A stretch of DNA of 64,000 nt, from NCBI GenBank assembly GCA_947652605.1, contig OX393576.1, forward strand, positions 56,644,966 through 56,708,965. Direction: 5' to 3'. The translations under genes were made by a program, and so were the position numbers. Shown in pieces: positions 1 through 64,000 of the stretch. The stretch comes from Elmis aenea (lineage: Eukaryota > Arthropoda > Insecta > Coleoptera > Elmidae). Below the pieces are notes generated by a model. The model made no database searches. It was not told where the DNA came from and worked only from the letters and a program-made list of their open reading frames with translations. The first letter of the stretch is position 1. Every line of letters begins with the position of its first letter.

Positions 1-194
1 TCACTGGAGACCCGAAAGTTTGAAATGCTTTTTCCTAAAATTCCAAAAAAATTTGACTTCACACGAAACAGTACATTTTATGTTTTGGTAGGTACAGGAC
101 GATTTTTAAAGCATGTATCTTTTTTCATGAATTGAATGAGTTACACGTAATACCACTGGGGTCACTGGTGACCCCTGATACTAAGCGTGGTGCA
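1..194. mobile_element. Possible right end of a piggyBac-like element cut by the window edge
   Basis: A dyad GGGGTCACTGGTGACCCC lies at 158-175 and a related half-motif (CACTGGAGACCC) at the very start. A TTAA follows at 195-198. Subterminal GTCAC/GTGAC palindromes next to a TTAA would suit a piggyBac-type end, but the other end is outside the window and no transposase is visible. Confidence 0.2.
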
Positions 195-199
195 TTAAG

Positions 200-1860
200 T
201 TTTGAAGAGAAGCATATCAAGACGAATTTAAAGCAATTTTTAACTTTGGCCTACTCTTTCAACTCTTTCAACTTTTAAAAATATTTTCAATAACCAAAAA
301 CAGATTTTTTCAACGATAATTAATTCCATAATTCCTACGTTAAAATGAAAATGTAAAATAATTCCTGTAGATAATTTTACGAGGGATTAGAAGAGATTTC
401 TAAAAAATCATGGCACACTTGATTTTCGAGATATAGGGGAAGGTGGTATATACTGGGACACTTTTTTTTAAATTTTGCGTAACTTTTGAACGGCTTAATT
501 TGCATACCTCAAATTGATATGAGATATTCATATTGCTTTAGTTTATCATTGCATATACAAAATTTTTTTTTTAAAAATAAAGGTACACAAATAGAGGGAC
601 TGTCCCACTATACACCACTTGTCCCCACATAAACCACCCCGTGGTACATTGTGGGACTGCAAAAAATATATATGAAATAAAGCATAAGTAATTAAAAAAA
701 GGCTTAATTTTAATTGTTTATTTTAAAAACTTTCACTTTTCATGGGCATTTAGACATTGTACTTTGAAAAATCAAACTAAAATTGAAAATGTTTTTTTGT
801 TTTTTCAGTGCCCCCAAACGTAGTCGGTGCGCTTAACCTACACAGATTTTTTTTTTTCAACACAGTCTTTATCTCTGTTTTTAGAGAAAGAAAATCTAAA
901 GTCGGAAGTCTTTTTTAGAAAATTTACCTGATTATCATCATTGTCCCACAATGCACCATGTGATCAATTTTTAAAAGCAACGATTTAATGAAAAGCATGT
1001 ATGATTATTTTAAGTTTTAACATTGTACATACATTTAATATACTGTAAGGTACACCTACACCAAATTTTCTAATTGTTGTTAAATAAATAAAAAAGTTTT
1101 AGCACATAAACTGAATAACTATGCGCAGTTACCAAACATGCCTCACATGTGCAAGTCACTATGACATTGTTTACGACACATACTGTAGACAGGATATAAT
1201 GGGACTGCTTAACCGCTATTTTGATGTAAACAAACTTCAAGTACGGGGTAACAGATGGCTAAAATCTCTGTTGTCCCACTATATACCATGTCCCAGTATA
1301 TACCACCTTCCCCTAAGCCAAACTTGACTTTTTTTTTCATTGGCAACCATAGTTTGCTATGGGTTCATTAAAGTAAATATTTTTTTTCATAATTTATTGG
1401 TGTATAAGTTGTTAGGTTTATCTTTAAAAATAAAAACGTTATTACAATATTATTGTTTTTGCTAAGCATAATCTAGGTGGCAATTTAAAAAACAAACAAT
1501 AATATAGTAATAACTTGCTTGGTTTTAAAGATAAACCTAACCACCCATATATCAATGTAACGAGAAAACAATTCTGTTTTAATGAACCCATAGCCAATAG
1601 TTCCATTTACAAAAAGTCAAGTTTGGCTTATATCTCAAAAATTAAGTGCGCAATGACTTCTTAAATATTATTTTCTAATTCTTCGTAAAAATATCTACAT
1701 TAATCATTTTACATTTTGATATTAACGTATGGAATTAATTACCGTTGAACAAATTGTCTGTTATTAGTTTTTTTTTTATATTTAAAAAAGCTGAAAGTGT
1801 AGATCAAATTTCAAAATGGCATTGAATTCGTCTTGAAATTCTGCCAACTTTGCAAATTTA
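200..1860. mobile_element. Foldback (long inverted repeat) remnant interrupted by a second element
   Basis: About 230 bp before 435 (from roughly 205) is the diverged reverse complement of 1637-1850; both contain the block GGTAATTAATTCCAT or a close variant. The stretch 1316-1637 is itself an imperfect inverted repeat, with GCCAAACTTGAC on one side and GTCAAGTTTGGC on the other. Removing the 436-1313 insertion joins these into one foldback. No coding capacity is seen. The outer limits are approximate. Confidence 0.55.
436..1313. mobile_element. TA-flanked element with GGGGAAGGTGG inverted ends
   Basis: The left end GGGGAAGGTGGTATA and the right end TATACCACCTTCCCC are inverted repeats flanked by TA at 434-435 and 1314-1315. 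Internal motifs such as TGTCCCAC and GTGGGAC recur in both orientations. TA duplication fits the Tc1/mariner/pogo group, but no transposase domain is visible. The element sits inside an older foldback. Confidence 0.65.
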
Positions 1861-2145
1861 ACAGACTTTGTAACTCTTATAATAACAAAGTTGCCTACAC
1901 AACATGTAGATTATTGTCACCCTGTATTTCATGAAAACCCGTCTAACCTCAAAAAATGTTTGAAGTTAATTTAAAGAGAAGTCAAAAAAGTATGAAAATA
2001 TGCAGGGGGTTCCATTTAAAATTTTAAAGTTTGAGACCGTTTCCGGATGAAACGGAAGTCGTTTAAAACATCAATGTTTTCATAGAATCCGGATCATACG
2101 GCAACTGTCAGATACCAAATTTTATCTTTAATGGTATTCTAGATA

Positions 2146-2632
2146 CAGTGCAACCTCCATAATCCGAACAATTAAATGCAAAGGGTCAATTCGGATTAGT
2201 GAATTGTTCGGATTATTGGATTTATAAAAAAATATATAATTTACAACCCTACAACATTTTCTGTATGCTATTACACACATACAGTCGATTTTCCTACACC
2301 ATATTTTAATGAAATACTGAAAAAACGTTTTCCAGATTTAATTTCATTTATTATATCAACTTTTTCTTGCAAATTTAAAGTTTTATGTTGTCTTTTCGAC
2401 ATTTTTTGCACTTATTATTATACTTTTTACGTCGAGCTACTACTACACCGTTGCCCTCTAAAAGTTGTAATAAGAGAATCAAAGTAGATGCTCATAAATG
2501 CTACGTTTATGCAGAAAAATACTTGCATAGTTCGGATTAGCGAGGTGCGTTCGGACTATGACTTTAGAATGTCAAAGGTCGGATTAGTGGATATTCGGAT
2601 TAAAGTGTGTTCAGATTATAGAGGTTGCACTG
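2146..2632 (-). mobile_element. Non-autonomous pogo/Tigger-like element
   Basis: The inverted ends CAGTGCAACCTC and GAGGTTGCACTG lie inside TA dinucleotides at 2144-2145 and 2633-2634. The subterminal sequence repeats ATCCGAAC/TTCGGATTA many times. On the minus strand it keeps the first 43 codons of a pogo-type transposase. It is 487 bp long, against roughly 2 kb for autonomous members, so it is a deletion derivative. Confidence 0.85.
2271..2402 (-). pseudogene. pogo-type transposase, N-terminal HTH only
   Basis: The frame starts at an ATG at 2402 and stops after 43 codons. It begins MSKRQHKTLNLQEKV and ends with GKSTVCV before the stop. This is the CENP-B N-terminal/Psq-type helix-turn-helix start known from pogo, jerky and Tigger proteins, including the KST-V motif in the recognition helix. 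In full-length proteins this segment binds the terminal inverted repeats. The second HTH and the DDE catalytic domain are gone, so the frame cannot encode an active transposase. It could give a short DNA-binding peptide if transcribed, but nothing here shows that. Confidence 0.75.
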
Positions 2633-2634
2633 TA

Positions 2635-3621
2635 TTTGTTTGTTTCCATACTTTTGCGCAGCGCTGTATAAAAACAGCAGAATATTTATTTTCTATAAGT
2701 TTGCGTTTGCTTTAAGACCAACAGGCAATTACTTTTGACATACGCCTCGTACATTTACAGAGAAATAATATGTTATCCTATTTTAGATTTATTATTATAA
2801 GCACGTGAACAATTAATTTTTGCTTGTTTACACCGACTTACAAAGATTTTAAAAACATTAAATAATCAATGAGTTAATTTAGTACACTTATGTAAGATGA
2901 AATGGTAATTTTGTTGTGAAAGTGGTAATATTAAAAGCACTACTACTTGATTAGTAGTCCCACTTTAAATTTGCGTTGTAAATTTGAAGAGGAATGGTCT
3001 ATTTAGTTTGATATTCGACTCATTCCTGCATTTATATTTCCAAATTAGGTGATCACGTGCCTGAGGCCATCTCGCCATCGCATTACCGGAGCTGACCGGA
3101 ATAGTGACCCGCGCTGGTGTGCGTGGAGGCATGGCGTCATTAGCCGCTGGCTCGTTATTACACCGCCTTCTGTCAGAAGCCAAATTCCGGACCTTTAAAT
3201 TACATTTCATTTTGAATTGATTATTATTTCTCTTGCTAATAACCAAATTAAATTGAAAATCATGCTAGTTTTGCTTACACCCGGACTCAATAATTTTGTG
3301 TGTTGTCTCCATCCATTTCTTCACGAGTGTTTATTGTATAATGTTGGTTAAGGTAATATTTTTTTTCTTAATTTTAGTTCTACAAAAATAAATCCTAATT
3401 ATTAAACAAACAAAATCATTGTACATTAACTGTATTTTGTCAGGGATAACTTTTTGAGCAAGTTTGAGAGCAAAATAAAATGTGTACCAGTTATCCATAA
3501 TTCACCGGCCGCGTCCATTGCACCATAAATGAAATTTAAATGAGAATAAATTAGTTTAAAATAATTATTCATGTTATGGGTCTTCGTGACTTCTCATGTA
3601 TAGAGTGAGTGTATGTTTATA
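2635..3621. other. Unassigned stretch with a local GC-rich patch
   Basis: No element or gene recognised. About 3050-3190 is clearly richer in G+C and CpG than its surroundings. A 93-codon minus frame crosses it but has no recognisable domain. Confidence 0.4.
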
Positions 3622-3847
3622 GGCCTGTCGCGCACGGACGATATTTTTACCACGCAACTAAAAAATGCACGATGAAAAATCGCCAGAAAAGAATTGACTT
3701 TGCGCACAGGCGATAAAAAATCGTCTATAAGTTCGTTTGTGAAGATAAACTTTAAATAAACAGCTTGTGTCGCTGCTTGTTTTCTATTTTAGAAATAAAA
3801 ATATTCGTATCAACAAAGGATAAATCATTCAGTTTCACATTCTAAGT

Positions 3848-5100
3848 CAGGGGTCTGCAACCTTTTTTGAATAGCGGGCCAAATTAAATAATAATATTTT
3901 CAGACGGGCCGCACATACCAACCGACTCTGACAAATGGCGTTCGTAAGGTGCTTTTTTACCGGGATACAAACATAAACTTGGTTATTTTATTTTCGGTCT
4001 GAATTGTGTGGGCATCAATCATTTTCGATCACCAAATATTTACCAACACTAAATGAAACATAAAATAACGCTGGACTATAGCGTTAAAATAAAAATATAT
4101 AACAAAATTGAAAAGAAATTTTATTATGCATTTGATGTTTTAACTATTAATGTTGTTTTAAATATAGTACAGTGTTTCTTAAACATTGCGAAAAAAATTG
4201 GAACGTGATTCCTTATCAAAAATTAAGGGGGGACTTTTATATTAAATTTTTTCCTAGACGTCTCCTTTCGGAGTTACATCCCCTAATGGGGAGCGGTAAA
4301 ATTAGGATTCTATTTTATTTCTCAAATTTTGATAAACGTAGAAGAATGATATTTGGTAAATGGTTTGTACTTATTGAATGGTTTCCCATAGAAATATTTT
4401 CAATCATCTCCCACCTCCACAGGGGGCTGAAAAGTGCAACCCCTGTTGGTTTTTGAATCAGAACTTTTTGGTCAGTTGAAATTTTGCAATTTTAAATAAT
4501 TTTTTTGATAGCTTGATTAATTTAGAAACTTTTTTGTTTTAGTGTTTCCTGAAAAACCTACAATTTTTGAGTAAAAAATAAAATAAGTAAAGATGCACCA
4601 TTACATATTCCAATATAAAACGATTCATTTTGGTGGTTACCTTGGTTTGTTTATTTTATTGCAAAATTTTATCCCACCAAAAAGTTCTGATTCAAAAATC
4701 AACAGGGGTCGCACTTTTCAGCCCCCTGTGAAGGTGGGAGATGATCGTAAATATTACTTTGGGAAACCTCTCAATAAGTACAAAATACCTAGGTAACAAG
4801 TATCATTCTTCTACATTTATTCAAATTTCAGAAATAAAATGAAAACCTAATTTTACCGCTCCACTTTAGGGGGGTGTAACTCCGAAAAAAGTTGAAGGAA
4901 ATTTTTTTATATAAAAGTCCTTTCTTAATTTTCGATAAGGAACTACCTCCTGAAATTTTTCGCAATATTTAAGAAACATCCTGTATATTTAGGTTTAACT
5001 TGGCGGGCCAGATCAAGACACATGGCGGGCCTACTAAGTCATAAAATTTACGAGGTGGTTATTATTCATAAAGTTATGAAACATTTCATTGATTTTGGGC
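3848..5100. mobile_element. hAT-like fragment, left end only
   Basis: CAGGGGTCTGCAACC followed by CGGGCC motifs is the usual look of a hAT terminus. Matching GGCGGGCC motifs occur again near 5000-5040 on the far side of the nested foldback, but no clean right terminus or 8-bp duplication was found. The right limit is approximate. Confidence 0.4.
4170..4983. mobile_element. Foldback MITE, CAGGGTGTTTC family (copy 1)
   Basis: It starts CAGTGTTTCTTAAA and ends TTTAAGAAACATCCTG, with TA at 4168-4169 and 4984-4985. The arms are about 330 bp and pair end to end; shared blocks include GACGTCTCCTTTCGGAG and CAGGGGGCTGAAAAGTG. The middle holds TTCATTTTGGTGGTTACC. Related copies lie at 41.8, 56.2 and 58.9 kb. 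A 94-codon frame in the left arm recurs in those copies but is not recognised. Confidence 0.85.
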
Positions 5101-5884
5101 CAATAAACAAACAAAGATTATGTTCCAAACATCGTTTACCTGAATGAATGTCTTAATTTATGCCCTTTTGTAATACGGATTTTCCACTTCCATTTGCAAA
5201 CATGTATTAATTTTTAGGTACAACCTGACCAATGGCAGCTTTGTGATAACATTAATTTATTATTTAAATATTGAGGTCTACAAAAGTTTTTATCAGTGTT
5301 AAGAAAACTTGTTAACCAATAAAGTGAACAGTGTTTTCGTTGATTCAGATGTTCAAACGACACAAGTCATGTCCTTTGATATGGATTTTTTCATTTCTGA
5401 AATAAAAATACGGCCAGACTTGCATAATGTTAAAGTACCGGTCTATGCATTGAAGTATTTTATATGCAATTTGAGCTCTAATCAAAGTCGATAGTCTATT
5501 AAAACTGGTACAACTCATTCTAAAGTAATTTAAAAATATCGGAGGATGATTCCGTAAGCGAGTAAACTTTTTACAAATTGTGTTATTTTAACACCCTTTC
5601 ACTAACGTTTGGATGCACCCAATTGTTTGCAGCTTCGTTTTCTTAAAATTAGAACAGCGACACAGGCTATATCGTTAAAGTTCATCTTAACAAATGAACT
5701 TACCGGCGATTTTGTATCGCCCGTGCGCGAACGCAATTGTAATATTTTCAGGAGATATTTCAAGGTGCAATTTTTAGTTGCGTGTAAAAATATCGCCCGT
5801 TCGCAACAGACCTTTCTTGAGTACTATTTATTTTGGGCGACTAAAAATTGCCCCTAAAATATCGCCTGTGCGCGACAGGCCATA

Positions 5885-6239
5885 ATGACGTTAAAACAGC
5901 GAGGTACCCCACGTGGTTTTGCTCGCTCGATGTGATAGTACCAACATGTTATTATGCATGGAAATTGATCTTGTATGGTGGAAAAAAGGTGGCATTCGTG
6001 AAATAAAACAAGGCGAAAATGTAGTAAAAAAGTAGGTTAAGAAATTAAGAATTCAGCTCCACGGAAGAAATCATGTATTAATTTTATTCGTCACTATCAT
6101 TAGCAACAGTACGTATAAATAAACCGTAATACCCATTTGTTTTACCGATGCCAGGAACAGCGGATGCGTATTCAAGTTTGTTTGGTTGTATGAAAGATAT
6201 TTGTGTTGTTCCCTACTGCCCAAAAAATCGCGATGTAGG
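5885..6239. other. No feature recognised
   Basis: AT-rich sequence between the ATA-flanked element and the LINE 3' end; nothing identifiable. Confidence 0.4.
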
Positions 6240-6932
6240 TACACTACACCAGTTCAAAAGGTTTGACTCTCTTGAGCCTTCTTTTCAAACCAGCATTATC
6301 TAGGAGCTGTAGCACTTCGGTGTTGCCATGGGCGTGCAGTCTTCCCTCGTGCTTTTCTGCAAAATTTTTAATCTTTTCTCTGAACGTTGGGATCTTCAGA
6401 TCTCTGTGTAAATGGTCATTCCGATTTCCGATAGTACCATTGACAATACCTCGGAGGACCCTATTTTGAAAGGCCTGGATTGTATCTATGTTGCTTTTGG
6501 CTACACATCCCCAGAGCTGATTCCCATAAGTCGAGACTGCTTTAGGATTTGTTTGTACAGTAGTAACTTATTATGCACAGACAATTGTGATTTTCTTCCA
6601 ATCAGAAAGTAATATTTTTTGGATTTAGGGTCGTTCTTTTCTTTTTTTCTTTATGTGTTCTTTTCATCGAGACGAATAACCAGATGCATTCGCAAGTATT
6701 TTGCTGTATCGCAATGTGGGAGTTTGGCATTTTTTATTGATCTCGGGAATTATTTATTTTGCTTGTAAGCAAAGTCAATATGCGCTGATTTACTCTCGTT
6801 GATTCTTACTCTCCACCTCTTAGTCCAATCGGTTACTCTGTTGCATGCTTCTTGAAGTTTAGCAGCTGTTTTTACATTGTCATTACCAACTGCCAAGATG
6901 GCTGTATCGTCAGCAAAAGTTGCAATTGTGAC
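6240..6932 (-). pseudogene. 5'-truncated Jockey-type LINE, reverse transcriptase C-terminal half
   Basis: Read on the minus strand, the fragment opens at the reverse transcriptase catalytic box FADDTAILA (about 6893-6925). It continues through LQEACNRVTDW, then a block corresponding to LLYKQILK, and ends at NAGLKRR and the stop near 6245. Order and wording match the palm-to-thumb region and C-terminal tail of Jockey-clade non-LTR reverse transcriptases. Several frameshifts and stops break the frame. The same family occurs at 13.7-15.2 kb on the plus strand, where the homologous text can be aligned almost throughout. The break at 6932 is a 5' truncation, as usual for LINE insertion; a hAT element lies immediately beyond. 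Confidence 0.85.
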
Positions 6933-6939
6933 GTGTTGA

Positions 6940-8401
6940 CAGGGCCGGCCCTAGGGTAATCGGCGCCCTGTTGCAAAGTACTATTATAGCGCCCCCTCCT
7001 ATATTTTTTAGACAATAGTGGCAAATTTTCGGTTAAAAAAAAATATAATGTTATGAAAAATTTAATTTAATTTAAGTAAATCTTTATAGAGTAGGTACCT
7101 AGTATACAATGTAATGTAATTAATTACATAAAACACTACTTAAGTACCTACTTTAGTAGTATACCAAACGGATTTACTCGTTTTATAAATTCTTAACAAA
7201 ATTAAATTTATATACAAACATTAATATTAAAATTTTACTTTTCTGGCTTTTATGTTAGCAAATTCATCAATAATTTCTTTATTACTTACATGGTAGCAAC
7301 TTGCAAACATTAATAAACCTGCTAACCGATCTTGAGACATAGATGACCTCAAGTACTTTTTTATTATTTTTAATCTCGAGAGATAGATCTTTCGCCAGAA
7401 ACTACTGTTACGGGCAAAGTTTAAAAAAATCGTAGAACAAGGTTACATATCCAAATACACACTCCAAATTGTTGGCACAAATAAAATTTAATATTTTAAT
7501 TGTATCTGAAGAAGTATTAAGATCTACAAAGTCACCTAAAACCTTTAATTCATCAAATAATTTTAATGCACTTATATCCTTGTCTGTACCATCCGTAAGT
7601 ATAGGTACTTCCAATGTCTTTACAATGTTTTCTTAAAATTTCTTTGTCCATATTTTTTATCTCTTTGATATCGTAAACAAATTGAAAATAATCATTGTGA
7701 TTTTTAAGTTGACTAAACTTTCTTCTAAAGAGTTTAGTACTGCATCTAAAATAGCATTGAAAAAAAAATATTCTAAATTTATCTTTAGGATCAATCGGTG
7801 TTTCATCGGCAGATTCGTAACTAAATTGTTTCTTTATAATATTACGTCTTTGTACATTTATTGACGGGATAAATTTTGGCGCAATTTCTAACTCTGTAGC
7901 TAGTTCTTTTGCAGATTCTAAAATTTCATTAAAACCTTTATCTGTTCTTACTTCCTTTAAGAAACATATTAAATTGTCTAATGCATCTAATGCACTTTTT
8001 AAATGCTGCTTAACAGCTTGTAACATTTTACTCACCACATTTACTCTGCTTAATACTTCATACCATAAAATAGTTGACCAAATACATTTAAAAAATTTTT
8101 AGCAAAATTTTGTGCCTCATGTCGACTGTTGTGGTCATTATTATTATTTTCAAAAATTTCTATTAATGTGTCGTATATTTTCCCTGTCTCATATCTTAAA
8201 GTCACAGTTTTTCAACTCTAGATTCTCATCTAGTTGCAGATAAAGGTTTTAATGTTAATTTTGATAAATTATTTTTTAAAATTTTAAAAACAGCATACAT
8301 TTTATTTAAAGAAATAATCTTGTAAGGCGCCCACTTGACGCCCCCTTACGGGGGCGCCCTGATGCTGTGCATCACTTGCATCGTGCCTTGGACCGGCCCT
8401 G
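6940..8401 (-). mobile_element. hAT element with perfect 8-bp target duplication
   Basis: The ends CAGGGCCGGCCCTAGG and GGACCGGCCCTG are inverted and bounded by CGTGTTGA at 6932-6939 and 8402-8409. Both the termini and the 8-bp duplication are hAT hallmarks. The 1462-bp body carries the C-terminal part of a transposase on the minus strand. GC-rich GGCGCC clusters sit just inside both ends. The element lies at the truncation edge of a Jockey fragment. Confidence 0.95.
7227..8038 (-). pseudogene. hAT transposase, ZMYM1-like lineage, C-terminal part
   Basis: The first segment (8038 to about 7553) reads through a helical region with FNEILESAKELATELE, then VQRRNIIKKQF and PIDPKDKFRIFFF, a pattern I know from hAT proteins related to zinc finger MYM-type 1. 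A frame change leads into ISALKLFDELKVL. A second one, near 7400, separates PVTVVSGERSISR from LKIIKKYLRSSMSQDRL, which together are the hATC dimerisation domain, before the stop at 7229-7227. The N-terminal zinc finger and most of the catalytic core are absent, and at least two frameshifts are present, so it is inactive. A cut-and-paste transposase acting in the nucleus is the ancestral role. Confidence 0.85.
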
Positions 8402-8409
8402 CGTGTTGA

Positions 8410-9185
8410 ACAGAACTGCAAAAAAGTAAGAGTATGTGAAAAACTGTTGTTGTTATAAGAAAAAACTCACTGTCTAAGTTATTACCGAAATCTATGAGTA
8501 ATTTGACAAAAAATTTAAAATTTGTTTCTCAGCTCAATGAGAGCTCCTAGTTATTAATGTTTTTTTTTGTTGAGATTCCTTTGTTCGTTACAGTGGAACT
8601 TAAAAAAACAACATTCAGACGACCTCGGGAAATATAAATTATTCATTGCCCGGCATTTACCGCCAACGTTTATTTTTTTTGTGCACTAGAACACCATTTT
8701 ATTAGATTTTTCAAGTCGCATTAATTTTTACAATAATATTTTGGAACACTGGCTTAATCCCTTAATTTTAGCCGAAATGTTTAATGTAATCTACATTAAT
8801 ATAACACGGCTTTTATATTTATTCAGGTAATATTTAAACTAATTTATTCGTGTAGAAGTTTAATTTCAAATTTTAATTGCTTCTCATGAGTTAAATCTAG
8901 CAGAAAACAATAAGCAGACGAGTTATTAATTTTCATTTGGTATTAGAATTATTTATAAAGTGTATGTTTTGTTAGGCAAAGTTGATGTGCTTGTTGTACG
9001 GTTCATTAACTTTACGTTAAAGAGTTTATTTTAATTAAGGTTGAAAATTATTTTGTCTCGTTTTACATGTTTCGTGAAACTTTGAACTAATTATTTAAAT
9101 TGACATATCATAAATCTGAAACATTTGTTAATATTATTCGAATGACTAATCTGAAAAAAATTATTATTTAGGTTTATTGTAAACA
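8410..9185. other. No feature recognised
   Basis: AT-rich sequence with no long frame, inverted ends or repeats that I can identify. Confidence 0.4.
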
Positions 9186-9189
9186 AGAC

Positions 9190-9720
9190 GATTAACCCGG
9201 CGTTGCACGGGCGATTACAATTTTAATTACTTTTTTAACTTGAGTAAGCCCAATAATTCCAAATCATACACAAATGACATACTCTGATCAATCATCTTTC
9301 CATTTTCTTATAATTCATTAAAAAATAACTATTTATTGCTTAAAAATTGAATAATAACTCAAATTTATTTTCTTTCGTCTTGTTTCAATTAAAAATGTAC
9401 TAATAAAAATAATACTTCATGTACATTTATTACTAATTGTATACAAAACAATCTTTACTTGAGAAATACACCGCGCCGTATCGTGTTTTGACCAGGTATT
9501 TGCCGACGTAAGATCGAATCCCGTCCAAGTAATTATTTTTTTTTTTAAATTGGTAATATGTGCTTGTACTTAAAGTTTGGCGTTAGATCTGCAAGGTCCT
9601 AAATAGTAACTGTGCAAAATTTGGTCCCGATCGGTCAACGGACCTAGGATTCTATAGCGAACAAACAAACAAACACACAAACAAGCTCTTTTATATTATA
9701 TAGATATAAAGATTTTTTTA
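9190..9720 (+). mobile_element. Possible SINE or short retroposon
   Basis: It starts near CCCGGCGTTGCACGGG and holds GATCGAATCCCG, which resembles a Pol III B box. It ends in an AACA-rich run and TTTTATATTATATAGATA. The layout suggests a retroposed element, but no convincing A box or target duplication was found. Confidence 0.3.
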
Positions 9721-9724
9721 AGGT

Positions 9725-10735
9725 TTTTAAAATCTAACTATCGTCCCTGTGATAACTTGATATCTTAATTAAGGTACCTTAATTGTTTGATTGTTAAACA
9801 TCGCTGATTAAACTAAAATTAGTGACATTTTTCGTCAAGTAAATCAGTCAAAAATAGCAATCCAACAAACTTTAGTATAAACTTGAAGGTTTTTCCTTTA
9901 ACAGAAACGAAACGTCGAAGTTTTAAGGACAGGGTTTAGCAAGTAGGTATTACTATTGGTTATTAACTGCCTACCATTTCAAACTATAATGCAACGAAAA
10001 CAATTATATTTTTACGAAGTATAATGATTAAAAAAAAGTGCATTGCAATATTTTTAAATCAATCATAAAAATGTACATCTGCCTATGTATTTTGCCTATG
10101 TTGTTGATTCTACGTAAGCTTCTTACACAAATATATTTTCATCATATTCCTTAATTTTATCTTGCAGAAACAACTTTAGCGGCCGAAGATTTATTTTCCA
10201 AACTTAGTTCCTACATATTTGAGTACGCTTGAATAGCATTTCCAGTTTATCGCTTAATGTGCATTGCTCCCGTGATTTTCCTTTTTCATTTAACTGCGGC
10301 TGGAGGTCTTATCTAATAGCGTTATATAACAAATGAGTTGTCGTTTGTTATAGAACAACTTCTGCGTGTTTAAATGAGTTACTATAATTTTCATGTCAAA
10401 CAAATTTTTTAAGTGGCATTTCTATAAACGCATTCGCGGAATATGAAGTTAAAACTAGGAAACGGATATAGTTTATTACATTTTCACGTGCATGTTAAGA
10501 GTTATGTAATAGAGTATAATTTTCCCAACTTGTGGCAATAAAACTCGTTCGTTTTCGAGCTGCGTTTTTTAAAATACGAGGTTACTTTGAGAAGTTGGCA
10601 AAATCTGTTTATAAAACATTTATTTAGCCCCTCATTAAAACATGCGATATTCAACTAACTTATAGATAAATTGAATACGTTCAGAGTAATTGCCTTTAGC
10701 AATAATACACTTCATCATTCTTACTTACAACTTTC
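9725..10735. other. No feature recognised
   Basis: AT-rich sequence; no gene, TIR or repeat recognised. Confidence 0.4.
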
Positions 10736-10739
10736 TAAA

Positions 10740-11230
10740 AGCTTTTAATCTTCTTTGCAAAATAAATCTGAACGGTAGTTTTAATCTCCTTGGACAAACT
10801 TTCTATCCTGCAAAAAAATAATCAAAAGTCGCCCATCGCTAAGTCAGGTGAGTACAATGGATGCTCTATTACTTCTATCTTTATTTCATCTAAAAACTGG
10901 TGAGTTGAAGCTGCCTTATGAGAAGATGCATTATCCTCTTGTAAGATGCTAAGTGTTTCAGGCAAATATTTTTTAGTATATTATTTCGCTGTAACTGTCT
11001 TTTGTGAAACAAACTTAATTGGCCATACCCGTACTTCTGATCCTGAAGAAGGTATATTATTTTTTTGTTGCTCCCTGGTATTTAGCCATTGTCAGAGATT
11101 GTTGTCTTGGTGAGTAGGTACATCGAAAAAGGAAATGTTATTTCTATCGCCTGTCACAATTTTAGATAAAATTTGGTACTCGCTATTATTGAGAAGATTT
11201 AAAGTGTCATGAAAATTCTTATACGCTTTG
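10740..11230 (-). pseudogene. mariner transposase fragment
   Basis: The minus strand reads KIVTGDRNNISFFDVPT (first catalytic Asp region, near 11150), then QKTVTAK, LPETLSILQEDNASSHK (second Asp in the DNA box, about 10916-10955) and HPLYSPDLAMGDF (third Asp region, 10831-10866). This is the mariner D,D34D core in order. Internal stops and frameshifts break it, and no inverted ends were found nearby, so it is an old immobile copy. The 5' third and the N-terminal HTH were not located. Confidence 0.78.
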
Positions 11231-13229
11231 TTTTTTGAAGTTCATAACCGTTTTTAAAATCGAAGTAAATTATAACAAAATATTTTTTCTACTTTCGCTA
11301 TTTAAAAAAATTATTAACGTATGTCCTAAATCTATTTACATTTAAAAACGATCTTCAACAGCCATGTGTAAAATAAATTTTAGATTTTACGTTGCCTCTA
11401 TAATACTTTTTCAACAAGTCAGGTAAAAGCTGGGACATGGAGCAATTAGAATGTTACATTTTGCGTAGAACAAATTGACTGATAAAGTTGTGTGAATGGA
11501 TAACGCAATTTTTACATTCTAGGGGTCCGCTTTTACGTTCTGTATTCACCAGACATCTCAATTCTTTACGACAGTGGTCGGCATCGTTTTTGTGGTTAAG
11601 GGCAACGTTCTAAATAGAAAATTCTTGGTAAACCGAAAAACAACGATAAAATGCAACACTTTATGGTGCAGGCTAGCAGATGATAAAAGAAGGGTACTTC
11701 GCTTTAAGGAATAATGCAAACAATACAATTTTAAAGTTTTTCGTTAATACGTAGATTAAAAATTGCAGTTTTGTAAAGGTAATTGTTTTTATTAATTTAA
11801 AAGCTTTGAAATGTGTTCGTAGGTAGAAACCTTACTTAATTAAAGAATATACTTAAGTGACTGGTTATAAGTAGCCAGTTTATTTGTTTTTAAACATTTG
11901 AACGAACTGTTTGATATACAGGATCACCGTTCTTGCCTAAAGAAAGCAAGTATTTTGCAACGGTTTTGGTCATATTTGAAAAAATTATATTCAGACATTT
12001 GCCGATTTTTGTTTATTTTGGGGCACATGCAACAGAACTTTTTGGGCGCACCTCGTAGACATCACTCAGTAGGCTATTGGAATTATTTTTGTTACTTTAG
12101 CACACCTTTTAAATTAGCGGTAAACGCTCTTGAGCAATTCTAAGAACTGTTTTGTATCAAATAACTTTTGAGGCTTTGAATTAGTTTTTCACGCAAAACC
12201 GATAGGTGTGAGAAGTGAAAAAGCACGAATCTTTTTAAACTGGAGTGGTTTGTTCCCTCAACCGTGAAAGTTACATATTCAATGTGAAATAAAAAACAAA
12301 TAAATGTAACCCTAAAGCGGTGCGTCAAATACTGAATAGGCAAGTGGAAAAGGATTTTTTAGGTAGAAATTTGTCGGTATTAAAATAGAACCCCAAACGA
12401 ATAAAGTTAATTAGGTTATAAACGTTTCATGAATAGTATTTTATGTGTTAAGTATCAACGTTTTGTATACTAATATAAAATAAAATGTCCACAATGTAAA
12501 TAATGATTAGACTAAAAATTTTAATATAAGTTAAAAATTATATTGAACTACAAACTAATTTAGTTGTGTTATACAAATAAGCTTAATGCATAAGTGCGTG
12601 TAAAACATAGGTGGTTGCATAATCCACACGTTAAATCCAAAAATGTTCATGGTTTTTGTTCCGCACTGCAAGGTGATAAGCTGTGATTCTCGGGCACAGT
12701 CAAATGGTGTTGTACACGAGGTGCACAATATAGTTTTTTATACTCCTTTTATAAGCTGTGGCGGATTTATGATTTTGCCACTTGTAGGCTAAAAGCTTTT
12801 CGCTGCGCTATAAATTTTTATAAATACAGCGTCATTCAAAAAGCCCGCAACAAATGAAAAAGTTTTTTATTATCAACTTCTCAAAATGTTTTATAGGGTT
12901 TTCAAATAACCAACATTTTGGAACCTTTGGCAATTGGGAACGGGAACTCGTATATCTCGGAAAGTCTCAAGAAGATATTTTTTTAAAAATCTAATTTTTG
13001 TAAAGAATCAATAATAAACAATAAAAAAATAGTATTTGATTTAGCAGAGCTAAAATTATCTAGTCATGTGATAGCTGATGCTGTTGTGTCGCGCGTGCAT
13101 GGCTGTAGGTGTTATTAAAACAATCACTGCGAGTTTAATCTGGAATTTTCTGACAGATCTGACAATGTAAATGTTGGATCGCTATAACTAGAAATTTTCT
13201 TTTAGAGATACATTGCGGGTAGTATACGT
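11231..13229. other. No gene recognised
   Basis: AT-rich. Around 12830-13000 the text (CATTCAAAAAGCCCGC, then TATATCTCGGAAAG) looks like part of a MITE of the CAGGGTG style, but no second end is visible. Confidence 0.35.
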
Positions 13230-13640
13230 TGATTTGGATATATCGCAGTGTTTAACCCCATCCTAACTTATGGTTGAGAATCGTGGTCCAAGACCAAAAT
13301 GCATCAAAGTCGTATCAGAAGTATGGAAATAAAGTTTTTATGAAAAATTGAAGTTAAAACGCGTGGGAACATAGAAACGAAATCCAAAAAGAGAACCGCA
13401 AAGAACAACCAGTAGAAAAAACATTCTAGAAGCACAACTAAGATGGCTAGATAGGTTGCCCAGGAAAGCATATGAAGCGCGTGTGGGAGAAGAAAATCGA
13501 AGAGGAAGACCAAGGTAAACTTGGAATAAGGAGGCGAAGGAAGCTGTCACAAACAGAGGTTTCGAAAGGAGCAAGGCTAGAAAACTCACAACAGATAAAA
13601 AAGATGAAAGAAGCATACAAAAAGAGGCCACATAATTACA
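13230..13640 (+). pseudogene. LINE C-terminal fragment, RTE-like
   Basis: Three-frame reading of the plus strand gives FNPILTYG, a gap, ESWSKTKMHQSRIRSME and then arginine-rich text with KKIEEEDQGK. This matches the tail of endonuclease-reverse transcriptases, where a TYG-CESW block is followed by an R/W-rich C-terminus. Stops and frameshifts are frequent. It directly precedes a Jockey fragment of another lineage, so two LINE remnants are abutted. Confidence 0.5.
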
Positions 13641-13689
13641 TAAAAGAAAACAAAAGTCTAACATCTAACGGTAAAAAAAATCTTATCAG

Positions 13690-15204
13690 AGCGTACAGAT
13701 GGTAAGGAAACACTATTTCCTCTGTAACGTTACCAAAAAACTAAAACGACCGCTCATGCATAGCTCTCCAATCAGATCCTTAGATGGAAGCTGGGCAAAG
13801 ACCAATCAGGAGAAAGCAGAAGTATTTGCTAACCACCTGGTAACTCAAAAAGAAGTTGCAGAAGAAATTAGAACCAATATCAGCTCGAAAAGGGCTCTGG
13901 GATATGATCTCGTAACCGGATAAATACTTAAGAAGCTGCCTAGGAAAGCGATAGAAAAACTTTCTTACCTGATAAACGCGGCATTCCGCCTGAAATATGT
14001 GCTGGACATCTAGAAAGTGGTTGAGGTAATTATGATTGCCAAACCTGGTAAACCTCCGAACGATGTCTGATCATAAAGACCTATTGTGCTACTTCCAATA
14101 GTGTCAAAATTATTCAAAAATCTGCTCCTGAGCGATTAAACCATTATTGAAAGCAAGAAGCTAATCCCTACTTACCAGTTCGCATTTAGGAACAGGCACA
14201 CGACAATTGATCAGGTTGATCGAGTAAAGTACATAATAGAAAAAGCGTGTAAAGAAAAGAAAATATGCTTAGCTATATTCTTAGAAGTAGCCCAGGCGTT
14301 TGTCAGTCTAGCACGAAGGTCTAAAGTATAAGCTAAAGAACATGTTGCCAAAAAAATATGCCGAAATATTAAAGTCTTACATTATCTGAACGAATGTTTT
14401 GGGTCAAGCAAGAGAGACAGTACTCAAACATGAGAAATATAAATACAGAAGTTCCGTAAGGCAATGTTTTGGGACCTATTTTACACTTGCCGTACACTTG
14501 CGACATTCCACAGACTCAAAATGTCACAATTGCAAATTTTGCTGACGATACAGCCATCTTGGCAATTGGTAATGACAATGTAGAAACAGCTGCTAAACTT
14601 CAAGAAGCATGCAACAGAGCAACTGACGGGACAGTGGTGAAGAGTAAGAATCGATGAGAGTAAACCAGCGCATATTCACTTTGCCTACAAGCAGAATGAA
14701 CAATTCCCGATATCAATAAACAATGCCAAAACCTCACATTGCGATACAGCAAAAAACTTGGGAATGAATCTGTATATACGTGTTCGAATGAAAAGAACAC
14801 ATAAAGAAAAAAAAAAGAACTTTACCTTAAATACAAAAAATTGTACTTTCGGATTGGAATCAAATCACAATAGTCTGCGCGTAATACTGTACAAACAAAT
14901 CTTAAAGCCAGTCTGGACTTATGGGGTTCAGCTCTGGGGATGTGAAGCCAAAAGCAACATAGATAAAATCCAGGTCTTTTAAAATAGAGTGCTCCGAGGT
15001 ATTGTCGATGCTCCATGGTACTATCGAAATGACCATCTACACAGAGATCTGAAGATTCCAACCGTCAAAGAAGAGATCAAAAGGTTTGCAGAAAAGCAAG
15101 AGGGAAGACTTTACCCCTATGGCAACACCCAAGTGCTGCAACTCCTAGATAATGCTGGTTTGAAAAGAAGGTCAAAGAGAGTCAAACCTCTTGAACTGGT
15201 GTAG
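13690..15204 (+). pseudogene. Jockey-type LINE reverse transcriptase, broken
   Basis: In order: VTKKLKRPLMHSSPIRSLDG and ANHLV (linker before the RT), AFRLKYVLDIWK and AKPGKPP (finger region), SYRPIVLLP-like text, FRNRHTTIDQVDRV, FLEVAQAF (normally an FLD-type catalytic strand; the Asp is replaced by Glu), GNVLGPIL, FADDTAILA (catalytic palm, about 14536-14565), LYKQILKPVWTYGVQLWG, RVLRGIVDAPWYYRNDHL, and a C-terminal end at the stop 15202-15204. This is the Jockey RT layout. Stops and frameshifts occur throughout, and the endonuclease is missing. The 6.2-6.9 kb fragment is the same family. An A-rich 3' region follows to about 15285. Confidence 0.9.
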
Positions 15205-15289
15205 AGTATATCGATACAGTGCTGAAGCAGAGCATACTGAAAAAAAAAAACAACGGTAGAGATGAGGAAGAATAAGAAATAAAGAAGGC

Positions 15290-16797
15290 GTTTATTTCTC
15301 ACTGTGAGTACTAATATGTTCAAATAGCAATTTTATCTATATCCGGACGTTCCCGATTTTTTTCGGCATCTGGGAACAGCAAATTGTAAAAAAAATTCGA
15401 AAACGTGCGGGAATTTCTTCTAAACTTCAACAAGAACAAAAGCGCCTGGATAAAACATTCTGAATTTTAAAATCTTGATGGCGTTATTATCTCGGGTATA
15501 AAAGCATACCCTCCGAATCGGTGATTAGCCAATCACCGCTAATATCCGATTTGTGTTAAAAAATATTAATGAATCTTTATTACACCGAAGATTAAAATCT
15601 AGACACATAGTGGCACCGTGTAATAGTTTTTCCATTACAGTTTGCTGCGGGGTTGTACAAATGAATAAATTAATCTGTGTTCGTTTCATTTTCCGTCTGA
15701 TTGATTTTATGTCAAACTACAAGTTAAATATGTTGGCTTGCTTAATTACACGCATCATTAATCAGCTATGGTGTCATGCAGTTTTATTTTATTACCAGTT
15801 GCAATTTGTCCCAGTTTTTATTTATTCTGTTGTAATTCAGCGTTTTATTAATTCAAACTCAAAATACATATTTGATAACGTTTATCATAGCTATACTAAC
15901 GCTCTATTTGTTTGATTTATATTATGAGGGATATGTTTTGAGTTTAATTTTGCACATAATTTTGTTAGTAGTGATTTAAAATAAACGTATTTGTCTCGAC
16001 TGCCAACTGCTTAAAAATCAATTCAGTTCAGGCTCACAGTTCCCAGTATTTGGTTGGTTCGTGTTTCGTATCGGTTCGACGAAAATTAACCGGTTCAGAA
16101 ATTCAATTAGGTTTTGTTAAAATAAAAAAAAAAAAAACTTTTACTTCCAAAAATTGTTACGAAAACTTTACTTTTGTACCAATTTATTGTTTATTCATAA
16201 GCAAAGCTGTAACAAGATCGGTTTTACAAACAGTGGAAATCAAGTTACCTACGTAAAATGTGGTATCAAATGATGAAATTTCAAATGAGCAGAAAACAAT
16301 ATTTTTCTTGGAATTTGAAAAATATGTATCGAATTACAAAGACGTACATAGTTAATTATAAAAGAAAATAACTCTTGTAAAAAATGTATTTAAGAGAATC
16401 CAAAACGCGCAGATTTGCACAGTGAAATCCATGGTGTTAATTTAAATACCAAAATGACACGGAATTTAGTCTATAAATAGTGTCATCTTGTCTAAAGAAA
16501 AATTAGATAACGTTTGCCTTAGATTGACTTTTAAATTTTAAAATTCTTATAAATATTTGGCCAGTTTCAATAATTTGTACAGAAAAATTACCTTCGTGTA
16601 TATCCGTTAAAAAAATGTGTAAAATTAAAGTTTTTAGATTAAATATAACTAATAATTAACACATTATCCTAAACAACCCACATATATAGATTAAGTTATT
16701 AGATAAAATTGACAAAAAATTTATAATTTAAAATATATTTAAGTGATTTTAAATAAAAAAATAATTTCATTCTTTAAGTATCTACGTCAAAAAGATG
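15290..16797. other. No gene recognised; promoter-like text near 15498
   Basis: A 120-codon plus frame (15553-15915) has no recognisable domain and strongly AT-driven composition, so I do not call it. GGTATAAAAGC near 15498 resembles a TATA box and CACATAGTGGCACC near 15604 could suggest an LTR edge, but no matching second LTR or gag-pol is present. Confidence 0.35.
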
Positions 16798-16799
16798 TA

Positions 16800-17736
16800 G
16801 GGTAACGTGAGGCAGAATGGGGTATTTAACGTTTCAGGACTTGACTATATAAAATTTCAAAAAAAACTATTTTTTCGTTTTTGTGATATCGCCCTTTATT
16901 GTCAAATAAAGAACTGATAACGATTTTTGGATAACAGTTCATTAACAATAATTTAGAAATATAAAAGTAAAAAAAAAACACATGAAAATTGCCTTGTTTT
17001 ACACCACAGGTGAGGCAAAAGAGTAAGTTAGTAATATATGAAATGAAATTTTTTATTTACTGGTAAATACATTTTTACAGTAAACATAAATGTGTACAGC
17101 TTCGTCTTCATCTTTTTCAAGTCCCGAACAGAAATTGTGAGCCCATTTTAAACAAGAGAACATTCTATTCATCCTTCTTTAGAATATGCATGACCATCTA
17201 GGCTTTGATATTTTCTATAAGTTTTTACTGTGTTACTACGTGATGGAGTTATGGAACCATTTGGGTGATTAAGTTTATAGATTTTACTAACTTTGGTGGG
17301 TGTTTTTTGAAGGCATACACACCGGGCACAATAGCGTAGTACCCTGTTTTCCCCACCACGTTCTGTCCCGTGGTTTGTATCTTAGCTTTTACAGTCGTGA
17401 CGGAAAAATTCGACATGAAACTCAATGGCAAAGATGGATTTAGAACCTAATTTTATCCTCCAATATCACATTATACTAATATATTATCTAAATGTAGCTT
17501 AGTTTTATCTACATGCAATGGAAGACGTATCCAGTATTGTAAAATCACCACAAAATATGAAATAAAACACAAATAACACACAAATATTTGAGAATTGGTA
17601 GCCAATTGTTGTACATTAATAGATCCACCCTGTATCAACATTAGTTCTAAACAGAAAATTGCGCCACATCCTAGCAAATGAAGGTTGTACTTGTACCCCG
17701 CTGTGCCTCAATACTCCGTTAGGTCCCATTTTCCCC
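16800..17736. mobile_element. TA-flanked element with GGGTAACGTG / TTTTCCCC ends
   Basis: The left end GGGTAACGTGAGGCAGAATG and the right end CCCATTTTCCCC are imperfect inverted repeats with TA at 16798-16799 and 17737-17738. TGAGGCA recurs near 17012 and, inverted (TGCCTCA), at 17704. A 60-codon minus frame (17249-17431) lies inside but is not recognised. It resembles the 436-1313 element in style. Confidence 0.5.
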
Positions 17737-18009
17737 TAACTAGGCTTACATTAAATATTTTCTCTAAGCTTTTGCCCTCTACCGTTAGGTGAGTGGCTAT
17801 TGCTTCTTTTTATGTATATAGACTGTTTGTCTAACCTGCCTTCATCTTTTGCTAGCTCTCTAACTTTACTCCAACCGATCCCTTTGTTCAGGGAAACTTA
17901 CTTTACTTCCTCATTTCAGGTGTTTTTTGGTCTTTCTTTCGGCTTTTTTTTTCCAGTTTGCTCCTCAAAAGCTTCCTGGGCATCCTATTACGTTCAATAA
18001 ATTTCTTGT

Positions 18010-18420
18010 GTAGGTACTATTTCTGATGGTTGTGAAAGCTGGACCCTAAAGCAACATAACAAAAGAAAAAATGAAACAGCAGAAATGAGGTTCCTACGAT
18101 GATTAGTAGCTGCTTATTCCCTACTAGATAGTCGCCGTAATGAAGACATTCGAACAAAACTAGACATATTCAACCGAAATAATGTTGTACACAAACACCG
18201 AGTAAGGTGAAAAGGGCACCTGCAGCGAATGGATAGCGCTAGAGCACCCAAAAACTTACTTACATAGAAGCCAACCCATGGCAGACGAGATGTGAGTCGC
18301 TCGAGACTAATTATAAGATGAATAGACATGATGACGTAACAAACGAAGAAGGTTTAAAACGTGTTGATGATGATTTCTGTTTTGTGTTTTAGATTTTTTT
18401 TGGATTACCCTAGTGTCGCC
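18010..18420 (+). pseudogene. LINE C-terminal fragment
   Basis: The plus strand reads GCESWTLKQHNKRK, ETAEMRFLR, RRNEDIRTKLDIFNRN, HLQRMDSARAPKN and GRRDVSRSR across several frames. This is the typical tail of RTE-like endonuclease-reverse transcriptases (CESW-T, TAEMRFLR, NE-DIR-L, HL-RM). It is broken by stops and lacks the catalytic core. Confidence 0.65.
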
Positions 18421-18639
18421 ATATCGCTTGCAAAAATTAACTCATCAAATACTATAGTTTCCTTTTTACAGCATTAGAGTCTAAAAGGTTTAAAGCGCTC
18501 TCTGCATGTTTCTGTTACATCATCCATTAATTTTGAAACACCGTTAAAATCGTAAATATTATGTGATCGTAGAAAAAGTAAGCTACATCACACGAGATTG
18601 AAAGCAATTACGCATTCGTGGAAATACGCACTCGCCGCT

Positions 18640-18960
18640 ACGCGATTCCGTGCGTAATATGCTTCTTACAACCGCCGTTTCCATTGATCTTTGGCTGGGT
18701 AACAAGTGACTTGTGAACATGGGCATCATCCTGTATAAACAGCACCCCTTGGGAAGGTTTCCATGTCGTTATTTTACAATGTTGGCCCGACTTTTTGTTA
18801 AAAAGAATAGTAATATTCTCCTGTCACCTGCTATTTTTCTGTAAGTAATCAGTAAGAAATGTATTCCATTCTTGTCTCAGAAAAATGGAGACTAGAACTT
18901 TTTCGAGCACGTCTTCACTCTTAAGATATTTCTTTGGTTCCATAGTTATGTTGATGAATC
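18640..18960 (-). pseudogene. mariner transposase fragment, second lineage
   Basis: The minus strand reads FLTDYLQKNSR, then FIQDDAHVHKSLVTQ (second catalytic Asp region, normally QDNA-HKS). The order fits a mariner transposase between the first and third Asp. The YSPDLAP-type third motif is not found downstream and no TIRs are visible. Wording differs enough from the 10.8-kb copy to be another lineage. Confidence 0.5.
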
Positions 18961-21529
18961 CAAGTTCCATTGATTGTAACAATGCATTCCAAACTTTGTA
19001 TTTGCTACCATGGTAACGACATTAGCTTTGGTTTATTAAAACTGACATAGTCCAAGAATTTATCGATACTCCCCCGTATATTAAAAACCTTGTTTTTATA
19101 ATTTTATATGACTTTACCTTAATTTGCAGATATTTTCAAAATATACTCGCCAAAACGTGCTTCTTGCTTTCCTTACCTAGAGAGTTAAAAGGTCTTTTTG
19201 TTTAGTACAGAATGAAATGTGTTTAAGGAGTTCAGAAACCGCTGGATCTTTTAGTGTACATTTGTTCGATTTTTATTTGTGAACGATAGCATAAAATTTT
19301 GTCTTGAGCCAGTCGCCTTTTTGTTGCGTAGTAATGGTTTTTAATACAAAAAAGAAAGATCGAAGCGTTGTATGAAATATAAATGATACAGTAGCTATAT
19401 GTCGCCCCAAAGTTAAGAAGTTTTAGTCTCCAACTCTAGTTGCTATAAACAAAACTTTTATGAAGTCTGAAAAAGCTCTTTAAAGTTCCAACGTGTCGTA
19501 ACTCTTGGGAAAAAATTGTCTAATAATTCCCTGTCTTTTAACGTATTATAAGTTTTAATAGACTATAAGTATACAGTAAAACCAACATTTTGTAATTGTC
19601 TTTTAATAATACTTCCAAGTTTAAGGCTTGACTTTAAAGCGTCAATTACTTAAATAAAATGAAACTTGTTTTTAGGATGTCAAAGGTCAACAAAACATTT
19701 TCAGTGGCACAGAAGTCATTACGTATTTTCAGGTTAATTTTTGGTACGGAGCAAATTGAAATGTAATTGCTTAAAATAGGCAATTTGTTTCACTTAAAAA
19801 TATTATTACACCTCGCTATATTTTTCTTCAAATCGATCATTCGCTTGTCTGACATTCAAATTTATAAAGAGACGTAAGTGTTGATAAATTATTATTTTCA
19901 AAATTGACACCCAAATTAAATATAGATTACTGAAAAATGATAATATTAATATCCTCTTAGGTTGTTAATAGTTTATAAGGTAATCACCAAATTATTGGGA
20001 ATAAAATTTTAGAAAACAATTTTTCAAAAACCTAATGTTTGAAAAAAAAAAGAATATGGTACATAATTAACTAGTCTTATATTTTGACATGAACAGAAAT
20101 AAACATTAAAAATCTATGTAACGCTTTCGTTATATTTACAGGTTTTTTGATTAATTTGATTGAAAATTAATAAATTGTGTTTGGTCCGTGAAAAACCTGG
20201 TTGTTATTTTAAATATTTATGATTTATTAGAAGCTCGACCACTAAACTGCCCGTTGTGTTTTATTTGATGATTGTCTATGTCTATGACTTAAGTGTCTAC
20301 TTCTACTTAACGAATTTCAATGCTTAATTAAAATGCTTTTTTTTTTTTAGATGTGTCAGCATTTCTGATAAGTTTTAGCTATTTTTATGATTTGTTTATT
20401 TGTTGTTTATTTTAAATGCCTACGAAGAGAGAACAATGAGCTTTATTTGTTATAATTGCAACGTACATTACTAAACATCGCCATCGTAAGCAACGCAGAT
20501 TGTCGGTAAGAACACGGATTTTATATGTTATTAAAAGAGTTAGCTGTGCATGTAAACACATAATTATTTATAAACGGCCAAAGACCAGTTGAAAGTATTT
20601 CTACGAAAATCTCTTGAATAAGCCCAAATGCCAGAAAGTTGTCGCCTATCGTGAAAAATATTTTTTAACTCATACATTGTTCCTGTACAAATTATGATTT
20701 TTGACAGTACAAATTTCCACAAATTTACTGTTTTTCTACAAAGTGGTTTTGTTTATTTCTGATATTCAAGAGTCATCGTCACGGATTTATTTTCAACGCA
20801 ACATATCAGGCTGGTCCTTATCATTTCTTTATGTGTTAATGGTTCTCACGTCTCACCCCAATATTCTATATAAAACTTGAAGAAAAACCAGTACCAGTAA
20901 GATTTCTGATTATTTGAGTAATATTTAAAGGTCCCTAAAACGGTTTGAAATTTCGCACACATAAAAGTACACTCTAGTAAGATGTTTACTGTATTTTTTT
21001 TTAATTATTTGAATATGTCGACAACATATATATTGTTTATCTAAACAACTTTGGGTCCCTCAAAGTAGGGTTGAAATTGTAAAACAACTTAATTTTTCAG
21101 TGGTAAATTGTTATATGTGGTCAATGTATTGTGATCATTAAAGGAAAACAGAAAACATGTTTTTACAGTTTACTTTTTTGTGTACTTTATTGAACCGCAG
21201 GCCTTACGCATATACGTAACAATGCTAAATTTCATTTTGGCGACCTTTAAGCATTGCTCAAATAACCTGATTTAAAAAAAAAGTCAATACACAGGACAAA
21301 ACTAAAGGGTGACCCTTAAATTATATAGTTTCCTTTTACTACTTCTCGAACCATAGGGCAACTATAAAACTCTTTAATTTTTGTTAATTTTTAAGACCAC
21401 TTGTTTATTTTATTTGACTTATTTCATGCTGTTCTTAGTTCTTTGTCAATTATATTTCTCCACGTATTAGCTGGGCTTCTCAACGTCTTTTTCATGTTGT
21501 TGTCTATATCAGGGCTTCCTTGGAAATAT
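18961..21529. other. No feature recognised
   Basis: AT-rich stretch of 2.6 kb without long frames, TIRs or tandem repeats that I can identify. Confidence 0.4.
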
Positions 21530-23330
21530 ATCCCATGATTAAAAAAAAGAGCTTAAAATTGACGAGGAATTTTGGAATTGGAATAAAGAGATTCAAGAAT
21601 GTGAGAAGTACAATAAGTAGCGAAATATGGAACAAAAGCAGAAAAACAAGCGAGAACAAAATATAGGAAGTTATCAAAAAACTAGTAAACGTAACCCCGA
21701 GTGGTGCAAAAGTAGACGAACAGGCAATGGGAACGGAAAAAAAAACAAATAAAGAAGAAATGAAATTGAAAGCGAAAATATGGAATATAAGAACTTGGAA
21801 CGTCAGAAGTTTATCTGGAAAGGAAGAAGAATTAATAAACGAACTAGATGAGGTGAATAAAGATATTCTAGGCAGTACTGAAACGAAAAAGAAGGGTAAA
21901 GGAGAACTAAAGTTGACTGGAGAGCATGTATTAATATATAGCGGAGAAAGGATACCTACATATATACTGGAAAGTAGGAGTAAATTTACCTCTGCATAAA
22001 AAAGAAGAGAACAAAGATTGTAATAACTATAGGGGTATAACTTTGATAAGTACCGTAAGATATATGAGAGAATACTGGAAAAAAGATTAAAAAGTGTAAC
22101 AGAGGCGCAGTTGGTGGAAGCCAAGTGCGGTTTCGGAAAGGGAAGAAGAGCCCAAGACCACATATTTACTATAAAGCAGCTGATGAAGAACACAAACAAC
22201 ACCATAATATTAAATTTTTGTCGACGTCGAGAAAGCATTTGACAGCATCCCAAGAAAAGAGGACTAGAATAGTCTTAGACAAAGAAGAATTAGTACAAAG
22301 CTAAAAAAAGCTATATTCAGTACATCCAGAAACACGGAAAATTATGTCAGAACAGGAAACGTACAGTCAGAGGAGTTCGTAACCAAAGAGGGATTAAGAC
22401 AAGGGGGAGTACTGGGCCCAACTCTCTTCAATTTAGTTCTCGATGACGAAATAAAAGAAACGAATGGTAAAATAATAAAGAAATTACAGGTAGGGTTTAG
22501 AAAGATGCAAATGGTAGAAATAGTGGAATGTGGTTTTGTAGACGATTTGATGATCTACGCAAAGAACGAAAAAGAACTACAAATGAATTAAGACATCTGG
22601 AAGACAGCATTAGAAAAGAGAAACATGAAAATAAATGTCACTAAAACCAAAGTTGTCAATTGGAAAGAGATAATCAAGCATAATTAGATGGAAAAGAGAT
22701 AGAGCAAATAGAAACATTTAAGTATTTGGGAGTAAATCAGTAAATATAAATAAGGATGAAAAGGAAGAGGCTGAAATCAACAACAGAATAGAGAATGCAA
22801 CTAAAATCTTTTACGCACTTAACAACACATTCATAAAGAAATAAGAACTATCGAAGAAAACGAAAATGACAGTGTACAACAAAATATACAAACCAATTTT
22901 GACATACGCATGCGAAAGCTGGGTGTTAAGCAGCCAATTAAAAAGCAAAATACAGGTGCTAGAAAGGAAGCATTTAAGAGGCGTCAAAGGTTTTACCCGA
23001 AGAGATAAAATACGAAATGAGACAATAAGAGCCTAACTCAATGTTAAACCAGTTTTGGAAAGCATAGAAAAACAACATCTAAGGTGGTTTGGGCATCTAG
23101 GTAAGGATGGAGGATGTAAGACAAACGAAAAGAATATGACTAGACAAATCTACACAGAAAAGACAAAGAAGAAGACCGAGGAAAGCATGGAATCAAGTGA
23201 TGGCTGAATGTTTGAAGGATAGAGGAATGTCCTGGAGTGAGGGATTAAGGATGGCAAGGAACAAGAAAGAATGGGCAGTATTTGTTCACGAAATTAGTTG
23301 ATGTTTTGTAATGTACCTTTACACCATCAG
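21530..23330 (+). pseudogene. Internally deleted LINE: endonuclease start joined to reverse transcriptase
   Basis: The frame from the ATG at 21727 gives KIWNIRTWNVRSLSGK and DILGSTETKKKGKGEL, the N-terminal strands of an APE-type endonuclease as in RTE-like elements (TWNVR, then L-ETK). Near 21950 it jumps to reverse transcriptase text: CNNYRGITLIS, AKCGFGKGRRAQDHIFTIKQ, RQGGVLGPTLFNLVLDDEI, GFVDDLMIYA (palm box, 22532-22561, Val in place of the usual Ala) and FKYLGV. It ends at a C-terminal tail with GMSWSEGLRMARNKKEW and a stop near 23300. Much of the endonuclease and the linker are deleted, and frameshifts and stops follow, so it is inactive. Confidence 0.85.
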
Positions 23331-23546
23331 GTAAATAATATAAAAATATTAAAAAGCATATTACATTTTTATTGGCTCTTGAGGACCACCGTACAATACA
23401 TATAAATCATAAAATGTTACAAGCATAACGAAAACATTTCAGCTCAAATGAATTGTTGTTACAATTGGTATTTAATTTGCAATATTGATCAAATAAACTA
23501 GACAAAAGCATACTGAAATAAAGAATTTATTGATTTAACTGGTTAA

Positions 23547-24117
23547 CCTTTAAGTAGTCGCACGGCGCCGCAGAGGCGCCAAGCGTTTTTTAAATCGTTG
23601 TTACATTTTTAATGATTTTTTGTCACTAATATCTGTTTATGTATTCCTCAATTGTACTTTTAGGAATACGAATTATATAGTATTATTCATATTTCTCTAT
23701 TTTACAGTCCGTAAAATGCAATTATGTGCTACTCGGCATGAACGCTGTCATTTATGCCCTAGGGCTAAAAATCGACATTCGCAACAAATTTGTTCGCAAT
23801 GCCATAAAAATATTTGTTCAGAGCATTATAATAAAATTGTGCAGTGAATGCTTTGCAGCCAATGTTTGATTCGTATTAAAAAGAAATTATTTTATGTTTT
23901 TACAGTTATGTTTTATATACAGATATATATTTTTTATATCTTATAATTTATTTAGTCATTGTTATTCCTTTTAAGATTTAGCTTATATTTTATGAATAAA
24001 CCAGTTTAACACATTTTTAAGATTTTAAGTCAAAAACATTGTTATAAAACCCCAATGGTGCCTCCGAAGCGCCACGCGAGTAGTTATGTATACACAGTAC
24101 ACGCGACTAGTTAAAGG
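23547..24117 (+). mobile_element. Small piggyBac derivative, copy 1
   Basis: It is bounded by TTAA at 23543-23546 and 24118-24121, the fixed piggyBac target duplication. The ends CCTTTAAGTAGTCGC and GCGACTAGTTAAAGG are inverted. Just inside lie GC-rich dyads, GGCGCCGCAGAGGCGCC on the left and GGTGCCTCCGAAGCGCC on the right, probably transposase binding sites. At 571 bp it retains only the last transposase exon. A second copy, inverted, is at 60.5 kb. Confidence 0.95.
23708..23847 (+). pseudogene. piggyBac transposase terminal exon (cysteine-rich domain)
   Basis: A pyrimidine-rich tract ending CTCTATTTTACAG (23707) makes a good 3' splice site. The exon reads MQLCATRHERCHLCP, RQICSQCH-type text (RHSQQICSQCHKNICSEH), then stops. 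Paired CxxC and CxxxxCxxH spacing is the RING/PHD-like cysteine-rich C-terminal domain of piggyBac transposases, which contacts the element ends. Compared with the copy at 60.7 kb, one extra base after SEH shifts the frame and removes the last cysteine block. The DDD catalytic core is absent. Taken into a host transcript it would add a truncated zinc-binding tail, but no donor exon is known here. Confidence 0.82.
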
Positions 24118-24121
24118 TTAA

Positions 24122-25340
24122 AAATGTTATGACGTTCATTTATTATTCAGTTCCATCAATCATCGTAAATTATTCAGTAAAATATATAGTATCTAAATAT
24201 ATTTTTGTTTTTGTAGGAATAAACTAAGTTTGTAATAAATCTGTATTTTGTAAGACAAATTCTTGTTAGTACTGCAATGATCCTTACCTGTTGGAATATT
24301 TGAGGTGTAAAACCGACGCTAAATTTGAAACTCAAATTGGCTTTGCAGCACATGTAAACCCGTACGTGATTTATTTGTATGCTGTGTGAATCTCTCGCAC
24401 CAAGCATCGGCTACACGTTACAAGTTCAAGTTTAGATATAAATACATTTAGCTTGTTGGGCCTATAGGTTTATTTGATTACCATCAACGCTTTTTGACTG
24501 TTTTTGTATTTGTTTTTTATTTGAAAGCACAGTGAATACGTGGGGAGGAATACGGGTCAGACTTGGATTGTTTCAAGTTGTTTTTTCCCTGAGGTAGCGC
24601 TAGTTGTACGAGACACCAGGATTGAATACCAATGCAACTCCCTTAGGTCATTTATTTCATTTTTTTGTTTGCCTATTGACATTTCATTATTCCAGCAAGC
24701 TTCCCAAGTGCTTGGAAACACGTTTGCTTTATATATTTTATTTAAAACCTACTTGTAAAGATTACTAAAGCCCAAACGTAGTTTAAACCGTGAGGTAAAC
24801 TTTCTGCTGATGCTTTTTCCACATTTTACGTTTTCAAACTACCTCATACACTTTTCTTCATGCTTTAGATGTGAAATTGTCGTAAAATTTTGATTGACTA
24901 TTGTGTATTTTCTTAAATGAACAGAGAAAAAATTAATGACGTTAAGTAACATTTAAGGAATTTTTAATTTTGCGTTAAAGTTGTATTTAGCTATATTATT
25001 CAAAAATTTTTGGGTAACATTGTTTTCAGAACGTGTAGCTGTTATTTCGTTTTTAGCACGTGTTGACTACAGGAAATGAAATATTTAATTGCAATACAGT
25101 AAATAATAGTATATATTGATTTGTAATTTAATACAATATAAAAAATTATGCAAAAATGTTCAGGTATTCTGAACACAATAAAAAACCGACGTTATATTTT
25201 GTGTATTTCCATCAACCGCTGGCAACATGTACGACTCTAACCGAGTATTTTAATACGCAACAACTATCTCGTTCTGTGATAAATCGATCAGAAAATCAAC
25301 AAACCGTCTATCTCCAATTTCTGTCGGAGTTTGTGAAGCC
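24122..25340. other. No feature recognised
   Basis: AT-rich sequence; short frames only, none with a recognisable domain. Confidence 0.4.
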
Positions 25341-25372
25341 CCCAGAGGTGGCGTGAACGCACTTCTGGGGAA
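25341..25372. other. GC-rich hairpin
   Basis: CCCCAGAGGTGGCGT and ACGCACTTCTGGGG pair with two mismatches around a very short loop. It is isolated in AT-rich sequence and is not a tRNA. Confidence 0.6.
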
Positions 25373-25667
25373 GCGAAGATTTAACGTCTCCTTACTCGAT
25401 TTTGATTATATAATTATTTACATTACGTTGGAAAGCAATCTTAGCGATTTAATGTGAATTGGAAACGTTAGGCTGTTTAAATGAGAGTGTTATTCAATAC
25501 AAAAATAAATTTCGGCAACACATGCACATGAAATTGGAAACTGTGAAGGGCGTTGCGTGTATTTACTGATTAATTTTATGTTTTGATTGACTTAAGTTAC
25601 TTGCAGTTACAGTAAAGTTTCCATTAACTTAGACGCGATTAACCGAGGTTATTTTTAAACTGTTTAA

Positions 25668-27129
25668 CCCGTTAAGGCCCACATTATTTTTTTTTGTTTT
25701 TTTTTAAAGATATTTTAGTAACTTACTTCTATGGTCTATATGAGCATATTACAATAAAAAAAATATTGTCAGAATAATAGTTGCGGAGATATAGGCCGTC
25801 CTCATATGAGAACGCTGGCCGCTGAGAGTACTTGCGACAGTCCATAACGATGTTTAACAAATATAACAACATTGAGCTTTAGAGAGTTCGCTGTTCCAGT
25901 AAGTGTTAGCTGCAGAAGTATCTGGTAAGCACATAGGTCGACCATGTGCCAACCGTGCTCCATGTCCTTTTTTCAAATATGTCACAGCTATTTGTCTTCG
26001 AAAATCCTTGATGGATATTGAGATACTGCCGTGCACTAGTTTGTACAACAGCCATGCCTATCAAACGGGTGAACAAAGGCCAATACATTTTTTTTTACCT
26101 CTGATAGCAATGGTATGTTTTTATGTTTTTCTAATAGCCAGTCATGGTGATCCACCCGTCCCATGAATTTGTTGTGAGCTTGAATGGCCGCAGGTTTCTG
26201 AACGTTTATAGTTGTTTTTTGTTCGCGACTCTAACGCTGGACTTTCACAGTTGGCTTTACTTTATCAAAATTGGTTGCTAGTGTTACTGAATTGTTATCA
26301 TTCTATCTTATTATTAGAATTTCATTTTTTTTTTGATCGAATTGATAGTCTATATATCCTTTAGCTTGTTTTTGCATTTCTTTAGGTGTTATAAGAGTAC
26401 ATTTAGCAAATCTATTATCCCTTATTGTTCCGCTGCGCAAATTTTTTTCTCCCTTAGATAGAGTTGGTCATCATCTATAATTCTATACCTTATTCGTCGG
26501 TTAGTCCACTTCTGGCGGTAAAGCAACAATGTCACATTCTATTTCTTCAGAGATAAGATATTCAAATGCTTCTTCGACAGTTTTGAATATATTTTTATTC
26601 ATATTTTCTATGGGTTGAAAAGTACGATGCAAGATCAAAATATACATGTAAGCTTTATAAGTCATTCAAATATTTTAGCATAAACATGTACACTGCAATA
26701 AAAGTGTCCTCAAAATATAAAGCTCTAATTTAAAAAGATGTCACAAACGCCCAGCGTCCTCATTTGAGGACAGGGAGATTAGAGGGTGTATAATTTAAAA
26801 ACAATATGAACAGACTATGCAAAATGTGTCTTAATATAATTTAGTATCGTTTTTGATTATAACTATAACAAAAATAGTCACTCACTTGAAGTTTTGAGAT
26901 TCGAAAAAGAAAAACGTAACGAACGGTATCTGACTACTTAAAATCGGTCTGATTTGAACCAGTGCTACTCGACAAGTATTCAAACTAAATGTATCTAATA
27001 TGATTACCTGTCATCATTGGTACTCCATTTAACGAATAAAATGAAAAATAATAGAAATTACGAAGAAAAAAAAAAGTTTTGGAGCAAATATACGCTTGTC
27101 CTCAAAAGAGGACGCTGGGCGCTAATGGG
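25668..27129 (-). mobile_element. piggyBac element, second lineage, internally deleted
   Basis: TTAA at 25664-25667 and 27130-27133 bounds ends CCCGTTAAGGCCC and GGGCGCTAATGGG. Dyads of the form GTCCTCANNTGAGGAC next to CGCTGG occur near 25797 (decayed), 26755 and 27098. They are likely binding sites. A broken transposase lies on the minus strand. The 1462-bp size is below that of autonomous piggyBac elements (about 2.4 kb). Confidence 0.92.
25850..26640 (-). pseudogene. piggyBac transposase, N-terminus fused to C-terminus
   Basis: Reading the minus strand from about 26620: FKTVEEAFEYLISEEIECD and VALPPEVD, an acidic piggyBac N-terminus. Text then jumps to GTIRDNRFAKC, AKGYIDYQFDQKKNEI, TLATNFDKVKPTVKVQR, NKFMGRVDHHDWLLEKH (the last catalytic Asp region, usually N-MGGVD), MYWPLFTRLIGMAVV and LVHGSISISIKDFRRQIA near the end at about 25860. 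The first two catalytic Asp residues are missing with the deleted middle. Several frameshifts break the rest, and no cysteine-rich domain follows. It is a dead relative of PGBD-type transposases. Confidence 0.88.
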
Positions 27130-27133
27130 TTAA

Positions 27134-27974
27134 TTGCATGATTTGAGTAATAATGTTTAAAAAGTCGGTTTAAAGTGAAAAGAGACGGTACATAATTTCT
27201 TTATTATATTCAAATGCATTCTATGAAATAATAAATAGTTCACCAAACCTTTCTTGTTATCCCAAATTTTAATTATCTGGGATTCTTTCAGTGTACATTA
27301 CTCTGGATAAGTAACTGGCACTGTTATACTTATTTATGTTTCTCCGACGAAACATTTATTCTGCTCGAAAGCAGCTATTATCTTAGCTTTTAATTTAAGT
27401 AATAAACTTTTTGTAAGAAACTATTGTTAAGTAGCTTTTAAGAAAGACACAAAATAATATGTATTATATTAAGTATAAAAGTGTTGTTTTCGTAATTAAA
27501 AATTACAAACCATAAAAAAACTGATCTTTATATTAACATTGACAGCAAGATAATAAACAAATTTTCCTGCAAAAATTGCCAATGTGTTTAATAAATTTTA
27601 ATTAATTATCAATATTATAAGCTGTGCTGTATATAATATACTCAACAATTAAAATTAATTTGCACATTATAGAGTGGTGAATGAATTGTGAAAGAAATCA
27701 TTCTGAAAACCGCGCGAAATTTATTGCAGTACTAACGCAAGGTCTAGTTCACATCGTAATATTTCTTTTATAAAACTATTGAAGCTTTTCGATATAATTT
27801 AAAAGCAGTGTGAACATTCGCTAAAAATAATAGGCCCAATAACTTTTATTGAATGCATAACGTCTTCGCCATAAGTAAAGGTTATAATGCCAAATTTTAA
27901 AATGAAAAATGCTTTTTTCAGCATCGTCTTTCCTTAACATAACCTTTATACTAGATTTACTTATTTAAGCAAGC
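27134..27974. other. No feature recognised
   Basis: AT-rich sequence between a piggyBac element and a doubtful mariner trace; nothing identifiable. Confidence 0.4.
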
Positions 27975-28361
27975 TCAAAACTTGACCAAGCAATTAGTTC
28001 GTGTCGTCCATCTAGTGATGGAAATAAGAGACAGTGTACCTAATCTGAAAACGAAAGCAATTTTATTATACTTCACAAGTATAATAATTGTGATACAGTT
28101 CTGCATGTATTGAATCAAAAAAACTGTAGCCATCAGTTTTCTCTTAGAAAACTCAGTTTTGGTCCTATAGTTCGTTAGTTTTGTAGGTGGCCAGGTTTCA
28201 TCACTAGGCACAGTTCTTGAAAAATTAGATCGTTTTGTAACGTAACCTAAATATCTTGAGTAATTACCTCTCTGTAAAGTTTTTAATCTGGTGTAAGCAG
28301 TCTCGCTATGCAACGCCCAAATCATCCTGGTAATTATCCAGAATTGTTTTTTTAGGAACAT
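27975..28361 (-). pseudogene. Doubtful mariner transposase fragment
   Basis: A 128-codon minus frame contains YVTKRSNFSRT, WPPTKLTNYRTKTEF and KRKLMATVF. This resembles the W-P-P...K-MA-VF region after the first catalytic Asp of mariner transposases. No DNA-HKS or YSPDLAP motif follows, so the match could be chance. Confidence 0.3.
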
Positions 28362-29650
28362 TACCCTGCTAAGCGATAATAAATACTTTTAGTAGAAGAT
28401 CAGTCAACACTAATTTCTCAATTTTCCTTGTCGTTTCTTCTGTGTATGCCTCCAGGCATCCTCAAACGATTCTGCTCTATTTAAGCAGTACCTATACCAG
28501 TATTTTACTAAAAACATATTTGTAAAACTTTCCTATGTACCGCTTTCACTCTTTCCTGTTAAGTTTAGATCAAATAAATACCTACTTTTATCAAACATTT
28601 TATTACACTTCTATATGCAAGACTGATCTTTTTCTCACAACACAAAATCCATGATTAAAATGTTGTAAATAGATTGTACGAAATTCAGTTACAAAATTTA
28701 GTTACGCAATTTAGTTAATGAAATGCTACCTGGAAGTAAAAAGTTGTCCTTGATTAACACAAAAAAAAACCTTTTAGACTGACGAATAGGAATCTATTAA
28801 AAACCGAATAATTTATTTTAATTTGAAAATATTTAAATAGTCATGGTATTTAAAATACACGTATTTTAAAGAAGATAATACATTTTTGTTGATTGGTAGT
28901 TTTGTTAAATTTTTATAGCTCTATTTGTATATTTTACCGTTCTCTCATCTTACATCCTTTTATTTTTATTATTAATATTATTTATTTTATCATAATTTAT
29001 TTTTTGTGTATTGCAGTGCTAGTCTACCACAGAATAAGCGTGTCTATAAATTTGTGTACACAGTCCTGGTGCTACTAGTACTTCCGCTTGATTTACGGAA
29101 GTGTTTGCTGTAACCGGTTTTGATACGTCGCACAAATAGCAATGAAGTTCTTGAGACATGCTTTCGAAAATGGTGACTTGGGAAATGTAGAGACGATCTA
29201 AGTTATTTTAGATGTCCAAACAATGTATTCAATTTCTCACTATTAAAATCTTGGAAATTATTAAGGCTAGAGTCTGTTGGCAAAAAAGCAACATTGTGCA
29301 AAATATTGAGCTTTTAAAATATAATTGTAAATTCGATGAGCATATTAAACAAAATAGTCGTATTTTGCGTATTTTGGATTGCCTATATTACGCAAAAAAT
29401 ACGCTTGTCCCCTAGTGGAGCCAACAGAGTTATAAAGTATACTAAGAATGTTCCCGTGGCCGAGCCAACGAAGTGCAAAGGGTAAACCTGAATTAACAAA
29501 AAAACTTTTGTGTATTTCTTAATTTTGACTCAAAAACCGGCAATTTTTAGAGATCTAACTATTTTTCAATTTTTAATAGCAAGTAACATACGTATGGAAA
29601 CTCATCCAATTGAAAACACTTTGTATTATAACCGTCAAGTTTTACTATTG
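28362..29650. other. No feature recognised
   Basis: AT-rich; frames such as 28893-29078 are hydrophobic low-complexity translations of T-rich DNA. Confidence 0.4.
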
Positions 29651-29660
29651 TCATAGTACA

Positions 29661-29960
29661 GGGGTGCTCAACCTTTTGTAATACGCGAGCCACCTTTGTA
29701 TACCAAGGCATATGGCGATCGACAGGATATAATACAAATAATACAAATAAATTGTAAACAAAGTACGTATATGTGTGTATTAATTTTCGTGTCTCAGAAG
29801 TTTTTGGAAAATCGTCGTTATATTTTCCGTGCAACGATAGAAAATGTCGCTCTATATTGCCTTTTTTCGGAATAGCAACAGACGATATGCAGATTAAACA
29901 ACAACATTTATCACCAATCATAGTAAAAAAGAAATTTGTTTCAAATTCTTCATGAAAACC
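29661..29960 (-). mobile_element. hAT element 3' end with BED-finger remnant
   Basis: CAGGGGTGCTCAACC at 29661 is a hAT-type terminus (3' end, element on the minus strand). The opposite end is not found, so the right limit is approximate. The retained coding piece lies just inside, so most of the transposase is deleted. Confidence 0.6.
29781..29950 (-). pseudogene. hAT transposase N-terminus (BED-type zinc finger)
   Basis: The minus strand reads MIGDKCCCLICISSVAIPKK, then GNIERHFLSLHGKY and DFPKTSETRK. The C-x2-C followed by H-x4-H in an LICxxSVA-PKKGN-ERHF context is the BED-like finger of hAT proteins of the GTF2IRD2/ZBED type. Open sequence upstream of the Met (FETNFFFT) fits the same domain. 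The frame runs on to 29559 through non-coding terminal DNA. The catalytic domain is absent. Confidence 0.7.
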
Positions 29961-30175
29961 AAAATTGTGTAAAGCTTATAAATGCGCACCTTTTGAATAA
30001 TGTTTTTGATCACGCCAGTTTATTTAGTGTTTCACTAGTAAAGTTAATTTAAATATAAAGCGATTTTATAGTCGAAGGTTCGTCATGGAAGAATTTAAAA
30101 TGACAAACTATTTTATTTCAAAACCATTTGTCTTAGCACAAATAAAACTAATATAAATTTTGTTAGTATTTATTA

Positions 30176-31149
30176 CTGGGACTAAAACCGAACCGGAACT
30201 GGGATAAAAACCGTAATGAACCTGTGCATTTTTCATGAACTGTGAACCGAAACTGAACCTTTTCGTTGGAGAATCAGAAAACCGCAAAATCGAACCGTAT
30301 CGACTGGTGTGACCAGTTTAAACTGCTTCAACCGGTTCAAACAACGGTTCAGCCCAATTATACCGGAGCAACTAATTAAAATTATACGCCTATGCAATCT
30401 AAAAATTAATAGCACCTTTATGCCTATGTAAAGTAAAACTCATTGTGGAAATGCAATAATTCAAGGAATAAATGACAAGTTTTTGACGTTAGTGAAGTGA
30501 ACAGTCAGTTTTTTCGATTTACACGGCACTCTATTTGTTTCAATAACGAATAGAAGAAAAAATGTCGAATATCTCGAATAGTATGAGTTTTGGGTATAGG
30601 AAATACTTAACAAAAAATGAAGCTCTCTTAAAGACGAATTCGATGACATAAGAAAATACAGGGGTTTGTCAGGGAAAAAATTGAGTTACGAGCTTTTGAA
30701 AATCATGGGAGCTGCCACCTATTTATGAACACCCTGTATGCGGGATTCAAACTTTTTCATATCGAGCGAATAGAGCAATGTTTTCTGCATGTCCTTATAC
30801 AAATAAATTACAAGTCATTCACCCTGTATATTTGAAAATATTTTTATCGTGTTCGGAAGAAAAAACTATGAAATGGCATTTGAATTAACTTTCTATCTCA
30901 AACCGTTTAGCCACAATCGACCGATCCCGCACTAATGACTCCCCAATATTCTTGCATAACGTATACTTACGTTTAAAAATTTCCTATTAAAAGCCAAATA
31001 AACATTAAATCAGAACCAGAACTAAACCGAAGCGGTTACCGAATCACTATAAAATAAAAACCAGTGGTTCGCAACATAAATCGAAAATTTATAATTTAGC
31101 GAACCGGTAACCGGAACTGAACCGTTACTCTTTGCGGTTTCGGTTCCTG
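30176..31149. mobile_element. Putative hAT-type element loaded with AACCGG motifs
   Basis: Flanks ATTTATTA (30168-30175) and ATTTGTTA (31150-31157) match 7 of 8 bases, and the ends are CTGGGACTAAAACCG and CGGTTTCGGTTCCTG. Both subterminal regions repeat AACCGAACCGG, ACCGGTTC and close variants in both orientations. The middle contains fragments of CAGGGTG-type MITEs (CACCCTGTA at about 30733 and 30821). No coding trace. Confidence 0.55.
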
Positions 31150-31157
31150 ATTTGTTA

Positions 31158-32189
31158 GGTTATTTTTAAATGTACCTACTTTAACATTGGTTAATTGTAC
31201 CTTAAAACCAATAATTTAGATCTAAAAAAATGTAGCATTTGGATCAGTAACTTCGGAAATCAATTTTTGGCCAACAAATGCCAGCGGGGGTAGATGATGA
31301 AGTGAAGAGGGGTGACTTAAAGCGCATTGGTTGTCTCTAGACGTAGGTTGAGATAACAAGGCACAAGGGAATGTACGTGAAAATTTGCCAAACTTTGCAA
31401 AAAACATTGGGTAACTCGCGTTTGCTATTAAATACAATTATAAACTTTTATAACTTAAACTAAAGAAACTTTCTGCTAAAATTACGCAAATATTAGCAAT
31501 GGAAATTAAACCTCCTGTTATGATTACATAAACATTAGTTAACTAGTCGACGTTTTCAATCGAGTTTATCATTTTTATGCGTGATACGGTTTCAATTAAT
31601 TAAATTGCGTCAGTTTTTTATGACTGCGCTCTTAAGACGCCCGTTTAATATGAGATAAAAATGCTGCGTGAATCACAATAAGAAAGTTCAAGGATAGCGA
31701 CCCTATTTTGTAGATAATTTGGAAGTATTATGGAATTGTAGAGGGTTATAAGAGCGTATTATGTGGTTATTATAGACCAATTAGAAAAAGCCGATGGCGC
31801 TAAGTTAATTATGAGAACGACAACGACGTACTTAACACGGAAATATTTAGAATAATGAAATGTTTGTCACGGTTTAATACTTCACCGTCGTAGATTGGTC
31901 GGAGTTCTTTTGCTTCGATTACTTTATGGAAAAATGTACAACAAATACGCAAATAAGTAGCATGCTTTTGCAGTTTTTAAATTAATTCATTCTTTATTCG
32001 AGAGTTATGCAATATGAAAATTCGGTTGCATTAGGTTGCGGAAGTTGCTAGCAGCAATTATATTGCTTAGTTACCTACTCATTTATTTCCAAGTCTTTTT
32101 AATGTAAAATAAAATACCATTTTAGTTGACTCTTCCTTTTCTTGTACAATTCTCGCCACGTCTTTCTATTTTGGGCTGTTTTTTTTGTG
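31158..32189. other. No element recognised; apparently unique sequence
   Basis: No TIRs, repeats or coding motifs seen; base composition is more even around 31600-31900. Confidence 0.4.
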
Positions 32190-33010
32190 TTTCCCATCCT
32201 TCTCAAAAGATAGACATTTCCTCGTCAAGTATTGTGCAGCCTACACCTCTCTTGTGCCCATAAAATCTGGAGTACCACAGGGTAGCGTCCTTGGCCCCTA
32301 ACACTGTACAGGGTGGATTAAATTCGAATGTTTTACAGGGTATCTCGGTTACCGTAATAGTTGGCGAAAACTTGATAGCGGTCTCTTTGCTTGTTTTTTT
32401 TTTTTTAAATAGAACGCCTGTGCAATCAGATTTTTTAAAACGCTTTAATTTTTGAAAATATACTACAACTTCTTTATTTAATAAAAAATTAAAAAAGTCT
32501 TAAGGTCATATTAAACAACAATCTCCTTGCTCAAAATGAAGGTGTTAAATATCTCGGAGGATACTAAGACAGTTGCTTAACGTGGGCAAAGCATATCTGG
32601 TAAAAACATCTACAAATGGGACTTATCTATCGCAAAATGTAATGGCTCTTACTTAAATAGAAACTTGCATCTTAAAAAAGAAAACAAATGTCCTATATAA
32701 AGCTGTCATAAAACCTGCATGGACCTACGGCATTCAGCTGTGAAGCCCAGCCAGCAACTCCAACGTCTTAAAGAACCAACGTTTTCAATTCAAAACAATG
32801 CGATTCGTCTTGGTTCATTCCTAAGCAATTTCGGGATCTTGAAATGTCATTTGTCAACGACGAAATTGGTGCCATAAACACACGATGTGCACACGATACT
32901 AAGCCCGACTAAAGACACCACCCTAAGATATTGGTAGGACCTGCTTACCGTCCCTCGTGTCAGAAGACTGAAGCGGTGCGATGGGCTGGACCTGCCTCAG
33001 CGCAGATAGG
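32190..33010 (+). pseudogene. Jockey-type LINE fragment split by a MITE
   Basis: VPIKSGVPQGSVLGP (about 32258-32302), the strand before the RT palm box, is followed by a MITE end. The LINE resumes near 32530 with EGVKYLGGY and DSCLTWAKHIW, then text corresponding to KPAWTYGIQL and a C-terminal region. The FADD box is missing. Stops and frameshifts are dense. The family differs from the 13.7-kb copy. Confidence 0.75.
32309..32500. mobile_element. CAGGGTGG-type MITE end
   Basis: CAGGGTGGATTAAATTCG after TA at 32307-32308, followed by ACAGGGTATCTCGGTTA, matches the left end style of the element at 33028. No right end is seen before LINE sequence resumes, so it is truncated. Confidence 0.5.
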
Positions 33011-33027
33011 GTAAAGTAAATAGCATA

Positions 33028-33750
33028 CAGGGTGGCCTATTTTGATGCCCATACAGGGTATCTCGGTTAGTATCAGAGATAGAAAAAAAAAACAAGTCCT
33101 TTTTTCGAGAGAAATTTATTGCCGTAAACAGATTTTTGATATCTTTTTTAATTTTCGAAATATTGCCAAAACCAGATTTTAGGCACTTTTCAAAAATGTT
33201 AAATAACGTCGCTTAAACGAAAAAAATAGAAAAAACTTTAAAGACAGTTTTTGCATAGTTTTTTGTCCTTAATAAGATATCGATGTTGTTTTTTTTAACT
33301 CTTATAAATGTTGATATATTACAGCTAACTTTCTTATTTTTTAAATGGCAACCATAGTTGGCTTTGACGTAAATCAAAAGCTTACTTTTTGCGATTTTCG
33401 AAAATATTTAATTTGCTTATGGTTGCCATAATAAGAAAGTTAGTTGTAATATATCGATATTTATGTGAGTAAAAAAAAAATTGAATACAGCTATCTTATT
33501 AAGGACAACAAAACCATGCCAAAAATGTTTTTAAAGTTTTTTTTTTCGTTTGCTAGATTATTTAACAATTTTGAAAAGTGCCAAAAATCGGGTTTTGGCT
33601 ATATTTCAAAAATTAAAAAAGGATATCAAAAATCTGTTTACGGCAATGAATTTCTCTTGAAAAAAGAAATCGAGACTATGTACTCAGTTTTTTTCTATCT
33701 CTTATAATAACCGAGATACCCTGTATAGGCATTGAAAATAGGCCACCCTG
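33028..33750. mobile_element. Foldback MITE, CAGGGTGGCC family
   Basis: CAGGGTGGCCTATTTTGATG and its inverse are bounded by TA (33026-33027, 33751-33752). The two ~350-bp arms pair almost throughout, with GGTATCTCGGTTA and TAACCGAGATACC near the tips and GGCAACCATAG / CTTATGGTTGCC near the centre. The 80-codon plus frame inside is repeat shadow. Confidence 0.9.
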
Positions 33751-34109
33751 TACATAGTGCAGTAACACAAACCAAAAGTTTGTTTCAGCAGACCAAAATT
33801 TACTAGTTCATAGACTAAAACATAAATTGGTTTATGAACATCGGTCAACTATGGACTAATAATGTAAATGACATTTATACGTATTGAGTTCATAGAAATT
33901 TGCGCATCGCAAGTGTCAACATCTTAAGAAACCAGTACTTTATAGGGTTGAGATGGCGATGCATAGCTACCAGAGGCCACATTAGTTGTTAACAGCGCAT
34001 GCGTCTAATAATTCCAGCTTAGTTTTTGTTCTAATCCATGTAGGGGAGACTGTTGTACCTTGAGCATAGTGTACCTTGGAACATTTGCGGATTCTAAATA
34101 GTGCTGGCA

Positions 34110-35148
34110 CTTGGTTATCGTCTTTTTTTTTTGAGTTATCGCCAATAACTCGATTTTACGACTATTCGTTTTATGACTATATTTCGCTTGTTTATGAATA
34201 AGATAAGAATGCAGTGGCGTAGACAATTTTGCAAAAATTTAATGGAAATTCGAGTTGTGACATAAAGTTGTATTTTTTTAAATAGAACCCATCGTTGGCT
34301 ATGACTTATTTAAATTCCTTATTTTTTGTCATTCCAAATATATCAGGGTTAATGTAGTTATTTTTAATAATACGCAAGTTACGAAGGTTTTTTAGTTTTT
34401 TTTTAAACAAAATTATAGTCGGCTGTGAAAACAAAAACAAAACAAGGTGTAAAACTTTTTAAAACTCATTTGGTACAGGTTACGAAGGCTTTGTAATTTT
34501 TTATTGTGAAAAACATTGTAAATATATCAAAATAAGGAAACAACGATAAAGTCGGAATCTGCAGTATTGTAGTTTATCTTATGTTCAAATATTTGTAATG
34601 TTTATCACAACAACAAATTACAAGACCTTCGTAACTTGTACCAAATGTGTTTAAAAAGGTTTTACAGCTTGTTTTGTTTTTGTTTTCACAGCCTACTATA
34701 ATTTTATTTAAAAAAAAAACTAAAAAACCTTAGTAACTTACGTATTATTGATAATAAATAGAATAAAACCATATTTGTAATGCCAAAAAAATAAGGAATT
34801 TAAATAAGTCATAGCCAACTATGGGTTGCATTTAAAAAAATACAACTTTATGTCACAACTCTGTTTTCCATTAAATTTTTGCAAAATTGTCTACGCCCCT
34901 GCATTTTTATCAAAAAAGTGCCTGTAGAACGTCAAAATAATTTTTGTTTATTTTCATAAACAAGCGAAATGTCATAAAACGATAGTCGTAAAATCGAGTT
35001 ATCGGCGATAACTCAAAAACAAAAAACGATAACCAATTTTAGTTTAACTTTTTCTAGAAAAAAGAGACCGAGGATGCGCGGTTCGTTTTTTGATACCTCT
35101 TATAGTTATCGAGATTCCCTAGTAAAACATCGAAATTTGCCCACCCTG
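34110..35148. mobile_element. Foldback element, left tip lost
   Basis: Arms around 34115-34330 and 34790-35045 are inverted copies (GAGTTATCGCCAATAACTCG against CGAGTTATCGGCGATAACTC). The right tip CCCACCCTG is followed by TA at 35149-35150. The left tip is replaced by an unrelated end, TA plus GGGGAGACTGTTGTACC at 34041-34059. A similar end lies inverted near 55950. Confidence 0.75.
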
Positions 35149-35290
35149 TACTTATCTTCTCCAATTTTTTATCATTCCTTTGCTTAATCAGAACTATATA
35201 TTTACGAGGATTGTCTGGGTTTCGCGTGGAATTGCTGGAAATAAATAGGCAAGGATTTCTTAAAATTTTCTTTATGCAGTTTCACCTTTT

Positions 35291-35587
35291 TTAAACTTTT
35301 TTATAGTATTCGCCGCCAACTTTAATGCACTTTTGGGCTCTTTTGACCCATGCCGCAAAACACGCCACAAACGACGATTTTGGCAGGTTCTCCAACTGCT
35401 CTTGGACACCTTCAATCAGTTTCGAAGTTGTGACCTCGCAAAGGTTCTTTCGGCTTTGGGAAGAGCCAAAAGTCACAGGGTGCAAGGTGAGTATGGTGGA
35501 GGGTTCAAAACCTTGACGCCACTGTCCTCGAGGAAACGCTTGTTCGCGCCAGCAGTGTGGAACCCAGAAAACCCTTGAAGCTAGCAA
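35291..35587 (-). pseudogene. mariner transposase C-terminal fragment
   Basis: A 98-codon minus frame ends with LPKSSFVACFAAWVKRAQKC and VGGEYYKK. The pattern of LP-S-F--CF--W--R--KCI---GEYF is the usual C-terminus of mariner-type transposases. Its N-terminal part is less clear and the catalytic triad is absent. GC content is higher than in neighbouring DNA. Confidence 0.55.
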
Positions 35588-35589
35588 AG

Positions 35590-37249
35590 TGCTGCTTAAT
35601 TGTAAGTGTAATTTTTAAAAATATATACCTACCTTACTACTTATACAAACAAAAGATTATGATTTAAACAGCTACCCTTCATAATATATTAAACTGCATA
35701 ACTGCAATAAAATACCATGACACCACATATAAGTATTTCTTGATCTATCATTATACTTACTGCTAATGGTAATTTTTTTGTTAAAAGAACTAAAATGTGT
35801 TAAAAAGTTTTGTGGTTCCTGGATTGCTCTGAAAGCACTAATATCGTTTGAGGTTTCTCTGCACGTTATCAAAATTCCAGAAAGGCCTATCAGCTTTATA
35901 AAAGTTGAACAGATCATTTATATAAAAACTTGGAAGTTCTCAAACAATGAGTGACGACGTGTCAGAAACTTTTATATGGTATCGAGGTTGAGACTTTCTC
36001 AAATGCTTCTTTCGCACCGATTCCAAAGACTTTTTATCGAAGAGTTTAACATTTATAACTATCGTAATGGTTACAAAGGGATTTGTTTTATTATGTCGAC
36101 TTAACAATACAAGTTTTTTTATCGGAAGTTTTTGCGTAATATATAATTGTGCAACGACCTTTTAATTTTTGTGAGAATAATTTTAATAGCGCAGTTTTAA
36201 AATCGGGTAAATTCATTTAAATTATTATATTTACTTTTTATTCTTGGTGTTTAAGTTACCAACATTTATCAAGTTTTGGCGAGGCCCATAATGTGAATAA
36301 TTTAACAGCTGAGGCAGTTTTTAATGATTTTTTTAAATTATTTTCAGGTTTCGATAGCGACGTGTGATCCATCTGATTTCATGGTTTTACCTTCCAAAGT
36401 AGTAACTACTAGTTGGAACCCTGCACGTAGGCTTAAACACTTTGTATCAATATAACGAAATGTTTTTTTTTTTTTTTGTAAAGCGTTGCCATTTTGTTAA
36501 TTTTGAAAAAATATACTACTAAAAGACATATTTGTAAACACGCAAAAGGTACATTATAGTTTATAGTATATAAACTACTACAGTAGATAAAAATTTTATT
36601 GATTATTTTTAAAATTCATGCCATGGTAGATTTATATCAAATAGGAAAAAAGTTGTTTCTGCTCTACAAGTTTTCTTTTGCAGTGTATTTATTGTCTAAG
36701 AAATCTATTTACTTTTAATTTTTGATAAATATTTCATAAGTTTAATAATACATTTAAAAAAAGAACTGTTTGGTTGGGTTTAGATACTCGATTAAAGTTT
36801 GTATATTCTCTTAAGCCCTGAAACCCAATTAAAACCAGACGTTTTAAGGCCTTTAAAATACAAAAAGTTAGCAGAAAAAAATGTAAATTCCAAATATTCT
36901 TGACACGTTGTTATTGGAATTAAGTTTTATTTCGCAACTTTAGGGAATATTTAATTTCCTGTATAAATTAAATTTTGAAGCATTGTTTCTGATTAAAATG
37001 TATCCTATTTTAGTTTAATCAGTATATTTTTGCATTGAAATTCCTAAAAAAATTTAGAGAAATTTGTGTAATCGGTTAATGTTTTTTTAATCCATGCCCG
37101 TAAGGTTTTAAAGTGAATTTTAAACAAACCCCGAATGATTATCTTAAATATTCCAAGATTTATTTTCTCATTTGCAGTTGTTAAAAAACTGTGTGTTTTT
37201 GTGTTTTATTTTTTTGGGGTTTTTATATTAATAAATAGCCATATTTGCA
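35590..37249. other. No feature recognised
   Basis: AT-rich, with T-runs near 36460; no gene or element identified. Confidence 0.4.
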
Positions 37250-37815
37250 GTCACACCAATTAGTCGGGTAAAAGGCCTAGTTTACATCACATAGCCTTGA
37301 CTAAAAGTTTAAAGTGCCAATAGATCCTAGGTGAATTTTAGGTGTACATGGCATTTTTCAAATCAAAATATACGTAACGAATAGCAGTATTTTTTATTTA
37401 TAAAATAACCGCGTGTTTCGTTATGCTGAACTTCTTTCAGTTTGAGTTTTACATTTTGCAAGAAAGATTGTTTGAGTTATGTGGACATGTAATAAAAAGT
37501 CTTGGATAGTTTATTGTATTTAAGGCAGTATTCCTTTGCATGTCAAATTAAAAATTATATATTATGTACTATGTGCTATGTTAATGTTAATGTATATATA
37601 TATTTTGCAAGAAAGATTGTTTGAGTTATGTGGACATGTAATAAAAAGTCTTGGATAGTTTATTGTATTTAAGGCAGTATTCCTTTGCATGTCAAATTAA
37701 AAATTATATATTATGTACTATGTGCTATGTTAATGTTAATGTATATATATATATATATGTCTTGTACAATACTACTACAATATAAATAAAGGAATATTTG
37801 AATTTGAATTTGAAT
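37250..37815 (+). mobile_element. Probable LINE 3' tail
   Basis: The sequence ends in ATATAAATAAAGG, a polyadenylation-like AATAAA, and then a short TTGAAT repeat (TTTGAATTTGAATTTGAA), a tail style of insect LINEs. No coding part precedes it. It contains a 149-bp tandem duplication. Confidence 0.4.
37453..37750 (+). repeat. 149-bp tandem duplication
   Basis: 37453-37601 and 37602-37750 are the same 149 bases, beginning ATTTTGCAAGAAAG and ending in a TA-rich run; I see no internal difference. Confidence 0.97.
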
Positions 37816-37944
37816 GTATTTTTTGTTTTACTATAAATGTTGTTATTAAAGCCAAAATTTAACTTTTTAAGAATTATATGACGTTATATGTTTTGATTTA
37901 GATAATGTCAATATACTTCGCTTAAGCACATCAAAGGTACTGTA

Positions 37945-38573
37945 CAGGGTGGACCAAATACGATGGGATTACATGGGTATCTCGCTTAATAGTCAAGATA
38001 AAGAAACGATTAAATTACCAAAAATCTGCAGTTTTTTGTGACAAACTCGAAACAGTTTTCATAAATATTCTATCATTTCATGTTTTTGAGCTATTAGAGA
38101 AAAACTGTTTTTTTTTGTCATATTTATAATGTGTCATAATCTCCTTTATTTTTGTTAATATCCAAAAAGTTTAAGTAGATTATTTTAAAATATTTTTATG
38201 TAGATTTTGATAGTAGATACTAATAAAAAAAAATTACGCTTCTCGTTAGAAAGTTATGACACACTTATCTTTATTAAATGGAAGCTATAGTTGGCTATGA
38301 CCTATTAATACCTATTCTTTATTTTTTTCCCATTCCAAATATATGAGGATTGATATATTTAAATTCAATAATACGCAAGTTACAAAGGGTTTTCATTTTT
38401 TTTTTGGATGAAAAATAAAAAGTAGGCTGCGAAAACAAAAATAAAACAAGAAAAACCCTGTATGTTTGAAACAAAATTTAAAATGTAGCCCTTATTGGCT
38501 TACATAATCTAACTGCTACCTATAGAAGTTGGAGAATGTATAAACTCCGTGGCGTCCTCCGTGATTCACCCTG
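37945..38573. mobile_element. CAGGGTG-ended MITE or composite of two
   Basis: The left end CAGGGTGGACCAAATACG has TA at 37943-37944; the right end GATTCACCCTG has TA at 38574-38575. Beyond the first bases the two tips differ, and a further inward tip (AAAACCCTGTATG) lies near 38455, so two MITEs may be joined. The middle resembles the arms at 34.3 kb. Confidence 0.5.
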
Positions 38574-38575
38574 TA

Positions 38576-39860
38576 TACATTAATAAAATACGTAAAATAT
38601 TGTTCCATCAAAGGCTAGGGGGCTGTCTGTTTATGCCCCTTCTCCAAGCCTGCCTATTTTGATTTGATCAAATTTTCTACTTTTTATAATTCTTCATAAT
38701 CCCTCATTCCACGATCTTTTTCTACATGACCGTTTTTGTGTACCTACCGTAATATCAAATTATTTAAGTTGATTTACCTGTTCATACTACCGTTTCGTCG
38801 TTTATGAGTGCTGCAAATTTTTGTTTACTTTTTACCAAGTGCGCCGTTTTTCTTAGACTTACTTGTAATCGCCATTAAGATTTTGTGAAAAATCTTCTTT
38901 ACCATGAACCCCAGTGCAAACGCATCTTGAGCCAGCTCTAAAGATCTAGAGGTCTAGAGATCTACCATTATGAGGACCTATTCAACCATTTTATTTATTT
39001 GTAGTCTTAAGTTGTTTAAAAATGCATTTTTTATCATCAAAATTCAAGATTATGTAAATACTTTTTGTTTTGAATTAGCTCTAATTTCTGCACCATTAAA
39101 GTTCATTTAACGCTTATTTTTTTATGTAAAAGTAAAAGTAATAAGCAACGGTGATTCGCGTATTACTACTACAACTGCGTAACCATTTTATGGCAACCTT
39201 TTAACAAGAATTTATTTCGCTTGCAGAGGCAGCTGTGACAGTAAAAAAGCCATCAAAACGGCCCTAGTCGTTTAAAGCTCTTGTTCAACAGATTTAATCT
39301 TCTGGAATGGACATAAATATTGGGATAAGCAATGACTGAGATTCATTTACATATCACTTTTAAGTTAATAAAATTTTCAACAGACTGTCTGAGCGGATGT
39401 CTTTTTGAAGCTGCCAATATGTTGGTAATATTTTAATAAGCTTTAATAAGTATCGTACAAATCGCAAATAGTAGTTTGATAGTATTTATGTGGTAGCACA
39501 TGTAAGTTATCGATTTTAAAGCTTAATAAAAAGGTCTTTCGTAAATGTAATCGTCTTAAGATTTCTAAAGTAGTTTCACAGCTAATAACACTAAAGTCGG
39601 TCGTGCACCGTTTTAGTAGTTCGTCGTTTTCAGCTACGTATTTAAGTGTAATAACATTTTATTGCCGCAATGCTGTATGCTTAGGATGATTATTTCGTGT
39701 AGTTTGTACAAAAATGTAATATGTTTCTTGCAAAAGAATTGCCAACTGCTGTATTGCATGTGTCGTGCGACTTTATACACTGAAAATAATATTTTTTTTA
39801 ATACTGCTTTTTTGAAAGTGTATCAAAATACATACTTTTATGTATTGCAATTAATAATAG
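38576..39860. other. No feature recognised
   Basis: AT-rich sequence; nothing identifiable. Confidence 0.4.
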
Positions 39861-39866
39861 AAAAGA

Positions 39867-40575
39867 AGGTGGTAATATGAAACCCTGCTAGTAATATGGA
39901 ACCCCCAGTTAACTGGTATCTGCATCTATTACCAAATACATAAATGTCAAATAACACCCATGGCGAAAACCATATACGAAAATTCAGCACAAAAAAACGC
40001 GGTAAAAATCGAATACTTTGAGTTAATGTGAATGAGCACAAAACAAAAGATATTTTGTCAATTTCTGCCAGAATAAAGATCAATTATATGCAATACTTTA
40101 TATGGTTTTTTGACTTTGCCAGGCAGTGTCATCAAAACCTAATAAGTAAATTTCCATTTAATTAACTGGTAGAAATTACCTATACTAGGCGATATAAAAT
40201 GGCATGAAATTTTGTTAATATGGAACTCACTCAGCGTTGGTAATATGGAACCGGATTCCATGTTATATTCAGAGGTTCCATATTACGAATTCGAATGTGG
40301 CCCTTATGATTTGCTGAACTTTTTGGCCAAGCCTATGTGAAGTGCCAAACAGCTAGTATAACAATAAATGGTTTTCTGAAGACCAAAAAAGAGAACTGTG
40401 GATTCAACATATTATGAGCAACTTATGGGCACATAGTGAATGTTCTGGATGTGAAAAATACGCTTATGTTTGTAACTTTTGTCTCGAAGCAATTTATTTT
40501 TCTAATGATTATGTTAATATATGTGTTTTTATTCGAATATACTGACTTTTTTAGTGATTCCATATTACCAGCATA
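39867..40575 (+). mobile_element. pogo-like element with GGTAATATGGAACC repeats
   Basis: GGTAATATGAAACC at about 39870 and, inverted, GATTCCATATTACC near 40557-40570 mark the probable ends. Further copies occur near 39889, 40215, 40238 and 40273 (inverted), and one outside near 40860. A pogo-type C-terminal zinc-finger remnant lies between. Target duplication is not clear. Confidence 0.5.
40365..40490 (+). pseudogene. pogo/jerky-type transposase C-terminal zinc finger, decayed
   Basis: The plus strand reads ELWIQHIMSNLWAHSECSGC, then AYVCNFC. Insect pogo-like transposases end in a PHD-like finger with a WIQC-C--W-H--C-G...C--C layout. Here the first two cysteines are replaced by His and Ser (WIQHIMS) while the later ones remain. 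The DDE domain is absent. Confidence 0.5.
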
Positions 40576-40579
40576 GTTT

Positions 40580-41630
40580 TTTCATATTTTTTAAGAGTAG
40601 TAGATACAGAGTATAAATGGTAGCAAATAACACCAGAATGCTGTGTAGCTACGGTTTGCAAGTTATCATATTTTTCCTAGGTTAAACATACGGATGCTTT
40701 AAATGGTTGACGAGCATTTGTTATGGAGATTTAGAAAAGGCAAAAAAAAAAAAGGTAATTATGACAGCGCGAAACATATTAGGCCTAGAATCTTTTTAAA
40801 ATCCTTATTAGTTACTTCTCCGATTCTGAAAATTTGGCGCACATTTTTTTTTTCAAATAAAGGTAATATGGAGGTTTTAAGAAAATGTACATTTTATGTT
40901 TTCATTGAGGTACTACGTAACAGGATGAATAATTGAAAATTTAAAACTGGATTGTTGTTGCGCGTGTACCTATTTGCGCCTTTTGAAATGCGATGCCATT
41001 TATAATTTGCCAAATCGAAATGAATAGAATAGTAAATCTCTAATTGTGACAATTAATGAAAATTCTCTTTAAAAATAACCAATATGCCTGTTCATCAAAT
41101 TTTTTCACAAATCTATTTTTCATGGTATTTTTTGGAATGATTTGAACGACCGTGCTTAATTAAAAGTTCATTAAAGCTATAAGCAAGACTTTGACGGAGT
41201 CGTTTTTATTAAAAGTGGGGTAAATTCATTTTATGTAATAGCGAGATACTTATGAGTTTGCGTTGCAATAGATTTGAAATATTGGTAAACACCAACAGAC
41301 AAATTTTATGTGTTTTGTGGTGTAAGATAATGAAAATTTATTATCCAATAGTGTTTAAGTATCAGTGCTGGTTGAAGAAACTAAAAATTTTGCTCTACCC
41401 AAAAGGACTTTTACAACTTTTACAATTATTGAATTATTATAAACATTAATCCTGTTTCATCCAATTTTGATCCAAGATGGACTCGAACTATTTTCAAAAT
41501 AAACCTGTTTGCAATATCGTTACTCATTACAACTTGTTTAAAACATATTTCTGACTTCTGAGCTTCTGACTATAGATTGTTTAGAGATAAAAATATCGTA
41601 TTGAGCTAAAGACTACCTATATGTATGGAC
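40580..41630. other. No feature recognised
   Basis: AT-rich sequence up to the target site of the nested hAT locus. It holds one extra GGTAATATGG motif near 40862. Confidence 0.4.
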
Positions 41631-42282
41631 TTTGTAATCAGGGATGGAATAACGTTTTAAATCGTTACGTTATTGTATAACGTTATTTATTATTTGTTTT
41701 CGTTACATAACGTTATAAATAACGTTAAAAAAATGAATTGTTATGTTATATAACGTTATATAACGTTACATAAATTATGATATACAGGGTGTTTCTTAAA
41801 TAATGCGAAAAAATTCGGAAGGTGATTCCTTATTGAAAATAAAGTGGGGTCTTTTATATAACAACTTTTTCTTAGACGTCTCCTTTCGCAGTTACACCCC
41901 CCTAAAGGGGAGCGGTAAAATTAGGTTTTTATTTTATTTCTCAAATTTATCTAAATGTAGGAGAATGATATTTGGTAGATGTTTTATACTTATTAAAAGG
42001 TTTCCCATAGTATTATTTTCAATCATCTTCCACCTTCATAGGGGGCTGATAAGTGCGACCCCTGTTGATTTTTAAATCAGAACTTTTCGGTGAGTTGAAA
42101 TTTTGCAAATTTTTTTTTGTTACTTTGATTTATTTAGAACCTTTTTTCATTCTTTAGTTTTTCTCGTAAATCTTACAGTTTTGAGTAAAAAATTAAATGA
42201 GTGAATATGATGTTTATGTTTATATTGAGTAGAATTGACGGGCGTTTTAGCGTTGTCGCCGCGTAAGCGTCAAAATGAATTA

Positions 42283-42500
42283 TAGCTGTATTACACTATA
42301 CAATTTCTTGTTCAAAAATTTTTATACTAGATTGTACAGCTGTTGCCAAGTTACAACACGTTTTATGTCGTAAACTGACACTTCGCGTATGTCAATTTAC
42401 GACATAAGACGTGTTGTAACTTGGCAACAGCTGTACAATCTAGTATAAAATTTCTTGAACAAAAAATTGTACAAGAAATTGTGTAATGTAATACAGCCTT
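42283..42500. mobile_element. 218-bp palindromic MITE flanked by TTA
   Basis: Two arms of about 100 bp pair nearly perfectly around GACACTTCGCGTATGTC near 42390. Shared blocks include TAGATTGTACAGCTGTTGCC. Tips TAGCTGTATTAC and GTAATACAGCCTT lie between TTA at 42280-42282 and 42501-42503. The copy at 56.7 kb reads GAATTACACCCGTC without the insert, proving insertion with a TTA duplication. A 3-bp TTA/TAA target suits PIF/Harbinger, but no transposase is present. Confidence 0.9.
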
Positions 42501-42631
42501 TTACACCCGTCACTTCTATCCAATATCGTTTTATATTGGAATATTTGATTTTTACTCAAAAACTGTAGGTTTAACGAGAAGAGTTAAATAAAAAAAAACT
42601 TCTAAATAAATCAAGTTTTTAAAGAAAATTT

Positions 42632-43384
42632 GGTATAACTTCACTTTAGCGGCAGTTGTCGAAAATTGATAAAATTTTGTGGGTTAATAAAACTAGACTT
42701 GCTGAACTCAAATATGTTAAAATTACTTGGCGCTCTCATTTAATAAGCGTAAAAATTCAATATAAAAGTTCCGTTTGACAGTTAGGTTAGGTTTTTTAAT
42801 TCGAATTTTCTCATATTAGGATGGCTAAATTATCTGTGTAAAGTGTACAAATATGATTATAAGGCATAAATGAAACTATATTTGTATTGATTTTGTGTTA
42901 AAATAAGCTTAAAATAACGTAAATCTTATAACATACCCAAGTACACAACTGTCATTTTTTGCCGTCTTGACTTACTTTTTCCACCTTTCTTGACCTTTCT
43001 GAGATAGTAAGGTGGACTCATTTAGATCTATAAGGATCAGATCAGTTTCAGTTGGAACTGAAATTTTAATTTTAAGCGACCCTTAATTTATTTTTTTAAC
43101 AAATAACTTGTAATTTGAGAGTGGTAGTTAATAATGCTGGTTGATTGACCTTATTTGACTCTCTTGAATTTCTGTGAAAAAACACTCATGAAACGTCATT
43201 TTCACAGACGTCATTTACTAAAATGGGATTAATTGGAATGCCTGAAGCGGCATTTTAAACATTTTATACACACAAACACATACGGAGATAATCAATATAT
43301 TTATAGCGAAAAAAAATTGGTGGCCACACACATAAGTTTAAAAATTGAATATTGTACAGCTGCACATCATCTTATTCCAAATTT
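42632..43384 (+). repeat. Left inverted arm of the satellite foldback
   Basis: Reverse complement of 49878-50629 with few mismatches. The inner end reads ATTGTACAGCTGCACATC then ATCTTATTCCAAATT, which resembles the start of a satellite monomer. Confidence 0.95.
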
Positions 43385-43631
43385 GTTTTACTGTAGCATT
43401 CCCCAATAATCTGCGTTAAAAACAAACCCTAACCAACCTCTAAGCTGACCCTCTGACCTCTGACGAAAGTAAACAGAATGGCTATGGAAGAATAGTGTTG
43501 CGCACAGCTGCACGCCATCTTATTCGTTACTTATTTTATTTTAGCGTTCCCCATTATTTATCTAAAAAAAAAAACTTTTACCGACCTCTTATCTGACTCT
43601 CTGAAGAAAGTAAACACACTGAGCAGAAATA
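43385..43631 (-). repeat. Two satellite monomers in reverse orientation
   Basis: They read TTAGCGTTCCCCATTATT and GTAAACACACTGAGCAGAAA, the reverse complement of the main array. The second includes GCGCACAGCTGCACGCC, combining the monomer GCGCAAC block with the arm's CAGCTGCAC. Orientation switches at about 43631. Confidence 0.9.
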
Positions 43632-46600
43632 AGATGACTTACGCAACACTGCATCATCGACATTCTGTTTATTTTCGTCAGAGGGTCAAGTTAGAGGTCG
43701 GTAAAAGTTTTTTTTTAAGATGAATAATGGAGAACGCTAAAATTAAACGAGTTACGAATAAGATCTCGTGCGCAACACTATTTCATCGACATTCTGTTTA
43801 TTTTCGTCATAGGGCAAGATTAAAGGTCGGTAAAAGTATTTTTTAAAAAGGTGAATAATGGGGAACGCTAAAATAAATCAAGTTACAAATAAGATCTCGT
43901 GCGCAACACTATTTCATCGACATTCTGTTTATTTTTGTCAGAGGGTCAGGTTAAAGGTCGGTAAAATTTTTTTTTTTAAGATGAATGATGGGGAACGCTA
44001 GAATAAAACAAGTTACGAATAAGATGACGTGCGCAACACTATTTCTGGTCAGTGTGTTTACTTTCATCAGAGGGTTAGGTTAGAGGTCGTTAAAAGTTGT
44101 TTTTTTTAAAGCTGAATAATGGGGAACGCTAAAATAATACAAGTTACTAATAAGATCTCGTGCGCAACACTATTTCATCGACATTCTGTTTATTTTCGTC
44201 ATAGGGCAAGATTAGAGGTGGGTAAAAGTTTTTTTTTAAGGTGAATAATGGGGAACGCTAAAATGAAACAACTTAAGAATAAGATGACGTGCGCAACACT
44301 ATTCCATCGACATTAAGTTTGTTTTCGTCAGAGGGTTAGGTTAGAGGTCGACAAAAGTTTTTTTTTTTGAAGATTAATAATGGAGAACGCTAAAATAAAA
44401 CGAGTTACGAATAAGATCTCGTGCGCAATACTATTTCATCGACATTTTGTTTATTTTCGTCAGAGGGTCAAGTTAGAGGTCGGTAAAAGTTTTTTTTTTA
44501 AAGATGAATAGTGGAGAACGCTAAAATGACACAACTTAAAAATTAGATGACGTGCGCAACACTATTCCATCAACATTCTGTTTATTTTCGTCAAAGGGTC
44601 AGATTAGAGGTCGGTAAAAGTTTTTTTTTTGAAGATTAATATTGGAGAACGCTAAAATAAATTGAGTTACGAATAAGATCTCGTGCGCAACACTATTTCA
44701 TCGACATTCTGTTTATTTTCGTCAGAGGGTCAAGTTAGAGGTCGGTAAAAGTTTTTTTTTTAAAGATGAATAATGGAGAACGCTAAAATTAACACTATTT
44801 TGTCGATATTCAGTTTATTTTCGTCAGGGGGTCCGGTTAGAGGTCGGTAAAAGTTGTTTTTTTAAAGATGAATAAAGGGGAACGCTTAAATAAAACGAAC
44901 TACGAACAAGATGACGTGCGCAACAGTATTCGCTCGACATTCTGTTTATTTTCGTTAGAGGGTCAGGTTAGGGGTCGGTAAAAGTTTTATTTTTTTAAAG
45001 ATGAATAATGGGTAACGCTAAAATAAAACAACTTAAGAATAAGATGACGTGCGCAACACTATTCCATCGACATTAAGTTTATTTTCGTCAGAGGGTTAGG
45101 TTAGAGGTCGACAAAAGTTTTTTTTTTTAAGATTAATAATGGAGAACGCTAAAATAAAACGAGTTGCGAATAAGATCTCGTGCGCAACACTATTTCATCG
45201 ACATTCTGTTTATTTTCGTCAGAGGGTCAAGTTAGAGGTCGGTAAAAGTTTTTTTTTTAAAGATGAATAATGGAGAACGCTAAAATGAAACAACTTAAGA
45301 ATAAGATGACGTGCGCAACACTATTCCATCGACATTCTGTTTATTTTCGTCAAAGGGTCAGATTAGAGGTCAGTAAAAGTTTTTTTTTTGAAGATTAATA
45401 TTGGAGAACGCTAAAATAAAACGAGTTACGAATAAGATCTCGTGCGCAACACTATTTCATCGACATTCTGTTTATTTTCGTCAGAGGGTCAAGTTAGAGG
45501 TCGGTAAAAGTTTTTTTTTTTAAGATGAATAATGGAGAACGCTAAAATTAAACGAGTTACGAATAAGATCTCGTGCGCAACACTATTTCATCGACATTCT
45601 GTTTATTTTCGTCATAGGGCAAGATTAAAGGTCGGTAAAAGTATTTTTTAAAAAGGTGAATAATGGGGAACGCTAAAATAAATCAAGTTACAAACAAGAT
45701 CTCGTGCGCAACACTATTTCATCGACATTCTGTTTATTTTTGTCAGAGGGTCAGGTTAAAGGTCGGTAAAATTTTTTTTTTTAAGATGAATGATGGGGAA
45801 CGCTAGAATAAAACGAGTTACGAATAAGATGACGTGCGGAACACTATTCCATCGGCATTCTGTTTATTTTCGTCAGAGATTCAGGTTAGATGTCTGTAAA
45901 AGTTTTATTTTAATGCTGAATAATGGGGAACGCTAAAATAAAATAAGTCATGAATAAGATGACGTGCGCAACACTATTTCTGGGCAGTGTGTTTACTTTC
46001 ATGAAAGAGTTAGGTAAGAGGTCGTTAAAAGTTTTTTTTTTTAAGCTGAAAAATGAATAAGATGTGCCTAACACTATTACATCGACATTCTGTTTATTTT
46101 CGTCAGAGAGGCAGGTTAGAGGTTGGTAAAGGTTTTTTTTTAAAGACGAATAATGGGGAACGCTAAAATAAAACAAGTTACGAATAAGATGACGTGCGCA
46201 ACACTATTTCTGGTCAGTGTGTTTACTTTCATCAGAGGGTTAGGTTAGAGGTCGTTAAAAGTTGTTTTTTTTAAAGCTGAATAATGGGGAACGCTAAAAT
46301 AATACAAGTTACTAATAAGATCTCGTGCGCAACACTATTTCATCGACATTCTGTTTATTTTCGTCATAGGGCAAGATTAGAGGTGGGTAAAAGTTTTTTT
46401 TTAAGGTGAATAATGGGGAACGCTAAAATGAAACAACTTAAGAATAAGATGACGTGCGCAACACTATTCCATCGACATTAAGTTTGTTTTCGTCAGAGGG
46501 TTAGGTTAGAGGTCGACAAAAGTTTTTTTTTTTGAAGATTAATAATGGAGAACGCTAAAATAAAACGAGTTACGAATAAGATCTCGTGCGCAACACTATT

Positions 46601-49600
46601 TCATCGACATTCTGTTTATTTTCGTCAGAGGGTCAAGTTAGAGGTCGGTAAAAGTTTTTTTTTTAAAGATGAATAATGGAGAACGCTAAAATGAAACAAC
46701 TTAAGAATAAGATGACGTGCGCAACACTATTCCATCGACATTCTGTTTATTTTCGTCAAAGGGTCAGATTAGAGGTCAGTAAAAGTTTTTTTTTTGAAGA
46801 TTAATATTGGAGAACGCTAAAATAAAACGAGTTACGAATAAGATCTCGTGCGCAACACTATTTCATCGACATTCTGTTTATTTTCGTCAGAGGGTCAAGT
46901 TAGAGGTCGGTAAAAGTTTTTTTTTTTAAGATGAATAATGGAGAACGCTAAAATTAAACGAGTTACGAATAAGATCTCGTGCGCAACACTATTTCATCGA
47001 CATTCTGTTTATTTTCGTCATAGGGCAAGATTAAAGGTCGGTAAAAGTATTTTTTAAAAAGGTGAATAATGGGGAACGCTAAAATAAATCAAGTTACAAA
47101 CAAGATCTCGTGCGCAACACTATTTCATCGACATTCTGTTTATTTTTGTCAGAGGGTCAGGTTAAAGGTCGGTAAATTTTTTTTTTTTAAGATGAATGAT
47201 GGGGAACGCTAGAATAAAACGAGTTACGAATAAGATGACGTGCGGAACACTATTCCATCGGCATTCTGTTTATTTTCGTCAGAGATTCAGGTTAGATGTC
47301 TGTAAAAGTTTTATTTTAATGCTGAATAATGGGGAACGCTAAAATAAAATAAGTCATGAATAAGATGACGTGCGCAACACTATTTCTGGGCAGTGTGTTT
47401 ACTTTCATGAAAGAGTTAGGTAAGAGGTCGTTAAAAGTTTTTTTTTTTAAGCTGAAAAATGAATAAGATGTGCCTAACACTATTACATCGACATTCTGTT
47501 TATTTTCGTCAGAGAGGCAGGTTAGAGGTTGGTAAAGGTTTTTTTTTAAAGACGAATAATGGGGAACGCTAAAATAAAACAAGTTACGAATAAGATGACG
47601 TGCGCAACACTATTTCTGGTCAGTGTGTTTACTTTCATCAGAGGGTTAGGTTAGAGGTCGTTAAAAGTTGTTTTTTTTAAAGCTGAATAATGGGGAACGC
47701 TAAAATAATACAAGTTACTAATAAGATCTCGTGCGCAACACTATTTCATCGACATTCTGTTTATTTTCGTCATAGGGCAAGATTAGAGGTGGGTAAAAGT
47801 TTTTTTTTAAGGTGAATAATGGGGAACGCTAAAATGAAACAACTTAAGAATAAGATGACGTGCGCAACACTATTCCATCGACATTAAGTTTGTTTTCGTC
47901 AGAGGGTTAGGTTAGAGGTCGACAAAAGTTTTTTTTTTTGAAGATTAATAATGGAGAACGCTAAAATAAAACGAGTTACGAATAAGATCTCGTGCGCAAC
48001 ACTATTTCATCGACATTCTGTTTATTTTCGTCAGAGGGTCAAGTTAGAGGTCGGCAAAAGTTTTTTTTTTAAAGATGAATAATGGAGAACGCTAAAATGA
48101 CACAACTTAAGAATAAGATGACGTGCGCAACACTATTCCATCAACATTCTGTTTATTTTCGTCAAAGGGTCAGATTAGAGGTCGGTAAAAGTTTTTTTTT
48201 TTGAAGATTAATATTGGAGAACGCTAAAATAAAACGAGTTACGAATAAGATCTCGTGCGCAACACTATTTCATCGACATTCTGTTTATTTTCGTCAGAGG
48301 GTCAAGTTAGAGGTCGGTAAAAGTTTTTTTTTTAAAGATGAATAATGGAGAACGCTAAAATTAAACGAGTTACGAATAAGATCTCGTGCGCAACACTATT
48401 TCATCGACATTCTGTTTATTTTCGTCATAGGGCAAGATTAAAGGTCGGTAAAAGTATTTTTTTAAAAGGTGAATAATGGGGAACGCTAAAATAAATCAAG
48501 TTACAAATAAGATCTCGTGCGCAACACTATTTCATCGACATTCTGTTTATTTTTGTCAGAGGGTCAGGTTAGATGTCTGTAAAAGTTTTATTTTAATGCT
48601 GAATAATGGGGAACGCTAAAATAAAATAAGTCATGAATAAGATGACGTGCGCAACACTATTTCTGGGCAGTGTGTTTACTTTCATGAAAGAGTTAGGTAA
48701 GAGGTCGTTAAAAGTTTTTTTTTTGAAGCTGAAAAATGAATAAGATGTGCCCAACACTATTACATCGACATTCTGTTTATTTTCGTCAGAGAGGCAGGTT
48801 AGAGGTTGGTAAAGGTTTTTTTTTTAAGACGAATAATGGGGAACGCTAAAATAAAACAAGTTACGAATAAGATGACGTGCGCAACACTATTTCTGGTCAG
48901 TGTGTTTACTTTCATCAGAGGGTTAGGTTAGAAGTCGTTAAAAGTTGTTTTTTTTTTAAGCTGAATAATGGGGAACGCTAAAATATACAAGTTACGAATA
49001 AGATCTCGTGCGCAACACTATTTCATCGACATTCTGTTTATTTTCGTCATAGGGCAAGATTAGAGGTGGGTAAAAGTTTTTTTTAAAGGTGAATAATGGG
49101 GAACGCTAAAATGAAACAACTTAAGAATAAGATGACGTGCGCAACACTATTCCATCGACATTAAGTTTATTTTCGTCAGAGGGTTAGGTTAGAGGTCGAC
49201 AAAAGTTTTTTTTTTGAAGATTAATAATGGAGAACGCTAAAATAAAACGAGTTACGAATAAGATGACGTGCGCAACACTATTCCATCGACTTTCTGATTA
49301 TTTTCATCAGAGGATTAGTTTAGAGATCAGTAATTTTTTTTTTTTAAAGATGAATAATGGCGACCGCTAAAATAAAACAAGTTAGGAATAAGATGAAGTG
49401 CGCAACACTATTCCATCGACTTTCTGTTGATTTTCGTCAGAGTTAGAGGTCGGTAAAAGTTTTTTTTAAGGTGAATAATGGAGAACGCTAAAATAAAACG
49501 AGTTACGAATAAGATCTCGTGCGCAACACTATTTCATCGACATTCTGTTAATTTTTGTCAGAGGGTCAGGTAAAATTTTTTTTTTAAGGAATAATGGGGA

Positions 49601-49877
49601 ACGCTAAAATAAAACAATCTACGAATAAGATGACGTGCGCAACACTATTCCATCGACATTTTGTTTATTTTCGTCAGAGGGTCAGGTTAAAGATCGGTGA
49701 AAGATTTTTTTTTAAGATGAATGATGGGGAACGCTAGAATAAAACGAGTTACGAATAAGATGACGTGCGCAACACTATTCCATCGACATTCTGTTTATTT
49801 TCGTCAGAGAGTCAGGTTAGATCTCTGTAAAAGTTTTATTTTAATGCTGAATAATGGGGAACGCTAAAATAAAATAA
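43632..49877 (+). repeat. Satellite array, ~130-bp monomer, about 48 copies
   Basis: Each monomer has the order AAGATGACG or AAGATCTCG, TGCGCAACACTATT, CATCGACATTCTG, TTTATTTTCGTCAGAGGG, GGTTAGAGGTC, a T-run, then AATAATGGGGAACGCTAAAA. Start-to-start spacing is 126-135 bp, with a few shortened units (near 44788 and 46059). Variant monomers, such as one with TTTCTGGTCAGTGTG and one with CATTAAG, recur in fixed order. The matching 88-codon minus frames at 45910 and 47316 are repeat shadows. Confidence 0.97.
45041..49128 (+). repeat. Higher-order repeat, 11 monomers, ~1406 bp, three copies
   Basis: Units start at 45041, 46446 and 47852, marked by the CATCGACATTAAG monomer; a further marker monomer is at 49129. 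The first two units (1405 and 1406 bp) are almost identical, differing mainly in T-run length. The third is 1277 bp because one monomer, the one with GTGCGGAACAC, is missing cleanly. Monomers before 45041 and after 49129 are related but more diverged. Confidence 0.93.
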
Positions 49878-50629
49878 GTTACGAATTTGGAATAAGATGA
49901 TGTGCAGCTGTACACTATTTAATTTTTAAACTAATGTGTGTGGCCACCAATTTTTTTCGCTATAAATATATTGATTCTTCGTATGTTTGTGTGTATAAAA
50001 TGTTTAAAATGCCGCTTCAGGCATTCCAATTAATCTCATTTTAGTAAATGACGTCTGTGAAAATGACGTTTCATGAGTGTTTTTTCACAGAAATTCAAGA
50101 GAGTCAAATAAGGTTAATCAACCAGCATTATTAACTACCACTCTCAAATTACAAGTTATTTGTTAAAAAAATAAATTAAGGGTCGCTTAAAATTAAAATT
50201 TTAGTTCCAACTGAACTGATCTGATCCTTATAGATCTAAATGAGTCCACCTTACTATCTCAGAAAGGTCAAGAAAGGTGGAAAAAGTAAGTCAAGACGGC
50301 AAAAAATGACAGTTGTGTACTTGGGTATGTTATAAGATTTACGTTATTTTAAGCTTATTTTAACACAAAATCAATACAAATATAGTTTCATTTATGCCTT
50401 ATAATCATATTTGTACACTTTACACAGATAATTTAGCCATCCTAACATGAGAAAATTCGAATTAAAAAACCTAACCTAACTGTCAAACGGAACTTTTATA
50501 TTGAATTTTTACGCTTATTAAATGAGAGCGCCAAGTAATTTTAACATATTTGAGTTCAGCAAGTCTAGTTTTATTAACCCACAAAATTTTATCAATTTTC
50601 GACAACTGCCGCTAAAGTGAAGTAGTTCC
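49878..50629 (-). repeat. Right inverted arm of the satellite foldback
   Basis: Inverse of the left arm. The junction with the array (GAATTTGGAATAAGATGATG, then TGCAGCTGTACACTATTT) keeps the monomer pattern AATAAGATGA-GTGC---ACACTATTT, so array and arm share sequence. Confidence 0.95.
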
Positions 50630-51281
50630 GAAAATTTAAAATTGTTAGATTTCAACCCACCAAAAAGTTCTGATAAAAAAACCAACAGGGGTCGCACTTT
50701 TCAGCCCCCTGTGAAGGTGGGAGATGATTAAAAATATTACTATGGGAAACCTTTTTATAAGTATAAATCTCCCACATTTATCCAAATTTGGGAAATAAAA
50801 TAAAAATCCAATTTTACCGATCCCTTTTAGGGGGTGTAACTCCGAAAGGAGACCCTAAGAAAAAAATATGAGAGACCCCTCTTAATTTTCGATTAACTAT
50901 CACCTCCTGAATTTTTTCACATTATTTAAGAAACATGCTGTATAAAAATAATTTTTAATTGTAACACTGAAATTATTTTTGGGATCTGTAAATGTAAATT
51001 TAAAAAATAGTACCTACAAAATTACGTTGAGGTTGAGATATTTTATTTTCATTTTAATTTCTAAAATCCAAATAAAGTATATCTTCAGAAAATAAAAAGA
51101 TGGCCATATAAAAATTTAACTTATAGAGAATAACGATACAAAATAACTTTTAACGAAACGTTATCGGTTATTATAACGTTATAAAAATATCGTTACGTTA
51201 TTGTATAAAAAATTATAGTTGAATCGTTATTATAACGTTATCGGGTATCGTTACGTTACGTTTTCCATCCCTGTTTGTAAT

Positions 51282-52615
51282 TTATAAACAACTTAGTTTA
51301 TATAAGCAAAACAGTAAATGTTTTAATGTTATAAAAGCTTTAAAATGACCATAATACTTTTCCAAACATTTTATTCGAATATCTGAGTCAAATACTCGCT
51401 TTTTCAAATGAATCGCACTAAACAGTATGTTCTGTCTCTGAAGAGAGTATATTTTGATTTGCCTGCCGTCAACGTAGAGATTTAATCAAAAAAATGAACA
51501 TAATAATACTCGTAAAAAACAATGATTGACAAAACAAATGTTTTTATGGACTCTGAATGGTTTTTAACTGTACGTATGAAATATGTAGGTGTGACAATTT
51601 GGTATTATTTATGTGACGGCGTGAAACAGATAAATTCAGAGTTACGGGCATCCTGTGGTTTGCGGGAAAAAGCATAATCAAAATTTATCCCAACCCAGAA
51701 ATGATTAATACCGTTTGAAGATGTTTCGAAGAAAGTTAGAATTACGACAGCGGTCGATTCATCGACCGAAAAATAAGTTAAACTGGGTTTATAGTCCTTA
51801 TTAGTTCATTTATAAAAGTTTGTCCTATTGATGTTTATACGGACTTTCCGGATCTGAACTATAACCAAGCGATTATCGTACGGGGAACTGAATCCTCCTT
51901 GAGCTTATATAACTACTTTCGCTGCGCTTTTATATACTTCCAGAAAACAAAATTTAATACTGGCTTTCGGTTCAACTCTCGTCAGACGTAGAACATTTAT
52001 GAAATCGCGCACACTCCCAAGCTCATTCGATTAAGACGCCAGTAATAAACTTTAACTTTGTGACTTTATACTTACAACAGTCATCTTATTCCGAGTAGGT
52101 TTTAGGGTGTGATTTTTTATAAACGACTTTATACTGTGGCTATTTAATGCACTACACAGGTATTTCTTGAATAAACTATAAAAAAAATTAAAATCCGTTG
52201 GTTGAAAGTCGTAGTTGTGAAAATTGCTGAATACTGATGTAAAATTATATTTATTAAAATCTTGCATTTTATTTTGCAACTTTACGTAAAATCGTTTCAT
52301 AACTATGACTTTAAATGCAAAATTTTGCTTACAAAACATTGTTTTCAATGCGAAAAAAACATTTTATAGCACATAGTTTTAAAAAAATCACAAATTTCCA
52401 AAATTTTTACACGCCTAAATAATTATTGTATTTTTGCAAGGGGGTTCTAATGGTGTAAGAGATTTTTGCTAGATATATTATATTTTTAAAACTTGGGTCC
52501 TCACGAGGGCCGTGAAAAGGGAGGGGCAGCGTAGACACGTGCCCAGGGCACCGTAATGATGGTGTACCAAAATTTAAACTTATTGGCAACACTAAGTCAA
52601 ACTTTAAAATTGCGC
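51282..52615. other. Mostly unassigned; GC-rich patch near 52500
   Basis: No gene recognised. Minus frames 52052-52348 and 52407-52592 show no domain. GTGCCCAGGGCACC and neighbouring text at 52495-52560 looks like a hAT subterminal remnant, but no ends were found. Confidence 0.35.
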
Positions 52616-53495
52616 AAAGTACGTATGTGTTTACTTGTACTACACACTGCGATAAAATATTACCATCACTCTATATTGCACGTTTCCTATGTACACAATG
52701 AGTGGTGACTTAAGTCGATGGGTGAGATAAAAATATATTGCCTTCTCTTTCAAAGGGGGACTGGACAGTTGGTAGTAACCGTAAAATATTAAATAAAACT
52801 AAACCAAAACGCCCTTTATGATTTCTACTTGTATTTGTAACTCTGAAATTATTTTTGGGATCTGTAAATGTAAATTTAAAAAATAGTACTACAAAATTAC
52901 GTTGAGGTTGAGATATTTTATTTTCATTTTAATTTCTAAAATACAAACAAAATATTATATCTTCTAAAAATAAAAAGATCGTCATATAAAAATTTAATTT
53001 ATAGAGAATAACGATACAAAATAACTTTTAACGAAACGTTATCGGTTATTATAACGTTATATAACGTTATAAAAATATCGTTACGTTATTGTATAACAAA
53101 TTATAGTTGAATCGTTATTATAACGTTATCGGGTATCGTTCCGTTACGTTTTCCATCCCTGCTATAAATAATAATTCGTGAACACAAAAAATTGCGTGTG
53201 TAAATAGATTGGTGATTTTATATTGTTGATTAAAAGGTATACATTTATAGCAAAAAAGTTAAAGCTAAATATTCTGCTCGTGAAAGTACGTATGTGTTTA
53301 CTTGTACTACACACTGCGATAAAATATTACCATCACTCTATATTGCACGTTTCCTATGTACACAATGAGTGGTGACTTAAGTCGATGGGTGAGATAAAAA
53401 TATATTGCCTTCTCTTTCAAAGGGGGACTGGACAGTTGATAGTAACCGTAAAATATTAAATAAAACTAAACCAAAACGCCCTTTATGATTTCTAC
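52616..53495 (+). repeat. 453-bp copied segment between 213-bp direct repeats
   Basis: 52616-52828 and 53283-53495 are the same 213 bases (one difference seen, CAGTTGGTAG versus CAGTTGATAG). Between them, 52832-53284 matches 57187-57639, which spans the hAT copy-2 3' end, its duplicated target CTATAAAT and about 115 bp of its flank. Three bases (TTG) are unexplained at the left joint, and two or three bases are shared at the right. Confidence 0.95.
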
Positions 53496-53582
53496 CGCCT
53501 ATTAGTAACGAGTCATGTGGATGTAATGAAGTGATTAACTATCAAATTTGTTTTAAAATTTAATTTTTATTTTTATTCTAGG

Positions 53583-53774
53583 CAAGTGTTTATCAAAGTG
53601 TGGTCCGCGGTCGTCTAGGGGGTCCCTTAATCCTTTAAAAGCGGTCCTCCGAGTTTTTATATGATGTTCGAAAATCATATAAATTTATTTTTCAAACCAA
53701 AATATTCATTGGGGTCCTCAGCAAGCATTTAATTTTGAAAGAAGTACTTAGAGTAAAACGTTTGAGAAACACTG
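53583..53774. mobile_element. Short hAT-type MITE
   Basis: CAAGTGTTTATCAAAGTGTGG and its rough inverse GTTTGAGAAACACTG bound a 192-bp unit with GGTCCGCGGTCG and GGGGTCCTC inside, the familiar look of hAT-derived MITEs. Flanks share only CTAG, so the duplication has decayed. Confidence 0.5.
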
Positions 53775-53865
53775 GACTAGTAAAAGATTTATCCAAGGGA
53801 CGCCATATTTAAGTTTACCCCTGGTGTCAAATGCTCTAGCCACGGCTCTAGTAACCACACAACAA

Positions 53866-54240
53866 GACAGGAAAAAAATTACAAACAGCTGAGTTGCGAT
53901 TTTTTAGAAGAGTGAAAGGATGATCAGAGACCAAATAAGAAACGAAGATATTAGGAAAGAACTAGAAGTTTACAGTCTAGGAGAAAAATACACGATCACA
54001 GGGAGAAATACAAAAAACACATTAACAGAATAAAACATCAAAGATTAACGAAGACAATGAGAAAGTTTAGGCCAAGATAAAGAAGAGAAGTAGAAAGACC
54101 CATTAAGAGATGGAAATAAATATAATAATACAACGTAAAGACGGAACAGACAATTTGCCTAAGTCATGGAGCGAAGAGGAAGAATTCAGAAAAGTTTTGT
54201 GAATAAATCAAATGTAGCGAAAATTAACTTTATTAATATT
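53866..54240 (+). pseudogene. LINE C-terminal fragment, RTE-like
   Basis: The plus strand gives LQTAELRFLRRVKG, RDQIRNEDIRKELEVYSLG-type text (IRNEDIRKELEVYS), HRINRIKHQRL-like text, and RRREVERPIKRW in shifting frames. This is the conserved tail of RTE-like endonuclease-reverse transcriptases (TAE-RFLR, R--DIRKEL, R--GRP-KRW). The core domains are absent and the frame is broken. Confidence 0.65.
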
Positions 54241-56080
54241 TGTTAATACATATTGAATTTGGTTTTAATTTCCTCAATGTAGTGGAACTTCTATATTCGT
54301 TAATAGTTAATCCATTCTTAAGGGACGGACAAATACTGATTCGAACGAATAAAGCATACACTTTTTTTTTATTGGGAATTAACATAAATTGAAATAATCC
54401 GTACACAGTTCTAAATCAGATTCATAGAATCATAGATAAATGGAGCTATGATGGCAGACGCTAAAAAGGAGGAAAGGAATTACTGTTTAAAAGGGGTGTC
54501 ACCTTCTATTAAAATATCAGGTTACATAATTCTGGTCATCGTTGTCTTTTGTGTTCCTTGCCCGACGACTCACTAGCTTTTGATTAAACAAAAAACCTGT
54601 GGATTGTTGTCTGATTCTGTTTTTTTTTTGAATTTTGTAACGAATTTTGGATTTCGACAAATGTAACCTCCTTTATCTTTTTTAATAATTAAAAACGAAC
54701 AACAATCGGTTACATATATTAAATTTTTCGAACAATTCTTTGACTTGTTTGGTCATTTCGCTGTTAATAACAATCATTGCAATTGATTTCAGAAACGAAA
54801 TCATATCATATAAACGTTTTTAAAATGAAGCAGTTTGTCCAGGTTTTATTTCTGAAAGCAGTTATAAAGACATATTTGGGGGTTACCGATTTTTTTTGGA
54901 ATTTTTTAATTATAGTTGTCTATCGTTTTAAGTTGTTTAGTAATTTTACTGCCACATTTAAAGGTTTTTATTGTTTCTGCGTTTGTGTGGTATTAGATTT
55001 TGAATAATCACTTAACTACAGCGTACTCTTTTATAAATTAATTTATAATTGATAATAATCCCTAAAAAGAGCTCTTTCTACATAAGCAGCTAATATTTAA
55101 AAGTAGTCTCATTTTGCTCTGCAAGTTCTTTTATTTTTACATTAACTTAAATTAGATAGTATTAACTAACTCTATAAAACAATATACTTCAGCGTCGAGT
55201 TTTTGTACCCCATTTGTAATATTTCAGGCAAGCTTTAATACCTTGTCACCAGAGGTGTTAGAACAGATAAAACTCGATGGGGGGTAGGGTAAGTGATGAA
55301 CGGAATACTTAAAAGCTCTTGGTCACGTTCGTGCACATTTTCCGCCACATTTCTGCCACCTACATAGTGTGTAATCGTGCTTCCTATGATAATTGGGAAC
55401 TTAAGCTATTTTAACGAACTCTGCTATATTTCTAGAGTTGTTATATACGGTTAGTCACCGAAGAGTTCTAGATTAATTTCGAAAATAAATAGGAAAGATG
55501 GAGTTTAGAGAAAATTAATTTATTAGAAAAATTTTGTTTTTATAATTAGCAGTAAGAAATACTTTTACATAACGCAGACTGATATGGGACAGTTAGTTTA
55601 AGTAAAAATTAGTTATTTGTCGACTCACTAATTGATTAGGTATATTTAAATATATTATTACGGTATATTTAGAAAATGAGTTTAGTATTATCTTGGTTTT
55701 TCTGCTGTTTTTAATTGCTTAAAGCTTAAATGCAATCGAAAAATTTATTTTATGCAGAACTAGAGGCTTATTTGTTTTAAGTATTTTTGGCAAAATTTTT
55801 AAAATTTTATTTAGAAAAGCTGTAAAACAGAAATGCAAACAGCAAGTTGTAAAAGGATCTTCATTAGTTAATACCACATGTTTTCATTTCAAAAAACCTA
55901 TTATTAGAAATTTTAAAAAATAAAATCTCAAAAGTGTTCCATGGTACAACAGTCTCCCTTACATATATTATTTGTTGAAAGTTTTTACACTAGTAACATT
56001 ATAGATATTTTTCATATTTTTATATACAGGTGGAAAGCTCATAAAATATAATATTTTGTTTTTTTTTAAATTCTAGTATT
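54241..56080. other. No gene recognised; one element tip near 55950
   Basis: AT-rich. GGTACAACAGTCTCCC at about 55949-55964, followed by TTA, is the inverse of the tip at 34043; its partner end is not found. Confidence 0.4.
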
Positions 56081-56089
56081 ACTATAAAT

Positions 56090-57516
56090 GAGGGATGAAA
56101 TAACGTGTTAAATTGTTACGTTATTGTATAACGTTATTTATTATTTGTTTTCGTTACATAACGTGATAAATAACGTTAAAAAAATGAATTGTTATGTTAC
56201 ATAACGTTATATAACGTTGCATAAATTATGATATACAGGGTGTTTCATAAATAATGCGAAAAAATTCGAAAGGTGATTCCTTATAGAAAATAAAGTGGGG
56301 TCTTTTATATAACAATTTTTTCTTAGACGTCTCCTTTCGGAGTTACACCCCTCTAAAGGGGAGCGATAAAATTAGGTTTTTATTTTATTTCTCAAATTTA
56401 GATAAATGTAGGAGAATGATATTTGGTAGATGTTTTATACTTATTAAAAGGTTTCCCATAGTATTATTTTCAATCATCTTCCACCTTCATAGGGGGCTAA
56501 TAAGTGCGACCCCTGTTGGTTTTTTAATCAGAAGTTTTTGACGAGTTGAAATTTTGCAAAAAAAATTTTTGTTAGTTTGATTTATTTAGAACCTTTTTTT
56601 ATTCTTTAGTTTTTCTCGTAAATCTTACAGTTTTGAGTAAAAAATTAAATGAGTGAATATGATGTTAATGTTCATATTGGGTAGATTTGACGCGCGTTTT
56701 AGCGTTGTCGCCGCGTAAACGTCAAAATGAATTACACCCGTCACTTCCATCCAATATCGTTTTATATTGGAATATTTGATGGTTCATGTTCATTCACATA
56801 ATTTTTTACTCAAAAACTGTAGGTTTAACGAGAACAGTTAAAGAATAAAAAAAACTTATAAATAAATCAAGTTTTTAAAGAAAATTTAAAATTGCTAGAT
56901 TTCAACCCACCAAAAAGTCCTGGTAAAAAAACCAACAGGTGTCGCACTTTTCAGCCCCCTGTGAAGGTGGGAGATGTATAAAAAAAGTATAAATCGCCCA
57001 CATTTATCCAATTTTGGGAAATAAAATTAAAACCCAATTTTACCGATCCCCTTTAGGGGGGTGTAACTCCGAAAGGAGACTCTAAAGAAAAAAAAAATAA
57101 GAAAGACCCTTCTTAATTTTCGATTAAGTATCACCTGCCGAATTTTTTCGCATTATTTAAGAAACATGCTGTATAAAAATAATTTTTATTTGTAACTCTG
57201 AAATTATTTTTGGGATCTGTAAATGTAAATTTAAAAAATAGTACTACAAAATTACGTTGAGGTTGAGATATTTTATTTTCATTTTAATTTCTAAAATACA
57301 AACAAAATATTATATCTTCAGAAAATAAAAAGATCGCCCTATAAAAATTTAATTTATAGAGAATAACGATACAAAATAACTTTTAACGAAACGTTATCGG
57401 TTATTATAACGTTATATAACGTTATAAAAATATCGTTACGTTATTGTATAAAAAATTATAGTTGAATCGTTATTATAACGTTATCGGGTATCGTTACGTT
57501 ACGTTTTCCATCCCTG
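56090..57516. mobile_element. hAT-type composite element (copy 2)
   Basis: GAGGGATGAAATAACG and GTTTTCCATCCCTG lie between CTATAAAT at 56082-56089 and 57517-57524. It has the same ATAACGTTAT-rich subterminal regions as copy 1 and the same internal TA-flanked foldback at the same place, but lacks the two later insertions. The first base is G instead of C, a mutated tip. Confidence 0.93.
56236..57171. mobile_element. Foldback, CAGGGTGTTTC family (copy 3), intact
   Basis: 936 bp between TA at 56234-56235 and 57172-57173. It holds GAATTACACCCGTC (empty site of the 218-bp MITE) and AAAGAAAATTTAAAATTG (empty site of the satellite foldback). Its left arm contains GCGTTTTAGCGTTGTCGCCG. Confidence 0.93.
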
Positions 57517-57639
57517 CTATAAATAATAATTCGTGAACACAAAAAATTGCGTGTGTAAATAGATTGGTGATTTTATATTGTTGATTAAAAAGTATACATT
57601 TATAGCAAAAAAATTAAAGCTAAATATTCTGCTCGTGAA

Positions 57640-58930
57640 GTCTAAACTTGGCTACACTCGGCGTTTTTTTTTAAAGCTACCGAAGACTTTTTCTAATTAA
57701 AAAAATTAATAAGGTTTTGGAATAGCAATGAGAGAATTTTTAAATTTAAATTATGATTTGCATTATGTTAAACGCTCTGAATATTAAAAATAAAATTTGC
57801 ATACAATTTCCTTGTACCTGAACAATCACTCCAAAACGTATCTTTGCAATCGATTCTAAACTTTAAATAGCGATTGCTGGGACGATAACGCAGGTAACTC
57901 GAAGTGTGCGGTTGTTTAAGTTTTCGAATTTCGGTTTTTGTAATTAGTTTTGTAAAGTCTTACTTAATTATACACGAGGCGTGATTTAAGTTTACCCAAT
58001 ATTACACTCGAACCGACTAAGACATTTGTGTTAAGATTCGGCGCACGTTTCTTAAATTTCCTCCTAAACCTCGACGCATATCGGGAACGAGCCAACAAGG
58101 TTTGTCGGAAATTACCCCATCTGGTCGAGATATAATAAAAGCTTTAACTGAACTGAGGGTAAGTGGCTAATTAACATTATCAGGATACCGCGGTGATTGG
58201 CCAATTACGGATGACTGACTTTTACCGTTGAACAGTTTACTGCTAACTGGTAATTGCTACTTACCTTTACAAACTCCGCTTTGAATATAATGTATGAATT
58301 TTTAGGATAATTCTCAAAGGGCCTGTTTAGAACTAATTTACCGTAAGTTGTTGCATGTTCTTGTTTAGCGCGATAAATTGATCTCAAATACCTAAGTTGT
58401 TAAACTATAAACTAGACCCTAAACAAACCGTTTCGGGTGTGCTCCATACTCCATAGAACCCTTATGCATTTCCTTAATGTTGGTTACACTCCACTCATGA
58501 AACTAAAGTCCGAGCATATTTTCTCTTGGAACCACGCTTTAAGGGAAAACATTTTAATGGAACATATCGCTGAAATTTAAATTTTTTTAAGGAACCCAAA
58601 ATGTGTATAGCAAAATTTTTATGTTTTATCTCAGGTGTTCTGTACTGCTTGAGATTTCCGACTATTATTATTATTAAAGCGAGGAAGTTCGTTGAAGAAT
58701 AAACCTAGATTTCGTTTTTTATAACGCTTAGCTAAATTATCGTTTACATGCAAAAAACCAAAATAATGCATTTTCTTAACCGGTGCTTCCTTGCAAGGGG
58801 CTAGATGCACCTATTCATTAACAAATGTTAGCAAGAAAACGTGCGATAGTAACTTTGGTCAGACTGTTTTTCCAAAATGGCTTTTGCAGCAACCAGAATA
58901 TATTCTTTGGTTTTTATTTTAAATACATTT
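57640..58930. other. No element recognised; apparently unique sequence
   Basis: Base composition is more even around 57840-58200 than in flanking transposons, but there is no long frame or domain. Confidence 0.4.
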
Positions 58931-58938
58931 AAAATATA

Positions 58939-59410
58939 CAGGGCGTTTCTTATATATTGCAAAAAAATTCGGGAAGTGATTCCTAATCAAAAAATAAGAG
59001 GGGGTCTGTCAGATAATTTTTTCTCTAGACGTCTCCTTTCAGAGTTACACCCCCTAAAGGTGATCAGTAAGATTAGGTTTTTATTTTATTTCTCAAATTT
59101 GGATAAATGTAGGAGAATGATATTTTGTAGATGTTTTTTACTTATTAAAAGGTTTCCCATAGTAATATTTTTAATCATTTCCCACCTTCACAGGAGGCTG
59201 AAAAGTGCGACCCCTGCTATCAAAACTTCTTGGCGGGTTAAAATTTTGCAATTTAAAAATTTATTTGAAAGCTTGAGTTATTTAGAAACTTATTTTATTC
59301 CGCAGTTTTTTTCGTAAAACCTACCGCTTTTAAGTAAAATTTAAGATAAATGAACATGTGACATTAAATAATGTTTCAATATATAACCATTCATTTTGGT
59401 GGTTGCCATG
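58939..59410. mobile_element. Foldback, CAGGGTGTTTC family (copy 4), left half only
   Basis: CAGGGCGTTTCTTATA after TA at 58937-58938, then the family arm (GACGTCTCCTTTCAGAG, CAGGAGGCTGAAAAGTG) up to the centre TTCATTTTGGTGGTTGCC at about 59390. The right arm is missing. Confidence 0.8.
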
Positions 59411-59754
59411 GTTATCAGCTAATAGACGAAACCCGACGTTATTAATTTATGGCTTCCTTAATTATTTTCATCAAAATCGTTTATTAATAAAAGAGCCGTC
59501 AAATTTCAAAATAAATGTAACATGTGGCACATTTGGAAGCTTAATAAGTGATGGGTAAAATACGGTTTTTCTTGATTTTGTTGATTATTTATAAAAATAG
59601 ATATAGCAAGTAATGTCTCATTTAAAAGAGAAAAACAGCACATTCAACTATTCCATAGCCAACTTCGCGGCCCATAAGAAAAAACAAAATTAGGGCTATT
59701 ATCCCAAAAATGGTAAGTGATAAAAAACCTCTAAAATAAAAGTTACATTCTCCA

Positions 59755-59857
59755 TTAAAAAGTACCTTAAAAAGTACCTTAAAAAGTACCTTAAAAAAGT
59801 ACCTTAAAAAAGTACCTTAAAAAAGTACCTTAAAAAATTACCTTAAAAAAGTACTTA
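59755..59857 (+). repeat. Minisatellite, unit AAAAAGTACCTT
   Basis: About eight tandem units; the first have 12 bp, later ones 13 bp through one extra A. One unit carries ATTACC instead of AGTACC. Confidence 0.97.
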
Positions 59858-59859
59858 CC

Positions 59860-60451
59860 AATAAAATTAATCTAATGAATAAAATAAAAAAGTTATGAGA
59901 GAAAAAAGTATTCAACATTTTCATATTTTTTGCTATAACATCTAAAGTACGAGGAATTTTGTACTTTTAAAAATGATTGTGGCTCCTTTCTTACTAAGGA
60001 ATAGTTTATCTAATTTAATCAAACCTGTATCTCTTATAATAAGCGAGATTCCCATGCTGGAAATGTAATCCGGGACACCCTGTTTATATGTTTTGGCTTC
60101 TTTGGCCGAATTCACACCAATAGTCGATCCCATCGGTGCAACTTGGCCCAAATTGTATTTTAATTTAAAAAAATACGACTTAAAAGCTCAAATTTCAATA
60201 ACTTTTTGTTTGAATTATTTTAGAAGTTACATTAAATATAATTAAGTGATTTTTAATTGATTGCACATGTGTTTTTGCATATCAGTACCTGTTTTTAAAA
60301 AAATTTGGAAAAACATTTTCTATGTTCTTCGGAATATATTATTCACAAAATTGGCGTTACAATGATTTGCAAAAGTTTAGTTCGTACATGTTAATCTTTA
60401 TGTTTTAATTTTTGACACCGACACACGATATACTCCTCTTCCATCTCCCTG
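59860..60451. other. CAGGGTG-type MITE tip; otherwise nothing
   Basis: GGGACACCCTG ending at 60082, preceded by TAATAAGCGAGATTCCCATG, is a right tip of the CAGGGTG style; its left partner is not identified. A short minus frame at 59942-60151 is not convincing. Confidence 0.4.
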
Positions 60452-60455
60452 TTAA

Positions 60456-61022
60456 CCTTTAACTAGTCGCGTGTACTGTGTATACATAACTACTCGCATG
60501 GCGCCTCGGAGGCACCATTGGGGTTTTATAACAATATTTTTGACTTAAAATCTTAAAAATGTGTTAAACTGCTTTATTCATAAAATATAAGCTAAATCTT
60601 AAAAAGAATAACAATGACCAAATAAATTATAAGATATAAAAAATATATATCTGTATATAAAACATGACTGTAAAAACAGTTTTTTTTTTTTTTTTAATAC
60701 GAATCAAACATTGGATGCAAAGCATTCACTGCGCAATTTTATTGTATGCTCTGAACAGATATTTTTATGGCATTGCGAACAAATTTGTTGCGAATGTCGA
60801 TTTTTAGCCCTAGGGCATAAATGATAGCGTTCATGCCGAGTAGCACATAATTCCATTTTACGGACTGTAAAATAGAGAAATATGAATAATACTATATAAT
60901 TCGTATTCCTAAAAGTACAATTGAGGAATACATAAACAGATATTAGTGACAAAAAAATTATTAAAAATGTAACAACGATTTAAAACTTGGCGCCTCTGCG
61001 GCGCCGTGCGACTACTTAAAGG
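60456..61022 (-). mobile_element. Small piggyBac derivative, copy 2 (inverted)
   Basis: TTAA at 60452-60455 and 61023-61026. Ends CCTTTAACTAGTCGCG and GCGACTACTTAAAGG. GC dyads GGCGCCTCTGCGGCGCC and GGCGCCTCGGAGGCACC sit inside. At 567 bp it is nearly identical to the 23.5-kb copy, apart from small indels and a longer T-run. Confidence 0.95.
60704..60864 (-). pseudogene. piggyBac transposase terminal exon (cysteine-rich domain), open copy
   Basis: It follows a 3' splice site CTCTATTTTACAG on the minus strand (exon from 60864). It reads MELCATRHERYHLCP, RHSQQICSQCHKNICSEH and continues in frame through KLRSECFASNV to the stop at 60704. The C-terminal cysteine is retained, unlike the 23.7-kb copy, while the first CxxxxxC pair has Tyr where the other copy has Cys. 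This is the cysteine-rich domain of piggyBac transposases; the catalytic core is absent. Confidence 0.82.
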
Positions 61023-61026
61023 TTAA

Positions 61027-62945
61027 ATGATTTATGGTAGGGCGAAAATTTGTTATTTTGCTCTAGGCGTCGAATCACTTGGTCCCAAACCTGATTAGAT
61101 ATGAAATTTTATCGATTTGAATACAACTTATAAGTCGAATGAAATCTTAAGGTTATGTTGTGCCAGAAATAGCAGATACTTAAAAGCTTAAAACAGTCTA
61201 TAAATGTTTTAGCGGGTAAGATTATTTGTATTTTTGGAATCGCATGTAATTTTTTAGGTTTTGCCTTCATTTTAATGAAATTTTTATTTAGTACATTTAT
61301 GAAATTTGCGCTTTTATAGTTATCTAGTTAAAATATTTTAGCAAATGCTTAGAATATCTTAATTAATTAGAACTCGCTTTTTTTAATTAGCATGGTTACA
61401 TTTTGAAAACTAGCTCTCTTTATAAAACATGATGAATTTGTACTTTAGCAGTTTTTACTATCTGCGATTTAAAATGTTATTTTTTTATGTTTTATTAGAG
61501 CTTTTATGGAGTTATAAAGTCAAATATATTATTTCCATATTTTGTGGCGTTACAGTTTAGTTTTGGGTGATCGAACGGCATCAACTTTAAACTTATAAGA
61601 CATTTCCATGTCTCAGTTTTTATCTAGTTGAATATTTCCTTACACTCGAGTTGCAGCAAAGAGTATTTTGGCTGCGAACTATGCAACTTGCATGTTTCCT
61701 AGCCACTGTCAAGCTGAGCACATTTGAGAACGAATGTTTCATAAAAACATAACTGGACTTGAAAAACAAACTTCGGGATCGGTGATCTGTTTCCAACCTC
61801 AATAAAATTCCGTCTCCGACCCGAATTTACAGTTCGACCTCGTGTTCTTCTTATCCCTCTTCTTTTCTCGTTTTGTTTTCAGGCCTTGAACTTCTGTCTT
61901 ATATAAAACTCTTTCTCATACCATTGTCGTCAAGTTTTATGACACTAAAGTGAGATATTTATTGACGCATGTAAGGAAATGGAGATACTTAAATTTTCGA
62001 CTTTGCGGTAGTTTCCTTAAAGTTGAAATTTTATTAATAAATAGTAACAAACACAATGGGTAAAAGTCTTCACAGTCACAATTAATAATTTAGAAGGGTA
62101 ATGGCAGAAAAAAATTGTTTTTAAATTTATTTTGTGCATTACATGTGCGGAAGGATTTTGGTTTTTGAATATCGTCGCATGGTTGGACAAGTAGACACTG
62201 TATTAACGTATAACTACTGGACATTAACACAAAAATAATTTTTTGGAAATTAGTTCTAGGTTCTAATAAAAAATTTGAAGAAAGAGTGAAAAAAATGAAT
62301 TACAAGGAAGTGTCACGATAGGTTGTCGTTAGACTTTGATTAAGGCTGTGTTTATTGCATCAAGAACATCTAGACTAAATGTTTTGCAGAGTTATACGTG
62401 CCACTGGCCATTTTCTTCGGAAAAATAGGGGAAAGACTGAAAAATAGGTATAAAAAGGTCCTTTTTGCGATCGTGTTGGCCATGAAACCGTCAGAGACAA
62501 AATCTACATTTGCCAATGCGCGCATTCTTTGAAAGTAAAATGGTGCAGTTTTAAAAAAAATCTTGAACGGGTTCGGAGAAAAACTTCAAAAACGAAACCC
62601 CTTCATAAGCGCTACGATTTGAGAAGTTGTGGTATATCTGTTTAACTATATCTATGCGACTTCCATAGGCGTTTAACATAGGGGAACCGTTTTTACAAAG
62701 ATCTCGTTTTTCGCGGTTTTCTCCGGAATCGTTTAAGATTTCTTTGCATCATATTACCTGCAAATCGTGGATCATCAACATGAAATGTCATATTTTTAAA
62801 ATGTGAAAAATGACGTGACCATTACACGCGCTATCACGTTGTCCAATCTATTGTAAATTAGCTTTCTATTGTCCAATCGCCGGATTAGAAAAACAGGATG
62901 TATATCTGTACCGTTTCATACGTTACAGAAAATTTCAAGTATAAA
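61027..62945. other. No feature recognised
   Basis: AT-rich sequence; no TIR pairs, tandem repeats or coding motifs noticed. Confidence 0.4.
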
Positions 62946-63501
62946 GGGTAGTTCACACGTTGACATTAGCGTCGCGACATCAAATTATGTCGTCTTCTGA
63001 ACAGCCTGATGTCGCGATGCCACGATGTCATGATGCTAGTGCCGCGATGTCGTGACGTCGATATTGATATTGATATTGCATTTGACGTAAGCCTACCATA
63101 CTTTTATATTTTGACATAACAGACAAGTAATATACATTTTGCATTTGACGTAAGCCTACCATACTTTTATATTTTGATATAACAGACAAGGAATATACAT
63201 TTGATTGCCATCGATTTTCAATTTATCATGTCCTCAAGAGATGTTCCAACGATTTTAGAGCATTATTAACATTCCTTGTTTATGGGATAAATCTATTCCC
63301 GACTATAGCGACTTCAAAATAATTAGTTGCTCTACAACACTCGTTGCTGCAGTTACAAGAGCTGCCATTTTTATTTTGGTTTCGCGACACTAAAATATAC
63401 TTCTATCATTTTACGTGTGAACACCCAATACCGCGACACTGAATGTCAACGATGTCGCGACATTTGATTTCGAGACGCTAGTATCACCGTGTGAGCTACC
63501 C
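62946..63501. mobile_element. TIR element with GGGTAGTTCACACG ends and TCGCGA motifs
   Basis: GGGTAGTTCACACGTTGACAT and ATCACCGTGTGAGCTACCC are inverted ends of 556 bp. Inside, GATGTCGCGACAT and variants recur at least five times, in both terminal thirds. Flanks are TAAA and ATTA, so the duplication is unclear. A 63-bp tandem duplication lies in the middle. Confidence 0.7.
63078..63203 (+). repeat. 63-bp tandem duplication
   Basis: Two copies beginning GCATTTGACGTAAGCC, at 63078-63140 and 63141-63203, with two or three differences. A triple GATATT precedes them. Confidence 0.95.
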
Positions 63502-64000
63502 ATTAGCAATATAGATTTCGTACATATATACCTACTAAAAAAAATAACTATCAAATTTATTGTGGTGCTTTTAAATACCAAATTTTAAAAAAATTGTTAG
63601 CAGTAGTCTTTATTTGTTCTGGAAAATCCAAAAAGGCATAGAACATGTCACAATAATGATAATAATAATACACGTATATACGAATATATACACAACACAA
63701 AATTATATTTACTTGAAAGAGTTTTTCAAGTAAGCGTCATTAAGATATTCACTAACTCCATAGTAAGCTTTAGCTTTAGACTTTAGACTTTAGAGATTAG
63801 GACATTTCTGAATCTTTTCTTTAAGTCGGGGGTGGGTAGATTTTTTATATTCTCAGGTGATGTATTAAATTTGTTATATATTGCAATAATTATAGAGGCA
63901 ATTTTTTTTTTGAAGATAAGTATATTTGAAGCTATCGGGTTTTAGATTTTTTTTATGTCGGGTATTGGCTGCATGGTTTCTTATATTCACTTCAAACAGA
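63502..64000. other. No gene recognised; short ATA-rich microsatellite
   Basis: AATAATGATAATAATAATA at about 63652-63670 and CTTTAGACTTTAGACTTTAG at about 63773-63792 are the only simple repeats. Confidence 0.5.

Follow-up and report, generated by a model that had tools for sequence, protein, structure and literature searches.

A probable Merlin-type foldback transposon carrying a satellite array with an 11-monomer higher-order repeat

The window, a stretch of 64,000 nucleotides from the beetle Elmis aenea, contains an element of ~8 kb that most probably (probability about 0.83) is a non-autonomous foldback transposon of the Merlin type, whose satellite array evolves inside individual copies by unequal exchange. 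Three observations lie behind this reading: an insertion with its empty site, scattered copies that each have a duplication of their own, and relatives of like layout that bear a transposase. Studies on the origins of higher-order repeats (HORs) usually deal with centromeric arrays of very large size, in which both the starting points and the replicates have been lost. Here, one dispersed family provides many bounded arrays of 2–49 monomers, many of them with the duplication that marks an insertion. Each copy is a natural replicate of the same process, and satellite growth can be compared from one copy to the next. The family further demonstrates that an HOR satellite can move as a unit, and it indicates which transposase superfamily is probably responsible.

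Element boundaries and insertion site

The element and its surroundings comprise the following features.

42632–50629: foldback-type transposon of ~8 kb, with arms of ~756 bp and an exact 8-bp duplication, GAAAATTT
42624–42631, no strand: left copy of the target-site duplication, GAAAATTT, identical to 50630–50637 and present once in the empty site (56880–56887)
42632–43387, plus strand: left arm, tip GGTATAACTTCACTTTAGCGGCAG, from the left-versus-right arm alignment
49881–50629, minus strand: right arm, tip GGAACTACTTCACTTTAGCGGCAG read inward, from the arm alignment
50630–50637, no strand: right copy of the target-site duplication, GAAAATTT, identical to the left copy
56087–57516, plus strand: paralogous host-repeat copy without the element (empty site), with GAAAATTT once at 56880–56887

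The element begins with GGTATAAC at 42632 and ends with GTAGTTCC at 50629; the boundaries drawn in the initial annotation are exact to the base. Its inverted arms of about 750 bp are borne out by a measured length of ~756 bp and 98% complementarity (42632–43387 versus 49881–50629); the identity between left and right arm per 50 columns falls from 0.94 to 0.66 near position 43382. Likewise, the claimed 8-bp target duplication is found at 8 of 8 bases on both flanks and singly in the paralogous empty site. The left flank (42501–42631) aligns with the empty site (56732–56887) in a gapped match of 81%, and the right flank (50630–51273) with 56880–57516 in a gapped match of 89%. Long complementary arms with inverted monomers at their inner ends characterize the element as a foldback, and its tips, GGTATAAC and GGAACTAC, both start with 5'-GG. 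As had also been proposed, the element appears to encode no protein: no stop-to-stop frame of at least 120 aa lies within it. An Rfam search of the window gave no match at gathering scores, and a Pfam search of six window ORFs gave two weak matches below the cut-off, neither of them inside the element.

The satellite array and its higher-order repeat

Cutting the array into monomers gave the features below, including two inverted monomers that are absent from the initial annotation.

43362–43616, minus strand: two inverted satellite monomers at the inner end of the left arm
43638–49895, plus strand: array of 49 satellite monomers, each ~131 bp long
45049–46193, plus strand: HOR copy a, partial, nine monomers (FIHLBCMNO), 99.74% identical to b and 98.82% to c
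46194–47599, plus strand: HOR copy b, complete 11-mer (DEFIHLBCMNO), 1406 bp
47600–48876, plus strand: HOR copy c, ten monomers, 1277 bp, 99.22% identical to b, with one 130-bp deletion
48517–48646, plus strand: chimeric monomer P, the first 55 bases as in type C, the last 83 of 130 as in the neighboring type M
48877–49267, plus strand: start only (DEF) of a further HOR copy, 98.2% identical to copy b

The ~6.3 kb of ~130-bp monomers described previously correspond to this array, with the type string ABCDEFGHIJK FIHLBCMNO DEFIHLBCMNO DEFIHLBPNO DEF QRSTU. The proposed 11-monomer HOR is also recovered: same-type pairs at lag 11 number 16 of 38, versus at most 8 across 500 shuffles of the monomer order. 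Only one copy of the unit is complete; the remaining ones hold nine, ten and three monomers. The array qualifies as higher-order because three of its units are 98.8–99.7% identical across the part F to O, in contrast to a mean pairwise identity of 86% between monomers (n = 49). The 130-bp deletion in one unit is in register. Monomer P is probably a footprint of unequal exchange, a process that we infer from such footprints. Since the left arm carries two inverted monomers, the element holds two arrays head to head.

The satellite is a constant internal component of the family, in a layout of one or two monomers near the left tip followed by a longer, opposite-facing array that extends to the right arm. 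Inside copies, the array grows and shrinks in its interior, probably by unequal exchange, slippage or excision-gap repair; the footprints that bear on the mechanism are chimeric monomers and the in-register deletion.

A derivation of the monomer from the arm was considered and rejected, as an nhmmer search of the arm with a profile of the monomer gave no credible match. Positions 42983–43112 of the arm aligned with the reverse monomer at a local score of 20 (shuffled mean 14.6; 7 of 300 shuffles reached 20), and neither the forward-strand alignment nor the two tip tests gave a signal.

Copies across the genome and their higher-order periods

A GG-containing pattern allowing at most one mismatch located 211 arm tips in the 516-Mb genome, against 0 for the control; exact left tips number 75. 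The arms are dispersed, and the other copies differ in array length and have their own 8- or 9-bp duplications, in agreement with the mobility suggested at first. Among 16 delimited copies, 11 have perfect duplications (eight of 8 bp and three of 9 bp), one matches at 7 of 8 bases and four have none. One copy, L029, has a tip that starts with AG, unlike the GG tips. Of the 20 stretches fetched, 17 have two inverted monomers next to the left-type tip.

The monomer itself does not occur only in long arrays devoid of arms. Matches listed in the monomer-array search of the genome were merged into 31 array loci, and among these 22 have an exact window-type tip no more than 2.4 kb away and one more has, at that range, an arm end without the first base; one of the other eight was read and carries the tip of the transposase-bearing subfamily. 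Exact tip and monomer words had 0 matches in viral contigs. Of the direct link from mobile elements to satellite birth that had been envisaged, the presence of an HOR inside a mapped element is borne out; the birth of a free-standing satellite from such an array is only conjectural, and no long array is seen among the listed matches.

An HOR-like period of 4, 7, 11, 12 or 17 monomers was detected in nine of 14 arrays, and in the other five (L025, L029, L030, L032 and L036) the periodicity of the order does not exceed that of shuffles. The head and tail monomers are partly common to the copies; the interiors have different periods and, in the window copy, L024, L035 and L040 (four of the 14), consist largely or partly of private monomer types. 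Scored without a chance control, chimeras of adjacent pairs are clear in the window copy and in L035, marginal in L024 and absent from the other 11 copies. The 4-mer of types 3-2-4-1 recurs in L021, L022, L023, L025, L030 and L039; thus, not every HOR is private, and those built of types common to several copies may be older.

That same 4-mer would also be expected if the HORs had arisen in a long array of the conventional kind and the transposon had captured a pre-existing satellite that it merely carries. Capture of tandem repeats by MITEs has been proposed in the model of Scalvenzi and Pollet as described in PMC12628747, and some insertions in the present genome sit within ordinary tandem repeats. 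However, the 100 listed of 1476 monomer-motif matches, within the first 44 Mb of C1, form clusters of less than 5 kb, and the 31 array loci among the listed matches span 1.7–8.5 kb, with no long array seen. Moreover, HOR periods differ by copy, and of the 33 monomer types with more than one member, 12 are confined to a single copy. On these listed matches and periods, capture is improbable.

Two further copies, C4:37988444-37998977 and C9:8806035-8815860, carry the different duplications CGAATTTA and GACTAGGG, and their arrays are identical in 1002 of 1002 sampled bases, which indicates that an HOR array moved as a unit. An HOR, once formed, would travel with the element at later moves. This agreement between two separate loci also bears on whether the HORs and the lengths of the arrays are for the most part products of assembly error. 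Near-identical units of 1.4 kb are indeed hard to assemble, but the HOR copies differ by substitutions and by an in-register deletion with a clean chimera, and monomer order is partly common to several copies; an artefact on this scale is very improbable.

Transposase-bearing relatives and known systems

The transposase search of the genome was made with PF12762 and gave 66 matches. A relative encoding a transposase, which had been expected to name the superfamily, was found: two related elements, read through, combine a window-like layout with a 318-aa Merlin (DDE_Tnp_IS1595) transposase. In the first, L041, whose protein was the one scanned with Pfam among those of the fetched loci, the 318-aa product matches DDE_Tnp_IS1595 with an E-value of 3e-18, and its residues D147, D208 and E245 are invariant in nine aligned proteins. 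Its left arm is 91% identical to that of the window over 480 bp, and it contains 23 monomers; the second element contains 32. The transposase-bearing copies have the tips GGCTTAAG and GGAACAAG, starting with GG, and the first 50 bp of their tip are 75.5% identical to those of the window. Two of four such copies read at both ends have 8-bp duplications; the other two have none.

Comparison of the 66 matches with the 75 exact left tips (left tips were used, the right-tip listing being incomplete) placed one match within 25 kb, on the outer side, and none inside an element marked by such a tip. No Merlin-like protein was recognized by eye among the frames of at least 100 aa in seven fetched loci. 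The unseen helper invoked earlier has a candidate in the Merlin transposase of the relatives; none was found inside elements marked by the 75 exact left tips. A 352-aa Merlin locus, L042, which does not match the window element significantly, was set aside.

These features may be set against the description of Merlin elements in the available text of PMC8101967, where GG termini and 8- or 9-bp duplications are stated features. The window element has the duplication (8 of 8 bases), as do the 11 of 16 copies with perfect ones; the window tips have the 5'-GG terminus, which is also part of the pattern found 211 times in the genome; and the transposase occurs in relatives with homologous arms and array, the window copy encoding none. 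Could the Merlin resemblance be borrowed, and the element belong to another superfamily of the Mutator/Foldback type, with 8–9 bp duplications and long arms? According to the authors of Tetris, most foldbacks seem to be Mutator elements, and they placed Tetris itself in that superfamily on account of its 8–10 bp duplications (PMC4079207); moreover, the search did not find a transposase of the window subfamily itself. Yet the GG termini and duplications are Merlin features, and the Merlin gene lies inside elements with homologous arms and array; we consider the Mutator alternative very improbable. Under the Merlin assignment, the transposase would cut and paste the window element in trans, leaving 8- or 9-bp duplications, and the mover would be the transposase of the relatives or a closer one.

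A further-reaching reading, which we regard as unlikely, is that Merlin transposition itself drives HOR formation as the excision gap is refilled from the sister copy. Refilling across a long array could reset the interior at each round while head and tail stay fixed. If so, the family would generate higher-order satellites while itself being mobile, and the array, which is retained even by those transposase-bearing copies that were read, would act as a landing platform for the transposase.

Foldbacks with satellites are already known; new relative to the literature searched are the Merlin link and the differing HORs. In the texts available, our open-access searches found neither a satellite-bearing foldback of the Merlin superfamily nor a foldback that contains an HOR. 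According to the accessible parts of the respective papers, the closest systems compare as follows. Tetris of Drosophila virilis (PMC4079207), a published case of a foldback giving rise to a satellite, resembles the present family in layout, the level at which the two were compared. It is a non-coding foldback whose arms consist of an outer domain, at most 866 bp long, and then tandem repeats of ~220 bp; its duplications are of 8–9 bp in complete and 9–10 bp in rearranged copies, and its repeat number varies between alleles. However, its Mutator assignment was made without a transposase, whereas the transposase-bearing relatives here are Merlin; its TIR-220 also forms longer satellite-like arrays; and HORs are not mentioned in that text, whereas the present family has HOR periods that differ by copy. 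Rehavkus-1_TC with TCsat23 in Tribolium (PMC10218199) is likewise a DNA transposon whose inverted termini contain a satellite repeat, but its arrays mostly have five and eight monomers, nine at most, with no HOR reported in the text consulted. Galileo and Foldback (PMC3688188) share long, internally repetitive arms, in which the repeats may include secondary binding sites for the transposase; that of Galileo is a THAP protein of the P superfamily, in contrast to the Merlin transposase related to the present element, for which such binding is only conjectural. The TCAST transposon-like elements of Tribolium (PMC3411249) also carry inverted satellite segments in the arms of a non-coding element, but with a single monomer that is nearly complete plus a segment of ~121 bp, a 3-bp duplication and a mariner-like relative. 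Finally, Merlin elements (PMC8101967) share the 5'-GG ends, the 8- or 9-bp duplications, the DDE_Tnp_IS1595 domain and, in some copies, a few tandem repeats. These repeats are, for example, 2.3 × 52 bp or 3–4 × 163 bp, as opposed to up to 49 monomers with HORs here, and the arms of 24–462 bp fall short of the ~756-bp foldback arms of the window element. The range of 24–462 bp is one of description rather than a requirement, and long arms are a foldback trait.

Structure of the window element and its insertion site

The foldback-type element of the window has exactly the limits given in the initial annotation, 42632–50629, with both ends read in the sequence. Its arms (~750 bp) are 98% complementary; past ~43382, where inverted monomers start, the arm-to-arm match drops to 66–84% per 50 columns. 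The main features are as follows.

42632: left end of the element, GGTATAACTTCACTTTAGCGGCAG
43362–43616: two oppositely oriented monomers, left arm
43638–49895: array of 49 monomers, ~131 bp each
46194–47599: sole complete copy of the higher-order repeat (HOR)
50629: right end of the element, GGAACTACTTCACTTTAGCGGCAG, reading inward
56087–57516: related copy of the host repeat without the element (empty site)

Precise insertion is established. GAAAATTT is present at both flanks; the left flank aligns to 56732–56887 at 81% and the right flank to 56880–57516 at 89%, both with gaps, and these two matches overlap at exactly 8 bases, 56880–56887, which are GAAAATTT. The segment 56087–57516 is an empty site for the element. 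The host repeat belongs to a palindromic dispersed repeat family, with window parts at 41636–42623, 50630–51273, 56087–57516, 4159–4991 and 58919–59358. The flanks of L034, a short relative among the genomic stretches fetched for comparison (those with L numbers), resemble those of the window element.

The array monomers have a mean pairwise identity of 86%, and their clustered types follow the order ABCDEFGHIJK FIHLBCMNO DEFIHLBCMNO DEFIHLBPNO DEF QRSTU. The HOR unit comprises 11 monomers (1406 bp); the complete copy is preceded by a 9-monomer copy and followed by a 10-monomer copy and the start of another. Over F to O, successive copies a, b and c are 99.74% (a/b), 99.02% (b/c) and 98.82% (a/c) identical, and a single 130-bp deletion separates b from c. 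Monomer P, located at this deletion, appears to have arisen when neighboring monomers underwent one exchange, since the first 55 of its 130 bases are identical to C and the last 83 to M.

The window holds other repeats: an inverted pair of ~700 bp (86%; 6240–6939 and 14516–15208), whose translations resemble by eye the end of a candidate non-LTR retrotransposon; an inverted pair of ~580 bp with 95% identity, 36 kb apart (23543–24121 and 60452–61026); and two more palindromic elements at 33026–33752 (~0.7 kb) and 34111–35036 (~0.9 kb).

Dispersed copies and genomic distribution of the monomers

The genome from which the window comes (302 contigs, 516.4 Mb) contains at least 43 matches to the arm query, 41 of them at 98–100% across almost the entire query (40 of 489 candidates scored). 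The tip pattern, allowing at most one mismatch, has 211 matches genome-wide (106 forward, 105 reverse; reversed control, 0), and the exact left tip has 75. Facing tip pairs occur 108–363 bp apart among the 100 tip matches listed; therefore, short copies exist.

Twenty stretches were fetched as a copy sample. Two inverted monomers adjoin the left-type tip in 17 of them, the exceptions being L028, L031 and L034. By BLAST, the main arrays of the 14 two-tip array copies hold 23, 41, 34, 18, 37, 17, 22, 23, 17, 41, 10, 2, 38 and 44 monomers, and left-arm identity among 14 copies averages 98.8%. A perfect 8-bp duplication flanks 8 of 16 delimited elements (that of L024 consists of A's only) and a perfect 9-bp duplication three (L022, L036 and L039); L032 has an imperfect one (7/8 bases). 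No duplication was found at the other four, which are L023, L037, L021, whose right tip is altered, and L029, which has an adjacent N. The mobility proposed in the initial annotation is thus borne out by dispersed copies with varied array lengths and their own duplications. L034, which is 481 bp long with a perfect duplication, has no monomers, which counts against the array being required; it may have lost its array after insertion. In L027 (C3:25313040–25323039), a second arm starts right where a broken first arm ends, as in a nested or rearranged copy pair. L037 contains at 1354 (minus strand) a 371-aa open frame, which by its look we take to be a candidate Tc1/mariner-type transposase.

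The monomer motif TGGNGAACGCTAAAAT has 1476 genome matches (control, 0), and its clusters are all below 5 kb among the 100 matches listed. Since the sampled copies yield 248 matches for 401 monomers, a genome total of ~2400 monomers or more is suggested. The matches listed in a separate search were merged into 31 array loci. The exact window-type tip is found at 22 of these (21 left, 1 right), and at one more the arm end is missing only the first base. At those 23 loci, the tip lies 271–2388 bp from the array (715–718 bp at 13).

Merlin transposase in related elements

Related elements with this layout carry a Merlin gene. The PF12762 profile (DDE_Tnp_IS1595) has 66 genome matches (79 candidates, all scored), and a 318-aa open frame is present at six of these loci. 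In the element on contig C3 (L041), the arms are 98% complementary over 475 bp, and from the left arm to the right arm there follow a single inverted monomer, 23 monomers in forward orientation (~123 bp each) and the transposase gene. The copy on C9 carries 32 monomers. The left arm of L041 is 91.0% identical to that of the window element over the first 480 bp and 75.5% over the first 50. Its 318-aa protein matches DDE_Tnp_IS1595 in Pfam (E 3e-18). D147, D208 and E245, invariant among nine aligned proteins, presumably form the catalytic triad, judging from motif context. The transposase has 1222 homologues; among the 120 listed, the species-named ones are mostly arthropod, plus one rust fungus. 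Part of the gene region is repeated inverted in L041 (70.6% over 724 columns) and in L042, another Merlin-bearing locus (100% over 773 bp).

Among transposase-bearing copies, CAACTTTC stands at both ends of that on C8 and AAAAATTA at both ends of that on C174; no recognizable duplication was found at C3 or C9, the C4 copy has no readable left end, and only the left tip was found on C2. The C174 copy (L050/L051, 69200–79200) and the non-autonomous L030 (C209:61300) occupy the same position in the same ~171-bp tandem repeat, with an identical duplication. This could reflect target preference, or one site spread by satellite turnover. Repeated flanks also occur at the C8 copy and, by eye, at the C9 one.

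The Merlin protein would work in trans on the window subfamily. One of the eight remaining array loci was read where the layout predicts the tip; it carries a tip of the transposase-bearing (helper) type, and 334 of its bases match the left arm of that type at 99.7%. Since none of the PF12762 matches listed lies nearby, this locus appears to be a non-autonomous counterpart to the helper.

Among the published systems found, the D. virilis foldback Tetris (PMC4079207) comes closest in layout and Merlin (PMC8101967) in tips, duplication length and transposase. Rehavkus-1_TC is another transposon with a satellite (PMC10218199). Neither a Merlin foldback bearing a satellite nor HORs differing from copy to copy within one transposon was found in the open-access literature searched.

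Higher-order repeats among copies

HORs differ among copies and are partly private. The comparison covered 401 monomers from 14 copies, grouped into 63 types at 4%; it did not include the undelimited L026, L027, L028, L031 and L038, the array-less L034, or L037 with its two monomers. Thirty types are singletons, and 12 of the 33 multi-member types are restricted to a single copy. Periodicity was assessed from same-type pairs at the best lag.

HOR periodicity: best lag, same-type pairs, highest count when monomer order was shuffled 500 times
Window: lag 11, 16/38, 8
L035: lag 17, 13/22, 8
L040: lag 7, 16/36, 10
L039: lag 12, 15/25, 11
L022: lag 4, 18/36, 11
L023: lag 4, 16/29, 11
L021: lag 4, 11/19, 7
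L024: lag 4, 4/13, 3
L033: lag 4, 5/12, 4

No lag exceeded the 500 shuffles in L025, L029, L030, L032 or L036. The best match lies inside the same copy for 36/49 monomers of the window, 29/39 of L035, 27/43 of L040 and 9/17 of L024. The other ten copies have 0–10 such monomers, and there monomers of other copies tie with or beat many within-copy matches (at most 7). Within the 14-copy sample, repeated types unique to their own copy occur in the window, L024, L035 and L040, with one such type in L025. The head order 10-5-8-6-2-7-1-3 is common to L021, L022, L023, L025, L030 and L039, and the tail order 12-13 is present in 9/14 copies; the window array has the shared tail without the common head. 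The 4-mer 3-2-4-1 recurs in the same six copies, and this HOR may therefore be older than they are.

Chimeras of adjacent monomers are established. Mismatch-free ones were detected in 3/14 copies (a raw count, without chance control), clearly in the window and L035 and marginally in L024 (26-base prefix, limit 25). Unequal exchange, slippage or the repair of gaps may be what changes the array interiors.

An array has also moved with its element. In C4:37988444–37998977 and C9:8806035–8815860, the best matches are spaced 2870–2871 bp on each contig, a period of probably ~22 monomers. Sampled array segments are identical between the two at 501/501 bases, twice; within the C4 array the second and third units agree at 500/501 and the first and second at only 453/495. 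Since the duplications (CGAATTTA at both C4 flanks, GACTAGGG at both C9 flanks) and the outer flanks differ, the sampled segments indicate that the element moved once its repeat structure already existed. The right arm of the C4 copy contains foreign sequence.
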